From: a virus
Strand: one strand, 5' to 3'
Virus record (IMG/VR): IMGVR_UViG_3300029787_000037
Location: 1 to 59,756 of that record
DNA length: 59,756 nucleotides
The notes beneath the pieces were generated by a model, which did not search any database, was not told the origin of the DNA, and worked only from the letters and a program-made list of their open reading frames with translations. This document shows positions 1 through 59,756 of the stretch, piece after piece; position 1 is the stretch's first letter, and the number at the start of each line of letters is the position of its first letter. A program made the translations under genes and the position numbers.

Positions 1-812
1 CCATGAATGGTGGAGGGGGTGGAGGACTTGCGTGGCTAAACGATTACCCAGTCCAACCTGGGCAAGGATATGTAGTTGTCGTAGGAGCGGGGGGATCAGG
101 GGGCGCATATTCTTCTGGGTCTACTGCTGGAGGAGAAAGTTTCTTTGTATCCACAGTTACATGCAAAGGGTTTGGTGGAAACCCAGGCCGATATAATCAG
201 GACGTTGCTGGAGGTGGGTGGGTTGCCTCAAACTCATACGGCACCTCTGGTGGGGGTACGGGGGGAACCGCTGACATAACAACCTCCTGGTTTTGGGGGC
301 CAGCGGGCGGGGGTGGCGCGGGCGGTTATTCAGGGAATGGAGGGAATGGAAGGCAGTTAGGACAGTCCAGTGGCCCAAGCGTAGGATCAGGAGGAGGTGC
401 TGGAGGAGGATACCCTGGAACAACAGCATTTTCTTATAATGATACAAGAGGTTGGATCACTGGGGGTGGCGGTGGTACGGCGATACATGGAGAGGGAACT
501 TCTGGTGTTGCTGGTGCTGCTAGTCCGTCAAACCCAGGCGGTGGGGAAGGTTCGGCAGATCGACTAAGTAACACTGCACTAGGTCTGTACTCTCAGCACT
601 CGACTTCAGGCGGCTCTGCAACATCATCGGTAAGCTACGATCAGACGGGTGGTGATTTTGGTGGTGGTGGGGGAGGCCGAAGTAGCACCGCCTATGGTGG
701 TTCTGCCGCTTTGCAGAATGGGGGTAAAGGTGTCGTCCGTATAATTTGGGGGCCAGGGAGAGCTTGGCCTAACATCGGTGATCTATCCTATGTAAATGAG
801 AGTTTCAACTAA
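1..812 (+). CDS. Glycine-rich tail adhesin, C-terminal part (gene continues from the window end)
   Basis: This is the C-terminal 270 or so residues of a protein that begins at 59413 and crosses the linearisation point, about 351 residues in all. It is dominated by polyglycine runs separated by short Ser/Thr/aromatic stretches. The upstream part has the pattern of glycine-rich phage tail domains, 'TWVAPSGVTSIGVLTIGGG'. Similar polyglycine sandwiches form the receptor-binding tip of the S16 gp38 adhesin, so a distal tail adhesin role is inferred. Its stop shares one base with the next start (TAATG), indicating coupling with the following tail protein. An ATG at 3 would give a 269-residue ORF, but the frame is open across the junction, so that start is an artefact. 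Confidence 0.75.
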   Translation, partial: MNGGGGGGLAWLNDYPVQPGQGYVVVVGAGGSGGAYSSGSTAGGESFFVSTVTCKGFGGNPGRYNQDVAGGGWVASNSYGTSGGGTGGTADITTSWFWGPAGGGGAGGYSGNGGNGRQLGQSSGPSVGSGGGAGGGYPGTTAFSYNDTRGWITGGGGGTAIHGEGTSGVAGAASPSNPGGGEGSADRLSNTALGLYSQHSTSGGSATSSVSYDQTGGDFGGGGGGRSSTAYGGSAALQNGGKGVVRIIWGPGRAWPNIGDLSYVNESFN

Positions 813-2125
813 TGCGAAGGAACTCTGGTTACATCACACAAACGAGACACACAATTACTGACGCTGAAGCGGGGGGCGTGTATGACTTACACGACCAAGG
901 TCAGCAGAGAGTTCAAGATGCTTGGCCCCCTACATTGAGATTTACAGATTGTCAGGCGTCAACACTCTCTGCCACTGAGGGTACGGCGATGAATGTCACT
1001 ACTACAGTTACAGGAGGGATAGACGGAAACACGATACCTTACCGTGTGATAACGGTAAGTGGCACAACGATGGTAGATGCAGATTTCTCTGGGATTGTTG
1101 TCTCGGGAGGTACAGGAACCATTAGTAATAACGGAACACAGATGGTGCTTTCATTCTCACCCGTTTCTGGGGATGGGGTAGAGAACAACACGTTCCGAAT
1201 AGAAATATTAGACAACGATGGTAATGTGGCGATAAAGGATAATGGATTTCTTTGTCAAACTCCGACAATAACTTTAACAGACGTAGCTGGTTCACCGCAT
1301 CCATCAGGGCAGGGCGGGGATGTGCAGTGGGAACTTTGGGCAGAAGAAGCTCCTTCAACAAGTAACTTTACATCTAGCACCCAGATTAGCACTCCGTGGG
1401 TAAACTCAAGCCCCGCTGTTGATACTTGGATATCTGCAAATGCTGTCACAAGAACCAGTTTCACCAACTCTGCTGGATTAACTAAGTACTATTTAGAGCT
1501 TCCCCCTGACTCAAACTTTACACTGACCAGTAACTCCAGTGACGGTCCATCGATGATATCGAATGGGGGTTATACTTTCTGGCTGAGTTTTATTGCAGAT
1601 ACCACTCAGAATAATTTCACAAGACCGTTCACTTATAGAGGAGTAGCTGACAAAGATGGCACGATCTCTAGCACCACTCCTTCCACTGCATATCAGTATA
1701 CTGCCCCGCTTGTGTTTTCTTGGAAGAACGGGCTTCGGCTACAAATAAGGAGACCTTCCAATACCACTGGTAGTGGAAGGTATCATTATATCAATAATAT
1801 GAATTATGGCTCAACAATATCATTCAACCTCGTACACTCTTTAAATCTATCTGACGGCTCAGGTAACTATTCTTTCTACAGTAAGGATTATAGCAGCGGG
1901 ACGGTACACGATAATTTATCCGTCTCATCTATGAATTGGATCGGCTCGGTTGGTTACGCCATAAAGAACTCTACTAATACGGGGAGACCGTTCTTTGCAG
2001 ATTCTGCTTATTGGTCCGACTGGAACCCATACTTAAAGCTGTGTTCCGCTGGCTGGATAAACCGACAACTTACCTCAGCAGAACGCACTGATCTATTAGA
2101 TGAACTCAAAACAAGGTATACCTGA
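812..2125 (+). CDS. Tail fibre / receptor-binding-like protein
   Basis: A 437-residue Ser/Thr/Asn-rich protein without clear catalytic motifs. The N-terminus (residues 1-45, 'GVYDLHDQGQQ') resembles the collar segment that attaches phage tail proteins to a preceding module. The middle has Ig-like beta-rich sequence, and residues about 215-430 look like a concanavalin/LamG-type beta sandwich ('GGYTFWLSFIAD', 'GLRLQIRRPS', ending in an AERTDLLDEL helix). It is coupled to the glycine-rich adhesin by a TAATG overlap and followed two bases later by a chaperone-like gene. Host-surface binding is inferred from composition and position only. Confidence 0.6.
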   Translation: MRRNSGYITQTRHTITDAEAGGVYDLHDQGQQRVQDAWPPTLRFTDCQASTLSATEGTAMNVTTTVTGGIDGNTIPYRVITVSGTTMVDADFSGIVVSGGTGTISNNGTQMVLSFSPVSGDGVENNTFRIEILDNDGNVAIKDNGFLCQTPTITLTDVAGSPHPSGQGGDVQWELWAEEAPSTSNFTSSTQISTPWVNSSPAVDTWISANAVTRTSFTNSAGLTKYYLELPPDSNFTLTSNSSDGPSMISNGGYTFWLSFIADTTQNNFTRPFTYRGVADKDGTISSTTPSTAYQYTAPLVFSWKNGLRLQIRRPSNTTGSGRYHYINNMNYGSTISFNLVHSLNLSDGSGNYSFYSKDYSSGTVHDNLSVSSMNWIGSVGYAIKNSTNTGRPFFADSAYWSDWNPYLKLCSAGWINRQLTSAERTDLLDELKTRYT

Positions 2126-2127
2126 CC

Positions 2128-2586
2128 ATGACTATGTACTCCCTCAACAAAGCTACCCCCGTAGATACAATGCCAGAGAGGATACGCCTCTCTGACAACT
2201 CAACGCGAACCGACTCAACTACCTTCACCTCGGAAGAATTTACGGATGCTGGGTGGGCAGAAGTAGAAGACAAGCCAAGTGTAAATGAAAAGACCCACAA
2301 AGTTATCTGGAGCGGTGAGGAGTGGCAGACTGTCGCTTTGAGTGTCGATGAGTTACAGACTGTGAAGACCCATACGTTAGATGCTCTGGTTAAACAACGT
2401 GACCAAGAGATCGATGCCTTTGAATGGCGCATCCAGCGGTATCATAGTTTTGCGAGACAGGGGAAAGATCAGATCGATGACATCGCTAAATTAGACAAGT
2501 ACGTGCAAGACCTTCGTGACTGTATAAATAGAGACGACCCTGATGCTACGGTTTTCCCTAGTTGGGAGGTAGGAGAAGAAGTGTAA
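2128..2586 (+). CDS. Putative tail fibre assembly/chaperone-like protein
   Basis: A 152-residue acidic protein directly after two tail genes. The N-terminal half is short beta-strand-like sequence containing 'KTHKVIWSGEEWQ'. The C-terminal half (residues about 75-140) is helical and charged, with 'KQRDQEIDAFEWRIQRYHSFARQG', which is the arrangement seen in many small tail-fibre assembly proteins. No domain is recognised with certainty. It closes the tail gene cluster, and about 150 bases with a GC hairpin separate it from the next cluster. Confidence 0.5.
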   Translation: MTMYSLNKATPVDTMPERIRLSDNSTRTDSTTFTSEEFTDAGWAEVEDKPSVNEKTHKVIWSGEEWQTVALSVDELQTVKTHTLDALVKQRDQEIDAFEWRIQRYHSFARQGKDQIDDIAKLDKYVQDLRDCINRDDPDATVFPSWEVGEEV

Positions 2587-2650
2587 AGGTGTGACCACCG
2601 CTACATACAAACTAGGAAGCATCTGGTATATTACGAGAAGACAGTACCTA

Positions 2651-2682
2651 CAGGCTCTCGCTTTAAAAAGAGCGGGAGTATC
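2651..2682 (+). other. Hairpin in the spacer after the tail cluster
   Basis: The spacer 2587-2739 holds a short stem, CTCTCGCT pairing with AGCGGGAG across an A/T-rich loop. No long T-run follows on the plus strand, so it is a weak terminator candidate or RNA-stabilising stem. Nothing else coding is supported in this spacer. Confidence 0.35.
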
Positions 2683-2739
2683 AAGTGAAAATTTTAAGAG
2701 GCGCAGATGGGAGGTGCGTCAGTCTAGTAGGTAAAGCCT

Positions 2740-3300
2740 ATGGTTGTCGAAGTCATTGCTGGTATTGCCTTGATGAAACAAGGTGTCGGTGCTGTGAAGC
2801 AACTCCTCAACACTGCCGAGGACGTTTCGGAGATCACGCACCATTTAACGGACATTTTGCGTGGGCATGAACAGGTCCAAAAAAAGCTCCATAAAGCGAA
2901 ATCTAAGCCCCTGACCAAGTGGCAGCTTTACTTCAAGCAGACTATTGGTCGGAGCACAGAGGACGAAGCTCACGATAGTCTTGCAGCCATAGCCGCAGAG
3001 GTGATGGAAAAACGGCAAGCTGACCGTGTGCTTCTACAGGTGGAGCGAGCTTGTAACAAACGCTTCCCAGGATCGTGGAAAGAGATCCTAGAGATATACG
3101 AACAGCGGAAGAAAGAAGCGGCAGAGAAAGAGAAAGAGAGACGGATACTAGCGGAAGCCAAGGCGCGGGAAGAGCGAGAGTTCTGGGACCATGTCTACCA
3201 CTGGTTTCTTGAGTTTGGGAAACTCCTCCTCATCGTGATCCTAGTAATCGGGATGGCTTGGTTCATCTGGACAAACCGCTGTACCACGGGGACCTGTTAG
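2740..3300 (+). CDS. Membrane-anchored coiled-coil protein
   Basis: 186 residues. The first 20 are hydrophobic and small-residue rich (VVEVIAGIALMKQG). Residues about 110-150 are a long charged helix rich in Lys/Glu/Arg. Residues about 158-178 are a strong transmembrane segment (LLLIVILVIGMAWFIW) with a short Cys-containing tail. Its stop abuts the ATG of the next gene. It belongs to a run of small membrane proteins that leads to the endolysin, so a role in lysis or envelope interaction is plausible, but no family is recognised. Confidence 0.6.
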   Translation: MVVEVIAGIALMKQGVGAVKQLLNTAEDVSEITHHLTDILRGHEQVQKKLHKAKSKPLTKWQLYFKQTIGRSTEDEAHDSLAAIAAEVMEKRQADRVLLQVERACNKRFPGSWKEILEIYEQRKKEAAEKEKERRILAEAKAREEREFWDHVYHWFLEFGKLLLIVILVIGMAWFIWTNRCTTGTC

Positions 3301-3675
3301 ATGTTTGAAGACCCGAGGTTACTCATGCAGATCGGGACTATAGTGGTAACCTTAGCTGGTGGCTGGGCGATGATAAGGTCCTCCTTGGCTACAGCACAAA
3401 GAGATCTCAGAAACCTTGAAGCCTTGTTTAAAGAAAATATGCAAGAGCTTCATGCCCGTGTTGATACCATAGAACAAGACAAGGGTGTCCTAGTCCGACA
3501 GGCTGAGGTGTTCTCTACGATCCTTAGCCCGAAAGAATTACAAATCGCCCACCGAGAGATGGGAGCCTTATTGAATAGGGTGCATCAATTAGAGCAAACC
3601 GTTAAGGCGCATAAAGATCTGTACGACAAGTCACACAATAACACGCATAAGTATGTGCCACCCCCGAAAGGATAA
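3301..3675 (+). CDS. Small membrane protein with coiled coil (possible inner spanin-like)
   Basis: 124 residues. An N-terminal transmembrane segment (about residues 9-27, 'MQIGTIVVTLAGGWAMI') is followed by a long heptad-like helix (about 30-110) and a Pro-rich tail (VPPPKG). One N-terminal membrane anchor plus a periplasmic coiled coil is the topology of inner-membrane spanins. The amidase and holin genes lie downstream, which supports a lysis role. No outer-membrane lipoprotein partner could be identified, so the spanin reading is tentative. Confidence 0.6.
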   Translation: MFEDPRLLMQIGTIVVTLAGGWAMIRSSLATAQRDLRNLEALFKENMQELHARVDTIEQDKGVLVRQAEVFSTILSPKELQIAHREMGALLNRVHQLEQTVKAHKDLYDKSHNNTHKYVPPPKG

Positions 3676-3680
3676 AGCTG

Positions 3681-3848
3681 ATGAATAAAACAACTGTTGA
3701 TGTCGGCATCGGGGCGGGGGCCATCTCTGTACCAGCGTGGCTCACAACTGCTACCAGTGTTGGCGAGCTAGTCGTCGTCGGACTGGGTATTGGTCTCGTT
3801 TCTATGAGATTAATTATTGCGTGGCGCGAGCTACGCCAATCTAAATAA
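3681..3848 (+). CDS. Small two-segment membrane protein
   Basis: 55 residues with start ATG at 3681, preceded by a purine-rich site. Residues about 8-26 and 28-46 are hydrophobic with Gly, Ala and Val, and the tail 'RELRQSK' is positively charged. That is the size and charge pattern of class II holins, but the same can be said of many phage membrane microproteins. It lies five bases after the preceding gene and before a promoter-like spacer, consistent with the lysis cluster. Confidence 0.5.
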   Translation: MNKTTVDVGIGAGAISVPAWLTTATSVGELVVVGLGIGLVSMRLIIAWRELRQSK

Positions 3849-3852
3849 TTGC

Positions 3853-3899
3853 GGATGTCCAGACAAAACAGTATACTCAGACATAGTTTTTGTCTGGCT
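3853..3899 (+). promoter_or_regulatory. Promoter-like element inside a CCAGACAAAA palindrome
   Basis: A TATACT -10 box (3873-3878) has a TTGCGG at 17-base spacing upstream. The -10 box sits in the loop of an inverted repeat whose arms are CCAGACAAAA and TTTTGTCTGG, followed by a second TTGTCTGG. A promoter enclosed by the palindrome suggests control by the protein that reads this genome-wide motif. The gene at 3914 follows directly. Confidence 0.45.
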
Positions 3900-3913
3900 T
3901 GTCTGGATTTTCG

Positions 3914-4159
3914 ATGTTCAAAACAATCGTAGTTATTTTAGTTTTAGGACAGGGTCATATAACTCTGGACGATAGCCTTGGGCCTTATGACACAAAACAA
4001 GAGTGCTTCATGCGGGGGGCAGAAATGCTTCACTTTGCTACCACTAAGTTGCCAATAATCTGGGCAAACGTGGGATGCGCCGAAAGACTTAAAAAGGATG
4101 GTCAAGACAACAAGGAAGATACAGAGGAGGAGGATAAGGCAAAGAAGGTCGGCGTTTAG
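3914..4159 (+). CDS. Small exported or membrane-anchored protein
   Basis: 81 residues from ATG 3914; the upstream TTG at 3890 lies in a palindromic control element. Residues 1-13 (MFKTIVVILVLGQ) form a short hydrophobic N-terminus, either a signal peptide or an anchor. The middle has two cysteines (ECFMRG and VGCAER) that could form a disulphide outside the cytoplasm, and the last 25 residues are very acidic and basic (KKDGQDNKEDTEEED). It is two bases upstream of the amidase, so likely in the lysis operon; function unknown. Confidence 0.55.
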   Translation: MFKTIVVILVLGQGHITLDDSLGPYDTKQECFMRGAEMLHFATTKLPIIWANVGCAERLKKDGQDNKEDTEEEDKAKKVGV

Positions 4160-4161
4160 GT

Positions 4162-4602
4162 ATGAAGGCTAGATCAGGAACAGAATTGATTGTTGTTCAT
4201 TGCTCGGACACATACGAGACAATGGACATTGACGCTGAGACGATCCGCAAATGGCACGTTGAAGAGCGCGGATGGTCAGACATTGGCTATCATAAAGTTA
4301 TTCAAAGAGATGGTACGGTAGAACAAGGCCGCGCAGATAATGTCAGTGGCGCACACGCTGCTGGCTATAACGGTGTGAGTTATGCCGTATGTCTAGTGGG
4401 CGGTAGAAGCTCTGAAGATGAAGCAGAAGACAACTTCACCGAGCCTCAATGGCAATCCTTGAAAGAAGTATTGGTCGATCTTCGGGAGACTTACCCTGAA
4501 GCCGATATCCTTGGGCATCGTGATCTGGATGGTGTGAATAAGGAATGTCCCGCATTTGATGTGCGAAAGAAGCTGGCCCAATGGGAAGTATCTCGTTGGT
4601 AG
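4162..4602 (+). CDS. N-acetylmuramoyl-L-alanine amidase endolysin (T7 lysozyme-like)
   Basis: A 146-residue Amidase_2 / PGRP-fold enzyme that cleaves the amide bond between MurNAc and the stem peptide to lyse the cell. Visible signatures: 'LIVVHCS' near residue 13 with the first zinc-ligand His, 'WSDIGYH' near 38, 'SGAHAAGYN' near 63, and 'ILGHRDL...ECPAFD' near 117-134 with the second His and the Cys ligand. Length and motif order match T7 gp3.5, which also inhibits its RNA polymerase; no such polymerase exists here. There is no signal peptide, so export would depend on a holin such as the one at 6062. Confidence 0.93.
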   Translation: MKARSGTELIVVHCSDTYETMDIDAETIRKWHVEERGWSDIGYHKVIQRDGTVEQGRADNVSGAHAAGYNGVSYAVCLVGGRSSEDEAEDNFTEPQWQSLKEVLVDLRETYPEADILGHRDLDGVNKECPAFDVRKKLAQWEVSRW

Positions 4603-4637
4603 GAATGTTAGTTATTAGAGCAATGGAAGGAATACCA

Positions 4638-4724
4638 ATGGCCTACGGAAGCAAGATGAAACCAAAGAAGAAAAAGGCCCCAAAGAAGAAGGGGAAGAAA
4701 ATCGGATACAAGAAGGTCTACTGA
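4638..4724 (+). CDS. Tiny lysine-rich basic protein
   Basis: 28 residues starting at ATG 4638, seven bases after an AAGGAA ribosome-binding site. An in-frame ATG at 4623 lacks a good site. After 'MAYGSKMKP' the sequence is mostly Lys with Pro and Gly (KKKKAPKKKGKK), ending 'IGYKKVY'. Such a chain cannot fold alone and should bind nucleic acid or anionic membrane. It lies three bases upstream of a large virion-associated gene, which suggests co-expression with late proteins. A protamine-like or packaged DNA-binding role is inference. Confidence 0.6.
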   Translation: MAYGSKMKPKKKKAPKKKGKKIGYKKVY

Positions 4725-4726
4725 CT

Positions 4727-6058
4727 ATGTGGGATATGATCTCTAAGTTCACGGGAAAGAACTTTGATAATGCTGCTTGGCTTACACAGGGGCTAGTTAA
4801 CTCCGTCTTGCCTGAAGGGCTAGATAAAGACGAGATCACTTGGGAAGATATGAACCCCAAGTCTCAGGCCGCGCTTCAAAAGTTTATTGATGCTAAATAT
4901 GAAGCGGAACCTTGGACGGGGAAGAGAGGTTTCAAGTACGAGGACCTCAATGACTTCTTTAAGTCGAAGAGTATCTTTGAGGGTGGTGATGCCTTCTCTG
5001 ACGTTGGGGCTTTAAAGACCGCTCTAGGTCAATTTGCTGTAGAGCGATTTGATGACGGGGGCTACGAAGTAAGTGACACATACGACTTTAATAAAGGAAG
5101 TAAGTATGGGGACGCCACATGGGGGAACATAGTCAAAAGTTTCGATCCTTCGATGGAAGCACCTGGGGGTTTTAAGGGACGTGCCTACAGAGCTTTAAGA
5201 TTGCTGGGGGAAAACCGTATACCTGTAGGTAGCCCCAACGCTATGTCGGTGCGGATGAGAATTCCAGGGCGCAAACAAGTTGTCGAGCCGATGGCACCAA
5301 CAGTAACAGATGCGACTGGAAACCAGACCGACGATACTTCTATCTTCCAAAAGATATCCAACTTCATAATGCCTGGTGCTCAAGCGGCAGACAGACAAGA
5401 AGTATACAGACAACCCAATGATGTCTTCACTGATGAGCTTCAAAAGAATGGGTGGGAAGGCGCAACAGTATTGTCACCACAAGAAGAAACCGCCTTCAGA
5501 CAGTGGTTTGTCCAATCACCCTTTTATAAAGAGTTTCAGAATGAGCATGGTAGGGTCCCCGATATAGACGATCCTGACTATGATTATCGCGGACTATGGA
5601 AATCCTACGGCGATGATGCTTTTGCCCGTAACTCTGGTGACGGACGATATCATGGTTTCAGTAGAGCTAAGGATGGGAAGTGGTTGAAGAACCCCGCCAA
5701 GCATCCAACCGCATGGAAAGAAGTTGCCATGTCTGCGCTCAATCCAAAGTTCTTAGCGGAGAGATATAACATTGTTGATGATCGTCAGTTGGCTCAAGCC
5801 ATAGATGCCCCGAACTCAGACAGGGCGGCGTGGGCTAAAATCCTACAGCAAAGCCGTGATTGGGAAGCTAATCAGGCAGCGACGACGGTGGCAGCGGAGA
5901 GGTCGCCAGTGTCCCAGACATACGCAGCCCAACCAAACTACGACAAACTCTCCTTTGGTGAAGCCTTCAGACAAGCAATGAAGAACCCAGACGCTGTCGC
6001 TAAAGGCCGCTTCATGTGGCGGGGCAGACCATATGCAACTCAGTATGCAAAGGGGTAG
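4727..6058 (+). CDS. Virion-associated protein (DYDYRG-motif type)
   Basis: 443 residues. The N-terminal half has 'GDATWGNIVKSFDPSMEAPGG' and 'LLGENRIPVGSPNAMSVRMRIPG', soluble and mixed. Residues about 250-330 contain 'LSPQEETAFRQWF', 'HGRVPDIDDPDYDYRGLWKSYG' and 'KHPTAWKEVAM', a pattern that recurs in phage structural proteins of unknown exact role. No enzyme motif is seen. It lies between the lysine-rich peptide and the holin. A minor structural or ejected protein is the best guess. Confidence 0.55.
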   Translation: MWDMISKFTGKNFDNAAWLTQGLVNSVLPEGLDKDEITWEDMNPKSQAALQKFIDAKYEAEPWTGKRGFKYEDLNDFFKSKSIFEGGDAFSDVGALKTALGQFAVERFDDGGYEVSDTYDFNKGSKYGDATWGNIVKSFDPSMEAPGGFKGRAYRALRLLGENRIPVGSPNAMSVRMRIPGRKQVVEPMAPTVTDATGNQTDDTSIFQKISNFIMPGAQAADRQEVYRQPNDVFTDELQKNGWEGATVLSPQEETAFRQWFVQSPFYKEFQNEHGRVPDIDDPDYDYRGLWKSYGDDAFARNSGDGRYHGFSRAKDGKWLKNPAKHPTAWKEVAMSALNPKFLAERYNIVDDRQLAQAIDAPNSDRAAWAKILQQSRDWEANQAATTVAAERSPVSQTYAAQPNYDKLSFGEAFRQAMKNPDAVAKGRFMWRGRPYATQYAKG

Positions 6059-6061
6059 CTA

Positions 6062-6475
6062 ATGTTCGGTTTGGCAGAAAGCGTAGTCGGGGTTGCGGGG
6101 AAGGTCTTAGATAAATTCGTTGAGGACAAGGACCTCAAGACCAAGATCGAAGGCGAATTGAAGGGCCAAATGATCCAGTTGGATTTGGCTCAAGCCCAAG
6201 CAAACGTCGAGGCCGCGAAGCATCCCAGTTTGTTCGTCAGCGGTGCTCGACCAGCTATCCTCTGGATCTGTGCCTTTGGCCTGGGATGGCAGTTTGTCTT
6301 TCAGCCTATCTTTGTCTGGGCAGTAGCTGTGTCTGGAAGTGATCTGGTGATACCCATAATCCCGACTGAGGGCCTGATGTCTTTGACGCTCAGTCTTCTG
6401 GGATTAGGGGCAATGCGATCAGCGGAAAAGTTCAAGGGTAAAGCTAGAGAGAATATGCGATCTACACTGCGATAG
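6062..6475 (+). CDS. Holin, 3TM gene-transfer-agent type
   Basis: A 137-residue membrane protein. An amphipathic N-terminal helix (residues 1-55) is followed by 'HPSLFVSGARPAILWICAFGLG' and hydrophobic segments at about 63-85 and 95-120. The 'ARP..LW' signature just before the first membrane helix is typical of the holin-3TM family described for gene-transfer-agent release. It would permeabilise the inner membrane so that the amidase reaches peptidoglycan. It is the last rightward gene before the convergent leftward genes and overlaps the tail of the small membrane gene at 6462. Confidence 0.8.
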   Translation: MFGLAESVVGVAGKVLDKFVEDKDLKTKIEGELKGQMIQLDLAQAQANVEAAKHPSLFVSGARPAILWICAFGLGWQFVFQPIFVWAVAVSGSDLVIPIIPTEGLMSLTLSLLGLGAMRSAEKFKGKARENMRSTLR

Positions 6476-6692
6476 TGTTATGGCGCATTTTTTCCCTAAC
6501 CCATAGACCAAAGAACAACGCTATAAGGGCTGGCTGGATAATTATGAACAGCCAAATGTTGAGGGCCTCATATGAGATGCCCGTCAGACCACATATGTAA
6601 TACATGATCTTCACACAAGCGACGAAGACTGTGTCCACCATATCCTGTGGGACCCAATCAAATGCCGCCCTTACTCGTTCCTGTAGTGTCAT
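6462..6692 (-). CDS. Small membrane protein downstream of Hsp20
   Basis: 76 residues with two hydrophobic stretches ('VFVACVKIMYYICGLTG' about 23-39 and 'WLFIIIQPALIALFFGLWV' about 47-65) and a basic C-terminus. An AAGGAG site precedes the ATG at 6692. It lies 15 bases after the Hsp20 stop, so the two form a small operon. Its last 14 bases overlap the holin tail-to-tail. The function is not recognised; a second holin or antiholin, or a membrane partner for Hsp20, are possible readings. Confidence 0.6.
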   Translation of the reverse strand: MTLQERVRAAFDWVPQDMVDTVFVACVKIMYYICGLTGISYEALNIWLFIIIQPALIALFFGLWVREKMRHNTIAV

Positions 6693-6706
6693 CTGTCTTA
6701 CTCTCC

Positions 6707-7183
6707 TTAGTTCATCTCAAGGATATCGATCTTACGAGGTTTCTTCTCCTCGGGTACGTGCCGATCTATATCAACCCGTAGCATACCGTTCTTGAAGGTA
6801 CTGCTATTAACCACAACATCGTCAGCTAGCTGAAAGCTCAACGTGAACTTCCGTTCAGCTATACCTTTATGGATGTCATCCCCCAAGTGGGCAGGGTCTA
6901 CATCCGTCATGTCGGTACGCTCTGCATAAGCCTCATTGGTTTTGATGGTGAGGGTGTTATCAGTTTCCTCTACATCAATATCGGCAGAACTAAACCCTGC
7001 TAATGCGACCCTGATCACATATCTATCAGGGTGCGCCTCGCACATCTCGTAATAGGTGATGTTGTAAGCAGGGTACTTGGTTGGCTCTACCATCCGCATG
7101 TTGCGAGATAGCTCATCGAAGATACGATCAAAGCCAATGGAGTAGGGACGGAAGGTGGGTATATTTAAGGATAGAGTATTCAT
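6707..7183 (-). CDS. Small heat-shock protein, Hsp20/IbpA type
   Basis: 158 residues. The short N-terminal arm holds 'SIGFDRIFDEL', typical of IbpA. The alpha-crystallin domain spans about 38-145, with 'DRYVIRVALAGFSSADIDVEE' and 'GIAERKFTLSFQLADDVVV', ending in 'NGMLRVDIDR'. These ATP-independent chaperones hold unfolding proteins, and phage copies are thought to protect host functions or assist virion assembly. An AAGGAG site lies nine bases upstream of the ATG. It may be a lysogeny-expressed or stress gene because it borders attP. Confidence 0.93.
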   Translation of the reverse strand: MNTLSLNIPTFRPYSIGFDRIFDELSRNMRMVEPTKYPAYNITYYEMCEAHPDRYVIRVALAGFSSADIDVEETDNTLTIKTNEAYAERTDMTDVDPAHLGDDIHKGIAERKFTLSFQLADDVVVNSSTFKNGMLRVDIDRHVPEEKKPRKIDILEMN

Positions 7184-7269
7184 GCTGATAAACTCCTTTT
7201 CAGCGAGTTAAATATGTGGTCCCGATTGGCAACCACTACAGATAATATAGTATGAAATGCAGACAAGAA

Positions 7270-7340
7270 CAACGACTGACCCGCTGATTATTTGTCTGGA
7301 CCCGCTGATTATGTGTCTAGTTCCGCTGATTTATGGGAGT
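7270..7340. repeat. CCCGCTGATT direct repeats
   Basis: Three copies of (A)CCCGCTGATT(A), two of them in near-identical units ending in TGTCT and the last reading TTCCGCTGATTTA. They lie at the outer edge of the attP region, between the Hsp20 promoter and the GTATGACC repeats. One more CCCCGCTGATT occurs at 28875. Likely protein-binding sites; the reader is unknown. Confidence 0.5.
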
Positions 7341-7365
7341 AAGTATGATTAAAACATTAGAACAG

Positions 7366-7690
7366 GTATGACCAAAGGTATGACCGATCATGGTATGACC
7401 GCCCTAAGTTGTTGATGTTGTTTGATGTGTTTGTCTGGGGCCGAAGGATTACAAATCAGCCGCTCTACCAACTGAGCTAAACCGGCTTATAGGTGAATTA
7501 TCAAACAAAACAACAACTTAGAGCAATCAAAGTCATAGTGTTTTCAACCACTTATATGACATCATATGACACCATATGACACCATATGACAACAAAAGTA
7601 TGACGGAAAGTATGACCGAAAAAGTATGACCGAGCATATCAAAAGTATGACCGAGCATATCAAAAGTATGACCGAGCATTTTTTTTCGGC
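7366..7690. other. attP: attP region with integrase arm-type repeats
   Basis: A compact recombination site just downstream of int. GTATGACC repeats lie on both sides: three between 7368 and 7401 and five closely related copies between 7598 and 7676, the last three in a regular 22-base spacing. A near-perfect 22/21-base inverted repeat (7405-7426 and 7500-7520) brackets the tRNA-like core, and three CATATGACA units lie at 7562-7590. Flanking arm sites around a tRNA core beside int is the known plan of tyrosine-recombinase attP sites. Which repeats bind Int, Xis or host factors is not visible. Confidence 0.75.
7447..7486 (-). other. tRNA-Thr(UGU) 5' half, probable attP core
   Basis: Read on the minus strand, this is a perfect tRNA 5' half: a seven-base acceptor strand GCCGGTT, TA at positions 8-9, a D arm GCTC-AGTTGGTA-GAGC, then an anticodon arm with loop TTTGTAA (anticodon UGU). 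Homology to a tRNA stops right after the loop, and there is no T arm, so it is not a functional gene. Phage-borne tRNA pieces beside int mark the crossover core. The 5' half is less usual than the 3' half. Confidence 0.75.
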
Positions 7691-7696
7691 GTCCGT

Positions 7697-8851
7697 CTAA
7701 ACTGCTATCTGTAATTCGATAGGCGCAGAAGCAGTCGCATCATGTAGGTCTTTAGATGCATGATTGGCATACTTCATAGTCTGGGATATGTCGTTATGCC
7801 CCATAATTTTTGACAAGTATGCTAGCGACATACCCCGCCTTAAACGGTGTGCCGCATAGGTGTGACGAAGATCATGGAAACGGAAGTCCGTCACCTTGGC
7901 GAACTCCTTAGTCTCTTGCCACGCACGTTTAAGGTCTTTGTAGTGTGTGCGGCTTCTTTGGTTCCAGAAGACATATGCATCAGGACACCTTGGTTCAGAC
8001 ATCATCCGCTTCAAGGTTGGTACAAATTCCTGGGGGACAGGCACTACTCTTTCTTTATTCCCCTTACATATCTCAGGGGGTAAGCGGAACTGATAACCAG
8101 AAGTCTGGTTTTCAATCTCCAGATAATCCCATCGATTAAGGAACAGTTCGCCTTGTCGCAGCCCCATCAAGAACGCCATGAGTATGATGTCATGCATGTC
8201 TGGGTTACAGCATTTCCGTGACGCTGCTAACAAACGCTCCATCTCTTCTAACTCTAAGAAGCGAGTGCGCTCAACAAGAGTGAAGTCTGACTTATCATAG
8301 TCTCTTATGGGGTTGGTCTTGATGACTGATGTAGTTCTCTTTGCATGTGTAAAGATACTACTCAGGGTTTGGAGATCCCCTAGTATGGTGCGACCTGTGA
8401 TGTATGAACCTTGTACGTTTTTGTCCAACCTCCGAGATTGGACATAAGCATGGATAGTTTCATTACTCATGTCCAAGAGGTTGACGCCACGAAACACAGG
8501 CAGAATTCGCCTCACAACCTTCATATGATCTTTCGCATACTTCTCAGACTTTGTGTTGAGTTCCTTAATATGCGTCAGATTTGTCAGGTCCTTCTCGGGA
8601 TGGAACCAACCAAACCTATCATGCAGAAAGTTGTATGCGGCATCCTCAAATAGGATCGCATCCTTCCTTAATGTGATAGTCCCTGCCAGATACTCATCAC
8701 GTTTTTCGATAGCCAGTTTCGCGGCCTCTATAGTAGAGGAACACTCCAATGGTATCTGAACAGGCTTACCTTGGTGTTTGAATTGGGAGTAGTATTTGGT
8801 TCCCCCTTTTCTTTCCCGCACCAGTAGGTACGGGTACTTCTTTGTAGCCAT
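7697..8851 (-). CDS. int: Tyrosine-recombinase integrase
   Basis: 384 residues from ATG 8851, preceded by AAAGGA; a TTG at 8866 is less likely. The N-terminal arm-binding domain is followed by a SAM-like core-binding domain (about 75-175) and the catalytic domain. Active-site residues are visible: Arg in 'MGLRQGELFLN', the 'HDLRHTYAAH' box, and 'MGHNDISQTMKYANH' with the catalytic Tyr. It should integrate the circular genome at a host tRNA-Thr using the adjacent attP. It is transcribed with the excisionase-like gene 11 bases upstream. Confidence 0.95.
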   Translation of the reverse strand: MATKKYPYLLVRERKGGTKYYSQFKHQGKPVQIPLECSSTIEAAKLAIEKRDEYLAGTITLRKDAILFEDAAYNFLHDRFGWFHPEKDLTNLTHIKELNTKSEKYAKDHMKVVRRILPVFRGVNLLDMSNETIHAYVQSRRLDKNVQGSYITGRTILGDLQTLSSIFTHAKRTTSVIKTNPIRDYDKSDFTLVERTRFLELEEMERLLAASRKCCNPDMHDIILMAFLMGLRQGELFLNRWDYLEIENQTSGYQFRLPPEICKGNKERVVPVPQEFVPTLKRMMSEPRCPDAYVFWNQRSRTHYKDLKRAWQETKEFAKVTDFRFHDLRHTYAAHRLRRGMSLAYLSKIMGHNDISQTMKYANHASKDLHDATASAPIELQIAV

Positions 8852-8862
8852 GCCACATCCTT

Positions 8863-9033
8863 TCAATTATGTAGTTCTGTCAAACGGTCACCATTAAAAC
8901 GCCAACCTCTTCCTACTCGAAAGACGATGCCTTCTGGCACCTTGTTTTCAGCAAGCCAGCGGTAGATGGTGCGCCTTGATAATTTTAGCTGATCTGCTGT
9001 TTCTTGTGGAGTTAATAAATTTTTAATTGGCAT
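8863..9033 (-). CDS. Excisionase-like HTH protein (MerR/HTH_17 type)
   Basis: 56 residues. 'LLTPQETADQLKLSRRTIYRWLAENKVP' followed by 'FRVGRGWRFNGDRL' is the classic helix-turn-helix plus wing of small DNA-binding proteins that act as excisionases or directionality factors. ATG 9033 has an AAGGAG-like site upstream. It lies immediately 5' of int and is probably co-transcribed with it. It faces a rightward HTH gene across 63 bases, so the spacer should hold divergent promoters. A transcription regulator is the alternative. Confidence 0.85.
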   Translation of the reverse strand: MPIKNLLTPQETADQLKLSRRTIYRWLAENKVPEGIVFRVGRGWRFNGDRLTELHN

Positions 9034-9096
9034 AATTTACTCCTTATGTTTTAATAGTGGAAGTTAATGTTTAGTTAACCGGATGAGAGACGTAAT
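9034..9096. promoter_or_regulatory. Divergent control region between xis/int and the HTH gene
   Basis: A 63-base, A/T-rich spacer between the leftward xis-int pair and the rightward HTH gene. It contains two GTTAA direct repeats and poly-A/T stretches suitable for promoters. The spacer position fits a lysis/lysogeny or integration switch. No box is clear enough to name. Confidence 0.4.
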
Positions 9097-9363
9097 GTGA
9101 GTATCGATACAGACAGCGACTACGAGTATGTACATCCCGAATATTATGGAATTGATCTCTACCTCCACAAAATCAGAACATGGGCGCACAAATACGGGTT
9201 CTCCGCACACGGGCTAGCCAAAGCGTGTGATATGTCGCCAGGAACCTTACAGAAAATGTTCCGAAAAGAATGGAACCCAACCGTTAACACACTCGCGGCA
9301 CTTGAGTACTTCATGTACAATTATGAGAAGAAGATGGAGTGGAAAGCGAAGATGCAAAAGTAG
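9097..9363 (+). CDS. Small helix-turn-helix regulator
   Basis: 88 residues from GTG 9097; the ATG two bases earlier is followed directly by a stop. Residues about 25-75 ('HKYGFSAHGLAKACDMSPGTLQKMFRKEWNPTVNTLAALEYFM') have the helix spacing of XRE/Cro-type DNA-binding domains. It is the only rightward gene in this area and sits opposite xis-int, so it may control integration or lysogeny. Its last 53 bases overlap the DUF3310 gene tail-to-tail. Confidence 0.7.
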   Translation: MSIDTDSDYEYVHPEYYGIDLYLHKIRTWAHKYGFSAHGLAKACDMSPGTLQKMFRKEWNPTVNTLAALEYFMYNYEKKMEWKAKMQK

Positions 9364-9721
9364 AGAGCATCTTCTCTAGATACCACTGAGCCTTTTTCAG
9401 ATCTTCCTCTTGGTTCTTATATTTATATCGCCAGATATATTTGATGCAGTTGCCTTGGCAATAGGAACGAAACCCATCGACATCTAATGCCGCTTCAATG
9501 GCATCGATACATTCAATCCCCGCCTGATTATAGTGCGGCGGGGAGTTCACCATGTCTTCTGGTGGGAGATCAAAAGTGTCTTCCACCTTGTGGCCTTTCG
9601 CACGGTGCTCTTCCCGTGCCTTTTGTATCATCCTAAGATAATAATCGTGACTGCGCTCCCCTTTGTAGGGGGTTGTGTCACGATCCACAGGTGCCGCCTT
9701 TTCCGGTAATGTCACAGACAT
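9311..9721 (-). CDS. DUF3310 protein (phage nucleotide kinase-like family)
   Basis: 136 residues from ATG 9721, which lies 44 bases inside the end of nrdJ. The conserved core 'VNSPPHYNQAGIECIDAIEAAL' and 'YCQGNCIKYIWRYKYKN..DLKKAQWYLEKML' is the DUF3310 / SaV-like signature. Family members are annotated as possible nucleotide kinases, though the activity is poorly established. Its place directly after the ribonucleotide reductase supports a link to nucleotide supply. The last 15 residues overlap the convergent HTH gene and look unconserved. Confidence 0.85.
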   Translation of the reverse strand: MSVTLPEKAAPVDRDTTPYKGERSHDYYLRMIQKAREEHRAKGHKVEDTFDLPPEDMVNSPPHYNQAGIECIDAIEAALDVDGFRSYCQGNCIKYIWRYKYKNQEEDLKKAQWYLEKMLSTFASSLSTPSSSHNCT

Positions 9722-11354
9722 CGATTGCCTCCATACTTTCGTCAAATTTCTCACCAAGTTTTGCCTTCGCCTCACTGTACGGCACCGCCGTAAGCGGTTG
9801 ACCACCGCGACTTCCATCGGGATAGCAAGTAAAGCCCCTAAGACGATGAGCATATTTTGCTAACGTCTCGGCAAACGGTTGGACTGTGTCTGGATTGTTT
9901 AGCTTATGTCCCCACTGTGGGAGATTGATGGTCGAGCTAATCGACATATCAACGTAGTCTTGAACATCCGCCTGGAACTTTATGCGCTGCTCGTAATTCT
10001 CAGACAAATCGAGGCTTGTCTGGATCTTGTCTGGATCAACGTCATATCTATCAATGACGTTTTGCGCTGCGGTATCCACCACATACTGGTACTTCCATCG
10101 CTTGTTCTCTAGGTAACGGCGTTTGAAAGCGACAGCGAACAGGGGTTCGATCCCAGAACTGGTACTTGCCAAAATGGCTATCGATCCGGTGGGAGCGATA
10201 GCTCTACGAGCGACGGGCTGGCTCAAACTAAGATCGTCAGCACCGCGAGAAGCTGCTTGGTCGGACACATTTTTATAAACGTGTAACCACCGCTTGAGTT
10301 CCGGTGTAACCTCATAGGGCATCCGTCTCTGGAGCAACCATTCATGGATGCCCATCAGACCAAGGCCTAACCGCCTGTTCTTCTCGCGGACACCATAGAT
10401 ATGATCATAAGGAAGCTCGGCCTTGATTGTGCCGCAAAGTAGGAACTTAGTAGCCAACTCGGTACATAGGCCGAACTCTTTGATGTTCTCAATACGAGAC
10501 ATATTGAGAGAGCCAAGGTTACAGACATCACCGTCATCGGAAGATGTTACTTCAGTGCAAGCGTTACGAAGTGTCTCGGTCTCTTTGTCAAAGAAGTTAA
10601 ATGAGAACCCTGGCTCTCCGGTACGCATGGCTTGTTCGACATTTGACAGCCAGACATCAGACAGTTTGCCCGTCTCCCAGTAGTCGGTTAGCCACTTAGT
10701 GTTCCAGTTAATGCTGATGTTAGTCATGTCCAAGTCAGCCTCGTAATTAAAGTCGGCTTGCTTGGCATCGGCTACGGAGAGGTCCGTGCCTTGGATCTTC
10801 TTACTATGCCAGTCCTTGGCTTTGAGGAAGTTTAGGACATCGGAATGGTCACAAGAAAGTGAGGCATAAATAGCAGAGCGACGGCTACCGCCTTGCATGA
10901 CGGTGCGGCCAATATTGTTGACTGCCTTCATCAGATCGATGGGGCCAGAGGCTATGCCGCCTGTCCCGCCTAGCTTAGAGCCAGCCCCACGCAAAATAGA
11001 ATAGTCAATCCCAATCCCGCCACCTGTCATCAGACACATCGTCGCATCGTGGACAGTCTTAGCCCACTGTTCGCGGGTGTCTTCCTCACAATTCAACAGG
11101 AAACAGTTGTTGAAGAACTTCCGTTTGCGACCAGCGTAATAGAGATACCTACCGCCTGGGATGAAACGCATGGTGGCGATCATCCACTTCAAACCGTCAA
11201 TATCTGTCTTGTCCAAAAGTCCTGAACAAACATCTTCAACCAAGGTGTTGGCTAGCTCGGGCCAAGTCTCAGCGTTCTCATGTTTATATTTCAGATTAAA
11301 AATGTCTTCTGAAAGGTGGTCACGGAAAATCTTGTTGTCGGCATTGATGCTCAT
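9678..11354 (-). CDS. nrdJ: Adenosylcobalamin-dependent ribonucleotide reductase, class II
   Basis: 558 residues, a short monomeric type. It makes deoxyribonucleotides from ribonucleotides using a B12-derived radical. Landmarks in order: 'PGGRYLYYAGRKRKFFNNCFLLN' near residue 70 with a redox Cys, 'MTGGGIGIDYS', 'GGSRRSAIYASL', the active-site 'NACTEV' near 267 with the thiyl Cys, 'CNLGSLNMSRI', 'APTGSIAILASTSSGIEP' near 392, and a C-terminal 'VCDITGKGGTC' pair that would be re-reduced. No small subunit or activase gene is nearby, which fits class II. It lies nine bases after polA, in the leftward replication operon. Confidence 0.92.
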   Translation of the reverse strand: MSINADNKIFRDHLSEDIFNLKYKHENAETWPELANTLVEDVCSGLLDKTDIDGLKWMIATMRFIPGGRYLYYAGRKRKFFNNCFLLNCEEDTREQWAKTVHDATMCLMTGGGIGIDYSILRGAGSKLGGTGGIASGPIDLMKAVNNIGRTVMQGGSRRSAIYASLSCDHSDVLNFLKAKDWHSKKIQGTDLSVADAKQADFNYEADLDMTNISINWNTKWLTDYWETGKLSDVWLSNVEQAMRTGEPGFSFNFFDKETETLRNACTEVTSSDDGDVCNLGSLNMSRIENIKEFGLCTELATKFLLCGTIKAELPYDHIYGVREKNRRLGLGLMGIHEWLLQRRMPYEVTPELKRWLHVYKNVSDQAASRGADDLSLSQPVARRAIAPTGSIAILASTSSGIEPLFAVAFKRRYLENKRWKYQYVVDTAAQNVIDRYDVDPDKIQTSLDLSENYEQRIKFQADVQDYVDMSISSTINLPQWGHKLNNPDTVQPFAETLAKYAHRLRGFTCYPDGSRGGQPLTAVPYSEAKAKLGEKFDESMEAIDVCDITGKGGTCGS

Positions 11355-11363
11355 GTTCTGATC

Positions 11364-13508
11364 TCACTTAGCGGAAGCCCAAGTCAAACCCGTGTGGTGT
11401 GTAACGAGTTCTCGTTGGGGAATGTTTGGAAAGAATTCTGTCGCAGCCCAAGTCATGGCATCGACCATGATCTTCTCGGCTTTCTTCACTTCCGCATTTG
11501 GGACTTCAGCAATGATCTCATCATGCACCACATGGATCAGCTTCGCTTTGAGGTCACCCCAGACATTCGGGAATTTTGACAGACAAAGAAGCATGATCTC
11601 GGCGGCTCCACCTTGGCAGACTGTGTTGACAGACTTTGTAAAAAGTTGTGACGGATAATGGGGCGCATACACACGCCCTTGAGGCGTCCATAAGAACCCT
11701 GTGTCATCGCTTGATTTGTGAGTTTGTCTGATCCACTTCTTGAGGTCTGGATATAACTCCAACATCTCATGCTGGATACGAGATGCCTCATTCGGTGATG
11801 TCTGCTGGCCTTGCGCCGTTAACTTTTGGGCGAGACCCCGTGGACCTTGTCCATAGACCAGACCAAATATACACGCTTTCGCCGCGTCACGATAGGGTTG
11901 TCCATCTCCTTTGGTGAAATAATCATCATCCACTCCTTCGGGGTATTCCCCTTTGAAGCAGTGACGGGCCACCATTGTGTGTACATCTAAGCCATCTTCG
12001 ATAGCCTTGAGAAGGACACGGTCTTGAGCCACAGATGCAGCAACCCTGATTTCAATCTGCCCATAATCACAGACCACAAGTTGGTGATTGGGTTTGCTGA
12101 CAAACAAATGTCTGAACTCGTTTGTCTTGTTAATTGTCTGAAGGGCTGGCTCGGTAACAGAGAACCGCCCAGTCTCAGTGCCGCCGATCCGAAAATTAGC
12201 GTGTAGCCTTTTCGTGATTGGATTCACAAATCTTGTGAAGTCAGAACCAAGTGTCGAGTTATTCTTCTTTGCGTTTGCCCAGTTCGCCAAAGCAATAAGA
12301 GGGGGCCTGTGGTCTTCAGGAACCAACCCAACATTCTCAAGCAGATGTTCCTTACCCACTTGAAGCTGACCTGTGTCTGTCTTAGGCCAACCATCAGTAT
12401 TGAAGGGTGGAAACTTTTCAAGATGGAAGCGAAGCCATGCAGCCACTTGTTTGGTGGAGCCTGGGTTATCCACCTCGGGTGCGCCAGCAGCACTGTGAGA
12501 AGCGAAGGCTTTAGTGGCGTCAGACAAGCCCGTGTTAAACTCAGACAAAAGTTTGTCTGACAAGACTTTGTGCTGCTTGGCGTCAAACTCGACGCCCGTG
12601 ATCATCACCTCATTGGTTGCTCGAATTGCAGACCGCATGAGGTCATAGGTCCACTCACAATCTTCAGAGGGTAACCGCTTGATTGTGCTCACCAGATGCT
12701 TCTGCTTCTGATAAAGCATCCAAGTCGCAACAACGTCTCCAGCCGCATAGTGGATTTGGTTCTGATCAAGAGGGTCTCTAGACCAGTCACTGGCTTGCTG
12801 CTGTTTGTTGAGTTCTTTTCCAAGGATCAACTTGCAACGTGCCGCCAATGCCTTGCTCACAAAACCGACACTCTCCAGAGCGTGAGCTTGCAAAAGGCTA
12901 CAGTGGGGATGCCTTGCTGGTGTGATCCCCAACGTACTCAACATTTTAACATCGAACTGGGCGTTATGCGCCAGCCAGATAACAGTGTTTTTGTTAAGAA
13001 CACGTTGACCTAGCTCGTCAAACTTCCCAGCCCCGACATGCCAGCGGTCAATAACAATGACCTCGTCGCCGCCATCATATAACTGAAGCAGTCGAACCTG
13101 ACCTGTGTAGACATTGAGGCCAGCCCTCTTCACATGACGAGCTACCTCATTGAGATTTGATCTAGCCTGGGCAAGGTCAGATTTAGCCGCATCACGACTT
13201 ATGCGTTGTTCGGGGGAACACTTGGCAGCATGAGGAAATGCCGCAAAAGTTTTTTGAACCTTGTCATGCTCATTGAAACGTCTGTCGTATTCATCCAACA
13301 ACGATTGGACAGCAGCCGTCTCAACGTCCACAGACAAGAGCAAGGGGTCAGACTTTGTCTGGCTCTCAAGTTTTGTTTCTAGCTCCCTGATGACATTTTC
13401 TAGTTCGCCGTCATCTGTCACATAGCGAAGATGTTTGTCTTCCATAAAATCATGGAAGCTGGGGGCGGCTGATGTGCCGCTCCCCAACACCGCTTCCAAT
13501 GCCGTCAT
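11364..13508 (-). CDS. polA: DNA polymerase, family A, with 3'-5' exonuclease
   Basis: 714 residues. The exonuclease domain shows 'SVDVETA' (Exo I), 'LAHNAQFDVKML' (Exo II) and 'YAAGDVVATWML' (Exo III). The polymerase domain has motif A 'VCDYGQIEIRVAA', motif B 'RDAAKACIFGLVYGQG' and motif C 'VHDEIIAEV'. The residue matching E. coli Pol I position 762 is Phe. There is no 5' nuclease domain, as usual for phage replicative enzymes. Start ATG 13508 overlaps the upstream stop (TGATG), so it is coupled to that gene. The N-terminal 100 residues before Exo I are extra or less conserved. Confidence 0.95.
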   Translation of the reverse strand: MTALEAVLGSGTSAAPSFHDFMEDKHLRYVTDDGELENVIRELETKLESQTKSDPLLLSVDVETAAVQSLLDEYDRRFNEHDKVQKTFAAFPHAAKCSPEQRISRDAAKSDLAQARSNLNEVARHVKRAGLNVYTGQVRLLQLYDGGDEVIVIDRWHVGAGKFDELGQRVLNKNTVIWLAHNAQFDVKMLSTLGITPARHPHCSLLQAHALESVGFVSKALAARCKLILGKELNKQQQASDWSRDPLDQNQIHYAAGDVVATWMLYQKQKHLVSTIKRLPSEDCEWTYDLMRSAIRATNEVMITGVEFDAKQHKVLSDKLLSEFNTGLSDATKAFASHSAAGAPEVDNPGSTKQVAAWLRFHLEKFPPFNTDGWPKTDTGQLQVGKEHLLENVGLVPEDHRPPLIALANWANAKKNNSTLGSDFTRFVNPITKRLHANFRIGGTETGRFSVTEPALQTINKTNEFRHLFVSKPNHQLVVCDYGQIEIRVAASVAQDRVLLKAIEDGLDVHTMVARHCFKGEYPEGVDDDYFTKGDGQPYRDAAKACIFGLVYGQGPRGLAQKLTAQGQQTSPNEASRIQHEMLELYPDLKKWIRQTHKSSDDTGFLWTPQGRVYAPHYPSQLFTKSVNTVCQGGAAEIMLLCLSKFPNVWGDLKAKLIHVVHDEIIAEVPNAEVKKAEKIMVDAMTWAATEFFPNIPQRELVTHHTGLTWASAK

Positions 13509-14194
13509 CAGTTTTCTAAAGACGGCTTCTTCTTAGAGGACTTCTTTGGCTCGGCAGCTTCCGGTGTTTCCAAAGGAAGCTCACCTTGTTCTCCGTCCAT
13601 CGAAATATAGCGAGTAATAGTCATAAGGGGAATGTGGGTCTTCCCGCCATACTTCTTGTTGTTATAGAAGCCAGTGTCAAACAGGACTACGGGAACCTTG
13701 CCTAGGGCGTCACCGCTTTTGCAGTCACGAATCCACTGCTTCATCATGTTACCGATTGCAGCTTGCCCACCTTTAGAAGAGGTAGTGAACTGGGCAGCGA
13801 TCTCATCTGGTATACCGTAACTCGCCAAAATTTTGAGATCGAACCGGAAGTTCTCGGACCAGCCATCATTTTGTTGGGAGTAGGGTCCGTGGTCGGCAAG
13901 CGTATGTTGTTCTGGTAGAGGTTGCCCCACCGTCACCCAATGCTCATCAATCGGATTGCCGTCCTTCCAGCAAACCCAGCCATGCTGAAGCTGAGGCAAA
14001 TTCGGAACAGCCTCAAACTTGTTTTCAGGAAAGCTGTCTTGGGCTTTGCCAATCATCCAGTCGCCCTGCTTGTATTTAAGGTACTGGACACCCGCCACTG
14101 ACATGCGGTCAGCTAGGCTATCGATTGCGTTGACTAAGGAGGAAGTCAATGCTACCCCCATGTCTGGGGTTGGGCTTGTCTGAAGTTCACTCAT
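13508..14194 (-). CDS. Unknown replication-operon protein
   Basis: 228 residues from ATG 14194, eight bases after AAAGG. It has no recognised domain. The middle is mixed alpha/beta with 'VCWKDGNPIDEHWV' and 'ENFRFDLKILASYGIPDE', then 'PVVLFDTGFYNNKKYGGKTHIPLMTITRYIS'. The tail is acidic then Lys-rich (PKKSSKKKPSLEN). Tight coupling to polA suggests an accessory replication protein, for example a DNA-binding factor. The leader carries four GACA units and the AGCAACCG box shared with two genes of the CobT-like module. Confidence 0.6.
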   Translation of the reverse strand: MSELQTSPTPDMGVALTSSLVNAIDSLADRMSVAGVQYLKYKQGDWMIGKAQDSFPENKFEAVPNLPQLQHGWVCWKDGNPIDEHWVTVGQPLPEQHTLADHGPYSQQNDGWSENFRFDLKILASYGIPDEIAAQFTTSSKGGQAAIGNMMKQWIRDCKSGDALGKVPVVLFDTGFYNNKKYGGKTHIPLMTITRYISMDGEQGELPLETPEAAEPKKSSKKKPSLEN

Positions 14195-14243
14195 TTGTCT
14201 ACCTTTCACGGTTGCTTGATGAAAAAGTCTGTCTGTCTGTCAA
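14195..14243 (-). promoter_or_regulatory. (GACA)n + AGCAACCG leader of the gene at 14194
   Basis: On the minus strand: GACAGACAGACAGAC, a T-rich stretch, AAGCAACCG, then TGAAAGG as ribosome-binding site and the ATG. The tetranucleotide run overlaps the stop of the preceding nuclease gene. The same order of blocks is seen before the genes at 24720 and 26926. Confidence 0.6.
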
Positions 14244-15319
14244 CTTACATTCTTAATCGTTATGTTGATCCTTGGGGTGTAGTCACCAGATGTTTGAAAA
14301 TCTTTCGGGTCCAGCCCCTGTTCCTCAAAGATAGTCTTGTCATAACGAGGGGGGCTTTTGGCAGAGAACGCCGTGACGCTCCCCCAGTCACCTGACACTT
14401 TGCGAGTGCCAGCCTCACGCAGAACCTCCATTATCTCGTTGTCAATTAACTTGAGATCAGAGGCGTCAGACTTTGTCTGAGCGTGAAGTTCTTTGCGCTG
14501 CACAGCCAAGGCGTGAATACGTTCCTCGACGGCAATCGCGTAATTGGATTTTTCACTGGTCGGAATTGCGGCAACTTCGTGGCCTTGGCATCGCTGCCGC
14601 CATGCACACCACTGACAGTCTTTGCCGCCTTCAAGTTTACCTTCTGGCATAGGCAAGTTGTCTGGACTGTAGTTATCCCAGACAGAGTTAGCCCGTTGCT
14701 CCAGAGACAAGGCAAGGTCAGCGTCTCGCTCAACCAGAAAGAATTTTATCTGGTTAACAAAAGACGCATTAATGTACGCAATTACCGAATATTTCGGTGC
14801 ATATTTACCACCCGTTGTGATGTAAGTAAGGTGCATCCCTTGCTGACACTGGAGCCTATGTTGATCCTTCGGCTCAGACAAATTGTCAAATGGTCGGGGG
14901 TCTATCGATTTGATCTCAAAATACAGACAGTTTGTAAGAATTGTCTGGGTGTCTAGCTCATACTTAAATTGTTGGAGTGGGTCCTTAGAAACCAGCAACC
15001 CGTCAGGTGTCGCACTTTGTTTACCGTGAACCAGGGTTTGCTGATCTGAACCAGACCAAATGAGTTCAACATCAGAGGGTAGGCCCTTCTGAACTAGGTC
15101 TTCAAACCATGTCTCAATAATGTTGCCACGCTCTGCTGCGCCCAGGTCTTGAACGAAGTCTTCGTCTTGTTCGACTCCGTGTTTTGAGTAGACGAGTTTT
15201 CTCAGACAACCACCAATCTCAGACGCACCGACTGTCTGGGAGCGGTCATGTCCACCCCAGGTCTTCGCATCCGAAGCGCGGCTTATGTTCTCGGAAACGA
15301 GATCAGTTAGGTTCAACAT
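14240..15319 (-). CDS. PD-(D/E)XK nuclease, RecB/Cas4-like
   Basis: About 359 residues from ATG 15319; a start seven codons upstream is possible. 'GASEIGGCLRKLVYSK' near residue 30 is the N-terminal motif of RecB-family phage exonucleases. 'SATPDGLLV' and 'LYFEIKSID' supply the catalytic Asp and E-x-K. 'CQWCAWRQRC' near 235 is a Cys cluster as in Cas4/AddB iron-sulphur nucleases. It likely resects DNA for recombination or replication. The C-terminal helix region may bind partners. It sits between the polymerase group and a run of tiny coupled genes. Confidence 0.85.
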   Translation of the reverse strand: MLNLTDLVSENISRASDAKTWGGHDRSQTVGASEIGGCLRKLVYSKHGVEQDEDFVQDLGAAERGNIIETWFEDLVQKGLPSDVELIWSGSDQQTLVHGKQSATPDGLLVSKDPLQQFKYELDTQTILTNCLYFEIKSIDPRPFDNLSEPKDQHRLQCQQGMHLTYITTGGKYAPKYSVIAYINASFVNQIKFFLVERDADLALSLEQRANSVWDNYSPDNLPMPEGKLEGGKDCQWCAWRQRCQGHEVAAIPTSEKSNYAIAVEERIHALAVQRKELHAQTKSDASDLKLIDNEIMEVLREAGTRKVSGDWGSVTAFSAKSPPRYDKTIFEEQGLDPKDFQTSGDYTPRINITIKNVS

Positions 15320-15635
15320 GATCCACGTTCCAATTTGCAAGATAGTCGTCCATAGTGAAAGGCACCAGCGACCAGAAGGAAGAGAGGGTATGGTAGTTAT
15401 TATAGAATGAGGGACCTAACCCTAGATGTTTCTGGTCATCAGGAACAACAGGCGTTTCCTCGTATGGATTATAAACAACCACTTCAAGGATGGTCTCATC
15501 ACAAGGAAGAAGGGTCTTCCTTATTATGTCTGGGGGATTATCAAATAAAACTGGACCGTCCAAATGTTCAGCTAGTTCGTTGTTGTGCTGAACTGCTGCC
15601 CAGATTAAATCATTATCAGTTACCTTGCTTGTCAT
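15303..15635 (-). CDS. Small protein of unknown function
   Basis: 110 residues, acidic, with 'DNPPDIIRKTLLPCDETILEVVVYNPYEETPVVPDD' and an aromatic C-terminus. No domain is recognised. Start ATG 15635 has a GGGAGATCAGAC leader nearly identical to those of the two genes upstream, and it overlaps the stop of the preceding gene by four bases. Its own end overlaps the nuclease start by 17 bases. Translational coupling through the whole set is evident. Confidence 0.6.
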   Translation of the reverse strand: MTSKVTDNDLIWAAVQHNNELAEHLDGPVLFDNPPDIIRKTLLPCDETILEVVVYNPYEETPVVPDDQKHLGLGPSFYNNYHTLSSFWSLVPFTMDDYLANWNVDHVEPN

Positions 15636-15916
15636 GTCTGATCTCCCTCGTTGTCATTTGCTGTCACCAGTTCAGGGTATTTGAACCGCAACTCTTGCTG
15701 TCTCTGTTCCCACTCCTCATCCGTGAATGAATGACGAATGGTGGCATACAGCAAAGCGTCCAACCCGTTGTCTGCCGCATTATCATAGTCTCCGCTCTCA
15801 TGGTTACGGAGAAACCGAGAGGCGGCTAACAGTTTGATGGCAGGGTCAAGCTGAACTTCTGGGTCAAAATACATGCCCAAGTCTTCGGCTTTCTTAATAA
15901 GCTGTTTGTCTGTCAT
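15632..15916 (-). CDS. Small acidic protein of unknown function
   Basis: 94 residues, mostly helical: 'MTDKQLIKKAEDLGMYFDPE', then 'DPAIKLLAASRFLRNHESGDYDNAADNGLDALLYATIRHSF', then a charged helix. No family is recognised. It overlaps its neighbours by ATGA on both sides, so it is translated as part of the tiny-gene run between the helicase and the nuclease. Confidence 0.6.
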   Translation of the reverse strand: MTDKQLIKKAEDLGMYFDPEVQLDPAIKLLAASRFLRNHESGDYDNAADNGLDALLYATIRHSFTDEEWEQRQQELRFKYPELVTANDNEGDQT

Positions 15917-16038
15917 GTCTGGTCTCTTTCCCGTTCAGCGTTCACACAGGGCGCACATTTGAACACCCCGTCGATCTTCACAGTGGCGTTCATTACCCCA
16001 CAGTTTGAACAGCGGACGTTTGTCAAAACGATTGTCAT
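15913..16038 (-). CDS. 41-residue zinc-ribbon protein
   Basis: 41 residues with two Cys pairs, 'CSNCGVMN' and 'CAPCVN', 18 residues apart: a minimal treble-clef or zinc ribbon. ATG 16038 follows GGGAGATCAGAC, and its TGA overlaps the next ATG. Such ribbons usually bind nucleic acid or RNA polymerase; the partner is unknown. Confidence 0.6.
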   Translation of the reverse strand: MTIVLTNVRCSNCGVMNATVKIDGVFKCAPCVNAERERDQT

Positions 16039-16298
16039 GTCTGATCTCCCTTAAAAAGAAAGAGGGGAACAGGCACCTGAACAATACCTGTCCCCCCCTT
16101 TAGTTGGTTTCTTCCGCTAGTGTGATCCTTGACGGGAACGCTGGTAGGGGAAACGCGAAACCCATTAGCGTTCTGTAACCGATTTACCCTCAAGTCAGAG
16201 GGAGAACCACTGATGACAGCCCCTAGCAACGGGCTGGTGTGGGGGCGAGGTACACCCCCGTGAGGAGCCATGCGTAAGAACTCCCCAAAAAACATCAC
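16035..16298 (-). CDS. Doubtful small ORF, or an RNA element, after the helicase
   Basis: 87 residues with ATGA overlaps at both ends, so it is framed like its real neighbours. The sequence is odd: Pro-, Gly-, Ser- and Val-rich, few acidic residues, no predicted fold ('GGVPRPHTSPLLGAVISG'). Its last third coincides with a strong hairpin followed by T-rich DNA (16064-16095). It may be a genuine coupled gene, or the stretch may act as a structured RNA whose open frame is accidental. Confidence 0.4.
   Translation of the reverse strand: MMFFGEFLRMAPHGGVPRPHTSPLLGAVISGSPSDLRVNRLQNANGFRVSPTSVPVKDHTSGRNQLKGGTGIVQVPVPLFLFKGDQT
16052..16099 (-). terminator. Hairpin with T-rich tail, leftward
   Basis: On the minus strand GGGGACAGG pairs with CCTGTTCCCC over a 13-base loop, followed by CTCTTTCTTTTT. 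This looks like an intrinsic terminator or attenuator after the helicase. It falls just 5' of the zinc-ribbon gene and its ribosome-binding site, so read-through may set expression of the small genes below. Confidence 0.5.
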
Positions 16299-17656
16299 GC
16301 CACCTCATTTACTAAGGTTGCGCGGGTCTGCTTGAACAGTTCGCCAAACAGATTTTCATTCGGGTCAATAACACCATCGATGACACGGTTCGCCATGCAG
16401 TACTTGCTGATGAGCAAACGAAATAGCTTTTCGTCATAGGTGTCTTCGGCCACTAAATAGTAGATGTTCGCACCGCCCGTCATGCCAGCGCGGTGGATGC
16501 GATCTTCGGCTTGAAGCATCTGCATTGGAGAGAAGTCCATCTCCACGAACATCAGTTGCTCGGCAAATTGAAGATTAAGCCCCATGCCACCCGCACCTAT
16601 CGTCGTGATGAGCGTGTTGGTTCCACGGTCCTGTTCAAACTGCCGCACAATATTGTCACGTTTGGTTTGTGTGGTTTCGCCAGTGAATAAAACAGACTGG
16701 CCTTTACCGTTAAGGTGGATGCGTTTTGCGACCTCAACATGCGTGGTAAAGATCACCAGCTTTTCGTCACGCCGTGTCAGCCGCCAGTCATCACGCCACC
16801 GAATTGCAGCGTCTGCCTTCTGAAGGCCAACGTCTAAAGTCTCCTCATGCCAGTCGAGGTAATCTTTTGGCGCAACTTTGACGGGGACTTTGGTGCGGAT
16901 TTTTTCGGGCAAATCCATGCAGTCGGATTTGTGAACCCGATGCATTATAGACTTTGTCAACGAGGATAGTTCGTCTGCATGACTGAGGCCGTCAGCTAAA
17001 TACCCAAAAGGTCCTTGCCGTCCGTTACAGAAGCGGCGGGTGAACCGCCACCAATCGTCAAATTTGTCGGGGTTAGCGATCCGAAGCTGAGTGAATAAAT
17101 CCACAGGCCGATTAATAATGGGAGTGCCAGATAACATAAGAACAAAAGGGATCGTCCGAACAATCGCCTCAACGTCCTTGGTCCTCGCCGCCTTGTGGTT
17201 CTTGATGAAAGTGCTTTCGTCACAAACAGCAAATTCAAATTTATAGGGTAGGCTCTTGATAGCCGTTTTGAATTTTGCAGTTCTTGCGTAAGAGCAAATG
17301 ACGAGGGTTTCGGTGGGATCTGAAGCATCAATAGTATCCTTGAAGATTTGAATGGTGCGATCTGGCAAAGCCTTCTCTAACTCACGCTTGTGTTGCAGCA
17401 TGATTGAGGCGGGGCAAAAGACGACCACCGGACCAGCGTTAATCGCATGAATAATAAGAGCGGCCCCGATTGTCTTTCCCGCGCCCATCTCCCAACCCAG
17501 CATCATGCGCCCGTCTGAGCTTATGAAGTCAGCGGCGGCATCTATTTGGTGGTCGAAGGGAGTGATGGGAAAATCATCAGGCCAGTCTTTGCGTACACGG
17601 GTACTGAGGATCTGACGATTGTAGTCACGGATAAGAGAGAACGCTGTCTGTTGCAT
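16295..17656 (-). CDS. SF2 helicase, Snf2-like
   Basis: 453 residues. Motif I 'GWEMGAGKTIGAAL' lies near residue 52, Ia 'VVFCPASIM', II 'FAVCDESTFIKN' (DEST box), III 'LMLSGTPIINRP', then the second RecA lobe with 'LVIFTTHVEVAKRI', 'TTIGAGGMGLNLQFAEQLMFVEMDFSP' (motif V) and 'QAEDRIHRAGM' (motif VI, Q..R..R). This is the Snf2/ERCC3-like arrangement of phage ATP-dependent DNA translocases used in replication or recombination. Its leader carries three GACA units next to the start. Confidence 0.92.
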   Translation of the reverse strand: MQQTAFSLIRDYNRQILSTRVRKDWPDDFPITPFDHQIDAAADFISSDGRMMLGWEMGAGKTIGAALIIHAINAGPVVVFCPASIMLQHKRELEKALPDRTIQIFKDTIDASDPTETLVICSYARTAKFKTAIKSLPYKFEFAVCDESTFIKNHKAARTKDVEAIVRTIPFVLMLSGTPIINRPVDLFTQLRIANPDKFDDWWRFTRRFCNGRQGPFGYLADGLSHADELSSLTKSIMHRVHKSDCMDLPEKIRTKVPVKVAPKDYLDWHEETLDVGLQKADAAIRWRDDWRLTRRDEKLVIFTTHVEVAKRIHLNGKGQSVLFTGETTQTKRDNIVRQFEQDRGTNTLITTIGAGGMGLNLQFAEQLMFVEMDFSPMQMLQAEDRIHRAGMTGGANIYYLVAEDTYDEKLFRLLISKYCMANRVIDGVIDPNENLFGELFKQTRATLVNEVA

Positions 17657-17935
17657 GATTTGCCTGTCTGTCTGTCTTGCTCAAAAAAAGTCTGATCTAA
17701 ATATAATCGCGTCAGACAATTATGCAATAGTAAAACATGCAAAAAAGACGAGGACCGCTAAAAAAATAGCGGCCCCCGAAGGATGACAGACTACAGGATG
17801 TGGTAGGTCAGGGAGGTGAACCTAGCCACAATGGGGATTATAACACCACATCTTGTGGTTAGCCAGACAAATTGAAAAATGTTTTCGATTGAATTATATT
17901 AGTCAGGCTTTCATTAAATGATAGGTGACAGACAG
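17657..17935. promoter_or_regulatory. Divergent promoter region between helicase and primase operons
   Basis: About 280 bases with no convincing gene. It holds (GACA)3 beside the helicase start (17664-17677), a CCGCTA / TAGCGG hairpin with an A6 loop (about 17756-17775; its minus strand is followed by CTTTTTT, so an attenuator is possible), a small palindrome ACCACA-TCT-TGTGGT near 17846-17862, and (GACA)2 just before the primase ATG at 17936. Leftward and rightward replication operons diverge from here. Confidence 0.55.
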
Positions 17936-18805
17936 ATGGACAACAATTTAATAACCACTTTCCTCACGGAAATTTATAGACACCAGACAGACGGTAAGCT
18001 GGTGTTCCACGCATTTAAACAAGACAAGGCGTCTAGCTTCTCCGCTGATATGAGTGACGACTTCTTCTCTTGGATCGAACAACATGAGAATGACGGATAC
18101 GGAATTCATGTACGGCAAGCCCGTATGAAAAACGGAAGCTACAGTGCAACCAAACGAGATGTCTGCCAGATCACGCATCTATGGATCGACATTGACAAAG
18201 CGAGAGACGAGATCAATTTCGTTGAGAGTGGGGATGACCCGATCCCCGATCCCACCTTTGTGGTGGATAGTGGCAAGGGCGTTCATATGTACTGGCGTCT
18301 CACGGAACCCGCGACAGACTTCCGGTTGTTTGAAGTCGAGGAGGTCAACAAAAAGCTGGCCTCTTATTTCGATGGCGATCCCGCGCCCACACATATCGCA
18401 AGCACTCTCCGATTGGTTGGAACTTTAAACCACAAATACGACCCCCCTCGTATGTGTAAAATTTTGCGCCATAACGAGGGTGCCGAGGTGTCCTTGGGCT
18501 ATATGGCAGACTGGTTGAAGCGGAACGAAAACCCCGTGGAAGCGTTTGCTGACAGGCTGCTGGGGAACATCAAACCCCAGACAGATTGGCAAGCAGTGCT
18601 CGACAACTTGGCAGTTGAGGGACCCTCGAATGAGTTTGGTGGTCGCAACAACTGCGTCACCAAGTTAGCAGGGTGGTGGGCCAGACAAGGTATCGAACCC
18701 GAGGTTCAGATTAAGACACTTGTTCACCACGGATGTACGCTGCCGATGTGGGAGATGCACTCCATTGTAAATCGCATGTACCAGAGGGAGCTTGAAGATG
18801 CCTGA
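17936..18805 (+). CDS. Primase-polymerase (AEP-like) domain protein
   Basis: 289 residues from ATG 17936, which has AGGTG upstream; ATG 17918 would add six residues. 'HLWIDIDKARDE' near residue 80 supplies the metal-binding D-x-D. 'FVVDSGKGVHMYWRL' near 112 and 'STLRLVGTLNHKYDPPR' near 158 complete the archaeo-eukaryotic primase fold seen in RepB- and P4-type phage primases. The C-terminal part ('NNCVTKLAGWWARQGIEPE') is the helical PriCT-like region. It overlaps the SF3 helicase by eight bases, so the two act together as a split primase-helicase. Confidence 0.85.
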   Translation: MDNNLITTFLTEIYRHQTDGKLVFHAFKQDKASSFSADMSDDFFSWIEQHENDGYGIHVRQARMKNGSYSATKRDVCQITHLWIDIDKARDEINFVESGDDPIPDPTFVVDSGKGVHMYWRLTEPATDFRLFEVEEVNKKLASYFDGDPAPTHIASTLRLVGTLNHKYDPPRMCKILRHNEGAEVSLGYMADWLKRNENPVEAFADRLLGNIKPQTDWQAVLDNLAVEGPSNEFGGRNNCVTKLAGWWARQGIEPEVQIKTLVHHGCTLPMWEMHSIVNRMYQRELEDA

Positions 18806-20330
18806 AGGTTTAGCACCACTGCCACCACTCACAGCGACAGACAGAGTTCGATCTTATGTCACGGCTCAAGTCCAGAGCGGTAAATCACCGTCAGTCATTG
18901 CAATCCTGGGAGATGTCGTCGAATCAATCGTTGACGATGACATCAGAAAAAGCGGTGAAGACATCATGCATACGGAAGACACTTGGTATGCCTACCAGTC
19001 TCGCGGCATCTGGGTTTCAAGAGACCCAGTCTGGATAAAGACAATCATCGACAAGTGGCATCGTCAGACTGTGTTGCGTGTTCCAAGCAAGACGGTTCGC
19101 GGTGAGATCCTTGAAGCCATAATGATGTACGTCCATGAGGAAGACATTGATTGGGCGAACTGTGGCAACGTCATTATCTCTGCCAACAATCAGGCTTACG
19201 ATCTGGAACAAGACAAGACTGTCACGGTTAAGAAGAGTTGGTATCTGCGAGAGGACAACCTTCTGGCTGTAGAGTATGACGCCACCAAGACTGACACCCC
19301 GATATGGGATCAGACTGTGTCCACCATCATGCAACATATCCCCGATACAGAGAGGGCCGATGTTATTACGCTTCTTGAGGAGTGGATGGGTTCAACACTT
19401 TTGCGCCATAACAAGCCAAGAGCGTTGTCCAAGTGTCTGTTCCTTTATGGTGAGCGGCGCACGGGTAAGTCCACGATCCTTGATATCCCGAGACAAATCT
19501 TCGGGGAGAGTAGGGCAACAGCAGTGGGCCTGGGCGAGACAGATGGTTTCGGATCGATGGCCCTTTTGTCTAAGGCTGTCTGGTTGTCTGACGAGATTGC
19601 TGTGGGTTCGGTGATGAATGACAGCGTGATGAAGCGGGTCATAACAAACGAGCCAATCAGTATTAAGGTTAAGATGAAGAACCCGATAGAGATCAGATTG
19701 AACATGACTGTCGGGATGGCGGGGAACAGCTTGCCCACAATCAAGGACACCAGTGATGCGGTCTATGACCGGATGCTGTTTGTGCCTTGTGATACGGTGA
19801 TCACCAACCAACAGGATGACCCCGCGCTGAGGGACAAACTGTTGGCGGAACTTCCCGCGATCCTGAACCGTCTTATTCAAAGTCTGCAAAATGCCAGACA
19901 AAGAGGGTTCTTTCAGATCCCAGATTGTCTGGTTCGCAAGGCAGACGAGATTAAGACTGAACAAGACCCGATCCGAGTTTTCTTGGAGCAAGCGTTCAGC
20001 TTGGTAAACATTTCTTGTGGCGTTGAGAACCCAGACATACAGACAGCCTATAAGGGTTTTTTGTCTAAGACCGATGGGGAAGAGACAGCCAGACATACCC
20101 GAGTAAATCCGACGCATCTCAGTCGGAGGATATCGGAGGTGTTCCCAAACACGGTGACTGGCAAAACGAAATCTGGTACAGTACGGGCAAAGTACGGTAT
20201 CCATTTTACGGACCAAGGTAAGGCGTGGTTGGATGCTGGCTGGAACCTAGAAGATAATTTCTATAAGACAGATCAGGTCAGGCTCAGGTCGGCTAACATT
20301 GGGCCAACCTTAACCACCGTCGAGAAGTAG
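18798..20330 (+). CDS. SF3 replicative helicase, D5/P4-primase C-terminal type
   Basis: 510 residues from ATG 18798, which sits inside the end of the primase gene; a TTG six bases earlier is less likely. A D5_N-like region (residues about 50-190) precedes the helicase core: Walker A 'LFLYGERRTGKSTILD' near 216, Walker B 'LLSKAVWLSDEI' near 257, and motif C with 'MAGNSLPTIKDTSDAVYDRMLFV' near 318. The C-terminus is a winged-helix-like tail. It should unwind the fork as a ring with the adjacent primase. Confidence 0.92.
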   Translation: MPEGLAPLPPLTATDRVRSYVTAQVQSGKSPSVIAILGDVVESIVDDDIRKSGEDIMHTEDTWYAYQSRGIWVSRDPVWIKTIIDKWHRQTVLRVPSKTVRGEILEAIMMYVHEEDIDWANCGNVIISANNQAYDLEQDKTVTVKKSWYLREDNLLAVEYDATKTDTPIWDQTVSTIMQHIPDTERADVITLLEEWMGSTLLRHNKPRALSKCLFLYGERRTGKSTILDIPRQIFGESRATAVGLGETDGFGSMALLSKAVWLSDEIAVGSVMNDSVMKRVITNEPISIKVKMKNPIEIRLNMTVGMAGNSLPTIKDTSDAVYDRMLFVPCDTVITNQQDDPALRDKLLAELPAILNRLIQSLQNARQRGFFQIPDCLVRKADEIKTEQDPIRVFLEQAFSLVNISCGVENPDIQTAYKGFLSKTDGEETARHTRVNPTHLSRRISEVFPNTVTGKTKSGTVRAKYGIHFTDQGKAWLDAGWNLEDNFYKTDQVRLRSANIGPTLTTVEK

Positions 20331-20357
20331 GGGGGTCCACTATAGAAAGGTCACCCT

Positions 20358-20495
20358 ATGCACCGTCTTCGCTTCAGACTTTGGCTCCGACTAATGCGGT
20401 TCTTCGGCGCATTGCATCAGACCTGTTGGCATCGACATGAAAAAGCACTCAGGAAAATGCGGGTTGCGGAAAGGCTCACCCCAAGGAAAACGTAA
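20358..20495 (+). CDS. Small Arg/Trp-rich ORF
   Basis: 45 residues, strongly basic and amphipathic ('MHRLRFRLWLRLMRFFGAL', then 'HEKALRKMRVAERLTPRKT'), with an AAAGG site nine bases upstream. Its last 59 bases overlap the next ORF in another frame. It follows the SF3 helicase by 27 bases. It could be a real membrane- or RNA-interacting microprotein, or a leader for the next ORF. Confidence 0.4.
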   Translation: MHRLRFRLWLRLMRFFGALHQTCWHRHEKALRKMRVAERLTPRKT

Positions 20496-20613
20496 CGCTT
20501 TCGCGGCGGCACTAGCTAACCCGCTATTCAAACAGAAAGTTATCCCAAATAAAAAGCGGGAGGAGAGGGTTAAGCGGCCTTCTCGCTCCGCGCTAAAATT
20601 AATGTGTCCTTAA
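20437..20613 (+). CDS. ArfA-like small basic ORF (possible ribosome-rescue factor)
   Basis: 58 residues, basic. 'RNAFAAALANPLFKQKVIPNKK' resembles the core of ArfA, where an alpha-helical start is followed by '(N/D)PLFRxRV' and 'KKGKG'; here the last part reads KKREERVKR. ArfA recruits release factor RF2 to ribosomes stalled on non-stop mRNA. The coding DNA after this core forms a long hairpin (20555-20594), as in arfA, where the hairpin truncates the message. The match is short, so this is a candidate only. Confidence 0.4.
   Translation: MKKHSGKCGLRKGSPQGKRNAFAAALANPLFKQKVIPNKKREERVKRPSRSALKLMCP
20554..20595 (-). terminator. Long hairpin, leftward intrinsic terminator
   Basis: The arms 20555-20568 and 20578-20594 pair over most of their length with three single-base bulges and a nine-base loop. 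On the minus strand the 3' arm is followed by CTTTTTATTT, a good terminator for the leftward genes at 20570-21524. On the plus strand the same hairpin lies within the ArfA-like ORF and lacks a T-run. Confidence 0.65.
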
Positions 20614-20734
20614 CACATTCACAGATCTTGTCTGGGTCATCCCCAACGGGGAAATCTGTAAAGCCTAGGTTCCCACACTTGTCGCAAAACATCTGGAAGC
20701 TATCGTTTTTATTTATGTCGTCTGTCAACTTCAT
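20570..20734 (-). CDS. 54-residue zinc-ribbon protein
   Basis: 54 residues. 'FCDKCGNLGF' and 'KICECVKDTL' supply four metal-binding cysteines. It is otherwise acidic. The ribosome-binding site is poor. It sits 70 bases downstream of the winged-helix regulator and ends inside the terminator hairpin. It is opposite the ArfA-like ORF, and the two cannot both be highly constrained in the 44-base overlap. The function is unknown; nucleic-acid or polymerase binding is typical for such ribbons. Confidence 0.5.
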   Translation of the reverse strand: MKLTDDINKNDSFQMFCDKCGNLGFTDFPVGDDPDKICECVKDTLILARSEKAA

Positions 20735-20804
20735 AAATTAAATGTATCACGGCTTTCAGAATAGTTGAGTGTGTTAATTACCACTTAGCTTTAGTAGCTT
20801 TTAC

Positions 20805-21524
20805 CTACACATCTCTGCGACCATTAATACCATCATTAAAAATATGCTGGTTACGGGAAACATTAACGTCATCGATGTCAGCCAGATCAAGTATGCCGCC
20901 AGGGGGATTAAAGATGTCCCAGAACCTACCGTTCAAGACGCTGTTTAGGTAAGTATCAGTTGGACTACCTTCACTTGCGTAGTTCGGCATCTTTAAAAGA
21001 TGGGCATCGCGGATAGCATAAAGATTGATGAAAAATATATAACACAAGTGACGGTACAACCGACTTTGTGGTATTGCCGCCACTGCCATGCTGGCATCCA
21101 GCTTATACTTTATGCATTCCTCAGACAGGTAATTGTCTGGTGTACAGAGGCCCAGTTCCCGCGCTTCCTTGAGGACCTTGGTGATGTGCGCTCGGTCAAC
21201 ATCGATCTCACGGGACATCTGCGCGATATTAATTGGGTCTCCCTGGTATTCGGCAATGAAGAGATAATGCCAAATAGATTTGATGCTTTCTGTTCGACGC
21301 CAAAAGCTGGAGACAATGTCCTTACGGCGAGGGTTCTGGTTGCGTAGACGCCGTAGCTCTAGCTCCATCCGCGCCCAGGCTACCGATATCTTTATGATCT
21401 GGCGTCGGCCCCAACTGGTATCAGCCGCCAGAGTGCTCACTTGAAGGTCTTCAAAATGTTGAGCAGTCTCTAGTTCTGTTACAGTGTTCGGCCAAAAGTC
21501 TCGTAAATATCCCTTCTTAGACAT
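20805..21524 (-). CDS. Winged-helix DNA-binding regulator or replication initiator
   Basis: 239 residues. The first 90 are helical with many basic and aromatic residues. Residues about 92-126, 'PINIAQMSREIDVDRAHITKVLKEARELGLC', have the spacing of a MarR/IclR-type winged helix-turn-helix. The rest is hydrophobic-aromatic ('LCYIFFINLYAI') and unrecognised. The start has GGAGAACAGACTATG and a (GACA)2 leader. Two identical-architecture operators (21555 and 21599) and an iteron region lie right upstream, so it may repress its own promoter, act as lysogeny regulator, or initiate replication. Confidence 0.65.
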   Translation of the reverse strand: MSKKGYLRDFWPNTVTELETAQHFEDLQVSTLAADTSWGRRQIIKISVAWARMELELRRLRNQNPRRKDIVSSFWRRTESIKSIWHYLFIAEYQGDPINIAQMSREIDVDRAHITKVLKEARELGLCTPDNYLSEECIKYKLDASMAVAAIPQSRLYRHLCYIFFINLYAIRDAHLLKMPNYASEGSPTDTYLNSVLNGRFWDIFNPPGGILDLADIDDVNVSRNQHIFNDGINGRRDV

Positions 21525-21540
21525 AGTCTGTTCTCCTGTT

Positions 21541-21550
21541 TCTGTCTGTC
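21541..21550 (-). promoter_or_regulatory. (GACA)2 leader of the regulator gene
   Basis: A short GACAGACAG block 17 to 26 bases upstream of the regulator ATG, directly abutting the first TGTAG-N7-CTACA operator. It belongs to the leader family described for other early genes. Confidence 0.45.
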
Positions 21551-21554
21551 ATAC

Positions 21555-21571
21555 TGTAGTCTGAGCCTACA
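21555..21571. promoter_or_regulatory. Operator copy 1, TGTAG-N7-CTACA
   Basis: A 17-base inverted repeat with perfect five-base arms and the interior TCTGAGC. It lies 31 bases upstream of the regulator start codon, where a repressor would block the leftward promoter. Confidence 0.65.
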
Positions 21572-21598
21572 TTAATAAAGAACATTTATAGAACTTAT

Positions 21599-21615
21599 TG
21601 TAGTGTGAGGCTACA
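21599..21615. promoter_or_regulatory. Operator copy 2, TGTAG-N7-CTACA
   Basis: Second copy with interior TGTGAGG, centred 44 bases from the first, that is about four helical turns. Matching arms plus a shared interior (GTAGTnTGAGnCTAC) argue for one dimeric protein binding both sites on the same DNA face. Confidence 0.65.
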
Positions 21616-21860
21616 CTTTTTTAACTTAACGCAAAATAATTATTAGGTGTTGTCTGTGGAAAAGGCAAGGGCTTGTACAATTTAGGTGTGTGTAAACAAG
21701 TTTTACCGTCACCAGCGTCACCGTGCGTCACCGAATAAGTGATTGTAAACCAGGGAAAAATGACGGCGGTGACGGTAAGGACGCTAATTTCTTCATTAGA
21801 TGTTTATAGAGTAATAGTTAGAAGGGATGTCGGGATTTAGCGTCACTTGCGTCCTTGGTG
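21616..21860. other. Candidate replication origin (iterons, DnaA-box-like site, AT-rich tract)
   Basis: Non-coding DNA between the operators and the RuvC-like gene. An A/T-rich tract (21617-21645) is followed by TTTTCCACA on the minus strand (21655-21663), close to a DnaA box. Then come GTCACC at 21708, 21717 and 21727, inverted GGTGAC at 21768, and related CGTCAC/GCGTCC words at 21841-21854. A TTGTACAA palindrome is at 21673. AT-rich DNA, a DnaA-like box and iterons together are the usual parts of a theta origin. Operator DNA is the alternative. Confidence 0.5.
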
Positions 21861-21968
21861 TCCGTGTTGTTTGCCTACAGATTTACGGACTTTGTCTGTG
21901 TAGACAAGCTACACATACTATTCCATGTGACCTTGTCTGATCGCGCATTTCTGTTGTATATTAGGCAG

Positions 21969-22448
21969 ATGGCAGACGATCTCAAAACCATCGTCGCCGT
22001 TGACCTCGGCACCAAGTCTGGGATTGCTTGGTCTACGGGTGACGATATTGAAACCACTGCATTTGATTTTTCTAAGGTGCGTCAGATGGGGGCTGGGATG
22101 CGTCCCCTTATGCTCAGACAAGAATTACTTACCTTGTTTGAGAGGTTATCTCCCATTGACCAAGTGGTGTTTGAAAATGTGGAGAGACACAGTGCCACCT
22201 ACGCAGCCCAGATCTTCGGTGAACTTCGCGGTTGTCTGATGTCTGTCTGTGAAGAGATGGACATCCCGTATCGGGGTTTGTCTGTGACGCGGATCAAGAA
22301 GCATGTCACTGGCTCTGGCATCTGTAAAAAGGATGTCACCCGTGAAGCGATAGCCAAACTCTGGCCCCACATTCCTGTTTCCGATCTGACTGAGGATGAA
22401 GTGGACGCACTCAGTATTCTAAAGTGTGCTCTAGACAAGGTGATTTGA
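21969..22448 (+). CDS. RuvC-like Holliday-junction resolvase
   Basis: 159 residues from ATG 21969. 'VAVDLGTKSGIAW' near residue 10 holds the first catalytic Asp, 'QVVFENVERH' near 64 the Glu, and 'KKDVTREAIAKLWP' with 'LTEDEVDALSILKCAL' near 145 the two C-terminal acidic residues. This is the RNase H-fold RuvC/poxvirus-type resolvase that cuts branched DNA before packaging. The open frame extends 38 codons further upstream, but that region is AT-rich and without similarity. It ends at the start of the next gene, so the two are coupled. Confidence 0.88.
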   Translation: MADDLKTIVAVDLGTKSGIAWSTGDDIETTAFDFSKVRQMGAGMRPLMLRQELLTLFERLSPIDQVVFENVERHSATYAAQIFGELRGCLMSVCEEMDIPYRGLSVTRIKKHVTGSGICKKDVTREAIAKLWPHIPVSDLTEDEVDALSILKCALDKVI

Positions 22449-22715
22449 ATGTCTGATGACCAACCCGATGATGATAATGTAATCCAGTTTCCTCTATCTA
22501 GCTTGCTAGACAAAAGGTTTGTCTTGGGGTGTCCGCATTGTGAGGAGACACGTTGGCATATCCTCCTACCCGAAAGTGAGATCAGGTTTTCTTCGGATTT
22601 GTCTGACGATTTGTCTGATGAAGGCCTCACATTCCAGGCAACACCCGCACCTGAAGTGCTGGAGTGCTCGGGCTGTGGGTTCCGAATTGAGATGGAAGAC
22701 CCAGTCACACACTGA
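22449..22715 (+). CDS. Zinc-ribbon protein downstream of the RuvC-like gene
   Basis: 88 residues. 'LGCPHCEETRWHILLP' and, 40 residues later, 'LECSGCGFRIEME' give four cysteines. The stretch between is acidic and Ser-rich ('SSDLSDDLSDEG'), encoded with repeated TTGTCTGA words. The start directly abuts the resolvase stop. A DNA- or polymerase-binding accessory role is likely for a ribbon of this type, but the partner is not visible. Confidence 0.65.
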   Translation: MSDDQPDDDNVIQFPLSSLLDKRFVLGCPHCEETRWHILLPESEIRFSSDLSDDLSDEGLTFQATPAPEVLECSGCGFRIEMEDPVTH

Positions 22716-22717
22716 CC

Positions 22718-22752
22718 ACATCCGACATCCGACATCCGACATCCGACATCCC
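22718..22752. repeat. Tandem repeat, 7-base unit ACATCCG x5
   Basis: Five head-to-tail copies (the last ending CCC) beginning three bases after a stop codon. Slippage-type array; no coding role. Confidence 0.85.
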
Positions 22753-22770
22753 TCCTAGATAAACTTAATC

Positions 22771-22810
22771 CCAGACAAAAATTTGTCTGGCTTGTCTGGC
22801 TTGTCTGGGA
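22771..22810. promoter_or_regulatory. CCAGACAAA palindrome plus TTGTCTGG direct repeats
   Basis: A near-perfect 20-base palindrome, CCAGACAAA / TTTGTCTGG around AA (22771-22790), followed by two more copies of CTTGTCTGG. It is the clearest example of the motif found in many spacers of this genome. The site lies between a rightward gene end and a terminator, so it is not an obvious promoter operator. Confidence 0.6.
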
Positions 22811-22862
22811 TTTCGAGAACGCACCTGGTGCTGCGGCAGACGACACCAGGCGGAATTTCTTA

Positions 22863-22896
22863 CAAAAAAAGCGGCCCGAAAGCCGCCTTTTTCTTC
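22863..22896. terminator. Bidirectional intrinsic terminator
   Basis: A GCGGC / GCCGC stem with loop CCGAAA, flanked by seven A on the left and CTTTTTCTTC on the right. It can stop rightward transcripts from the RuvC-like operon and leftward ones from the large GC-rich module, which converge here. Confidence 0.85.
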
Positions 22897-22913
22897 GTTA
22901 ATTTTTGATACCG

Positions 22914-23045
22914 CTACGGGCCATCACCCCGCATTTCTATTTGCTGTTCCACAAAGTCCTTAGCTTCAGCTTCGGACATGCCCTTGTCTAGGGCCTCTTG
23001 AAACCAGTCTTCTAACTGGCCTTGATAGACAGATGGTAAACTCAT
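22914..23045 (-). CDS. 43-residue acidic helical protein
   Basis: 43 residues: 'MSLPSVYQGQLEDWFQEALDKGMSEAEAKDFVEQQIEMRGDGP'-type composition (split here as an N-terminal WFQEAL helix, then SEAEAKDFVEQQIE). The start shares one base with the stop upstream (TAATG). It is the last gene of the leftward GC-rich module before the terminator. No function is recognised. Confidence 0.55.
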   Translation of the reverse strand: MSLPSVYQGQLEDWFQEALDKGMSEAEAKDFVEQQIEMRGDGP

Positions 23046-23464
23046 TAGCCTTCCTTTCCTAAATATGCTTTCAGATTTTCTAGAATGATTTCGATTGCGG
23101 CTAACGCCCCCGCACTAGGGTTGTCAGACAAATCCTCATCAACTTGGATGGGCGTACCTGTAGCAATCGACATTGCCCTTATCCGTTGGGCAACCCTCAG
23201 CCTCAGATAGTCCGCAACCCCTTTTGGTAGGGGGGTACGTCCGCTAGACCAGTTGTGATAGACAGCAGCGGTCAGACCAAACAAGCCGCGCAGTTCCTTC
23301 GGCTCCATGTCTAATGCCAACATGCATAGTCTGAACTGATCAGGTGACATAGTCCGCTGGCTTATACGCGGGTCATCCGTGGGGATAGCCTCAACATACC
23401 CAGCATTCTTACGGCTCCGATGGAACCGACTATCTAACAGTTTATCTGGCAGCATGTTAATCAT
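23045..23464 (-). CDS. HTH-containing small protein
   Basis: 139 residues. Residues about 38-85 ('TMSPDQFRLCMLALDMEPKELRGLFGLTAAVYHNWSSGRTPLPKGV') match the helix-turn-helix plan of bacterial XRE-type or MqsA-like domains, where 'VYHNWSSGR' is the recognition helix. The N-terminus is basic and the C-terminal helix holds Leu/Ile. It is coupled to the 19-codon ORF upstream by ATGA. A transcription regulator for the module is the likely reading. Confidence 0.65.
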   Translation of the reverse strand: MINMLPDKLLDSRFHRSRKNAGYVEAIPTDDPRISQRTMSPDQFRLCMLALDMEPKELRGLFGLTAAVYHNWSSGRTPLPKGVADYLRLRVAQRIRAMSIATGTPIQVDEDLSDNPSAGALAAIEIILENLKAYLGKEG

Positions 23465-23520
23465 AACAGCCTCATCAGGTTTTCAACCATCCGTGCGACA
23501 GCATCTATAAATTCCAGCAT
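23461..23520 (-). CDS. 19-residue coupled micro-ORF
   Basis: A 19-codon hydrophobic/amphipathic ORF ('MLEFIDAVARMVENLMRLL') whose ATG overlaps the stop upstream (TAATG) and whose TGA overlaps the next ATG (ATGA). It may serve only to carry ribosomes between genes, or encode a small membrane-active peptide. Confidence 0.4.
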   Translation of the reverse strand: MLEFIDAVARMVENLMRLL

Positions 23521-24047
23521 TACCGTCTCCTCTCATATGATCTGCCAACCTTCCAGAGGCGGCGGTCTTTACACAGGCGGCGAATACACCGCTCGTAATC
23601 CGTCTCTAGAAGATCATCGATGGCCTCGACTGACGCCATGAATTTAGCCTTCAGTTTCCGACCAGAGATTGTCTCTTCTTTGGCGAGGCCATCCATGATG
23701 ATGTCCATACCTTTCACCAGCCTGTCGCGTTTGCTCTCACGTTTAACGACTTTCTGTCGCCACTCTGGCATCTCAATGGCGGGTCTCTGGGCGGGTTGTA
23801 GAAGGCGTTGCCTCCGCTCATCTTCCTCGTATTGTTTGACCCTTTTCTCCCAGGCTGCACGTACTTCGGGACGCCTGTGATCAAGGAAGGCTGGGATTTC
23901 ACATAACAGATCGACCTCTGCATCCCTATTTACGACTGGCACCACTTCAGCCTTTGGCTTCGGCGTTGCTTTTGGCTTTCCCTTCGGGGTCTCCTGGCGG
24001 GAGACGATTGCACCCGCCAAGTCTTCCATGCCTACGTTATGCCGCAT
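23520..24047 (-). CDS. Basic protein of unknown function in the CobT-like module
   Basis: 175 residues from ATG 24047, eleven bases inside the upstream gene. A Lys/Pro-rich linker (residues about 20-40, 'KGKPKATPKPKAE') is followed by charged helices and a very basic C-terminus ('RRLCKDRRLWKVGRSYERRR'). 'ISGRKLKAKFMASVEAIDDLLETDYERCIRRL' looks like a winged-helix-type segment. Nucleic-acid binding is plausible. It sits third from the end of the leftward module, and no family is recognised. Confidence 0.55.
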   Translation of the reverse strand: MRHNVGMEDLAGAIVSRQETPKGKPKATPKPKAEVVPVVNRDAEVDLLCEIPAFLDHRRPEVRAAWEKRVKQYEEDERRQRLLQPAQRPAIEMPEWRQKVVKRESKRDRLVKGMDIIMDGLAKEETISGRKLKAKFMASVEAIDDLLETDYERCIRRLCKDRRLWKVGRSYERRR

Positions 24048-24720
24048 TTTTATCGGCCCCCTCGCCCACAACAGGGTTAACCAAACGTGCAGTGATCACG
24101 CTACGGGCCTCTAAAAATTTCTGGGTCATAGCTTCCCCGAAATTCTGATCCAATAACCACTTCGGTGCATCAAAGGCATGGAAGGTAATAAGACCGTCAC
24201 CTTTCATCTCTCCGACTTCTGTGATCTGTGAGAACGGCCACCATTCTGTTACCCCATTGATGCTTAACTGCACCGCTTTCTCAGTTGTGCGGGACTTAAC
24301 CGCATAGAAGCGGATGATGGGGGACGGGGTGCCAGACTTGCCCCCGCCGCTGGACCGTCCACGGGGGACAAAATTATCGATGCGACTATCTAGGTCTACC
24401 ACTGTGGTGCGGACGCTGGTATCCAGAACATTAAATGTGTTCTCATCTAGGTAGTTCATGCTGATCCAGTCGATGGCATAGTCTGCGTCATTATACAGAT
24501 ACGCCTCACCCAACCGACCTGTTACGTCCCGCTTATCTTTGCGGTGAATGACCAGTGCGGCGGGACCCCACTTGCCATCCAGCTTTACCAGTTTCACCCA
24601 GACCTTTGTATGGGGTGCGAATTTTCCGCTACGCCCCACCTTCGGGCCAGTGGTTGCACCAAATGGGAAGGCCAGTTCGGTGCCGTCTTGAAGTTTGAAT
24701 GTGTTTTGACTGATAGTCAT
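24037..24720 (-). CDS. Unknown protein following the VWA gene
   Basis: 227 residues. N-terminal beta-rich sequence 'FKLQDGTELAFPFGATTGPKVGRSGKFAPHTKVWVKLVKLDG' is followed by a Gly/Ser linker near 121-130 ('GRSSGGGKSGTPSP') and a second beta segment ('IIRFYAVKSRTTEKAVQLSINGVTEWWPFSQI'), then a helical tail. No known family. The leader repeats the (GACA)4 + AGCAACCGAAAGGA arrangement of the CobT-like gene, which suggests joint control. It may be a substrate, adaptor or DNA-binding partner of the ATPase/VWA machine. Confidence 0.6.
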   Translation of the reverse strand: MTISQNTFKLQDGTELAFPFGATTGPKVGRSGKFAPHTKVWVKLVKLDGKWGPAALVIHRKDKRDVTGRLGEAYLYNDADYAIDWISMNYLDENTFNVLDTSVRTTVVDLDSRIDNFVPRGRSSGGGKSGTPSPIIRFYAVKSRTTEKAVQLSINGVTEWWPFSQITEVGEMKGDGLITFHAFDAPKWLLDQNFGEAMTQKFLEARSVITARLVNPVVGEGADKNAA

Positions 24721-24772
24721 TTCTTGATCCTTTCGGTTGCTAAAAATTTGTCTGTCTGTCTGTCTGTCGTTT
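24721..24772 (-). promoter_or_regulatory. (GACA)4 + AGCAACCG leader of the gene at 24720
   Basis: On the minus strand: (GACA)4, then AATTTTT, AGCAACCG, AAAGGA and the ATG. It fills the gap between the VWA gene and the gene at 24720, and matches the leader before the CobT-like gene block for block. Confidence 0.65.
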
Positions 24773-24840
24773 GATGCAGGTGCATCGTCATGTCCACCAG
24801 ACCCGATGTTCTGGGCCTGATGGACATTGCGTTGAACCCG

Positions 24841-25740
24841 CTAGCTAAAGTGAGCCTTTCGGTACTTGTCGCTCTCGCGTATCAACGTATCGAGAACCTC
24901 CGTGCAGAGGTTCCCAGCATGGCAACCATCGATGCCAACGGGGAAAGTGGAGTTGATTTTGACAGAACCAATGCCAACCCCGATGGCTTCAATGCCCCAC
25001 GCCGTTAATAGTCTGACGATGCTAGCCTCTCGCGGCCCAACGCATCCATCTGTCAGGACTAACATGACCTTGCGGTCTTCTGGACGGGACCGCATTTGAA
25101 GGCCAGCCCATGCCATGCATTTATCTAGCGGGGTCCCGCCCACGGATTTGATACGTGCCACAAACCCTTCGCGCTTAATCCAGGGGTCTCTGAACCCCTT
25201 GATCAGGGTGCCGCCGCGCCCCGTGACATCACCGCCATAGTGGTTAGATGTTGTTTTACCTTCACTGATACAGGCACCTTCATCCCTGGACCGCCAGTAT
25301 CCATTCGCCCGATTGCCTTGGGCGTCGACATAGGTTTGGCATTTGTCGTGCCGTCTATCTTCAATACCAGGGAAGGCCATCATGTTGAATGTGACCCCTG
25401 CCTCTTCCAGTGCATCGCCTAACACCAGGGCTAGCCCATTGGCGTTATATTGGCGTATGCCGCCCATGCTGCCCGAATTGTCGATCAGGATGGACACGGC
25501 GGTGGTGAAACCCTTTTCCTTCCATTTTGTTTTGAAGACGTTGGTGTTTCCCGTCTTAACCGCTGACAGGCGGCGGGTATCTAACCGCCCTGCCTCGCGG
25601 AGACGTTTCACGCCCTGTCTGTCTGGGTTCAGCAGTAGCCGTGCCAGCTTGGCTTTCAGGACTGAAGTGCTAACCCGCATTGTCTTGCGAATTTCCTTAG
25701 TGGCTTTCGCCCGTGCTCTGAAATTTGCATCCGTTGCCAT
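24841..25740 (-). CDS. VWA-domain protein, like the C-terminal half of CobT
   Basis: 299 residues. 'AGRLDTRRLSAVKTGNTNVFKTKW' near residue 48 and 'VSILIDNSGSMGG' near 85 match the CobT C-terminal region. The MIDAS is complete: D-x-S-x-S, the Thr in 'SVGGTPLDK' near 225, and 'MLVLTDGCVG' near 250. A long insertion (about 115-215) follows the MIDAS strand. VWA proteins clasp a metal ion and a partner, here presumably the CobS/MoxR-like ATPase. Strong GGAGG lies nine bases before the ATG, inside the end of the preceding gene, so the two halves of CobT are split but coupled. Confidence 0.88.
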   Translation of the reverse strand: MATDANFRARAKATKEIRKTMRVSTSVLKAKLARLLLNPDRQGVKRLREAGRLDTRRLSAVKTGNTNVFKTKWKEKGFTTAVSILIDNSGSMGGIRQYNANGLALVLGDALEEAGVTFNMMAFPGIEDRRHDKCQTYVDAQGNRANGYWRSRDEGACISEGKTTSNHYGGDVTGRGGTLIKGFRDPWIKREGFVARIKSVGGTPLDKCMAWAGLQMRSRPEDRKVMLVLTDGCVGPREASIVRLLTAWGIEAIGVGIGSVKINSTFPVGIDGCHAGNLCTEVLDTLIRESDKYRKAHFS

Positions 25741-25744
25741 TGTC

Positions 25745-26926
25745 TTAGTCCTCCAAAATGCCCATGAAAATTTCGTTAGGGTTCATTACTCCGATATCGA
25801 CGCCATGCTCCTCAAAGCCCTCCAGCATCGTGTGGCGTTCTACAATTTCATCTACAAGGCTTCCGATATCGCGGCCCGAATGTTCCGCAATGTGCTTGTC
25901 ATCCAGGGGGGACCCTGCATCCCCATTTTCGGAGTACCCACGGCTAGGGCCTTCGCTCTCGCCTTCGCCTTCGGGGCGTCCTTCGCCTTCCTGATCGGAC
26001 CCGCCGCTGCCGCCGCCTTCGCCTTCTTGATCGGACGCACCGCCCTGGCCCTGGCCTTCGCCTTCGCCTTCGCCTTCGCGGTTAGACGGTCCACCCTGAC
26101 CATCCTCTTCAGTAACGTCCCCGTCTTCGCTCTCGCCTTCGCCTTGGCCTTCGCCTTGGCCTTCATCTTCGCGGTCATCATCGTTGAATTCATCATCCGA
26201 CTTCGGCGGCGTTGGGCCTTCGCCTTCGCCTTCGCCTTCGGGCGGCTCTGGCGCGACCTGTTTTCCCGCCAAGTCTGCGAACCAACGGGCGGTCTCCAGA
26301 ATATCTTGTGTGTTTTCAGCGGCTGCAATTTCCGCAACGGCTCGTTCAAAGATAGCGAGGGTATCGGGGGGTATCCCGTCTAGCATCTCTGCCACTTGGT
26401 CCCCCAGGTTGCCATACAGTGCATGGTACGCCATCAAGTTAACGCAGTATCCCCACTGGTCCTCGCATCTGGGGTCAGGGGTCCCCATCTTCGCGCAATA
26501 GCTGGTAAGTGCTGCGAGAATGTTACGGGCGTTGCCAAACTGAAATTTGTTGATCAGTTCCCGCTCCTGGCGCGGGTCCTCAAAACAGTTCACCAAATGT
26601 GAGAGGCCTTCCGCACAGGCTTCCTTCCAGACCTCTACGTCTGTGTAGAGGTTATGCCCCATTTCATGGGCGGCGAACCCAGAGAATACATCTGCCTCAT
26701 AACGCGATAGAACCGCATTGGCTGGTAGGTATGGGAAGGTGATCTTTGTGCGGATCACCCGCTCACCTTCCGCATTGGTTTTGATGTTCCACGATGTGGA
26801 CGCCGTGTCCCCGTGGAAGTCCACCCGTACCGTCTCCACTTTTAGACCCGCATTGGCGAGACTGGTATGGCAAGATGCCTGTAAGGCGGTGCTCAGATCC
26901 TGTGCTATGACTTGTTGATGTTTCAC
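25745..26926 (-). CDS. CobT-like protein with HEMGH motif and acidic repeat linker
   Basis: 393 residues from GTG 26926, seven bases after AAAGGA; the longer frame upstream merely translates the (GACA)n leader. Residues about 75-140 hold 'FSGFAAHEMGHNLYTDVEVW', a zinc-metallopeptidase-type HExxH, and 'LVNCFEDPRQERELINKF', which resembles the CobT 'EQARVEAIG' segment and offers a third ligand Glu. Residues about 230-340 are repeats of Gly-Glu with Asp, Gln and Pro, as in the CobT acidic linker. The C-terminal 50 residues lead to where CobT would enter its VWA domain, which here is the next gene. Confidence 0.8.
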   Translation of the reverse strand: MKHQQVIAQDLSTALQASCHTSLANAGLKVETVRVDFHGDTASTSWNIKTNAEGERVIRTKITFPYLPANAVLSRYEADVFSGFAAHEMGHNLYTDVEVWKEACAEGLSHLVNCFEDPRQERELINKFQFGNARNILAALTSYCAKMGTPDPRCEDQWGYCVNLMAYHALYGNLGDQVAEMLDGIPPDTLAIFERAVAEIAAAENTQDILETARWFADLAGKQVAPEPPEGEGEGEGPTPPKSDDEFNDDDREDEGQGEGQGEGESEDGDVTEEDGQGGPSNREGEGEGEGQGQGGASDQEGEGGGSGGSDQEGEGRPEGEGESEGPSRGYSENGDAGSPLDDKHIAEHSGRDIGSLVDEIVERHTMLEGFEEHGVDIGVMNPNEIFMGILED

Positions 26927-26971
26927 TGTCTTGTCCTTTCGGTTGCTTTGTCTGTCTGTCTGTCTGTCTAG
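26927..26971 (-). promoter_or_regulatory. (GACA)5 + AGCAACCG leader of the CobT-like gene
   Basis: On the minus strand: (GACA)5 then AAAGCAACCGAAAGGACAAGACA before the GTG (given here as blocks). The box AGCAACCGAAAGGA is identical to that before the gene at 24720. Confidence 0.7.
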
Positions 26972-27027
26972 GGGTATTGTGTGAGGCCCCGCCGTGTATG
27001 CTGCGAGGCCCCAAGGCAATAACCCTA
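26969..27027 (-). other. Hairpin between the ATPase and CobT-like genes
   Basis: TAGGGGTATTG (26969-26979) can pair with CAATAACCCTA (27017-27027) with one mismatch, enclosing two GAGGCCCC copies. The stem includes the ATPase stop codon. There is no T-run, so this is more likely an mRNA-stabilising or processing stem than a terminator. Confidence 0.45.
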
Positions 27028-28530
27028 TTGGCTGAAGGGAAGGTCCCCTTCGGCTTCGTTGGCTTCGCCTTCTTGATCCTTCGCGGCGGCGGCGTCCAAC
27101 TCCGCTTGGACCGCTTCGGTATCTTCCCCGCGAATTGCAGCAATCATAGCCGCCTTGTGGTTATGAATATTCCAGAGTTGCACGGCGGTCTCCTGATCAT
27201 CAGGACGGGCCGCACCGATAACGGTGGACATGAACGCATGTTCAGGGGACCAGCCGTCCTTGATGGCACAAACAAAGGGGACAAGGGACCGCATCGACGG
27301 GCCGATATCGGCGGCTTGGCCTTCGCGCTCTGCCTTCCTAAGTACGTTGGCGAATGAAATCACCTTCTGTGCAGCCGCCTTCGTAATGGCGGCGTCCTTG
27401 GACAGGATAGTGGCTTCCAAGTCCTTGTCTGGATAGTCCACCCGCTCCTTGAAGGCCCAACGGTCCATCATGCTTGTGTCCTGTACCTGACAGCCGCTGT
27501 ACTGGCCTGTCAGGTCCCCATTACCGTTGGAATTGTCACAGGCAAATATCAGGACATCTTCGGCAATGTTGACCACTTCGCCCGTCTCCAGGGTAAACTG
27601 GCGGTCATCAACGTCCAGCATGTTGAGGAATACGAGGTCCGCTGGATCTGCGCGGAAAATTTCATCTAAGACAATCACGGCCCCCCGCTGCTTAAGTGCA
27701 TGGGTGAGGGAACCATCATTCCAAACCGTGTCCCCGTTTTCGATACCCATCGCCCCAACAAGTTCAATCGGGTTTACTGAGCGGGAAAAATTGATCTTAA
27801 AAAATGGGCGTCCGGTCATGGCCGCGAATTGTTTGGGAGCGGACGTTTTACCGGACCCCTTCGGACCCCATAGCAGTGCGGTGTAGCGGCCCCCGCTATT
27901 GTAGCCGCCCAGGGTTGCGAGTGTTTGGGCGATCTGCGGTTGCCACTGATAGTGAGATTTCAGCGGCGGGGTCTGGGGACAATCGAAAGTCTTGATCACC
28001 CCGTTCAGGCCTTCAACGCCGAATAGGTCTGTGGCGTAGGCGTCCTCGCCCTGGTTAACAGGGATGGTTTTGAGCTTCGGCTTGATTGGCCCTGCATCCC
28101 TGTTTGGGGCGGCGGCGGTATTATCCACGACCACTTTTGGCGCACGGGCGGCGGCGATTAATTCGCCTATCTTTTCCCGCTTTTCCGCATAGCCCAGGTT
28201 GGCTATGGCGTCGATCTCAGCCGTGTCGGGATCAACCCCAACGGGTACGGGGACTGGCTCCGCAATCGGTGCAGCCGCGACCGCTGCGGCCACAGACTGC
28301 GGCGGCGTTGGGCGTGGCGTTGATGCTGAGGGGGAAGGGGCGGGGGAGCCTTTAAGGCGTCCAAAGTCTGAAGGATCAATCCCCAAGGCCTGGGCGGTGT
28401 CGGTAATTTCAGCAACCCGTAGGGCCTCTGGTTTGATGTGTTTGAAACGGCCTGAAGTGTCCGCTTTCATCCGGTTACGAATTTCCGCGAGAATGGCGGT
28501 TCGTTGGTCTGGGCTGTATTTGTACTCCAC
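27025..28530 (-). CDS. AAA+ ATPase, CobS/MoxR type
   Basis: 501 residues from GTG 28530 with TAGGAG upstream. An N-terminal helical domain (about 1-60, 'ILAEIRNRMKADTSGRFKHIKPEALRVAEI') is followed by a Pro/Ala linker, then the ATPase: Walker A 'LWGPKGSGKTSAPKQF' near 219, 'KINFSRSVNPIELVGAMGI', Walker B 'VIVLDEIFRADPADLVFLNMLD' near 288, sensor 1 'VLIFACDNSNGNGD', and a C-terminal lid. 'FFKINFSRSVNPIELVG' is typical of CobS/MoxR ATPases, which remodel or power VWA partners. It heads the module with the CobT-like pair. Confidence 0.9.
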   Translation of the reverse strand: MEYKYSPDQRTAILAEIRNRMKADTSGRFKHIKPEALRVAEITDTAQALGIDPSDFGRLKGSPAPSPSASTPRPTPPQSVAAAVAAAPIAEPVPVPVGVDPDTAEIDAIANLGYAEKREKIGELIAAARAPKVVVDNTAAAPNRDAGPIKPKLKTIPVNQGEDAYATDLFGVEGLNGVIKTFDCPQTPPLKSHYQWQPQIAQTLATLGGYNSGGRYTALLWGPKGSGKTSAPKQFAAMTGRPFFKINFSRSVNPIELVGAMGIENGDTVWNDGSLTHALKQRGAVIVLDEIFRADPADLVFLNMLDVDDRQFTLETGEVVNIAEDVLIFACDNSNGNGDLTGQYSGCQVQDTSMMDRWAFKERVDYPDKDLEATILSKDAAITKAAAQKVISFANVLRKAEREGQAADIGPSMRSLVPFVCAIKDGWSPEHAFMSTVIGAARPDDQETAVQLWNIHNHKAAMIAAIRGEDTEAVQAELDAAAAKDQEGEANEAEGDLPFSQ

Positions 28531-28570
28531 TTTTTATCTCCTAGTCTGTCTGTTTTGGTTCTGTCATAGG
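28531..28570 (-). promoter_or_regulatory. Leader of the AAA+ gene with short (GACA)n
   Basis: On the minus strand ACAGACAGACTAGGAG precedes the GTG; the tetranucleotide run is shorter than in the downstream genes of the module and lacks the AGCAACCG box. Confidence 0.4.
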
Positions 28571-29098
28571 CTCTGCCCACGGGCAACGCCCAACACCAAT
28601 ATATTCGCGTTCGCTGTATAAAACAAGGGCTACATGCATTTTTTACAGGGGCCTTATGTCTGATACCAATGTGCAGGGCCTCAGAGAGTATGACGGCCCG
28701 CCCCCCGGTTTCTTACATCGTCCAGAAAACTTTTATTTTCCGCGCCAGACAGACAGACAGACAAGGCCCCGCCCCAGACAAACGGCCCACAGACAGACAA
28801 GGTATGACCGAAAGTATGACCGCCCGCCGCAGCCCGCCGCGCAGCCCCCGTCCCGCCTCACTATCCCGCCGTGGCCCCGCTGATTTCATATCAGCCGCCC
28901 AGACAAATCGAACACTTTGTCTGGCCCTGGCCCACATCGACCAGAAGACACTCTGGCACCCCAGACCTGATCTCCGCGCCGCCCGCGATCCGCCCTGAAC
29001 CCAGTGCTTACGTTTTTGAGGGCTTAAACACGTTGTCTGAAAACACTGTTTTTAAAAATTTTTTTATATTATATTGTTGTCTATGGTCTGGAGGATCT
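28571..29098. repeat. Repeat-rich non-coding region between early module and terminase
   Basis: About 530 bases without a convincing gene. It contains (CAGA)4 at 28746-28761, two more CAGACA clusters to 28800, two GTATGACCG units (28802-28822), a CCCCGCTGATT with a CTGAT/ATCAG hairpin (28875-28895), and CCAGACAAA / TTTGTCTGG at 28899-28923. These are the same word families as attP and the early leaders. The last 60 bases are very A/T-rich and lead into the terminase start, so a late promoter is likely there. Candidate roles: packaging site, promoter/operator cluster, recombination enhancer. Confidence 0.5.
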
Positions 29099-29605
29099 AT
29101 GGCTAGACGAATAGACAAAAAGCCACCTAAGCATTTGCGGAAGATGGCGGCATTTAACCAAGAGATTTCAAAGATTGAACAAGAAGACATGCTGTTTCAG
29201 CACCCGTCCTTCTTGGGAAATCAACGGCAGTTTATTGATACGTTATATAAAGAGCTACCCGCCCTAGCGGATCGCTTGGTCAGTTATATGTCCGCTGTTC
29301 CAGAGCGTCATGTCAGCGCAAATGGCACGATGCAGTTGATGATCCCTGAGAAAGCCGCTCTTACAGACGGGCAACTCCAGCTTTTTAAGATGATCTTACA
29401 GAAAGGGCTACCGAACCAGCAGCCTGTAAATATGAACGGCGACCAGAGCCAAAAGACGGACGGGAAAGTCCACATCACCATCAACCAGTCTGGTCCTGAG
29501 ATAGACTTTGACCAGAGTGGGGAAGTAATACAGGGGGTCCAACAAGGTCGGGCAAAACAGGTGGGGACCCTGACGTTCAAGAAGCCCGAGGTTCTCAAGA
29601 AGTGA
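29099..29605 (+). CDS. Putative small terminase subunit
   Basis: 168 residues from ATG 29099, six bases after GGAGG; the longer open frame upstream is in repeat DNA. A basic N-terminus ('MARRIDKKPPKHLRKMAAF') is followed by helical sequence and a beta-like C-terminal tail ('VHITINQSGPEIDFDQSG'). Direct similarity is not recognised, but its position immediately before the large terminase, with an overlap of four bases, is the standard place for the DNA-recognition subunit. Confidence 0.6.
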   Translation: MARRIDKKPPKHLRKMAAFNQEISKIEQEDMLFQHPSFLGNQRQFIDTLYKELPALADRLVSYMSAVPERHVSANGTMQLMIPEKAALTDGQLQLFKMILQKGLPNQQPVNMNGDQSQKTDGKVHITINQSGPEIDFDQSGEVIQGVQQGRAKQVGTLTFKKPEVLKK

Positions 29606-30921
29606 GCCAAGAGGTAACCTTTGAGGCGCATCACGGGCAACAACTAGTCCTTGCGGACGAACATCGTTTTATGACCCTGGTATGTGGACGGCGTTGGGGT
29701 AAGGATCACCTAGCTTGTATTAAAATCCTCTCTCATAGCTTGTCTCATGTGTCTCCTCGCGGCGGTAAAATCTACGCTTGGTTAAATCCAGTCTATAATC
29801 CGCAAGGGAAAGAGAGCTTCCGTGTCTTTCGGACTTTTGCGGAGTCCGGTGGCTTGGTTCAGAAGTGCATAGAAACCCCACCAATGGAGATACGACTAAT
29901 AAACGGAGACAAGGTTGTCTTCTTTTCGGCAGATCAACCGGATAACTTACGGGGTGGTCAGTATGATGGGGTCATAATTAACGAGGCGGGGCTTATTGGG
30001 GACCTTGAAGATCTATGGTCTGGTCCTGTCGCTGCTATGTTGTTGGATAGAGCGGGGTGGGCTTGGCTACAGGGGACCCCGAAAGGGAAAGGACCCCTAC
30101 ATAAATTCTTCCTTCGCGGCCTTGTAGACAAATTAGACAACGGTAAACCTAATCCTTGGAAGTCTTACCGTTTCCCCACCAAGACAAATCCATTTATTCC
30201 CGCCGAAGAACTGGATCGTCTCAAGGACGAACTACCGGAGGATATGTTTCAGCAAGAATTCCTTGCTGAATTCCTTGATAGTGGTGGTGCAGTCTTCAGA
30301 GGCTTAGATCGAATGAGGGCTAATAGTGAAAACACTCGTATTTTACCTCAAAGCGATATGTGTCGAGTTGGTGTCGATCTTGCTAAACACACTGATTTCA
30401 CTGTTGCTGTTGCTTTGGACCCTGCCAGCAATGTTATTGGCTTTGATCGTTTTAACAATCTTGACTGGAATATCGTCACCACGCGGATTGAGAGGTTCTG
30501 TTCACGCTATAGGGGAACGGTGGTCCTTGATGCCTCTGGAGTGGGCGATCCGATCTACGACAACCTTGCGTCAAAAGGCTTGGCTATTCGACCAGTTAAG
30601 TTCACGAATGAGAGAAAGACCCAGATGGTTCAAAATCTCATGCTCCTTATTGAAGAGGGGATAATGCGGATACCGATACCTGATGGCTCCACTGGTATAG
30701 ACAATTCCACGGAACATCTTTGGCGTGAACTAGAGGCTTACAGCTATAACATCACTGCCACTGGTCGTATTCGTTACGAAGCTCCGCGAGGCTTCCATGA
30801 TGACTGTGTAACTGCCCTCTTCTTGGCTGCATCTGAGTTGGCTCCCCAAATGTCAGGTCATCATATGTTTAATGAATTAGAACTCTCCCGCGAAATCGGA
30901 CAGGCAAGCCACGGGTACTAG
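29602..30921 (+). CDS. terL: Terminase large subunit
   Basis: 439 residues from GTG 29602, inside the previous stop. The packaging ATPase has Walker A 'VCGRRWGKDHLA' near residue 27 and Walker B 'YDGVIINEAGLIGD' near 122, with coupling motif 'WAWLQGTPKGKG'. The nuclease domain has 'RVGVDLAKHTDFTVAVAL' near 253 with its catalytic Asp, 'GTVVLDASGVGDPIYD' near 310 and 'HDDCVTALFLA' near 395. It pumps DNA into the prohead and cuts it. The Walker B reads N-E-A rather than D-E-A. Confidence 0.94.
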   Translation: MSQEVTFEAHHGQQLVLADEHRFMTLVCGRRWGKDHLACIKILSHSLSHVSPRGGKIYAWLNPVYNPQGKESFRVFRTFAESGGLVQKCIETPPMEIRLINGDKVVFFSADQPDNLRGGQYDGVIINEAGLIGDLEDLWSGPVAAMLLDRAGWAWLQGTPKGKGPLHKFFLRGLVDKLDNGKPNPWKSYRFPTKTNPFIPAEELDRLKDELPEDMFQQEFLAEFLDSGGAVFRGLDRMRANSENTRILPQSDMCRVGVDLAKHTDFTVAVALDPASNVIGFDRFNNLDWNIVTTRIERFCSRYRGTVVLDASGVGDPIYDNLASKGLAIRPVKFTNERKTQMVQNLMLLIEEGIMRIPIPDGSTGIDNSTEHLWRELEAYSYNITATGRIRYEAPRGFHDDCVTALFLAASELAPQMSGHHMFNELELSREIGQASHGY

Positions 30922-30985
30922 ACAAAATCTAGACAAAAACAATAGAAAAGCGTATATTTTTGTCTGAGTTAACTTTTTTGTCTGG
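30920..30985. promoter_or_regulatory. CAGACAAAA / TTTTGTCTG double element after terL
   Basis: AGACAAAATCTAGACAAAA (30920-30938) recurs base for base after the major capsid gene (36175-36193). Here it is followed by TTTTTGTCTGAG and TTTTTTGTCTGGG, so two left and two right copies can fold as nested stems. Spacer function unknown; mRNA stem or binding site. Confidence 0.55.
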
Positions 30986-30998
30986 GATTTATTTTTCT

Positions 30999-31196
30999 AT
31001 GCATGGTAACCCTCGACTGAAAACAGGCGCACAGCGGTTGCGTACTAATACTAAACCCGCGAGGAAACCAGCGGCTGACAGAAAATCTAATAATGCTGTA
31101 GGCAGCGGTAAGGGATGGGGTCTACACACAATGGCAAAGAGTGATGCCACACATTATGAACCCCGATTAAAACGTAAGATACTGCCCCCTTATTAG
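30999..31196 (+). CDS. Small basic protein between terminase and portal
   Basis: 65 residues from ATG 30999; the upstream TTG is in the repeat element. Rich in Lys, Arg, Ala and Asn ('KPARKPAADRKSNNAVGSGKGWGL'), ending 'RLKRKILPPY'. It is ten bases upstream of the portal gene. A minor packaging-related or DNA-associated role is possible; no family is recognised. Confidence 0.5.
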   Translation: MHGNPRLKTGAQRLRTNTKPARKPAADRKSNNAVGSGKGWGLHTMAKSDATHYEPRLKRKILPPY

Positions 31197-31205
31197 AGGT
31201 ACATT

Positions 31206-33440
31206 ATGGCCCGTAAGCCTAGACAAGGCGACCAGTCCGAAATCGACAGTGTCGTTAATCCTACCGATCAGATACACGATAATGTTGCTGATGGTCGTAT
31301 TCCAGAGGCTGACCCCAGACAGCTTGGACCTTACGTTGACCCAGAAGTAGCTTTAGAAAACGCGAGGACAGACTTGGTCAAAGACGCAGTTAACGAGATG
31401 ACTGCGATGGAAACACTTGAAAGGACGGGACCTAAATATGATCAAGCACTGGTTGATGAACTTAATGCAGAAGATGAAGACCCTGTGGTTGTGGTTAAAG
31501 CAGAAGTTGAAAATGCTTCTGTCATGCCTGACCAACAAGGGCCTGAAGCTGTTGGTAATGCTCTTAACCGCGACGACAACGCTGCTGAGTGGTTGGACCC
31601 AGAAACTGAAAGAAAACTTATAGACTATGCGAGAGCGCACTTTGATCTCAGCTATGATCGTATCTCTGACCGATATGAATACTGGCGGGACAGTGAGGTA
31701 ACCCATGACATCTATGTCCCAGCGTCCGTTGTTGAACGAACTAGCTCTACCGCGAGAACCTTCTCAACAGGTACTCTTTCTCAAGCCGAGGCGGCTGGAC
31801 GCTATAACGCCAAGAGTAAGGTTATCGATCAGATTAAGACCCCTTATAGCCGTGCTATCTCTGATACGATTTGTACATACAACCTTGCGATTTTTGGTGG
31901 AGCACCACCGTTTAAGCTAGAGAGTTCCGGTGACAGTCGGCAGCGTCGATCAGCGAAGATTCTTGAACGGGAGCTTCACCGGAATATGCGGAAGGTTGGT
32001 TATGAACAACGGCTCTATCAAGTCTTTCTGGACAACAATCGTTACGGCATGGCCCCTATCGCCTGTTTCTATGGCGCAGATGGAAACGTGCCTGTTAATA
32101 TTGATCCTTGGGCTTACTTCCCTGACCCGAGGGTAACCAGTCAAAACCGACACGAAGCTGAGTTTGTTGGGTACAGGTCTTGGGCTTCTCGCACTACGCT
32201 TTATAGACGTAACCATTACCAGAACCTTGATCGTCTAGAACAGAACCGCCCTTCCACCGCTTGGCGTTCTAATTCTTATCTAAAGGAAGTCATACGAGGT
32301 CAGTCCATCGATCCAGCTTTAGCCAGTGCGGCTGAGGAGATGAGCGGGGCAGGGGCTAAGATTGGGTATGCACATATTCTAAATACCTTATATGTGTATT
32401 GTGATCCGAGACGATTTAATATCCCAGCACCTTTTGGTTTATATCGGATGGTGATTGCGGACGAGACAGTAATTATCCAATTCGATAAGTCTCCTTACCC
32501 GCACGATCAGATACCCGTCATTCATGGTGAAGCAAACTATGATGCTCACCGGACTTTCGCTACATCTCTTTATGATCTTTTGATGCCGCTCCAGCGATAT
32601 CAAGATTGGTTGCTCCGTACCCGTGTGGAGAATGTACAGAGTATTGTTCAGAACCGTTTGGTAGTTGATCCGAACCGAGTGAACATCCGAGATATTCTTG
32701 ACCCGAACTCAGCGCGATTAATTAGAACTCTTCCAGGCTCTAACCCGAGTGATGCCTTACTCCCATTGAATATTCCAGACGCAACTCGCAATTACTGGGC
32801 AGACATGGACACGGCTGGTCAGTTAATGCAGCGGGTGGCTGCTGCTTCGGACACTGCCCAAGGTATTCAAGCGGAGACTCAAAGAACGGCTACCGAGATT
32901 GCACGTTTAACTAGCCTTGGTCAGCAGCGTCTTGGGATGCAAGCACGGCTCTTATCTGCTTCTACGATCCGTCCCCTGGTGCGTCAGATGATATCGAACA
33001 CGCAGTTCTTTAAAGTTGATGGCGGGTTCATCGATCTTCCCGAGGAGGTGTCTAATGAGAACCCGTCAGGCACGGTAGGGTTCAATCGATCTGAGATACT
33101 GGGAGACTTTGACTATGTCGTTGTAGATGGCACGTTGCCTACATCTCCCGAGGAGAACTCAGAAAATATTATGCGCTCAATTCGTATCCTGTCCGAGACA
33201 GGCGCAGCCCAAGGGTGGGACATGAATAAATTTGTTGAGCGACTTATAGAGAGCTTTGGCTTCCATGATGTCGAGAATTGGAAAGCGGCTCCTCAACAAG
33301 TCATGCCTGATCAACAGATCCAACAAGAGCTAGCCGCTGGCAACATCTTACCGATGCAACAAGCCCAGCAAGAGATGGGTATGGGGCAACCACCAATCGC
33401 TCCAGAGCCTGACTTAGCTCCACAACCACAGGTCGGTTAA
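31206..33440 (+). CDS. Portal protein
   Basis: 744 residues, the size of large podovirus portals such as P22. N-terminal acidic arm (1-130), then the clip/wing core with 'YDRISDRYEYWRDSEVTHDIYVP', 'PVNIDPWAYFPDPRV', 'YPHDQIPVIHGEANYD', and the crown/stem helices with 'AASDTAQGIQAETQRTATEIARLTSLGQQRLGMQARLLSASTIRPLVRQM'. That last helix-turn-helix is the hallmark of phage head-to-tail connectors. The C-terminus is Gln/Pro-rich. It forms the dodecameric vertex through which DNA enters and leaves. Confidence 0.85.
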   Translation: MARKPRQGDQSEIDSVVNPTDQIHDNVADGRIPEADPRQLGPYVDPEVALENARTDLVKDAVNEMTAMETLERTGPKYDQALVDELNAEDEDPVVVVKAEVENASVMPDQQGPEAVGNALNRDDNAAEWLDPETERKLIDYARAHFDLSYDRISDRYEYWRDSEVTHDIYVPASVVERTSSTARTFSTGTLSQAEAAGRYNAKSKVIDQIKTPYSRAISDTICTYNLAIFGGAPPFKLESSGDSRQRRSAKILERELHRNMRKVGYEQRLYQVFLDNNRYGMAPIACFYGADGNVPVNIDPWAYFPDPRVTSQNRHEAEFVGYRSWASRTTLYRRNHYQNLDRLEQNRPSTAWRSNSYLKEVIRGQSIDPALASAAEEMSGAGAKIGYAHILNTLYVYCDPRRFNIPAPFGLYRMVIADETVIIQFDKSPYPHDQIPVIHGEANYDAHRTFATSLYDLLMPLQRYQDWLLRTRVENVQSIVQNRLVVDPNRVNIRDILDPNSARLIRTLPGSNPSDALLPLNIPDATRNYWADMDTAGQLMQRVAAASDTAQGIQAETQRTATEIARLTSLGQQRLGMQARLLSASTIRPLVRQMISNTQFFKVDGGFIDLPEEVSNENPSGTVGFNRSEILGDFDYVVVDGTLPTSPEENSENIMRSIRILSETGAAQGWDMNKFVERLIESFGFHDVENWKAAPQQVMPDQQIQQELAAGNILPMQQAQQEMGMGQPPIAPEPDLAPQPQVG

Positions 33441-33715
33441 TGAAAAACTTATCAAGCAGCGAACTCAAGACGGGGTTTGCAAAGCTGGAAGACAACGCCT
33501 TCTGGCAGATCTACAGGGAAAAGTTACAGGGAGAGTTTGACCGAGTGCAGCAGACTTTAATCTCAAATGCTTCAGCCGAGGCAGATACGATTAGGGTTTG
33601 TGCGTCACTTATGTCGGCGTTTCAAACAGCGTTAGATTTGCCTCAAAGGATTATAGAGCAAGTCGAAACGGACGAGGAACTGAAAGGACCTTCCGATGGC
33701 AAGAACGAAGAGTGA
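33440..33715 (+). CDS. Small protein between portal and scaffold
   Basis: 91 residues, helical and charged ('ELKTGFAKLEDNAFWQIYREKLQGEFDRVQQTLISNASAEADTIRVCASL'). Its start shares a base with the portal stop and its end overlaps the scaffold by 20 bases. Genes of this size in this place occur in several podoviruses, with a presumed assembly role; the function here is not known. Confidence 0.6.
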   Translation: MKNLSSSELKTGFAKLEDNAFWQIYREKLQGEFDRVQQTLISNASAEADTIRVCASLMSAFQTALDLPQRIIEQVETDEELKGPSDGKNEE

Positions 33716-34829
33716 AGCTGAAGTAACCGCAACCAAGAACCAAGGTTCCGGTGCTATTACTGATCCTAACCAAGCTGCTAATCCTCCCGCTGAGGCCCCC
33801 CAGCCAGCAACTGATGCTGAAGCGAACCCTGATAAAGATGGGCTTCGTGCGGCTGATCGCTTGTATGCGAATGATCGTCTGGAAGCAGACTATGATTATG
33901 ACGTTATGCAAGATGTAGATCCGCGAGAGGATCGCCAGCCCGAGGACGCCAATCAGCAAGATCTAGCCGAAGAAGGTGAGAGTGCTATTGATCGGATGCT
34001 TCGTATTAAATATCGCGGCAAAGAAGAAGATGTCAGCGAAGAAGATGCGGTCACTATGATCCAACAGTTTAAGATGATGGATAATAAATATGGGCCAATC
34101 CTTCAGCTAGCTAGAAACTTATCTGAGCAAACTGGTGAGTCTGACCCACAGAAGCTCGCAGAAATTATGGCGGGGAGCATTGGGCAAGCTGTTGAGAACA
34201 GAGTCAATGAGATGCAGCCCGAAGCCGCTGCGATGCAACAACCGGAGCAACCTGACCCCGCTCTTATGCAAAGGCAGCAACAAGACTTAGAAACCTCTCG
34301 TCAGCAAGCACAGGCTTTCTTTGACGATAATGGGCTTACCCCTACTAATGAGGCTATGCACTCAATGACCAACATGATCATGTACGGGGATCAGATATCT
34401 AGAGTTGCTAACACTCTGCCCCAGCTTATGGCTGATGTGGAAGCCTTCAAACAATCCCAGGCTATGAACGCTCAAGAAAGCCAGCGCAAATTAGTTGATA
34501 GCACAGCGTCGGCTGTAGCCGCAGAACTTGGCATCGATACCGAGCAAGAGTTCAATGACTATCTGAGTTGGGTAGACGGGCAAGAGGAGTTTATCCCAAA
34601 CTACAAACAAGTCATTTCTCAAAACCCGAAAGCGATGGAGCGGTCCATACGTGACTATCATGCTATCGCTACGGGTAACAGAAATACCCAAGAGCAAATG
34701 GCTATGAAGAAACAAGTTGAAAAGAATATCCAACGGGCTGGAGGAGAAACGGTAGCAAGCCGTGGCTCTGATGCGCCTGGGGGACCCGCTCCAGCAAACT
34801 TTAACGATGAGATTATGAATCTCATTTAA
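33696..34829 (+). CDS. Scaffolding protein
   Basis: 377 residues. Acidic, Gln-, Ala- and Met-rich and largely helical, with no enzyme motif: an N-terminal disordered acidic arm (1-90), coiled-coil-like 'EQPDPALMQRQQQDLETSRQQAQAFFDDNGLTP' near 180-215, and a basic C-terminal segment ('AMKKQVEKNIQRAGG') that could bind capsid. Composition and place just before the major capsid gene are those of internal scaffolds of podoviruses such as P22 and T7. Confidence 0.8.
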   Translation: MARTKSEAEVTATKNQGSGAITDPNQAANPPAEAPQPATDAEANPDKDGLRAADRLYANDRLEADYDYDVMQDVDPREDRQPEDANQQDLAEEGESAIDRMLRIKYRGKEEDVSEEDAVTMIQQFKMMDNKYGPILQLARNLSEQTGESDPQKLAEIMAGSIGQAVENRVNEMQPEAAAMQQPEQPDPALMQRQQQDLETSRQQAQAFFDDNGLTPTNEAMHSMTNMIMYGDQISRVANTLPQLMADVEAFKQSQAMNAQESQRKLVDSTASAVAAELGIDTEQEFNDYLSWVDGQEEFIPNYKQVISQNPKAMERSIRDYHAIATGNRNTQEQMAMKKQVEKNIQRAGGETVASRGSDAPGGPAPANFNDEIMNLI

Positions 34830-34832
34830 TAG

Positions 34833-34861
34833 TTAACATTTGTCTGAGCTTTTGTTATAAT
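34833..34861 (+). promoter_or_regulatory. Sigma70-type promoter for the major capsid gene
   Basis: TTAACA (34833-34838), 17-base spacer, TATAAT (34856-34861). The spacer contains TTTGTCTG, the genome-wide motif. It leaves a 140-base leader before the capsid ATG, with an AACAGT/ACTGTT stem around 34901-34925. This would boost capsid expression above the rest of the late operon. Confidence 0.75.
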
Positions 34862-35006
34862 ATTGACACTACATCGGCCTACCAAGGTTTGCCGCATAAC
34901 AGTCAAGACCATTATGGACACTCACTGTTCTGCCGCTAGATAACTGTCGGAGCCACCGTAGCGAATAAACCCTAAACCCATTCTCATGCCATGAAAGGAT
35001 TGTACT

Positions 35007-36170
35007 ATGGCAACTCTTGGAATGCGGGGAACAGGTTCGTTTGCAGCGGACCATCGCCCCGAGAATTGGCGGCAGAAATATCTGATGTTAGAGCCTAATG
35101 GTTCTGCACCTTTAACTGCCGTGCTCTCCATGCTTCCGTCCGAAAAGACGGATGACCCTGAATACCACAACTTTCGCAAAGACCTCCCGAATTGGACAGG
35201 TCAGGTGAAAGCAGACATTGCTAGTGGTGCGGCATCATTCGAGTTTTCATCGGCTGCTGATGCGACCTTTGCTAGAGCGGGTCAGTTGTGGAAGAACGCT
35301 TCGACTGGTGAGATTGTTAAGATTTCATCCATGTCGGGTGCTGTCGCTAGCATTGTTCGTGGAGTCGGTGGCGGTGCTGCTGGTATGACCGCTAACGATG
35401 TTATGTACATGATTGGTAATGTGAACGCTGAAGGTTCGGCACTGCCGAGTTCCATCAGCTATGATGCTGCATCGACGGAAAACTACACGCAGATTTTCCG
35501 TACTCCCTACAGCATCTCACGTACCGCTATGCACACCAACTTCCGCACTGGTGATCAATACCTTGAGAAAAGCCGTGACGCTCTCAAAGAGCACATGGTT
35601 TCTATCGAAAGGGCGGTCATGTTCGGTAAGAAAAGTTCTGATGCGGCGGCTCTCACCGAGCGGACCACAGAAGGCCTTTTCACTTCTATCACCACGAACA
35701 TGAACGATGCAGCTTCTGCCTTTACGACTAACAACAAAGTCACAGAAGCTGAGTTTGACCAGTTCTTGGCAGAAAAAGCCTTCGCTTACGGCTCAAGCGA
35801 AAAGCTGGCTCTATGCGGTTGGAAAGTTGCTCACTTCCTCCAGCAGATTGGAAAAAATCGCTGGCAACCTGTAGACTTCAGCGACCAGTCTTATGGTATC
35901 TCTCTGACTACCTACAAGACTTTCGCTGGTACTCTCCAAGTGAAGACCCACCCGATGTTCCGTCAGATCTCTGGGTTTGAGAACAACATGATTATTCTCG
36001 ACACCAAAGACCTCCGGTATCGGTTTGTGGACGATACTCAACTCCTGAAAGATCGTCAGGCCGCTGGCACAGACGGTGTCACGGACGAGTATCTGACCGA
36101 GTGTGGTCTGGAAGTCCTCCAAGAGAAAACCCACGCTGGTATTCTCAACTGGAGCGTCTCGCCCATCTAA
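35007..36170 (+). CDS. Major capsid protein (DUF5309 / SU10-like)
   Basis: 387 residues. 'FRTPYSISRTAMHTNFRTGDQYLEKSRDALKEHMVSIERAVMFGKKS' near 170-215 is the conserved spine-helix region of the SU10/DUF5309 HK97-fold capsids. The first 90 residues form the arm and E-loop region. C-terminal 'YLTECGLEVLQEKTHAGILNWS' closes the P domain. It lies after the scaffold and its own promoter. AAAGGA precedes the ATG by eight bases. Confidence 0.9.
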   Translation: MATLGMRGTGSFAADHRPENWRQKYLMLEPNGSAPLTAVLSMLPSEKTDDPEYHNFRKDLPNWTGQVKADIASGAASFEFSSAADATFARAGQLWKNASTGEIVKISSMSGAVASIVRGVGGGAAGMTANDVMYMIGNVNAEGSALPSSISYDAASTENYTQIFRTPYSISRTAMHTNFRTGDQYLEKSRDALKEHMVSIERAVMFGKKSSDAAALTERTTEGLFTSITTNMNDAASAFTTNNKVTEAEFDQFLAEKAFAYGSSEKLALCGWKVAHFLQQIGKNRWQPVDFSDQSYGISLTTYKTFAGTLQVKTHPMFRQISGFENNMIILDTKDLRYRFVDDTQLLKDRQAAGTDGVTDEYLTECGLEVLQEKTHAGILNWSVSPI

Positions 36171-36174
36171 GGCC

Positions 36175-36240
36175 AGACAAAATCTAGACAAAACGACCAC
36201 TAAGGAGTATTCTTTAGTGGTCGTTCTTGTCTGGTTGTCT
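36175..36240 (+). terminator. Hairpin after the capsid gene with CAGACAAAA element
   Basis: The 12-base arms AACGACCACTAA (36192-36203) and its complement (36214-36225) form a perfect stem with a ten-base loop, followed by CTTGTCTGGTTGTCT. The 5' side is AGACAAAATCTAGACAAAA, identical to the element after terL. Without a pure T-run, termination is partial at best, leaving downstream genes expressed at lower level. Confidence 0.65.
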
Positions 36241-36252
36241 AGGAGATTTTAA

Positions 36253-36708
36253 GTGACAGATGCACCCAAAAGGAAAGCTCCAGTAAAAAAACCAACTAAA
36301 GAAGTCTTCTATTCTATGCGCCCCGATCTGATGGTGCAGATTAGAAACAAAGACTACGTTTTCCATAAAGGTAAGTTGGAAGTAGATAAAGAAATTGGCG
36401 ACCTTTTACGCAATCACATGCATTATCACAGTGGACAGATTGTCCCGTCAGATGAAGCTATTATTCTGAATGGTCGTCTTGAAGCTCGTAAAGATCACAA
36501 AGACCTTCTTGAATTACTTGAAGATAACCCATCGGGGTACATCTTCCGTTACAACCTCGGCCCTCATATGAAGATACCGATCCGAGGTAAAGACGTTGTT
36601 TTTGATAATCACTTTGCTGTTGTTAATCAGGATCAAGCTGAGGCTCTACGCAACCATACCTTCCTCAATCTAGGTAAAATTTCTGAGGTGAATGTAGAGT
36701 TGCAATGA
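36253..36708 (+). CDS. Unknown head-region protein with internal duplication
   Basis: 151 residues from GTG 36253 with GGAG upstream. A basic N-terminal arm (TDAPKRKAPVKKPTKE) is followed by two related halves: residues about 28-64 ('MVQIRNKDYVFHKGKLEV...LLRNHMHYHSGQI') and about 105-144 ('KIPIRGKDVVFDNHFAVV...ALRNHTFLNLGKI'). The paired '(Q/P)IR.KD.VF' and 'LRNH' words suggest a duplicated small beta domain. Located between capsid and head-tail genes; head decoration or adaptor is inferred. Confidence 0.6.
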   Translation: MTDAPKRKAPVKKPTKEVFYSMRPDLMVQIRNKDYVFHKGKLEVDKEIGDLLRNHMHYHSGQIVPSDEAIILNGRLEARKDHKDLLELLEDNPSGYIFRYNLGPHMKIPIRGKDVVFDNHFAVVNQDQAEALRNHTFLNLGKISEVNVELQ

Positions 36709-37424
36709 GTACGTCTTTAAACCTTAGTCAGTCTAGTGATAGAGGAGATTTCTCTGGGGGTCTGTATCTTGCTCAGAACGCAATGCAAGAACTTGGAGAC
36801 GCCGAGGCTTCTTATTTTATCACCGCTAACCAACAACGGTTTCTCAATTATGCAAACCGTGTGGTGACAGACGTTAACCGTCACCCAATGTTTCTAGATT
36901 TGTTAGATGCAGCCTATGACAATCAACAAGGCTCCATCTCAGCAGACAGTCAGACTTTGGTTCTAACTGGTTCCCCCACAGTAACCTTTAACACATATAC
37001 GCCAGTCAAAGTAGCTGGGGCTGGATTTAGTTCCGAGAGTGGGGGAGGTGCCGCCACAACGGCTGGTGATCTTTATTCTTTTGTGATCCGACAGACCACA
37101 GATGGTTCGGGAAATAGTGTGGCTAATTCCTGGCGATTGGCCGATACGGCTGGTGTAACCGTGACAGATGCCGTGGTGTCGCACCCTTATAGCACCCGTA
37201 TTAAAAGGTACACTGAGTTGAGTGCGGATACTTATAGACCCATCGATGATGAAGTAGTGGTCCTTGGTATTAAGAGTTATTTTATGAAGGATGACTCGGA
37301 CACCAATAACGCTGGCCTTATTACCTTAGCCCAGAACGAATACACACTCGCTATTAATTCGTGGCTTGGATCAATCGTGAATGTTCAAGGGAACCTGACG
37401 GTAGAAATTAGCGAGTACACCTAA
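36705..37424 (+). CDS. Head-tail adaptor / tail tube-like protein
   Basis: 239 residues. N-terminal helical 'GDAEASYFITANQQRFLNYANRVVTDVNRHPMFLDLLDAA' (residues about 30-70) resembles the helical start of podovirus head-tail adaptors (P22 gp4 / T7 gp11 class). The rest is beta-rich. It overlaps its neighbours by a few bases on both sides. The next gene is a large gp10-like tail protein, which fits the usual order. Assignment rests mainly on order and fold impression. Confidence 0.6.
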   Translation: MSTSLNLSQSSDRGDFSGGLYLAQNAMQELGDAEASYFITANQQRFLNYANRVVTDVNRHPMFLDLLDAAYDNQQGSISADSQTLVLTGSPTVTFNTYTPVKVAGAGFSSESGGGAATTAGDLYSFVIRQTTDGSGNSVANSWRLADTAGVTVTDAVVSHPYSTRIKRYTELSADTYRPIDDEVVVLGIKSYFMKDDSDTNNAGLITLAQNEYTLAINSWLGSIVNVQGNLTVEISEYT

Positions 37425-40273
37425 TGCCTCGTAAGCTATTTCCTTACGGTAAGTTCATCGGCTTGGACACAGTTACTGGACCTTTCAATAAAAGCGATAG
37501 GTATCTCGGGTGGGCCGAAGGTTGTTACACAGACTTTCGCGGACAGATCCATAAAGGACCTGGGTTTACTGTATCCCCTAAAGGAGGGGACAGCGAAGCA
37601 GACGCTTCCCAACTTCTCTATAATGCTTATGAGAGGGACAAGACTTACAGGGGGAGGTTTCTCCACGATGGTTCTGCCCAGGCAGAGCTTTTTCAGAATA
37701 GGGGATGGTATCAACATTTTTGGAATGTCTTCCATATAGGGGGGCATAATGTCCTCCGCATCTGGTGGGGTGGTCAACATGCGTCAAGTGCCAGCCTTTC
37801 TCGCACAGGAGATGGATCACCCGATAGTACAAACACTGTTCTTAGCGGGGGTATGAACGTCCCTGTCCAAGATTTCAGGTGTCTATGTGTTGAGGATTCT
37901 GGGAGCCAGCGTGTTGGGTTTACCCCACTGCTTTACTACGGGAATTTTCAAGGACAAACCGTGGGCTGGGGAGACGGTACTAACACCGCTACAAACTATG
38001 CTTCGGCTGACCACGGAGATTATGAAAACGTCACAAACCATAGCGATCCTGATAGTCTTGGTGGTTCTACTAGTCGGTTTAAAGCAACTAGTAACGAGAT
38101 CGGTAAGGACCTCGGCTTCGGTTTTTATCCGGTGAACGGCACGGGTTTTGAAACCAAGTTCTTCATGTTCATGCAACAACAGAAGACGTTAAGTTATTTT
38201 CAGAGGCCTGTAGAAGGGATTACCTCTGATACAGACGATGACACACCTACGACCTTTGATAATCAGCATAACCGTTTCTATTCTGCTAATGCCCAACCCA
38301 GTTCTTTGATTGTCACCTTCAGTGGGAACACTGTGACACGTAATGCTCACGGTTTGAGTGATGGGCAACCTGTCTCATTCAGTCATCGAAACTCTAAATA
38401 CGATTGGCAAGGCTCTCCAGGCTCTAACGGGTCTTATTCTAGTTTGTTTGTTTCTGGAGCTACTGATTATATCACGCTGACTGGACATGGGTTAACTGCT
38501 GGGCAAAGAGTAAGTTTTCATTCCCATGACGCAAAGTATGGACTGAGTGGGACAAGCTATCTCCCAACAGGGTTAGCTGAGAACACTAGGTACTACGTCC
38601 TTAGTTCCGGTCTTTCCACAGACACGTTTAAGATAAGTACCACGGACGGGGGATCTGCTGTCACATGGAGCGGTCAAGGAACCCAGTATCAGTCTTCTGA
38701 TATTCAGATTTATTATGACCTTCCTACAGGGGTGGTCAGGGGTAAGACTTATTACGTCATAAACTCTTCTACTAATGATTTCCAGATTAGCGAGACTGTT
38801 GGTGGGAGTGCGATAACGGCAAGTGGTTCAGGCCACGGCGAGTTGTCTATGCAATTATGGTCTGCGTACAATACATGGCCCAACGGAGCTTTTGGTGTGA
38901 CCGTACAAGGCCGTTTAGTGACGGCTGGCTTACACGGCCTAGAAAATGAACTACACATCTCCGGTTTGAATAAGTATTTCGACTGGCGCACGAATAGCAG
39001 CGGCGGTTCAACTTCTCTTGCTACAGATGGTGCTATAATCGATGTAAGCCAACAGTGGACAGCCATTGATCAGATCAAAGGACTTGGAGTTCTTGAAGGG
39101 GACAAGTTGGTTGTCTTTGGCGAGAACGAAACTCTGATTTATATTACAGATACCGATATTAACAACTGGACGATAGCTACTGACTTCCGAATTAAACTAG
39201 GCTTATTCGGTAGAAACACGCTAGCGAATGTGGGACAAGACTTATTCTTCTGTAGTAAATCGGGGATACATTCGATCCGTCGCGCTGTAAGCGGTCTTAC
39301 TTTAGAAACGCAAACCTACACGCGAGAAGTTTCGGACCTCTGGACTAAATTAGTTGCAGATGCCCCGAAAGAGGGCGAGCAAGGTAAGAGTGGTACGTTA
39401 GATCACGGTACTCAAAGTTCTTACGATAACCTCCACACTGTTAATCCAGAGCCTCACGCATGGTGGGACGAGGAGCTAGGTCACTATACGGTGGTGATCC
39501 CTACTGTAGATGCCACTAAATGGGCTAGGCTCATAATGATTTACGAGAAGGGGACAGGAAAAGGAGAGTTTAAAGGATTTACTTTCACACCACCCTTACC
39601 AGGGGATGTAAATGCGGACGATGGTATCGCCCCAGTCGCTACATGCGGCTCTTATTTTGGGATGCAAGGTTCTTCTCCTGAATCTTTCAGGGAGACGGGC
39701 ATCTCTAGTGTGGTTGTTGGCACCACGAAGAAGTTTGTTTCGTCTGGTGTCTCGGGGGTCAATGCAGCCCACCCGTTTTTCTTTCGCACCCCAGTCTTAT
39801 TTCAAGGACAACCAGATACTTATAAATATTACAAACGATTAATTATAAGGTGTCATGTTGTAGACACGTTGTCTTCGGACGGGGTTGCTACAGACGATCT
39901 GTTTCCACAGTACCTCGACTCCACTATGACGCTTCAAGTAAAGATCTATGATGAGCTTGGTAATCTGCGTCATACAGCCGAAGTAACTCCTGACGTTATT
40001 GCCCAGCCTATTGTTCATACCGAAGGTTATTTGAGTGACATTTTAGGACAATACAATCCCCTAGCGGAGACTGGTGATACCAACGATGTTGGGGTAAACG
40101 AATGGTCTAAACATCCTATAGAGATACCTATAGCTATTCGAGCACGGGGAATATCTATTGGTTTTGACAACAAAGCCTACATCTTCAGTAACTCAACCGC
40201 TAATGGTTGGTCCTACCTCAGAGCACACGGCTTTGTCTTCTCCGACTTCGGCTTAATAGTTGATACAAAGTAA
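37424..40273 (+). CDS. Large tail protein, P22 gp10 / tail-tubular-B-like
   Basis: 949 residues, beta-rich. Residues about 535-630, 'AIDQIKGLGVLEGDKLVVFGENETLIYITD...RNTLANVGQDLFFCSKSGIHSIRRA', are typical of the beta-propeller stabilisation proteins that close the head and hold the tail needle (P22 gp10, T7 gp12). Residues about 295-480 hold two copies of a domain with 'GLSDGQPVSFSH' / 'GLTAGQRVSFHS', a small repeated beta domain. It is the last tail-tube gene before the acyltransferase. A promoter overlaps its last codons. Confidence 0.75.
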   Translation: MPRKLFPYGKFIGLDTVTGPFNKSDRYLGWAEGCYTDFRGQIHKGPGFTVSPKGGDSEADASQLLYNAYERDKTYRGRFLHDGSAQAELFQNRGWYQHFWNVFHIGGHNVLRIWWGGQHASSASLSRTGDGSPDSTNTVLSGGMNVPVQDFRCLCVEDSGSQRVGFTPLLYYGNFQGQTVGWGDGTNTATNYASADHGDYENVTNHSDPDSLGGSTSRFKATSNEIGKDLGFGFYPVNGTGFETKFFMFMQQQKTLSYFQRPVEGITSDTDDDTPTTFDNQHNRFYSANAQPSSLIVTFSGNTVTRNAHGLSDGQPVSFSHRNSKYDWQGSPGSNGSYSSLFVSGATDYITLTGHGLTAGQRVSFHSHDAKYGLSGTSYLPTGLAENTRYYVLSSGLSTDTFKISTTDGGSAVTWSGQGTQYQSSDIQIYYDLPTGVVRGKTYYVINSSTNDFQISETVGGSAITASGSGHGELSMQLWSAYNTWPNGAFGVTVQGRLVTAGLHGLENELHISGLNKYFDWRTNSSGGSTSLATDGAIIDVSQQWTAIDQIKGLGVLEGDKLVVFGENETLIYITDTDINNWTIATDFRIKLGLFGRNTLANVGQDLFFCSKSGIHSIRRAVSGLTLETQTYTREVSDLWTKLVADAPKEGEQGKSGTLDHGTQSSYDNLHTVNPEPHAWWDEELGHYTVVIPTVDATKWARLIMIYEKGTGKGEFKGFTFTPPLPGDVNADDGIAPVATCGSYFGMQGSSPESFRETGISSVVVGTTKKFVSSGVSGVNAAHPFFFRTPVLFQGQPDTYKYYKRLIIRCHVVDTLSSDGVATDDLFPQYLDSTMTLQVKIYDELGNLRHTAEVTPDVIAQPIVHTEGYLSDILGQYNPLAETGDTNDVGVNEWSKHPIEIPIAIRARGISIGFDNKAYIFSNSTANGWSYLRAHGFVFSDFGLIVDTK

Positions 40274-40288
40274 GAAAAACCGTATACT
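40260..40288 (+). promoter_or_regulatory. Sigma70-type promoter upstream of the acyltransferase
   Basis: TTGATA (40260-40265), 17-base spacer, TATACT (40283-40288). It starts within the last codons of the large tail gene and leaves about 65 bases of leader that end in a hairpin touching the acyltransferase start codon. Confidence 0.7.
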
Positions 40289-40333
40289 AGCCTTGACATT
40301 GCGGACTATTCTACGAGGCGTCAGTCAGACGAG

Positions 40334-40359
40334 AATATCCAGAGAATTGGATATTTTTT
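40334..40359 (+). terminator. Hairpin plus T6 abutting the acyltransferase start (attenuator-like)
   Basis: AATATCC / GGATATT with an eight-base loop, then six T ending right before the ATG at 40360. It has the form of an intrinsic terminator and removes any room for a Shine-Dalgarno site. Confidence 0.65.
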
Positions 40360-40866
40360 ATGCTGACCATCGCTCGTCTCAGTGAACAAGATCTCTCGAA
40401 TCAACAGACTGTGTCCTGTGGTTGCGGCAAGAACGCACGGGTGGATAGCCACGCCTTTAAGCGGGATTTAGCGGACATCACTCGGTTGATGTCTACCTGT
40501 AGCCATTATGGAAAATGGCCCATCAGAGCTATTGAACGGGTCATCGTTCCCCCCATCATTCTCCATCAATATAAAATCTTCCGGTACGCCAAGCAGCCTG
40601 TCGGCTTTGTGACATGGGCTTTCTTCTCCGATGAAGTGCATGAGATTTTTATAAACAGAACTCGTTTACTCCAACCCTATGATTTCACTTCTGGTGACAG
40701 ACTGTGGATCATGGACCTCTGTATTAGTACCGATGCACCAAAAGGTTTAGCTGCAAAAGCAGGGCGGTATTTGCGTAGGAAATTTGTCGATAGGAAGTAC
40801 CAAGGTGGGGCTTTCTGGAAGAGGGGGAACAAAGAAGTCAGAGTGGTGAGGTCTGCCTATGTTTGA
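40360..40866 (+). CDS. Toxin-activating lysine acyltransferase, HlyC-like
   Basis: 168 residues. HlyC-type enzymes transfer a fatty acyl group from acyl-ACP to internal lysines of RTX toxins. The match is clear in 'YAKQPVGFVTWAFFSDEV' (HlyC: PVAYCSWANLS) and 'YDFTSGDRLWIMDLCI' (HlyC: DWTSGDRKWFIDWIA), which retains the catalytic Asp. The catalytic His is probably in 'CSHYGKWPIRAIERVIVPPI', shifted one residue relative to HlyC. The N-terminus has an extra 'CGCGK'. The start codon follows a hairpin and T6 without a Shine-Dalgarno site. It overlaps the next gene by eight bases. Confidence 0.85.
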   Translation: MLTIARLSEQDLSNQQTVSCGCGKNARVDSHAFKRDLADITRLMSTCSHYGKWPIRAIERVIVPPIILHQYKIFRYAKQPVGFVTWAFFSDEVHEIFINRTRLLQPYDFTSGDRLWIMDLCISTDAPKGLAAKAGRYLRRKFVDRKYQGGAFWKRGNKEVRVVRSAYV

Positions 40867-42508
40867 TGAATATAACAACCGCCGTATGTGGACGGATAAT
40901 CCTCTTGCTAAAACGTGGGAAGAACTCGGCTTTAATGCTTATGAGGCGCGGCATTGTTGTTTTGATAGTGACGGTGGAGACGACGGTGGTGGCGGTGGGG
41001 ATAGTGATGCGGGTGATGATACCCTTACGGGGGGAGCGGGAGACGATGACCTTGGCGGTGGTTGGGATATGGACCCTAGTTATGGGTCAGATCTTCCTGG
41101 CGGTATGGACATGGGTGGTTCCGGTGGCGGTATCAGCACCGACACTGGTGGGTGGAGTGACGATTTCGGAATTGATTCAAATGATTCAGGGAGCCAGGGC
41201 TGGAACTTAGATTCCAACTATGGACAAGACTTACCTGGGGCAATGACGACGGGCGGTAGTACGAGTGATATTAACACTGCTAGCGGAGATATGTGGGGAG
41301 GTCCCCCAGATTTTGGAACCCCTATAGAGATAACCCCCAGTAAACTGTCTTACCCTCTTGGGCTAACTGAAAAGCAAGCAAAAGCCCTTGGGTTTGGAAG
41401 TGGTTTTGGGCTTAGAGGGGAGGTAGAAAAAGGGCTTAGAAGTAAAACGGACTGGAGCGACTCTAAGATCAATAAGGCTATGTCAACGATTGATGTCAGG
41501 ACTGGCACTGGCCCAATTAGTATGAACCCTGACATCAGTTATAACGCAAATCAGGCCGATAAGGAAGAAGAGGAAGAAAGCTGGTTCGACAACCTTATAG
41601 AGTTTTTCTTCGGCGGGACAACCACTGATAAAGATCAAGCCAATAAAGAGACAACGGCTGGTGTAAAAAGTGCTCAAGATAACATAACACAGACTGTCGA
41701 AGGCCTTCAGGCCGCGATGGACCTCAATAGCGGCCTTGGTAGTACCGAGATTGCAGATGTCTTTGGTCAAAACCCCAATCGGGGTAAAGGCTCTTACGAT
41801 GTCAACTCAGGAACTCTCACCAGTTACGGCATGAGTTCTGGGTTAATTGGTAGTCCCGCCACTAGCGTAGTAGCCGCAACCGTTGGTTTACCGCTAGGGG
41901 TACAAGTTGCTCGCGGACTTCTCGGTGCGGCTAGGGCAGAAACGCCGATTGATGTTATTAGCTCGGCAGCGGGACTTGCCACAATGGTGCCTAATGAAGC
42001 TATAGCTGGAATGGGTGCCTTGGTTGGCGCGGGTACTGGCGCAGTCAAAGGCGTTGATGCTCTTGGGAGTTTTGTGGAAGACGAGTTAGATATAAGCAAT
42101 CCTTTCTCTGGGCTTACCGATACGCTCAATCAGGGCCTAACTAATCTAGGTGGCTCTATGGGTGGCTACGGTACAACGGGTGGGACCACCAGTGGTGGCG
42201 GTGTATCAGGTGGCTTGGGTGGCTCAGACATAAATACAGATGTCGGAGGGGATGACTTTACGGACCCCTCTATAACGGCTCCCCGTTCTACCGATACACA
42301 AACTACCAGAACTTCCACGCCCTTAATGGAAACTACAGTGGCTGAGAACATGCCACTTAGTGCGACGACCTTTGGGAGACGCCCAGGACAAGACATGCCC
42401 TATGGCGTGGTAAGTCCCTTTATGAATGTGACAGACGATCTCAACAGTGTATCCATCGGGTCTACCTATGGATCACCTCGCGCTGGTCGGATGCGTCAGG
42501 CCGCTTAG
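40859..42508 (+). CDS. Gly/Asp-rich virion-type protein with RTX-like motif
   Basis: 549 residues. Residues 38-70 are Asp/Gly-rich and include 'DDTLTGGAGDDDLGG', a match to the RTX calcium-binding nonapeptide GGxGxDxL. Two copies of a 24-residue repeat follow ('GWDMDPSYGSDLPGGM' near 68, 'GWNLDSNYGQDLPGAM' near 114). Residues about 320-410 are hydrophobic small-residue helices ('SVVAATVGLPLGVQVARGLLG') that could insert in a membrane. The C-terminus is Gly/Thr-rich. It is coupled to the acyltransferase and is its first candidate substrate. Position suggests an internal or ejected virion protein. Confidence 0.6.
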   Translation: MFDEYNNRRMWTDNPLAKTWEELGFNAYEARHCCFDSDGGDDGGGGGDSDAGDDTLTGGAGDDDLGGGWDMDPSYGSDLPGGMDMGGSGGGISTDTGGWSDDFGIDSNDSGSQGWNLDSNYGQDLPGAMTTGGSTSDINTASGDMWGGPPDFGTPIEITPSKLSYPLGLTEKQAKALGFGSGFGLRGEVEKGLRSKTDWSDSKINKAMSTIDVRTGTGPISMNPDISYNANQADKEEEEESWFDNLIEFFFGGTTTDKDQANKETTAGVKSAQDNITQTVEGLQAAMDLNSGLGSTEIADVFGQNPNRGKGSYDVNSGTLTSYGMSSGLIGSPATSVVAATVGLPLGVQVARGLLGAARAETPIDVISSAAGLATMVPNEAIAGMGALVGAGTGAVKGVDALGSFVEDELDISNPFSGLTDTLNQGLTNLGGSMGGYGTTGGTTSGGGVSGGLGGSDINTDVGGDDFTDPSITAPRSTDTQTTRTSTPLMETTVAENMPLSATTFGRRPGQDMPYGVVSPFMNVTDDLNSVSIGSTYGSPRAGRMRQAA

Positions 42509-42517
42509 GAAAGTATC

Positions 42518-43951
42518 ATGGGTATATTTGATAAAGTTACAGATTTCTTATCGAAGCCAGTAGTTCGTGGTGTACTCGCTGGCGGCTCTGCTTTAGGCGG
42601 GATGGGTGCCTTTGAGGACCTAGATCAAAGTGGCAGCGGCGGTACGGATTGGAACAAGATTCTAACTACGGGTTTCGGTATTGGTAATATTGCTAGTGCC
42701 GCCTCAAGCGGAGATGCCCTAGCGATACCTCAAGCGGCTCTTGGTGCCTACGGCGCACTCCAGAATAATCAGATTGGCGGCATCGGAAACTTTGGCACAT
42801 TTGGCGACAGCTATGACAGAGTAATGGCTGCACCAAAAGGCTTCGGCTCAGGCGTCAGTGCTTTTTTCAAAGGCGGCTCCACAGCCCCAGCCGCCTTGTC
42901 CGCAGCTAAGACTGCAATCCCTGCGATCTCCGGTGTTAGTTACGGTAATGCGGCTCCAACCCCCCCTCCAGTTTCAGGACCCTACCAGCTTCCGCCACCG
43001 AACGGCTGGGATTTAGATTCCAACTATGGACAAGCCTTACCTGACGCAATGACGATGGGTGGTAGGATGAGCGCTATTAACACTCCTTCGGGCCTAGAGC
43101 TAAGCAACGCTGGAAAGGCAAGCGAATTCCCTGGTCAAGTGCCAAGCCAAATAACTTCAGCAAGGTCCGGTAGTAGCCGCAACTTACTGTCTTCGGGGGG
43201 TCGAGGACAAGACCCTCGAAACTTGGTGAGTCCAGAAGAGCGAGCAATATTCTTCCCGCCGCCACAAAATACCCCACAAGTATCAGGGGCCGTGTCTGGT
43301 GGACAGGTAGGGGACTACAACATCGGTAATACCAGATTGATACCGCCAAACCCCACACAGGCTGCTGCTAGTGTTCAGACAATGGTATCAAATAAAGCCG
43401 CTCAAAATACTCAGAAGGCCGCTGGCTTTAGTTTTGAAAGAGTGTTCGACAACGCCGTCAGTAAGATGATGGAGAACCCACTAGAGGCTGTCTCTGTTGG
43501 TGCCGCTGTCATCTCAATGTTCACTGACACCCGTGATGAAGATGCCGCTGCCGCTTATGCAGCGGAGATGGCGCGGTATCGTCAACGGTTAGACCCAAGC
43601 TCTAGCTTCGCCCAAGAGTGGCAGGGTGCTTACATCCAAGACAAGACGGATGAGCTTAACAAGCAATTCGCTAAAGCTGAGGCAGACCTTTCCGCCACAA
43701 TGGCTCGTCGCGGCATGACTGATAGCACGGTCAATGCAGCGGCTCGCTCATCTCTGGCTCGGGCAAAAGCAGAACTCGCCGCGAACTTCAAGAGTGATGC
43801 GTATGTTGCCTATGCAACTTATCAAAAGCAGTTGATCGCTGCTGAGAGATATGGATCGGCTAATGCAGCGACTGCTGCGAAAATCGCTGGCGGTACGGGA
43901 GCTAACTTCCAGAACACACTGAAGGCCGCAACTTCAGCGGTGGCGTCATAG
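42518..43951 (+). CDS. Internal virion-type protein sharing a repeat with its neighbour
   Basis: 477 residues. A Gly/Ala-rich N-terminus (1-150) with hydrophobic stretches is followed at residue 163 by a third copy of the 24-residue repeat ('GWDLDSNYGQALPDAM'). The C-terminal 150 residues are helical: 'RYRQRLDPSSSFAQEWQGAYIQDKTDELNKQFAKAEADLSATMARRGMTDSTVNAAARSSLARAKAELAANF', the type of Ala-rich helical tail seen in internal virion proteins of podoviruses. It is likely packed in the head and ejected into the host. Confidence 0.6.
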   Translation: MGIFDKVTDFLSKPVVRGVLAGGSALGGMGAFEDLDQSGSGGTDWNKILTTGFGIGNIASAASSGDALAIPQAALGAYGALQNNQIGGIGNFGTFGDSYDRVMAAPKGFGSGVSAFFKGGSTAPAALSAAKTAIPAISGVSYGNAAPTPPPVSGPYQLPPPNGWDLDSNYGQALPDAMTMGGRMSAINTPSGLELSNAGKASEFPGQVPSQITSARSGSSRNLLSSGGRGQDPRNLVSPEERAIFFPPPQNTPQVSGAVSGGQVGDYNIGNTRLIPPNPTQAAASVQTMVSNKAAQNTQKAAGFSFERVFDNAVSKMMENPLEAVSVGAAVISMFTDTRDEDAAAAYAAEMARYRQRLDPSSSFAQEWQGAYIQDKTDELNKQFAKAEADLSATMARRGMTDSTVNAAARSSLARAKAELAANFKSDAYVAYATYQKQLIAAERYGSANAATAAKIAGGTGANFQNTLKAATSAVAS

Positions 43952-43960
43952 GAGATCATC

Positions 43961-44668
43961 ATGGCTGATTGGGGAACCATCGTATCGCGGATCGGTCAGC
44001 TAGCTGGTGGTCTTGATACGGCAATCGATACCAAAGAAGCACGGCAAGCGAAGTCCCGTTACGACAGATGGAAAGACATTGAGACATTAAAGGCTCGGTA
44101 TCTTCCAGCTATGATGCAAGAGCAAGGGCGTGATCGCCGTCACACAGAGCGAATGACGTTTGATGCGGCTAAGTTTGGTAATAAGCCAGCGACTTGGTCT
44201 GACTACGGTAAGGCTAATGAGTTTGTTAAGAGCTACATCGATCACTCTGGTATTTTTGCGGATCAGTTTACGGGTGAGGGCGGCGAGATAAGCGAACTAG
44301 CTAGCGGTCCTCGCGCCGAACTTATTGACACCCTCCGTAGCGGTATTGCTTCTAATCCAGACCTTATGCGGGACCCCGCTAAGGCAAGGGCTTGGGCAGA
44401 GCGCACGATCCAAGCACTAGGTCCAGAGTTTAAGACTGATCGGGATGCCAATTTTTTTCTCCCTGAAATATGGGAGGGTCGGATCAATCCGCGCTTAGAG
44501 TTCAAGGGTCCCGAGGGCGATAACATGCGCCGTATTCGGCGGGGTCTCCAGAGTATCAGTGGGCAAGCTCGTTTGAAGAAACTCGCAGAGATAAGAGCGC
44601 AGCTTCAGCAGAAGTATCCACCAAACGTAGCTAATTACATCCTTCGACAAATTACCAGAGGCCTCTAA
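43961..44668 (+). CDS. Unknown helical virion-type protein
   Basis: 235 residues, mostly charged helices ('AIDTKEARQAKSRYDRWKDIETLKARYLPAMMQEQGRDRRHTERM' near 20-65), then 'WAERTIQALGPEFKTDRDANFFLPEIWEGRINP' and a basic C-terminus. Its stop touches the start of the giant gene downstream. The block of four consecutive genes (40859-53325) has the order and composition of podovirus internal-virion-protein loci. Confidence 0.5.
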   Translation: MADWGTIVSRIGQLAGGLDTAIDTKEARQAKSRYDRWKDIETLKARYLPAMMQEQGRDRRHTERMTFDAAKFGNKPATWSDYGKANEFVKSYIDHSGIFADQFTGEGGEISELASGPRAELIDTLRSGIASNPDLMRDPAKARAWAERTIQALGPEFKTDRDANFFLPEIWEGRINPRLEFKGPEGDNMRRIRRGLQSISGQARLKKLAEIRAQLQQKYPPNVANYILRQITRGL

Positions 44669-47600
44669 TGGCTGAGATGAATGATCAGTTGTTTAGCAAC
44701 CCTACAAACAGGGATGCGGTAGACAGTCTTAACCAAGCCCAGCGCGATATGATGGACTTGACGGCGAAGCCGCCTAAGACGATGGACGAGATCCGTAGTT
44801 TTATGGCTCCTCAGCGCGGCATGTTTGGGCAAGAACAACCATCTCAAATGTTATCTGGCCTTGCTGACATTGCAGCCCAGTTCCCGAATGATGCGCCCCT
44901 CGCACCGGAAGGGCAGAACCATAACTTGTCTGCTGATACGGATAGTTTCACAGATAGCTTTGGTGAGGCTTTCTCTCAAGGGTGGGCGGATGTGCATTTT
45001 GGTGCATCTCTTATTACGGGAGATGACGACACCAACATGATGTCGTTGGAGCAAAAGTTCCAACGCATGAAGGATGGTCTGGATATACCTCCTGAGAAAT
45101 GGACACCGGAAGCGGAGACCTTTAGCGAGGGCTTAGGTCAAATGTTTACGGGTAAGCACCGCTTCTTTGACACCGACTACTGGGGCAACTTTGCTGGGGG
45201 AACTGCCCCAAGCATTATGACAATGCTTACAGGTGCTGGTATAGGTGCTGGGGGTGGAGCCTTGGTCGGCGGCATCGGCGCAGTACCTGGCGCGATTGGT
45301 GGTGGTGTCGTCGGTTCCGGTAGCGGTGTAGCTTTACAAACCCTTGGGTCTACCATGACCGAAGCCTATAAGGCTTACAGAGAGCAAGGTAAATCTGTCA
45401 AAGAAGCGTTTCAGATGGCGAGGTCTGTCGCCAACGTAGACGCTATGAAGTCGGGAGCGATTGCCAGTATTGCTACCTTGATTGCCCCTGCCCGTGTTGT
45501 GGCGGGATCGGCTGGAAGTATGGTCCCACGCCTGACTTATGCGGCACCCGCTGGCGGTACTACAGCCAAAACATTAGGCGCACAATTTTTACAACAATCT
45601 TTAGTTATTCAACCAAGTCTGGAAGTTAGTGATGTCGTCAGTTCTAATAGTATTGCTGCAAATTCTTTTGACCCCAATCGTACTTTAACCCAAGGCTCCA
45701 TCGATGCCTTTGTGGGTAGCGTCTTTTTTGATCTACCAACAACGGCTGGCGGTGTCGCCGTTCAGTATGCGAAGAGACGTAGACCTCTTGGTGAAGATCG
45801 ACAGATCGAATACAAGCCAGCGTTTGATGACCCAGAGGTTGAGACCGAGGCACCGCCAGAGGCTAGCCCGACCTTAGCCCTCCCTGATTACACGCCTCGT
45901 TTTAATCCCGTCCAACAAGAAGACGGTAGCTGGACTATCGTAGACAAAGATGAGGCCCCAGGTCCGAAGAGTGCGTTCATTGCACCTGAGACCTACCAGA
46001 TGCTGAGTGTGAGGTTAAGTGAACTCTATAAGATTCAGACAGCCGCCGTTGAAAAAGTAAACAAGGCGAAAAACCCGACTGAGCAAGCCCTGGAGAAGAT
46101 CGAAGAAACCCGTCAACAAATCCAGACAATCCTCGACCAGATGGAAGGGAAGGTTCAGCCTGTAGACACTGCTACTGATCCAGAGCTTATCTTCGATACT
46201 GAAGCACAGGCACAAGAGGCCGCTGACAGTCGTAATGAGTTTGCTGACTCCTCATGGAAATCTCCATACTTCCCCGACAGTAAGAGCGGTAGAGCACAGT
46301 TTGTCCAAGAACAGATAGAGCGCATCACCGCACTGGACGCACGTAACAGAGAGCGTCAACAGACTTACACGGGTAGTGAGAAGGTAAACACAGCCATCGG
46401 TTTCTTCCGGTATCTCGGAGAGGCAGACAGAATTATCGCTGAGATAGACAGTCTGCCAGTCGAACAACGTAACACTGCAAAGAACCAATCTCTCTACGCT
46501 GACGCCAAGGAACGATTGGCGTTACTCAAGATGATCATGGACCCTGTCCAGAATGTGATGATCCCTCAATTTATCTTTGAGACGAAGGGTACGTTCTATC
46601 GGGTGCAGATGGAGAACGGACGACCAGTTCGTCCTACTAATCCAAAGACAGGTGCGGTTATGCCAAACCACATTACTGTCTACGACCCTGCATCAAAGAC
46701 AGGTGTTCGGAATGTCGCTGTTACAAGTGGCGACTTGTCAGACAGTGGTGTCCCCGTCCCCACAAATATGCTGACCACGGCTGATGTGTACGCACGGTTA
46801 AAGGAAGCAAAGCGTAGGTATGAACAGACGCTTCTACAGATTGAAGACCAGACTGATCTGACAGCGGAACAAGCTACCCAGGCAGAAGCTGCCGAGACCC
46901 GCGAAGCAGATGCAGCACAACGCGAAGGTTTCCAAGCAAAGACATCCGAGATCAGGGACCGACAAGATCGTGCGGAGATCGGAGAGTACCTACGCGATCA
47001 AGCTGGTGAGAACGAAACGATAGCTTTGGATGATAGGTCACCAGACGCACCACGGACGGCAGACCCTGCAATACTGGAAGAGGCAGCGGCTCCAAACGAG
47101 TGGGCTACGGCAGAAGTAGACCAAGGTCCTCAAGCTGAGATGACGGAAGCTGACATCAAGTTTGCCCGTCAGACTGTGGTGGATCGGGTCTTGGCTTTTG
47201 TCCCCGAGGAAAGCCGCTCCCGTGTTCGCAAAATCTTAGAGATGTGGGCAGATGCCTTGGGGCCAGAGTTCAACTCTGTCCGAGTTATGGACATTGCAGA
47301 GTGGATCGCCCAGGTAAGGCCCGATACTCCCGCTGGAACCGCCGCTGTATTCCACCAGTTTGTGAATGGAATGGACGGTAAGCTAGAGCGGATCATTGCT
47401 CTGAGTTCTGACAGGGATACCACTAGCCTACTCACCGACTTCACCCACGAACTGGTTCACCTGGCAGTACAGCTAAAGAAGCTACCCGAAGCTGGGATGT
47501 TGGATTGGTATCGTCAGCTACCGTCAGACAATTACCACAAGGCGTTTATTGAGAACGATCCCGTCTATAGCCAAGAGACCGAAGCCGTTAAGGCCGAAGA

Positions 47601-50600
47601 AGCTATGGCGATGATCTTGTCTGAGATGTCTACCCGCCGCTATACCGGACGGTTACAGAACGAGAGTGGTTTCCAGTATCTGATGCGTCAGGTCATACGT
47701 CTCTTCAACGAGATGTACGAAGGTTTCACTGGCACCAATATGGTCAATCGCTTCTTAGATAACATCGCGTCTTATGGTGTGGATGTTGAAGCGAAGAACC
47801 CCTTCGACACATATCGTTATGACGATATAGTGGATGATCCCCGCCTTAACTTCGATGACCTCGACCTGAAGAATGATCCCCGTCTGAACTTCAGTGACCT
47901 TGAGTTATTGAATGATCCTCGCCGCGAGACTGTTCGCTATTCTCGTATCAACGATAAGAACCCCCTCGGCGGTGGAAAGATCGGCTTGGTCTACGATGCA
48001 ATGCCCGAGGAGCAAGCCCCTAAGAAGACCCGCCGCGTCTACAAACTTATGAAGCTGATGGGGCGCAAGGGTCTCTTGTTCCCCTTATATGCAAAAGCCC
48101 GTACTGGTCCTACGTCCCGAGAGAGCCAAGGCTTCACGATAGGCGATTGGTTCAAAGCGGAATACCAGCGTCCTGTTATTGGACAAGAGCTAGCTCCCCG
48201 TTCCGGTATCCACTCGCTAGGTAATCCTGTATTTGATCAGGGTAAGGTCCTAGCCGAAAACGAGACCCGTATTTGGGTAGAAGCGGAAATCCCCGTTATA
48301 TCCAAAGCCACGCAACAGGAATCAGATAGTTCTCCTGATGCTGGGAACGGGCAACGTGAAGGTATTCGCAATAGATTACTCCGTGCCGATGAGAGTTATG
48401 ACTTTAAGACAAATGAGTCGGCCTCTCCCGCAGCGGGGACATGGCCCATCTCTGGCTCGTTTAGGATCACTAAGGTTCTTGGTGATGAGACAGTAGGTAA
48501 GATCCTCCAAGATTCGGGGCTAGAAGAATTTGTTGAGGCGTCACGTTCCAATGTGTCTGATGCCGATGCAGCCGCTCTAGTTCAAGATGCAGAAACCGTG
48601 GCAGAGGCGGTACGGAACGCCGAAGATGTCACGCCGTTTGAACCTTACGTTGACCCCAAGGATGCCACCCTTGCTCGGGTCAGAGAGAACGCCCAAGCCG
48701 AAGTTATACGGTATAGTCGGATACCCGAGGACCGCAGGGCAACTAGGTCAAAACCTCAAGGACAACCACAAGAACATTCCGATGGTAGGTCCTATAAAGA
48801 GCAAGACCTCACGGCGACTTCAGCCAGCATCAACACACTTAACTTCAATGTGAAAGACCTGTGGCGGGAAGTTGTTGAGAGCTACGGACCATCAGGCCAA
48901 CTCCTCCTAGACATACTAGCGTCTAAGAATGGGGGTAAGACAGTCGAGCCAAGAGAGAACGCTTTCTGGCTCAGAGCCTTGAAGTTACCTGACCGCGCTC
49001 GGTTCTGGTATGAAATCTCCAGTGAGCGTTTTGCCCAAATTTTCAGGTCCTTTAACGACTCAGCTTTTGTGGCAAAAATAATCGATCTGGTAGCGGCGAC
49101 CTCTGTTCAGGCTGGTCCCCTTGATAACCTCCTCCGAACTGTCTCTGTGTTAGCAGAGCATGTTCAGGATCGTCCGGTAATGACTGACCTCACAGACAAG
49201 GGCCAAGGGGCAGGGGTCAACAAGGCTTTGTCTGAAGATAACTTGTCTGGAGACAAGACAGGTAACTTCGCTGGCACGATGAATTACCTGATGGGTCTCA
49301 TAGACACAGTGCCTTTGTCTACCAATGACAGACAAGTCGCCGTGTACTTCAATACTAGTGGCGAGCTTATAGCTGGCGCACCAAAGTTGGGACTGGATGC
49401 TGACGGTAATAAAGTCGAATTGCCTAGCTTCTACGACATGATCTCAGAGTTCCATATCCGCTTACGGGATCGTCTCAATGCCGAGTTGCCCATCGATGCC
49501 GAACCTTTTGAGACTTGGCAGCTACAAGCACTTGGTTGGGTACAGATACGTGCAGAGCTTAATGCCAAGAAGGGCGATGTCAGCGGATATGATGATTATG
49601 ACCAAGTCATCGATGAGGTATTCAGAAGGCTAGACAAGGCTGGTGTTGATGTAAGCTCCGGTGAGTTGTCTCCCAGTGTCCTCCGCGATCCGAAAGTACC
49701 TTTCGCCCTACGCGATACGATGAGGGCTTTCGTTACAAGTCCCACGGGGACAGTCGAGACAATTACTCGTAACACTCCTGTCGGCAAGATCTATAGCGCA
49801 GTCACAGGCATAATGAAGGACATGGGTGGCACAACCACAGTGCTCAAGACGGTTGATGCCATTAACAAACGTCCGATCAACAACCTTGCGCGAAGAAAAG
49901 CTAAGAACCCATCGATAGTCTCTAAGCTCGTATCGGTCATCACAGACAAGAAGACGGACGTTTCGAGGCTCGGTGTTGGCACGGGGACCTTCCAGGGCGA
50001 AGCTAACTACAACCTTCGTATCCCTTTAATGGCTCTAGACACAGAGCAACGCGGTGTCTTCTTGTCTATTCTTGGCAGTCATCTCAGACAAAGTTCGATG
50101 GCGGCACACCAATTACATCAAGCGGAGCCTGGATCTACTCCACAGCCTGGAATGAAGAGAACATTCCGTATCTTCGTGTCTAACGTGGATCGTGATCTCG
50201 TCAATCAAAACGATCTTGCTACGTTTAGCAGAGAACTTGGTATTGAGATGGCGGCACAAAGAGTTGCTAACGGTAATGTCATAGACATATTGGTTGGTAA
50301 CTACGAAGGGACTTTGTCTGAGCAGACAGTTTCTGCTGCTTTGAGAAAGACGGATTTGCCAGACAAGGGAGAGATTTTTGTCTACCCGATGGATTTCTTG
50401 TCTGAGACAGGGGACTATGTACAGGCAAACGTAGATACCGAACAGGATTACGACTATAATCAGAATTACGAGAACTTCATTAAAGGAGTGAAGAATGGCA
50501 CGATCTCGGAAATCGAAAGCCTCGACCCCCGCATCACCAGACGCGAAGCCCGATCTTTCGTCAGCAAAGACCATGAGAACCTCACCCGCGCCGAAACAGA

Positions 50601-53325
50601 CAGTGAAGGCAAAACCACAAGAAAAGCCCTTCCCGACTCTGTCAATAAAAGAGCGCAGCGAATTAGGGCTAAATACCGAACCCGAATTACTGATCTCCGT
50701 AAGGTAGAAGCAGAGGCCCAAGCTCTCTTCGCGCAACAGGAAGTTGAGCAACTACAGTTCCTAGAGGAAAACCTCGCAAAGATTTGGCCCAAGCTAAATC
50801 GTAAACAGCAAGAGGCCCTGTCCCAAGAGTTCTCTCTTGATCCTTCTTTGGATCGCCCTGATGAGAACATCGAACAGATTATTGCTGACGCGAGAGAGAA
50901 TGTTATCCGTTACAGTCGGATAAATTCAGATCCCAATATAAGTGTCACCCGCAAGAAACGGATTATGAATTGGTGGTCGAGACGTTATTTGTCTGCCGTC
51001 TTCACAGGCAGTGCAAAACGTGTACGTCAACTTGCCAAGAACACAAGAGCGGGTTTCAAACTGGCTAACATATTAGACCGTGATCAGTTCGCGTACACAG
51101 GCGTTAAAGAGCACGGCATCATAGAAGAGGACGTACACGGTCAGATAGAGGAAATGTCTGCACGGTACTCCAACGCTTACGCTCAGATACTGCGCGGCCT
51201 ATCAAACGCACAGATTAAACAGATCCCTGACCTGATGCGGGGCAAAGACAAATACTTTGATCAAGCGACGAACCGTTGGATCGTTCCCTTGAAAGGGTTC
51301 CCCGCTGCCAAAGCGAGGGCAATGCGCCAGCTTATGGATATGGTCTGGGCTGACATTGAGAAAGTCTACGCAGATCAGGGCATGGCTCCTCCCCAGAAGT
51401 TGCGAAACTATTTCCCACAGCGTTACAAGCTGGAGGGACAGAAGCATGACATGGAAACTGACCAAGCCTTCCGTTACTTCTTGGCCTCAGTCTTTGCTGA
51501 TCCAACAGATCCTAATGGTTCGGTTGAAAACTCATTAGCCAGCGCAGACAAAATTCTAAGCAAGATTAAGGAAGAAGGGTTCCAGCCTATCTGGGGTAAT
51601 GACGTTGCTCCGATGGACCCTGACCAAGATGTGACCCGTCCATATCAGCTTACACCTTACGAGATGAGACGGATGATTAATATTGATCCGTACACAAAGT
51701 TTGATGTGGCTCTACCTGATGGTCGGACAGTGAAGATGTCGCTGGTTGATTTCCTCGACAATGACACAGGCACCGTCCTGAACGGTTATATGCTGAACAT
51801 GGCGAGACGCTTAATCTTTGCCAGACGCTTCGGTGTTAACGGTCACTTCGTTAGGAACATAGTCGATGAGTTCCAGAAAGACGCCATAGGGAAAGTCCTC
51901 CGTGATGTAGACGGTAACCCGATCCGTGGTGAGATTGATCAGGAACTAATTGCTGAAGGTAAAGCACCTCTGACCGCTGGGGAAAGAAAGGATATTCTAA
52001 ACCTAGTGCGCTTGAACATGGGCCTCGCCAAACCTCTCCGCAAAGGCTTAGGTGACACCTTCGGTGCTATGAAGTTCTTCGGCAATTTGACCCTACTGTC
52101 CCTCGCTACAATTCAGTCTTTAGCAGAACCGCTGTTGATCGGGTCAAGACTTGGCTTGTTCCCAATGCTCATTGGTATGCGGACACAGATGCATGAGCTT
52201 CTAAGAGTGCCTGTCAAATTAGCTCGGGCTGGATATCGGACTATGGCAGACGGGCCGCAGCCGACAACCCGTGATAAGTTCAAAAGATTCCGTGAGCATT
52301 ATGGGTATGACCAGACTGATGTGAAGATGTTTGCTAAGGATCTCGGCATCATCTTTGAGAATATGCAATACGTCCTACAGAACTCCGTCGAGGATGTATC
52401 CTATGTCCGCTGGGATAAACTGAACAATGTCTTCTTCCGAAGCATCTTGCTTCAGCCTCTTACAGAGATGCAACAGACAGCCGCTCTCTCGGCAAGTATG
52501 ACTTCTCTCCGAAGCTGGAGAAAGAAAGCCAGCAACGGTAGCCAACGTCACCTTCGGTATCTGCAAGAGGTCGGGCTTACCTTACAAGACGTAGCAGACT
52601 TTGACATCGATGCACCGATGGATACCGCCAACGCAAAAGTCCGAGCGGCTCTTCGTCAGATGAACCGTGAGATCATCATGGCTCCTGATGCTGGACGAAA
52701 GCCTGGGTGGATGAGTGATCCAAGGTTCCAGCTAATCTCACATATCAAGACTTGGATATTCACCTTCAACAACACGGTGCTCCAACGGTCTTGGCGAGAG
52801 TTGGGTAAAGGAAACCCGATGCCCCTAATGTACTTGGCTGGTTTCGGACTTGCTAACGCAATGCTGTATGAGTGGCGAGAGTGGATGCGGTATGGAGACG
52901 AGGGTAACCCATACATGAACCGTATTGGTATGGGTAAAGATAACCCGCATCGTCTTTTGTATGTTGCTTTTGAGCGCGGCGGTCTGTTCGGGCCAACACA
53001 ATATGCTTTGGATATGGTGTTAGGTAGTCGGATCGGTTCCGATAGCGGGATAGTAGGAACACTTGCTCCTAGTTTGAACATTGCAGATCGGATCATCATG
53101 GGTATAGCGACAGCCGCGAATATCCCAGCTTCCGAGAACAAGGCTCGTACAACCAGAAAAGCCCTCGACCATCTCTCAAGAGCGGTCCCCGTTCTCAATG
53201 CGATGGGACAATATAGGGCCGAAGCTGTGAATAAGATATCCGGTTACACCCCAGGACAGAGGCGTAAGAAATCTAAGGGTAGATACTCTAGTAGTAGAGA
53301 CTATTCGTCCAGCCGAGGTAAGTAA
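44668..53325 (+). CDS. Giant internal virion / large polyvalent protein with metallopeptidase motif
   Basis: 2885 residues. A hydrophobic Gly-rich segment near 180-235 ('IGAGGGALVGGIGAVPGAIGG') could cross a membrane. 'LLTDFTHELVHLAVQL' at 920-935 is an HExxH zinc-peptidase motif. 'NDPRLNFSDLEL'-type repeats lie near 1060-1088. Three junction words, V-R-Y-S-R-I at about 1089, 1346 and 2079, separate four blocks. The last 800 residues are helical, with 'LPDGRTVKMSLVDFLDNDTG' and 'FGNLTLLSLATIQSLAEPLLIG'. Such giant phage proteins are injected with the DNA or guard the ejection channel; several enzyme domains on one chain are usual. Confidence 0.7.
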   Translation: MAEMNDQLFSNPTNRDAVDSLNQAQRDMMDLTAKPPKTMDEIRSFMAPQRGMFGQEQPSQMLSGLADIAAQFPNDAPLAPEGQNHNLSADTDSFTDSFGEAFSQGWADVHFGASLITGDDDTNMMSLEQKFQRMKDGLDIPPEKWTPEAETFSEGLGQMFTGKHRFFDTDYWGNFAGGTAPSIMTMLTGAGIGAGGGALVGGIGAVPGAIGGGVVGSGSGVALQTLGSTMTEAYKAYREQGKSVKEAFQMARSVANVDAMKSGAIASIATLIAPARVVAGSAGSMVPRLTYAAPAGGTTAKTLGAQFLQQSLVIQPSLEVSDVVSSNSIAANSFDPNRTLTQGSIDAFVGSVFFDLPTTAGGVAVQYAKRRRPLGEDRQIEYKPAFDDPEVETEAPPEASPTLALPDYTPRFNPVQQEDGSWTIVDKDEAPGPKSAFIAPETYQMLSVRLSELYKIQTAAVEKVNKAKNPTEQALEKIEETRQQIQTILDQMEGKVQPVDTATDPELIFDTEAQAQEAADSRNEFADSSWKSPYFPDSKSGRAQFVQEQIERITALDARNRERQQTYTGSEKVNTAIGFFRYLGEADRIIAEIDSLPVEQRNTAKNQSLYADAKERLALLKMIMDPVQNVMIPQFIFETKGTFYRVQMENGRPVRPTNPKTGAVMPNHITVYDPASKTGVRNVAVTSGDLSDSGVPVPTNMLTTADVYARLKEAKRRYEQTLLQIEDQTDLTAEQATQAEAAETREADAAQREGFQAKTSEIRDRQDRAEIGEYLRDQAGENETIALDDRSPDAPRTADPAILEEAAAPNEWATAEVDQGPQAEMTEADIKFARQTVVDRVLAFVPEESRSRVRKILEMWADALGPEFNSVRVMDIAEWIAQVRPDTPAGTAAVFHQFVNGMDGKLERIIALSSDRDTTSLLTDFTHELVHLAVQLKKLPEAGMLDWYRQLPSDNYHKAFIENDPVYSQETEAVKAEEAMAMILSEMSTRRYTGRLQNESGFQYLMRQVIRLFNEMYEGFTGTNMVNRFLDNIASYGVDVEAKNPFDTYRYDDIVDDPRLNFDDLDLKNDPRLNFSDLELLNDPRRETVRYSRINDKNPLGGGKIGLVYDAMPEEQAPKKTRRVYKLMKLMGRKGLLFPLYAKARTGPTSRESQGFTIGDWFKAEYQRPVIGQELAPRSGIHSLGNPVFDQGKVLAENETRIWVEAEIPVISKATQQESDSSPDAGNGQREGIRNRLLRADESYDFKTNESASPAAGTWPISGSFRITKVLGDETVGKILQDSGLEEFVEASRSNVSDADAAALVQDAETVAEAVRNAEDVTPFEPYVDPKDATLARVRENAQAEVIRYSRIPEDRRATRSKPQGQPQEHSDGRSYKEQDLTATSASINTLNFNVKDLWREVVESYGPSGQLLLDILASKNGGKTVEPRENAFWLRALKLPDRARFWYEISSERFAQIFRSFNDSAFVAKIIDLVAATSVQAGPLDNLLRTVSVLAEHVQDRPVMTDLTDKGQGAGVNKALSEDNLSGDKTGNFAGTMNYLMGLIDTVPLSTNDRQVAVYFNTSGELIAGAPKLGLDADGNKVELPSFYDMISEFHIRLRDRLNAELPIDAEPFETWQLQALGWVQIRAELNAKKGDVSGYDDYDQVIDEVFRRLDKAGVDVSSGELSPSVLRDPKVPFALRDTMRAFVTSPTGTVETITRNTPVGKIYSAVTGIMKDMGGTTTVLKTVDAINKRPINNLARRKAKNPSIVSKLVSVITDKKTDVSRLGVGTGTFQGEANYNLRIPLMALDTEQRGVFLSILGSHLRQSSMAAHQLHQAEPGSTPQPGMKRTFRIFVSNVDRDLVNQNDLATFSRELGIEMAAQRVANGNVIDILVGNYEGTLSEQTVSAALRKTDLPDKGEIFVYPMDFLSETGDYVQANVDTEQDYDYNQNYENFIKGVKNGTISEIESLDPRITRREARSFVSKDHENLTRAETDSEGKTTRKALPDSVNKRAQRIRAKYRTRITDLRKVEAEAQALFAQQEVEQLQFLEENLAKIWPKLNRKQQEALSQEFSLDPSLDRPDENIEQIIADARENVIRYSRINSDPNISVTRKKRIMNWWSRRYLSAVFTGSAKRVRQLAKNTRAGFKLANILDRDQFAYTGVKEHGIIEEDVHGQIEEMSARYSNAYAQILRGLSNAQIKQIPDLMRGKDKYFDQATNRWIVPLKGFPAAKARAMRQLMDMVWADIEKVYADQGMAPPQKLRNYFPQRYKLEGQKHDMETDQAFRYFLASVFADPTDPNGSVENSLASADKILSKIKEEGFQPIWGNDVAPMDPDQDVTRPYQLTPYEMRRMINIDPYTKFDVALPDGRTVKMSLVDFLDNDTGTVLNGYMLNMARRLIFARRFGVNGHFVRNIVDEFQKDAIGKVLRDVDGNPIRGEIDQELIAEGKAPLTAGERKDILNLVRLNMGLAKPLRKGLGDTFGAMKFFGNLTLLSLATIQSLAEPLLIGSRLGLFPMLIGMRTQMHELLRVPVKLARAGYRTMADGPQPTTRDKFKRFREHYGYDQTDVKMFAKDLGIIFENMQYVLQNSVEDVSYVRWDKLNNVFFRSILLQPLTEMQQTAALSASMTSLRSWRKKASNGSQRHLRYLQEVGLTLQDVADFDIDAPMDTANAKVRAALRQMNREIIMAPDAGRKPGWMSDPRFQLISHIKTWIFTFNNTVLQRSWRELGKGNPMPLMYLAGFGLANAMLYEWREWMRYGDEGNPYMNRIGMGKDNPHRLLYVAFERGGLFGPTQYALDMVLGSRIGSDSGIVGTLAPSLNIADRIIMGIATAANIPASENKARTTRKALDHLSRAVPVLNAMGQYRAEAVNKISGYTPGQRRKKSKGRYSSSRDYSSSRGK
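50495..50707 (+). CDS. Nested Lys/Pro-rich ORF within the giant gene (possible overprinted gene)
   Basis: 70 residues in another frame, with AAAGGAG eight bases upstream of the ATG. Basic, Pro- and Ser-rich ('MARSRKSKASTPASPDAKPDL', 'KQTVKAKPQEKPFPTLS'), unlike the surrounding codon-shadow ORFs. If translated, it would be an independent small protein or a truncated product. It may simply be an artefact of a Lys/Glu-rich stretch in the host frame. Confidence 0.3.
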   Translation: MARSRKSKASTPASPDAKPDLSSAKTMRTSPAPKQTVKAKPQEKPFPTLSIKERSELGLNTEPELLISVR

Positions 53326-53327
53326 GC

Positions 53328-56300
53328 ATGGCTATCAAGACAACTCGGTACGGCACCAGTAATGAGATACCTCCACTAGCAAGCCCCCTTGAAACGGGGA
53401 AGACGGTCACTTTCCCTTACAAGGCGTCTGATAGTCAGAGCCAGATGTCCACGGCTGGGGGTGTCCACCTGATGATCATTGAAGGTGGGCGTCTCATATT
53501 CACTGATGACAATAACACTTTCTTACCGACTTTTAATGCCAGTGATATCACGATCACATGGAAGCACCCGTTCCACCGTGTGGACTATAAAGATGAGGTT
53601 GTCTTTATCTTTAACGCCTTCGCTAAGGAGAGCGAGGGCATGGTTCACTTTCGGTATGTGGCGACGGGGGGACAAACCACATTCTCTGGCGCGGATGCTG
53701 ATGGCAACACCTTGGCTTACTCTGTGGCAGACGCTGTGCAAGTGTTCAAGAATGGAGCCTATCTCCCCCAGACAGATTACACTGCAACCAGTCTTACCAG
53801 TGTCGTCCTAAACTCGGGTGCTTCGGTATCAGACACCATAACCATCTGGGCCTTACAGAACTTAGTTGATCAGACAGACCTCGTAACTGCCATCAACAGT
53901 TCTAGTGCTTCCGCAACTGCCGCCGCAACCTCAGCAACAAATGCCAGTAACGATGCGGACGATGCGGAGAAGTGGGCTAACCACAACTTCAATACGTTAT
54001 TTACTCTTAGTGATGGCGTCACCACAGGTTATTCGGCAAAATCTAGGTCCACAGATGCCCAAAGATTTGCCGAACATCCAGTGAATACGACCTTCGGCAT
54101 CACTGGGGAAAACACCTCAACGCATTATTCTGCGAAGCATTACGCAAATGCGGCCTCTAACTCCGCGACTTCCGCTGGCAACTCTGCGACCTCTGCGACA
54201 AACGATGCCGCCACAGCCGCCGCCGCCGCTGTCACGGCTCAAAATGCAATCGATGCATTCGAGGCAGTTTACATTGGAGCTTCAGCTACCGATCCAACTA
54301 CGGACCTTAATGGGAACGCCCTAACGGCGGGAGACCAATACTTTAATACAACGAGTAACAACCTCTACGTCTACACAGGTAGTGCATGGCAGATAGCGGG
54401 TAACCCGACTAACCTTGCTGGGCTAAATGACGTAGACAACTCTATGTCCCCCACGTCAGGACAGGTCCTTCAATATGATGGAACGGATTGGGATGCTGTC
54501 ACCATAAATGTGACAGGTACTCTGTCAGGGATGACGGATACAAATATCACCAGTGTCCAAGATGATCAGGTCCTTCAGTACGATAACGCGAGTAGTCAGT
54601 GGAAGAACGAGACACTAAACCTGACCACCACTTTGGCCTCTCTAACAGACACTACTATAAGTTCGCCCCAGAACGATCAAATCCTCCGCTATGACAGTTC
54701 GGATAGTAAGTGGAAGAATGAGATTGCTGGCTACCTTACAAGCTCTAACCCTCTTGCTTCTCTTAGTGATGTTGCGATGTACACAGCAAGCTCTGGGGAT
54801 GTCCTCGTATGGGACGGGAGTCAATGGGATGCTACCAGTGGTTATCTCACTACCGCCGTTACAAGTGTGGCAACAGGAACAGGCTTGAGCGGAGGACCCA
54901 TTACATCTACTGGAACTATTTCTTTAGCTGATACGGCTGTAACAGCAGCTAGCTACACAAATGCAGATATTACAGTAGATGCACAGGGTAGGATAACAGC
55001 AGCGAGCAACGGTACTAGTGGAGCTATAACAGCGTTAAATAACGCTACCGAAAATGAAATTGTTACCGTTGGTAGTACCACTACTGAACTTGATGCCGAG
55101 TCTAATTTAACCTTTGATGGTACTTTTCTTTCCGTCAATGCTTCTAGTGGAATATTATTACCTGACGGTAAGAAGTTAATTTGGGGTAATAGCGTATCTG
55201 GGGCTTCTTACATCGAAGGAAGTAAAGCAAGTGATTATTTAAAATTCTGGGTAAGCAGTGGATCTAATACGTCAAGCGCATCTTTGTACTTATATCAAGG
55301 TGAAGTAAAGCTACCTACTGCCGTCTCTCTAAAATTTGAGGGGGCTACATCTAATGCTTATGCCACAGAACTAACTGTTGTAGACCCGTCAGCTAATAAT
55401 GTCATAACACTGCCTAATGAAACTGGGACTGTATTAACTTCAGCTAGTCAATTAAGTACTCTATCAGATGTGTCTTACGCAGGACCTAGTGATGGAGATG
55501 TCCTAACTTGGGACAGCGGTAATCAAAGATGGGAAAATCAAACAGGCGGTGGTGGTTCTCTCGTAACTCTGACGGACACCAATTTAAACTCTCCAACAAA
55601 TAATCAGTTTATTCGTTATGACAGTGCCAACAGTCAGTGGAGAAACGAAAGTGTAACTATCCCGTCAACTATGACGGACTTTACTGATGTAAACAGTGCC
55701 ATGTCTCCGAGCACGGGAGATGTATTGTATTACACAGGAGCAGAATGGAGTGCGAGTGGCGACTTTCTTACTGGTAACGACAGTATTCAGAACCTCAATG
55801 ACGTAGCCGCAATGACCCCTTCCACTGGTGATCACCTCTACTATAACGGATCACAATGGACGGCATCTACAAACACACTCACAACCGCAAGCAGCCTCGA
55901 CAGCCTGTCTGATGTAAGTGCGTCATCCCCGTCAATGGATGAGGTATTAAAGTGGAATGGAAGTAATTGGACTAGTGGCACTGCCCCCAGCGGAAGTCTC
56001 CCTACTTTAACTGACGTAGCAATCTCCAGTCCTAATAATGAGCAAATCTTACAATACTCCAGCGTTAACTCTCAGTGGGAGAATAAGGCTCTTAGTGTGC
56101 CGATAGACTTAATTACTTCGGGATCACAGGCTACACTCTCTACCTCTTCTGGTTATATAAAGTTAGATGCACACACGTACTTAGACTTTGAATCAGACCA
56201 AGACATAACACTTGATCATGGCGGTTCGTATTACACGAAGTTTCAAGAGACAGGAACAGATTATCTCACCCTTCGTATAGACACTGATGTCCAATTCAAA

Positions 56301-59024
56301 GCTGTCCAACAGAACAGCGACATAAAGTTTATGGGTATGGATGACAGTAATGAAATTACTGCCCTAACCCTGGATATGTCAGAAGAAGGTAAAGCCCTCT
56401 TCAATCATCATCTTGTAGCAGACGGGAACGGATCAAGCGGCGGGGTTACGCTCCAAGACGGCAAGGTTGAAATAAGGACCGGAACAGGTTCTGTCGCTCA
56501 AGTAGACTTCTTTTGTGAAAGCAGTAACCTCCACAAAGTCACTGTCAAAGCTCCTCCTCACGCAAACTTTACAGGTGATGTTAATTTTCAACTCCCCAGT
56601 TCCGAAGGAACCACTGGACAGGTTCTTCAGACAGATGGATCAGGCAACACCTCTTGGACAACGGCTGGTGGTGGAGCTTCTGCACTAGATGGTCTCTCAG
56701 ACGTTAAGTACGAAGGAACAAACTTTGACAACAGTTTGAAGATCGGTAGCACAACTACAGGAACTTTGGTGGGCGCAAAGAGAAACGTCTTCATTGGTAA
56801 GGAAGCGGGAGACGCTGTTACCTCCGCCGTGGACAACACTGTGCTCGGGTATCAAGCAGCAAAGGACCTAACAGAAGGTTCAGCCAATGTCATCATTGGA
56901 AATGGGGCTGGACTGGATGGGACAGGAACAGGCTTCAAAGAGAACGTGCTTATCGGTATGGATGCTGGAGTCCAGGGAACCTCTGGGATGCAAGGCGTTG
57001 CGATTGGTTATGAAGCGGCAAGAGGTGCTCTTTCTGGTGGTGATAGAGGAAGCAAGAATATCAGCATCGGTTATAGATGTATGTATAACCTTCAAGGGGG
57101 CGGCTATAACGTAGCTGTTGGTTCTAGTGCGGGATCACAGGTTTCGACGGGGCAATACAACGTACTTCTCGGTAACTCATCAGGTAACTCTATAACCAGT
57201 GGTAGTAATAATGTTGTCATCGGGAATACTTTAGATACATCTTCTGCCACGGTGGACGGTGAGGTTGTTATAGGTTCGGATGTCCAACGTATTCACATAA
57301 ACAACTCAGGTGGTGTTCAGTTCAACTCAGCTTATCGGTTCCCCACAGCAGACGGTTCCTCTAACCAAGTCTTACAAACAGATGGTTCTGGCACTTTATC
57401 TTTTGCGACAGTCTCCGGTGGCGGCGGTGCTTCTGCATTAAACGATTTAAGTGACGTAGTATTTGATACTACGAATTTTAGTAACTCATTAATGTTAGGG
57501 GATACGCCTACTGGTACACTTAGCAGTGCAGACTATAACACATTTGTAGGATTTTTAACTGGAAGAGGCGTTACATCAGGAACCTATAATGCGGCTTTAG
57601 GTAAAGGCTCTCTCGGTAATCTAACGGAGGGAGATAACAATGTTGCTCTGGGGCAAGAAGCCCTTAGTACTGTCAGCACAAGTAGTGAGAATACTGGAAT
57701 AGGTAAGCACTCAATGAGAGCTACCAACGGTTCTTACAATACAGGGTTAGGCGCAGACTCAGGGTATAGACATTCTGGTGATGGAGCTACCTACATTGGA
57801 CATTCTGCTGGTAAGCAGATGTACACAGGAAATTACAATACCTATGTAGGCTACAAGGCTGGACACGGCGGGGCTTTATGGACTGCCATCGGAGATTTAA
57901 ACACGGCATTAGGTGTAGAGGCACTTAGAGAGGTTACTTCTGGAAGTGGTAATCTTGCTTTAGGATTTTATTCTGGCGACGGAATAACCAGTGGTAACTA
58001 TAACACGATTATTGGGTACGCAATGGACCCTGACTCAGCAACTGCTGGCGGGGAAGTTGTAATTGGAACAAACACTCGTCGCATCCATGTCGATAATACT
58101 GGTGGTGTTCAGTTCAACTCAGCTTACAGGTTCCCGACAGCAGATGGGTCTACCAACCAAGTCCTCCAGACAGACGGTGCGGGTGCGGTGTCATGGGCTA
58201 CAGTCTCCGGTGGTGGTGGTGGTGGGGTTGTAACAGCTATCAACAATGCTACCGCGAACAGGTTAACTACCATTGGCTCAACCACTACCGAACTAGATGG
58301 TGAAGCAAATCTAACTTTCTCAAGCAGTGTACTAACGATTACCTCCGAGGATACTTCTGCCAGTGCTGGTCCTTTCCTTAAACTTGATCGGCAGTCCCTC
58401 AGTGTAGCAGCGGGAGATGAGATCGGGGAGATACAGTTCAAAGGGCATAACTCATTCAATGGGAATATAGTTTACGGTGAGATGGGGGTGCGGATTGACG
58501 ACCCTTCCGCTACCCAAGAACAGACGACAATGCATTTCTCGATTCGATACAATAATGCGGCAGTTCGTCTTCTTGAGCTAGACCATCAATATGTTTCAAT
58601 GGCAAACGAGCAAAGTCTTCGTTGGACAGACGTAACTGCTAGTAACTACACAGTCACTTGGGCTAACGCGACACCTACCGCAAGCCGAACCATCACTTTC
58701 CCAGACGCCACTGGAACCGTCTTAACGACAGGGAACTCTGACACCCCAACTACAACGACATCATCAGGCGATGCAGACTTTGTCCTAGTCGATGACGGCG
58801 GGACAATGAAGAAGATCACACCAGCAAACCTGGGTATCGGCGGCGGTGGCGCATCCGCTCTAGACGGGCTTTCAGACGTTACGATCTCTTCTCCTCAAAA
58901 TGGACAGGTCTTGAAATATGACGGCTCTGGCTGGAGCAACGGAACAGACGCAACGGGTTCAGGGGGTGGCGGCTCGGGAGTAACAACTGGCAAGGCTATA
59001 GCAATGGCTATGGTCTTTGGTTAA
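53328..59024 (+). CDS. Tail fibre with T7-type attachment domain
   Basis: 1898 residues. Residues 1-160 match the T7 gp17 N-terminal attachment domain ('VHLMIIEGGRL', 'HPFHRVDYKDEVVFIFNAFAKE', 'DAVQVFKNGAYLPQTDYTATS'). An Ala/Ser/Asn coiled region (about 190-310) is followed by many 'SLSDV...GQVLQYDG..W.N' repeats, each about 25-40 residues, and two left-handed beta-roll type tracts rich in 'N..IG..AG..' (about 1145-1310 and 1395-1560), similar to YadA-type heads. Duplicated blocks flank the second tract. The protein forms long trimeric host-contact fibres. Confidence 0.9.
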   Translation: MAIKTTRYGTSNEIPPLASPLETGKTVTFPYKASDSQSQMSTAGGVHLMIIEGGRLIFTDDNNTFLPTFNASDITITWKHPFHRVDYKDEVVFIFNAFAKESEGMVHFRYVATGGQTTFSGADADGNTLAYSVADAVQVFKNGAYLPQTDYTATSLTSVVLNSGASVSDTITIWALQNLVDQTDLVTAINSSSASATAAATSATNASNDADDAEKWANHNFNTLFTLSDGVTTGYSAKSRSTDAQRFAEHPVNTTFGITGENTSTHYSAKHYANAASNSATSAGNSATSATNDAATAAAAAVTAQNAIDAFEAVYIGASATDPTTDLNGNALTAGDQYFNTTSNNLYVYTGSAWQIAGNPTNLAGLNDVDNSMSPTSGQVLQYDGTDWDAVTINVTGTLSGMTDTNITSVQDDQVLQYDNASSQWKNETLNLTTTLASLTDTTISSPQNDQILRYDSSDSKWKNEIAGYLTSSNPLASLSDVAMYTASSGDVLVWDGSQWDATSGYLTTAVTSVATGTGLSGGPITSTGTISLADTAVTAASYTNADITVDAQGRITAASNGTSGAITALNNATENEIVTVGSTTTELDAESNLTFDGTFLSVNASSGILLPDGKKLIWGNSVSGASYIEGSKASDYLKFWVSSGSNTSSASLYLYQGEVKLPTAVSLKFEGATSNAYATELTVVDPSANNVITLPNETGTVLTSASQLSTLSDVSYAGPSDGDVLTWDSGNQRWENQTGGGGSLVTLTDTNLNSPTNNQFIRYDSANSQWRNESVTIPSTMTDFTDVNSAMSPSTGDVLYYTGAEWSASGDFLTGNDSIQNLNDVAAMTPSTGDHLYYNGSQWTASTNTLTTASSLDSLSDVSASSPSMDEVLKWNGSNWTSGTAPSGSLPTLTDVAISSPNNEQILQYSSVNSQWENKALSVPIDLITSGSQATLSTSSGYIKLDAHTYLDFESDQDITLDHGGSYYTKFQETGTDYLTLRIDTDVQFKAVQQNSDIKFMGMDDSNEITALTLDMSEEGKALFNHHLVADGNGSSGGVTLQDGKVEIRTGTGSVAQVDFFCESSNLHKVTVKAPPHANFTGDVNFQLPSSEGTTGQVLQTDGSGNTSWTTAGGGASALDGLSDVKYEGTNFDNSLKIGSTTTGTLVGAKRNVFIGKEAGDAVTSAVDNTVLGYQAAKDLTEGSANVIIGNGAGLDGTGTGFKENVLIGMDAGVQGTSGMQGVAIGYEAARGALSGGDRGSKNISIGYRCMYNLQGGGYNVAVGSSAGSQVSTGQYNVLLGNSSGNSITSGSNNVVIGNTLDTSSATVDGEVVIGSDVQRIHINNSGGVQFNSAYRFPTADGSSNQVLQTDGSGTLSFATVSGGGGASALNDLSDVVFDTTNFSNSLMLGDTPTGTLSSADYNTFVGFLTGRGVTSGTYNAALGKGSLGNLTEGDNNVALGQEALSTVSTSSENTGIGKHSMRATNGSYNTGLGADSGYRHSGDGATYIGHSAGKQMYTGNYNTYVGYKAGHGGALWTAIGDLNTALGVEALREVTSGSGNLALGFYSGDGITSGNYNTIIGYAMDPDSATAGGEVVIGTNTRRIHVDNTGGVQFNSAYRFPTADGSTNQVLQTDGAGAVSWATVSGGGGGGVVTAINNATANRLTTIGSTTTELDGEANLTFSSSVLTITSEDTSASAGPFLKLDRQSLSVAAGDEIGEIQFKGHNSFNGNIVYGEMGVRIDDPSATQEQTTMHFSIRYNNAAVRLLELDHQYVSMANEQSLRWTDVTASNYTVTWANATPTASRTITFPDATGTVLTTGNSDTPTTTTSSGDADFVLVDDGGTMKKITPANLGIGGGGASALDGLSDVTISSPQNGQVLKYDGSGWSNGTDATGSGGGGSGVTTGKAIAMAMVFG

Positions 59025-59035
59025 GGAATGAAGTC

Positions 59036-59410
59036 ATGGCAAACCCCAACATAGTTGGTGTCACAAGTATTTATGGTAAGACAGCTTTCGATGCAGATAT
59101 ATCGACTAGCGATGACGCGATTCTAACCAATGCGGCTGGGTCCAACAAACTCCTGAAGATCAACTCTTTGGTGATTGCTAATATAGATGGGGGAAGTGCG
59201 GCTGATATTACAGTTAGTATAAAAAGTGCCAGCGGCACCTTGCTGGCTAAACTAGCTCACACAATAAGTGTCCCCGCCGACTCCACTCTAGTCGTTATCT
59301 CGAAAGATACCTCTATTTATCTTGAGGAAGACAGGGCAATCCATCTGGATGCTAGTGCCGCTGGCGATCTGTCAGGTGTGTGTTCTTACGAAGAAATTGA
59401 TGATGCATAG
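59036..59410 (+). CDS. Small beta-rich tail-associated protein
   Basis: 124 residues: 'NPNIVGVTSIYGKTAFDADIS' followed by alternating beta strands ('KLLKINSLVIANIDGGSAADITVSIKSAS'). It resembles small tail-fibre accessory proteins that follow the main fibre gene. It has no catalytic motif. It is 11 bases downstream of the fibre and two bases before the glycine-rich adhesin. Confidence 0.6.
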   Translation: MANPNIVGVTSIYGKTAFDADISTSDDAILTNAAGSNKLLKINSLVIANIDGGSAADITVSIKSASGTLLAKLAHTISVPADSTLVVISKDTSIYLEEDRAIHLDASAAGDLSGVCSYEEIDDA

Positions 59411-59412
59411 AA

Positions 59413-59756
59413 ATGGCTTTCAACTATTTCGATAACTCTAGCCTAGTCGGTATATATAAACGCGACAGAACGGCGGGTATCCAAAGCATACAATCCGAAG
59501 CGAGCAATAAACAGGCCGCTGGAGGACATACATTTTGGAACGCTGGCGCACATACATGGGTAGCACCATCTGGGGTGACCTCTATTGGTGTGCTAACTAT
59601 CGGCGGGGGCGGTGGTGGAATGTATTATAATAACACTCAGACCACCTGGGCGTACCCCATGAATGGTGGAGGGGGTGGAGGACTTGCGTGGCTAAACGAT
59701 TACCCAGTCCAACCTGGGCAAGGATATGTAGTTGTCGTAGGAGCGGGGGGATCAAG
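59413..59756 (+). CDS. Glycine-rich tail adhesin, N-terminal part (continues at window start)
   Basis: Start ATG 59413, two bases after the previous stop. The first 82 residues before the ATG that appears at window position 3 are 'MAFNYFDNSSLVGIYKRDR' and onwards, then 'HTFWNAGAHTWVAPSGVTSIGVLTIGGGGGG', the canonical opening strand of glycine-rich domains. The frame is open to the end and joins, in phase, to the sequence at the window start. The last 100 bases duplicate positions 1-100. Confidence 0.8.
   Translation, partial: MAFNYFDNSSLVGIYKRDRTAGIQSIQSEASNKQAAGGHTFWNAGAHTWVAPSGVTSIGVLTIGGGGGGMYYNNTQTTWAYPMNGGGGGGLAWLNDYPVQPGQGYVVVVGAGGS
59657..59756. repeat. Terminal 100-base direct overlap with positions 1-100
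   Basis: The last 100 bases equal the first 100 except at window position 99 (g at the start, a at the end). The overlap lies within a coding gene and joins it in frame, so it marks assembly closure of a circular map, not a physical terminal repeat. Removing one copy gives 59,656 bases. Confidence 0.9.

What the first reader, a model, noticed from the sequence alone, without database searches (positions are those of the whole stretch)
24037..28530. Split CobS/CobT-like machine with an HEMGH motif and no CobN
Seen: a CobS/MoxR-type AAA+ ATPase, a CobT-like protein with acidic Gly-Glu linker and HEMGH, and a separate VWA protein with complete MIDAS, in that order and coupled. In CobT the linker and VWA are one chain. 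Established: CobS-CobT-CobN insert cobalt into hydrogenobyrinate, and MoxR-VWA pairs act as chaperones, also in an archaeal virus. Inference: with CobN missing and a putative zinc protease motif added, this may be a phage-specific remodelling or proteolytic machine. Three further module genes of unknown function (24037, 23520, 23045) would be its clients.
Basis: partly seen in the sequence, partly recalled or inferred. Interest (0 to 1): 0.87.

Follow-up and report, generated by a model that had tools for sequence, protein, structure and literature searches.

The report
Split phage CobS–CobT-like AAA+/zincin machine
This phage carries a known kind of molecular machine, an ATP-driven protein remodeller with a partner that looks like a zinc protease, here with the partner made as two proteins instead of one; such gene pairs are usually labelled vitamin B12 genes, but their protease-type site is kept in phages and is missing from the true B12 enzyme.

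Summary
On the minus strand lie a CobS/MoxR-type AAA+ ATPase (27025-28530), an HEMGH protein (25745-26926, GTG start) and a VWA protein with a full MIDAS (24841-25740). CobN is absent.

The interpretation needs correcting. HExxH was not added here: it belongs to the N-terminal domain (PF06213) of phage and plasmid CobT-like proteins. Canonical cellular CobT is the form that lacks it (0 of 24). In the 14 relatives holding both halves, the two are one chain. The window proteins align to that chain end to end, so this genome has a clean gene fission. Fission arose at least three times in my sample, twice at the same domain boundary. The HEMGH domain gives a confident model (pLDDT 93); its fold matches include several zincins, with low scores. 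Wherever flanks were long enough, CobS was adjacent (50 of 50).

Both halves of the idea are published: MoxR-vWA with an N-terminal metallopeptidase in jumbo phages (Iyer 2021), and split viral CobT without CobN (Liu 2021).

Most likely it is an AAA+/VWA remodelling machine with a zincin-type peptidase, acting early in infection. Chelatase and pure-chaperone roles remain open. The 'client' genes are unsupported. New member of a known kind.

The parts
27025..28530 (-). CobS/MoxR-type AAA+ ATPase (501 aa, GTG start); Walker A GPKGSGKT, Walker B VIVLDEI
   Evidence: AAA_5 4.7e-19, CbbQ_C 1.4e-6, phrog_249 8.8e-43; PDB matches Midasin, NorQ, CobS
25745..26926 (-). CobT-like N-terminal half: zincin-like HEMGH domain (aa 1 to about 225), acidic Gly/Glu linker, short C-terminal tail; 393 aa
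   Evidence: Homologous to the N-terminal part of the fused CobT-like proteins L011/L012; phrog_1576 positions 37-123; AF2 pLDDT 93, pTM 0.89; HHalign to cellular CobT N-domain E 5e-8
26654..26668 (-). HEMGH codons (H87-E88-M-G-H91), in helix 75-94 of the model
   Evidence: present in all TerL-linked relatives
26564..26590 (-). Second motif NxxEDxxxE (N113, E116, D117, E121), in helix 109-127; candidate third zinc ligand
25880..26250 (-). Acidic Gly/Glu-rich low-complexity linker (approximate limits)
   Evidence: translation
25738..25758 (-). Fission point: GGAGG, stop TAA, 4-nt gap, ATG of the VWA gene (translational coupling likely)
24841..25740 (-). CobT-like C-terminal half: VWA domain with complete MIDAS (D87/S89/S91, GGTPL, LTDG), 299 aa
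   Evidence: CobT_C 2.5e-9; phrog_1576 positions 461-583; aligns to L011 from residue 384 on
24037..24720 (-). Conserved downstream gene of unknown function (227 aa), C-terminal beta domain with an EKAxxI..W.pKS motif
   Evidence: orthologs in clade; AF2 poor, pLDDT 64
23520..24071 (-). Lineage-specific gene (183 aa as listed), found only in the window and L011/L012; start probably 24047
23045..23464 (-). Small protein, probably helix-turn-helix regulator; the best-conserved gene of the block (69% to L011)
   Evidence: only a weak phrog_2328 repressor match, E 0.06

Best explanation
It is a phage CobS-CobT-like machine. A MoxR-type AAA+ ring (CobS-like) works with a VWA/MIDAS adaptor and a zincin-like (HExxH ... 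NxxED) domain. The last two normally form one CobT-like chain; in this genome that chain has been split by gene fission into two translationally coupled genes. Shown: homology, gene order, motif conservation, fission, absence of CobN. Inferred: the VWA and HExxH proteins associate non-covalently on the CobS ring, the ring unfolds or remodels a target protein, and the HExxH domain binds zinc and cleaves it or a partner. The target is probably met early in infection, because relatives of the pair sit among replication genes and not among virion genes.
For: End-to-end alignment of the split pair to fused relatives. 14 of 14 relatives with both halves are one ORF, with HExxH and the NxxEDPRxE segment kept in all. 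At least three independent fissions on the tree; the VWA protein starts 50 aa before the GRLD landmark in the window and 48-54 aa before it in most members of the other split clade (two members whose start was called mechanically further upstream give 72 and 79). CobS adjacent in 50 of 50 loci with enough flank. AF2 pLDDT 93, pTM 0.89, with HExxH in one helix and NxxED in a following helix. VIA-align matches include DUF885 (Z 5.6), selecase (5.1), BlaR1, ArdC, DPP III and M61. BFVD gives the CobT/VWFA phage family first, then SprT and M34 names. Intact motif in phages and plasmids against 0 of 24 in cellular CobT at the homologous site. The block diverges as fast as tail genes (26-47% identity) while TerL is 89%. 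Annotated neighbours in other phages are polymerases, primase, ligase, gp46/47 and a sigma factor.
Against: No proof of zinc binding or cleavage. No coordinates were available to measure ligand geometry. The PDB matches have low Z (5.6 at most) and unrelated TetR folds lie between them. Some phage relatives (nickie, ANB28) have lost HExxH and ICP2 has lost the Glu of NxxED, so peptidase activity is not needed in every member. Alignment A4 was selected for both motifs, so its invariant columns are not independent evidence.
Confidence: 0.5

Rival explanations
1. Viral cobaltochelatase subunits: CobST of the phage borrow host CobN to make more cobalamin, which feeds the phage's B12-dependent ribonucleotide reductase.
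For: Homology to CobS/CobT; published proposal (PMC8651126); the window clade encodes a NrdJ-like class II RNR (TIGR02504 1.9e-64, best PDB match a B12-dependent RNR) and no NrdB.
Against: No CobN in any of 24 records; CobST phages also have class I RNR with NrdB (5 of 14 tested) or no RNR at all (Mae-Yong1326-1, CRP-810, ICP2); the matches to TIGR01650/01651 are far below cut-off; the phage form keeps the HExxH that chelatase CobT lacks.
Confidence: 0.2
2. Chaperone for virion assembly, like p618/p892 of Acidianus two-tailed virus, possibly with processing of structural proteins as Iyer et al. 2021 proposed for jumbo phages.
For: MoxR-VWA precedent (PMC7824862; PMC7911831); HExxH lost in some relatives.
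Against: The module is transcribed away from the structural operon here, and in other phages it lies among replication genes; HExxH and NxxED are kept in all members of this clade.
Confidence: 0.2
3. The split is an assembly or sequencing error, or a decayed gene, of an otherwise ordinary fused CobT-like gene; or the halves are joined by a programmed frameshift.
For: Nearest relatives are fused and no residue is missing at the junction, as a small frame change would leave it.
Against: A good ribosome-binding site and ATG lie directly at the stop; the same split at the same boundary occurs in a separate clade, and another in L075; a split cobT is published for HHTV-2. A frameshift product would need a +1 shift within about 14 codons.
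Confidence: 0.08

Closest known systems
MoxR AAA+ - vWA pair with N-terminal metallopeptidase of group 2.2 jumbo phages (Iyer et al. 2021, PMC7824862)
   Same: Same three functional parts and coupling of the AAA+ gene to a metallopeptidase-vWA protein
   Different: There peptidase and vWA are one chain; here they are two genes in a phage of about 60 kb. The jumbo-phage sequences were not compared directly
Viral cobST cluster, including split cobT of halovirus HHTV-2 (Liu et al. 2021, PMC8651126)
   Same: CobS plus CobT without CobN; cobT split with the vWA in its own ORF
   Different: That paper calls the peptidase annotation mistaken and proposes hijack of host CobN; the HExxH domain found here speaks for a peptidase-type fold
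T4-like cyanophage 'peptidase' (T4 GC146 / phrog_459) and CobS
   Same: HExxH ... NxxED, linker and DxSxS in one chain near CobS
   Different: Fused; very divergent sequence
Cellular cobaltochelatase CobT/CobS (TIGR01651/TIGR01650, PF06213, PF11775)
   Same: Domain order N-domain, acidic linker, VWA; homologous over the whole N-domain (HHalign E 5e-8)
   Different: Cellular N-domain lacks HExxH (0 of 24); works with CobN
CobT-like VWA proteins of conjugative plasmids (IncC and others)
   Same: HExxH ... NxxED plus VWA
   Different: Plasmid context, with DUF3150 and toprim genes in some

Membership tests
Phage MoxR-vWA-metallopeptidase system (Iyer et al. 2021) | MoxR-type AAA+ gene adjacent to the vWA/peptidase gene(s) | tested here: met
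Phage MoxR-vWA-metallopeptidase system (Iyer et al. 2021) | vWA domain with MIDAS | tested here: met
Phage MoxR-vWA-metallopeptidase system (Iyer et al. 2021) | N-terminal metallopeptidase-type domain | tested here: met
   HExxH and NxxED motifs; activity not shown
Phage MoxR-vWA-metallopeptidase system (Iyer et al. 2021) | Peptidase and vWA domains in one chain | tested here: not met
   Split in the window; met in its relatives. So it works like this system and descends from fused members, but is a split form
Cobaltochelatase CobNST | CobN chelatase subunit in the same genome | tested here: not met
   PF02514 absent from the window; a host CobN could not be tested
Cobaltochelatase CobNST | Equivalog score for CobS and CobT | tested here: not met
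   61 bits against 558.55 and 31.4 against 759.05
Cobaltochelatase CobNST | CobT N-domain without HExxH | tested here: not met
Zincin (gluzincin) metallopeptidase | HExxH in an active-site helix | tested here: met
Zincin (gluzincin) metallopeptidase | Third acidic ligand in a later helix | tested here: inconclusive
   N113/E116/D117/E121 conserved in helix 109-127, geometry not measured; ICP2 keeps D but not E
Zincin (gluzincin) metallopeptidase | Fold shared with solved zincins | tested here: inconclusive
   best Z 5.6 (DUF885) and 5.1 (selecase); low scores
Zincin (gluzincin) metallopeptidase | Zinc binding and peptide cleavage | not testable with these tools
   needs purified protein

The most novel reading that the evidence does not exclude
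Phage and plasmid CobT-like proteins are active AAA+-fed zinc metalloproteases aimed at host proteins, and the cobaltochelatase subunit CobT is a relative whose protease site has died. The widespread 'cobS/cobT' auxiliary metabolic genes of marine phages would then not be vitamin B12 genes.
Probability: 0.3. Interest if true: 0.75.

Novelty: new member of a known kind. Interest (0 to 1): 0.45.

Why it matters
Phage cobS/cobT are counted in many surveys as genes that boost vitamin B12. The sequence evidence here shows that the 'CobT' of phages has a protease-type signature that chelatase CobT lacks, and that the same genes occur with B12-dependent, B12-independent or no ribonucleotide reductase. 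It joins two separate descriptions of the same protein, and the natural fission gives two separable pieces for a direct test.

Tried and rejected
A VWA-only search of viral contigs found no close relative. Foldseek against the PDB gave nothing significant. A sequence profile against the PDB gave only E 0.8-0.9 to CobT N-domain entries, aligned in the right register. AF2 of g24037 was poor, so its fold is left open. A PF06213 match of the window protein itself was not found; the link runs through relatives and HHalign. The first tree script missed VWA domains because of a pattern error and was redone. I rejected replacement of the block from a distant phage as the cause of its divergence: window CobT still groups with L011 (support 0.988), which is also the nearest by TerL identity. 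A search of the literature library for CobT with HEXXH/zincin found no paper stating that cellular CobT is a dead zincin; that library is open-access only.

Full report
WHAT IS THERE. The window is the whole of a virus record of 59,756 bases. It has a SU10-type major capsid protein, TerL, a PolA-type polymerase, an integrase and a ribonucleotide reductase. On the minus strand, divergent from TerL, lie the CobS-like AAA+ gene (27025-28530), the HEMGH gene and the VWA gene (24841-25740), followed by g24037, g23520 and g23045. The HEMGH ORF is listed from TTG 27019, but relatives and a ribosome-binding site point to GTG 26926. A 393-aa protein of 100% identity is on record as A0A516LB66. The VWA protein has a full MIDAS.

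THE SPLIT. PHROG 1576 is a 729-position single-chain family. Its positions 37-123 match the HEMGH protein and its positions 461-583 match the VWA protein. The two nearest relatives, L011 and L012, have the same gene order and a fused chain of 690-692 aa. The two window proteins laid end to end align over the whole of it with nothing missing at the joint. A search with TerL gave 34 loci; those that reach far enough carry the module, and in all 14 with both halves these form one ORF (several contigs are near-duplicates). At the window joint the HEMGH gene ends in TAA, with GGAGG 9 nt before the ATG of the VWA gene. A wider search of viral contigs found a second clade, and a single phage L075, in which the halves are also separate and near CobS. 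On a tree of 77 concatenated sequences the window sits inside a fused clade (support 1.0), the second split clade is united (0.999 for its core) and L075 sits inside a fused clade (1.0), so fission happened at least three times. In the window the VWA protein starts 50 aa before the GRLD landmark; in most of the second clade 48-54 aa before it. Halovirus HHTV-2 was already reported to have a split cobT (PMC8651126).

THE HEMGH DOMAIN. The unbiased samples are two. One is the TerL-linked clade, where HExxH and the NxxEDPRxE segment are kept in all sequences at a mean pairwise identity of 48%. The other is nine named phages found by their VWA domain, N-domain or CobS, of which seven keep HExxH. 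ANB28 and nickie have lost it; ICP2 keeps HExxH but has V in place of E in NxxED. The 65-sequence alignment A4 was chosen by a pattern that demands both motifs, so its invariant columns are not independent evidence. The domain is homologous to the N-terminal domain of cellular CobT. PF06213 matches CRP-810 over residues 3-264 (E 2e-15) and T5S1 (8.5e-11), and HHalign of A4 with 24 cellular CobT N-domains gives 216 columns, probability 94.8, E 5e-8. In that alignment HExxH faces DxxALRxxHHD, and 0 of 24 cellular sequences has HExxH in the domain; the Glu of NxxED is kept and its neighbour Asp is Gln in most. Plasmid relatives (IncC, Rhodanobacter, Geoalkalibacter, Erythrobacter) keep HExxH; one from Paraburkholderia does not.

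STRUCTURE. AlphaFold2 gave pLDDT 93 and pTM 0.89 for the HEMGH domain: a helix, three strands, then helix 75-94 with H87ExxH91 and helix 109-127 with N113, E116, D117 and E121. Foldseek against the PDB found nothing significant. VIA-align's second look put DUF885 (5.6), selecase (5.1) and DUF885 (5.0) at the top and BlaR1, ArdC, DPP III, M61, neurolysin and ACE lower; that these are zincins is my knowledge of those families. The Z-scores are low and TetR-type folds lie between them. In the viral library, after CobT/VWFA phage proteins (E from 7.5e-7) and a halovirus vWA protein, the weak names include M34 and several SprT-like proteins. I read this as support for, not proof of, a zincin fold. 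The zinc geometry could not be measured.

GENOMIC CONTEXT. CobS lies within 3.5 kb on the same strand in 50 of 71 loci; the other 21 are cut too short to tell. In named phages the pair lies near DNA polymerase, primase, ligase, gp46/47, clamp or sigma-factor genes. Between the window and the co-linear relative G002, the block 23520-28530 shows 26-47% identity, while TerL shows 89, the next gene (31206-33440) 87, RNR 85, capsid 84 and DNA polymerase 67; apart from short or partial matches, only genes downstream of the capsid, in the likely tail region, are as divergent. This suggests contact with something that differs between hosts (inference). For two co-isolated cyanophages it was noted that syntenic peptidase genes had diverged into separate clusters (PMC3037559); whether those are this family I did not check.

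COBALAMIN. No CobN occurs in 24 records. The window clade has a NrdJ-like RNR without NrdB, thus probably B12-dependent, which fits the published idea that viral CobST borrow host CobN (PMC8651126). But other CobST phages have class I RNR with NrdB, or no RNR, and 19 of 41 alphaproteobacterial genomes with canonical CobT above cut-off have no CobN match (some may be incomplete). So neither presence of RNR nor absence of CobN decides the matter.

THE SUPPOSED CLIENTS. g23520 occurs only in the window and L011/L012; other relatives have other small genes there. g24037 is conserved as a family but of unknown function. g23045 is the best-conserved of the three and resembles a small DNA-binding regulator (weak evidence). 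Nothing marks them as substrates.

VERDICT. The anatomy is real and is a split form of a published type: the MoxR-vWA pair with N-terminal metallopeptidase (Iyer et al. 2021, PMC7824862), which appears to be the same thing that others call viral cobST. The mechanism that I think most likely is an AAA+-driven remodelling machine with a zincin-type peptidase, acting early; chelatase and assembly-chaperone roles are rivals. The point I did not find in the literature held is that the chelatase subunit CobT looks like a version of this domain without its HExxH.

Noticed in passing
window 9678-11354 (-): NrdJ-like ribonucleotide reductase (558 aa; TIGR02504 1.9e-64) without NrdB; shared by the clade.
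   Followed up: partly
window 23520-28530: The CobS/CobT/g24037/g23520 block diverges as fast as likely tail genes, although TerL is 89% identical to the relative.
   Followed up: partly
L151-L170 and the genomes G025-G099: 19 of 41 alphaproteobacterial genomes with canonical CobT above cut-off show no CobN match, so cellular CobS/CobT may also work without CobN.
   Followed up: no
L047-L051 and plasmid hits: 1193 plasmid records, mostly conjugative, carry CobT-like VWA proteins; of five read, four have HExxH.
   Followed up: partly
L005, L006, L007: Stenotrophomonas phage ANB28 and Pseudomonas phage nickie have lost HExxH in the CobT-like protein, and ICP2 has lost the Glu of NxxED: repeated decay of the site.
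   Followed up: no
window 24037-24720, C-terminal part: Conserved motif EKAxxI...W.pKS.I...W...kxG in a small beta domain of unknown role.
   Followed up: partly
window 7697-8866 (-): Integrase (phrog_1, 8e-51) with no match in relative G002, so this phage may be temperate unlike that relative.
   Followed up: no
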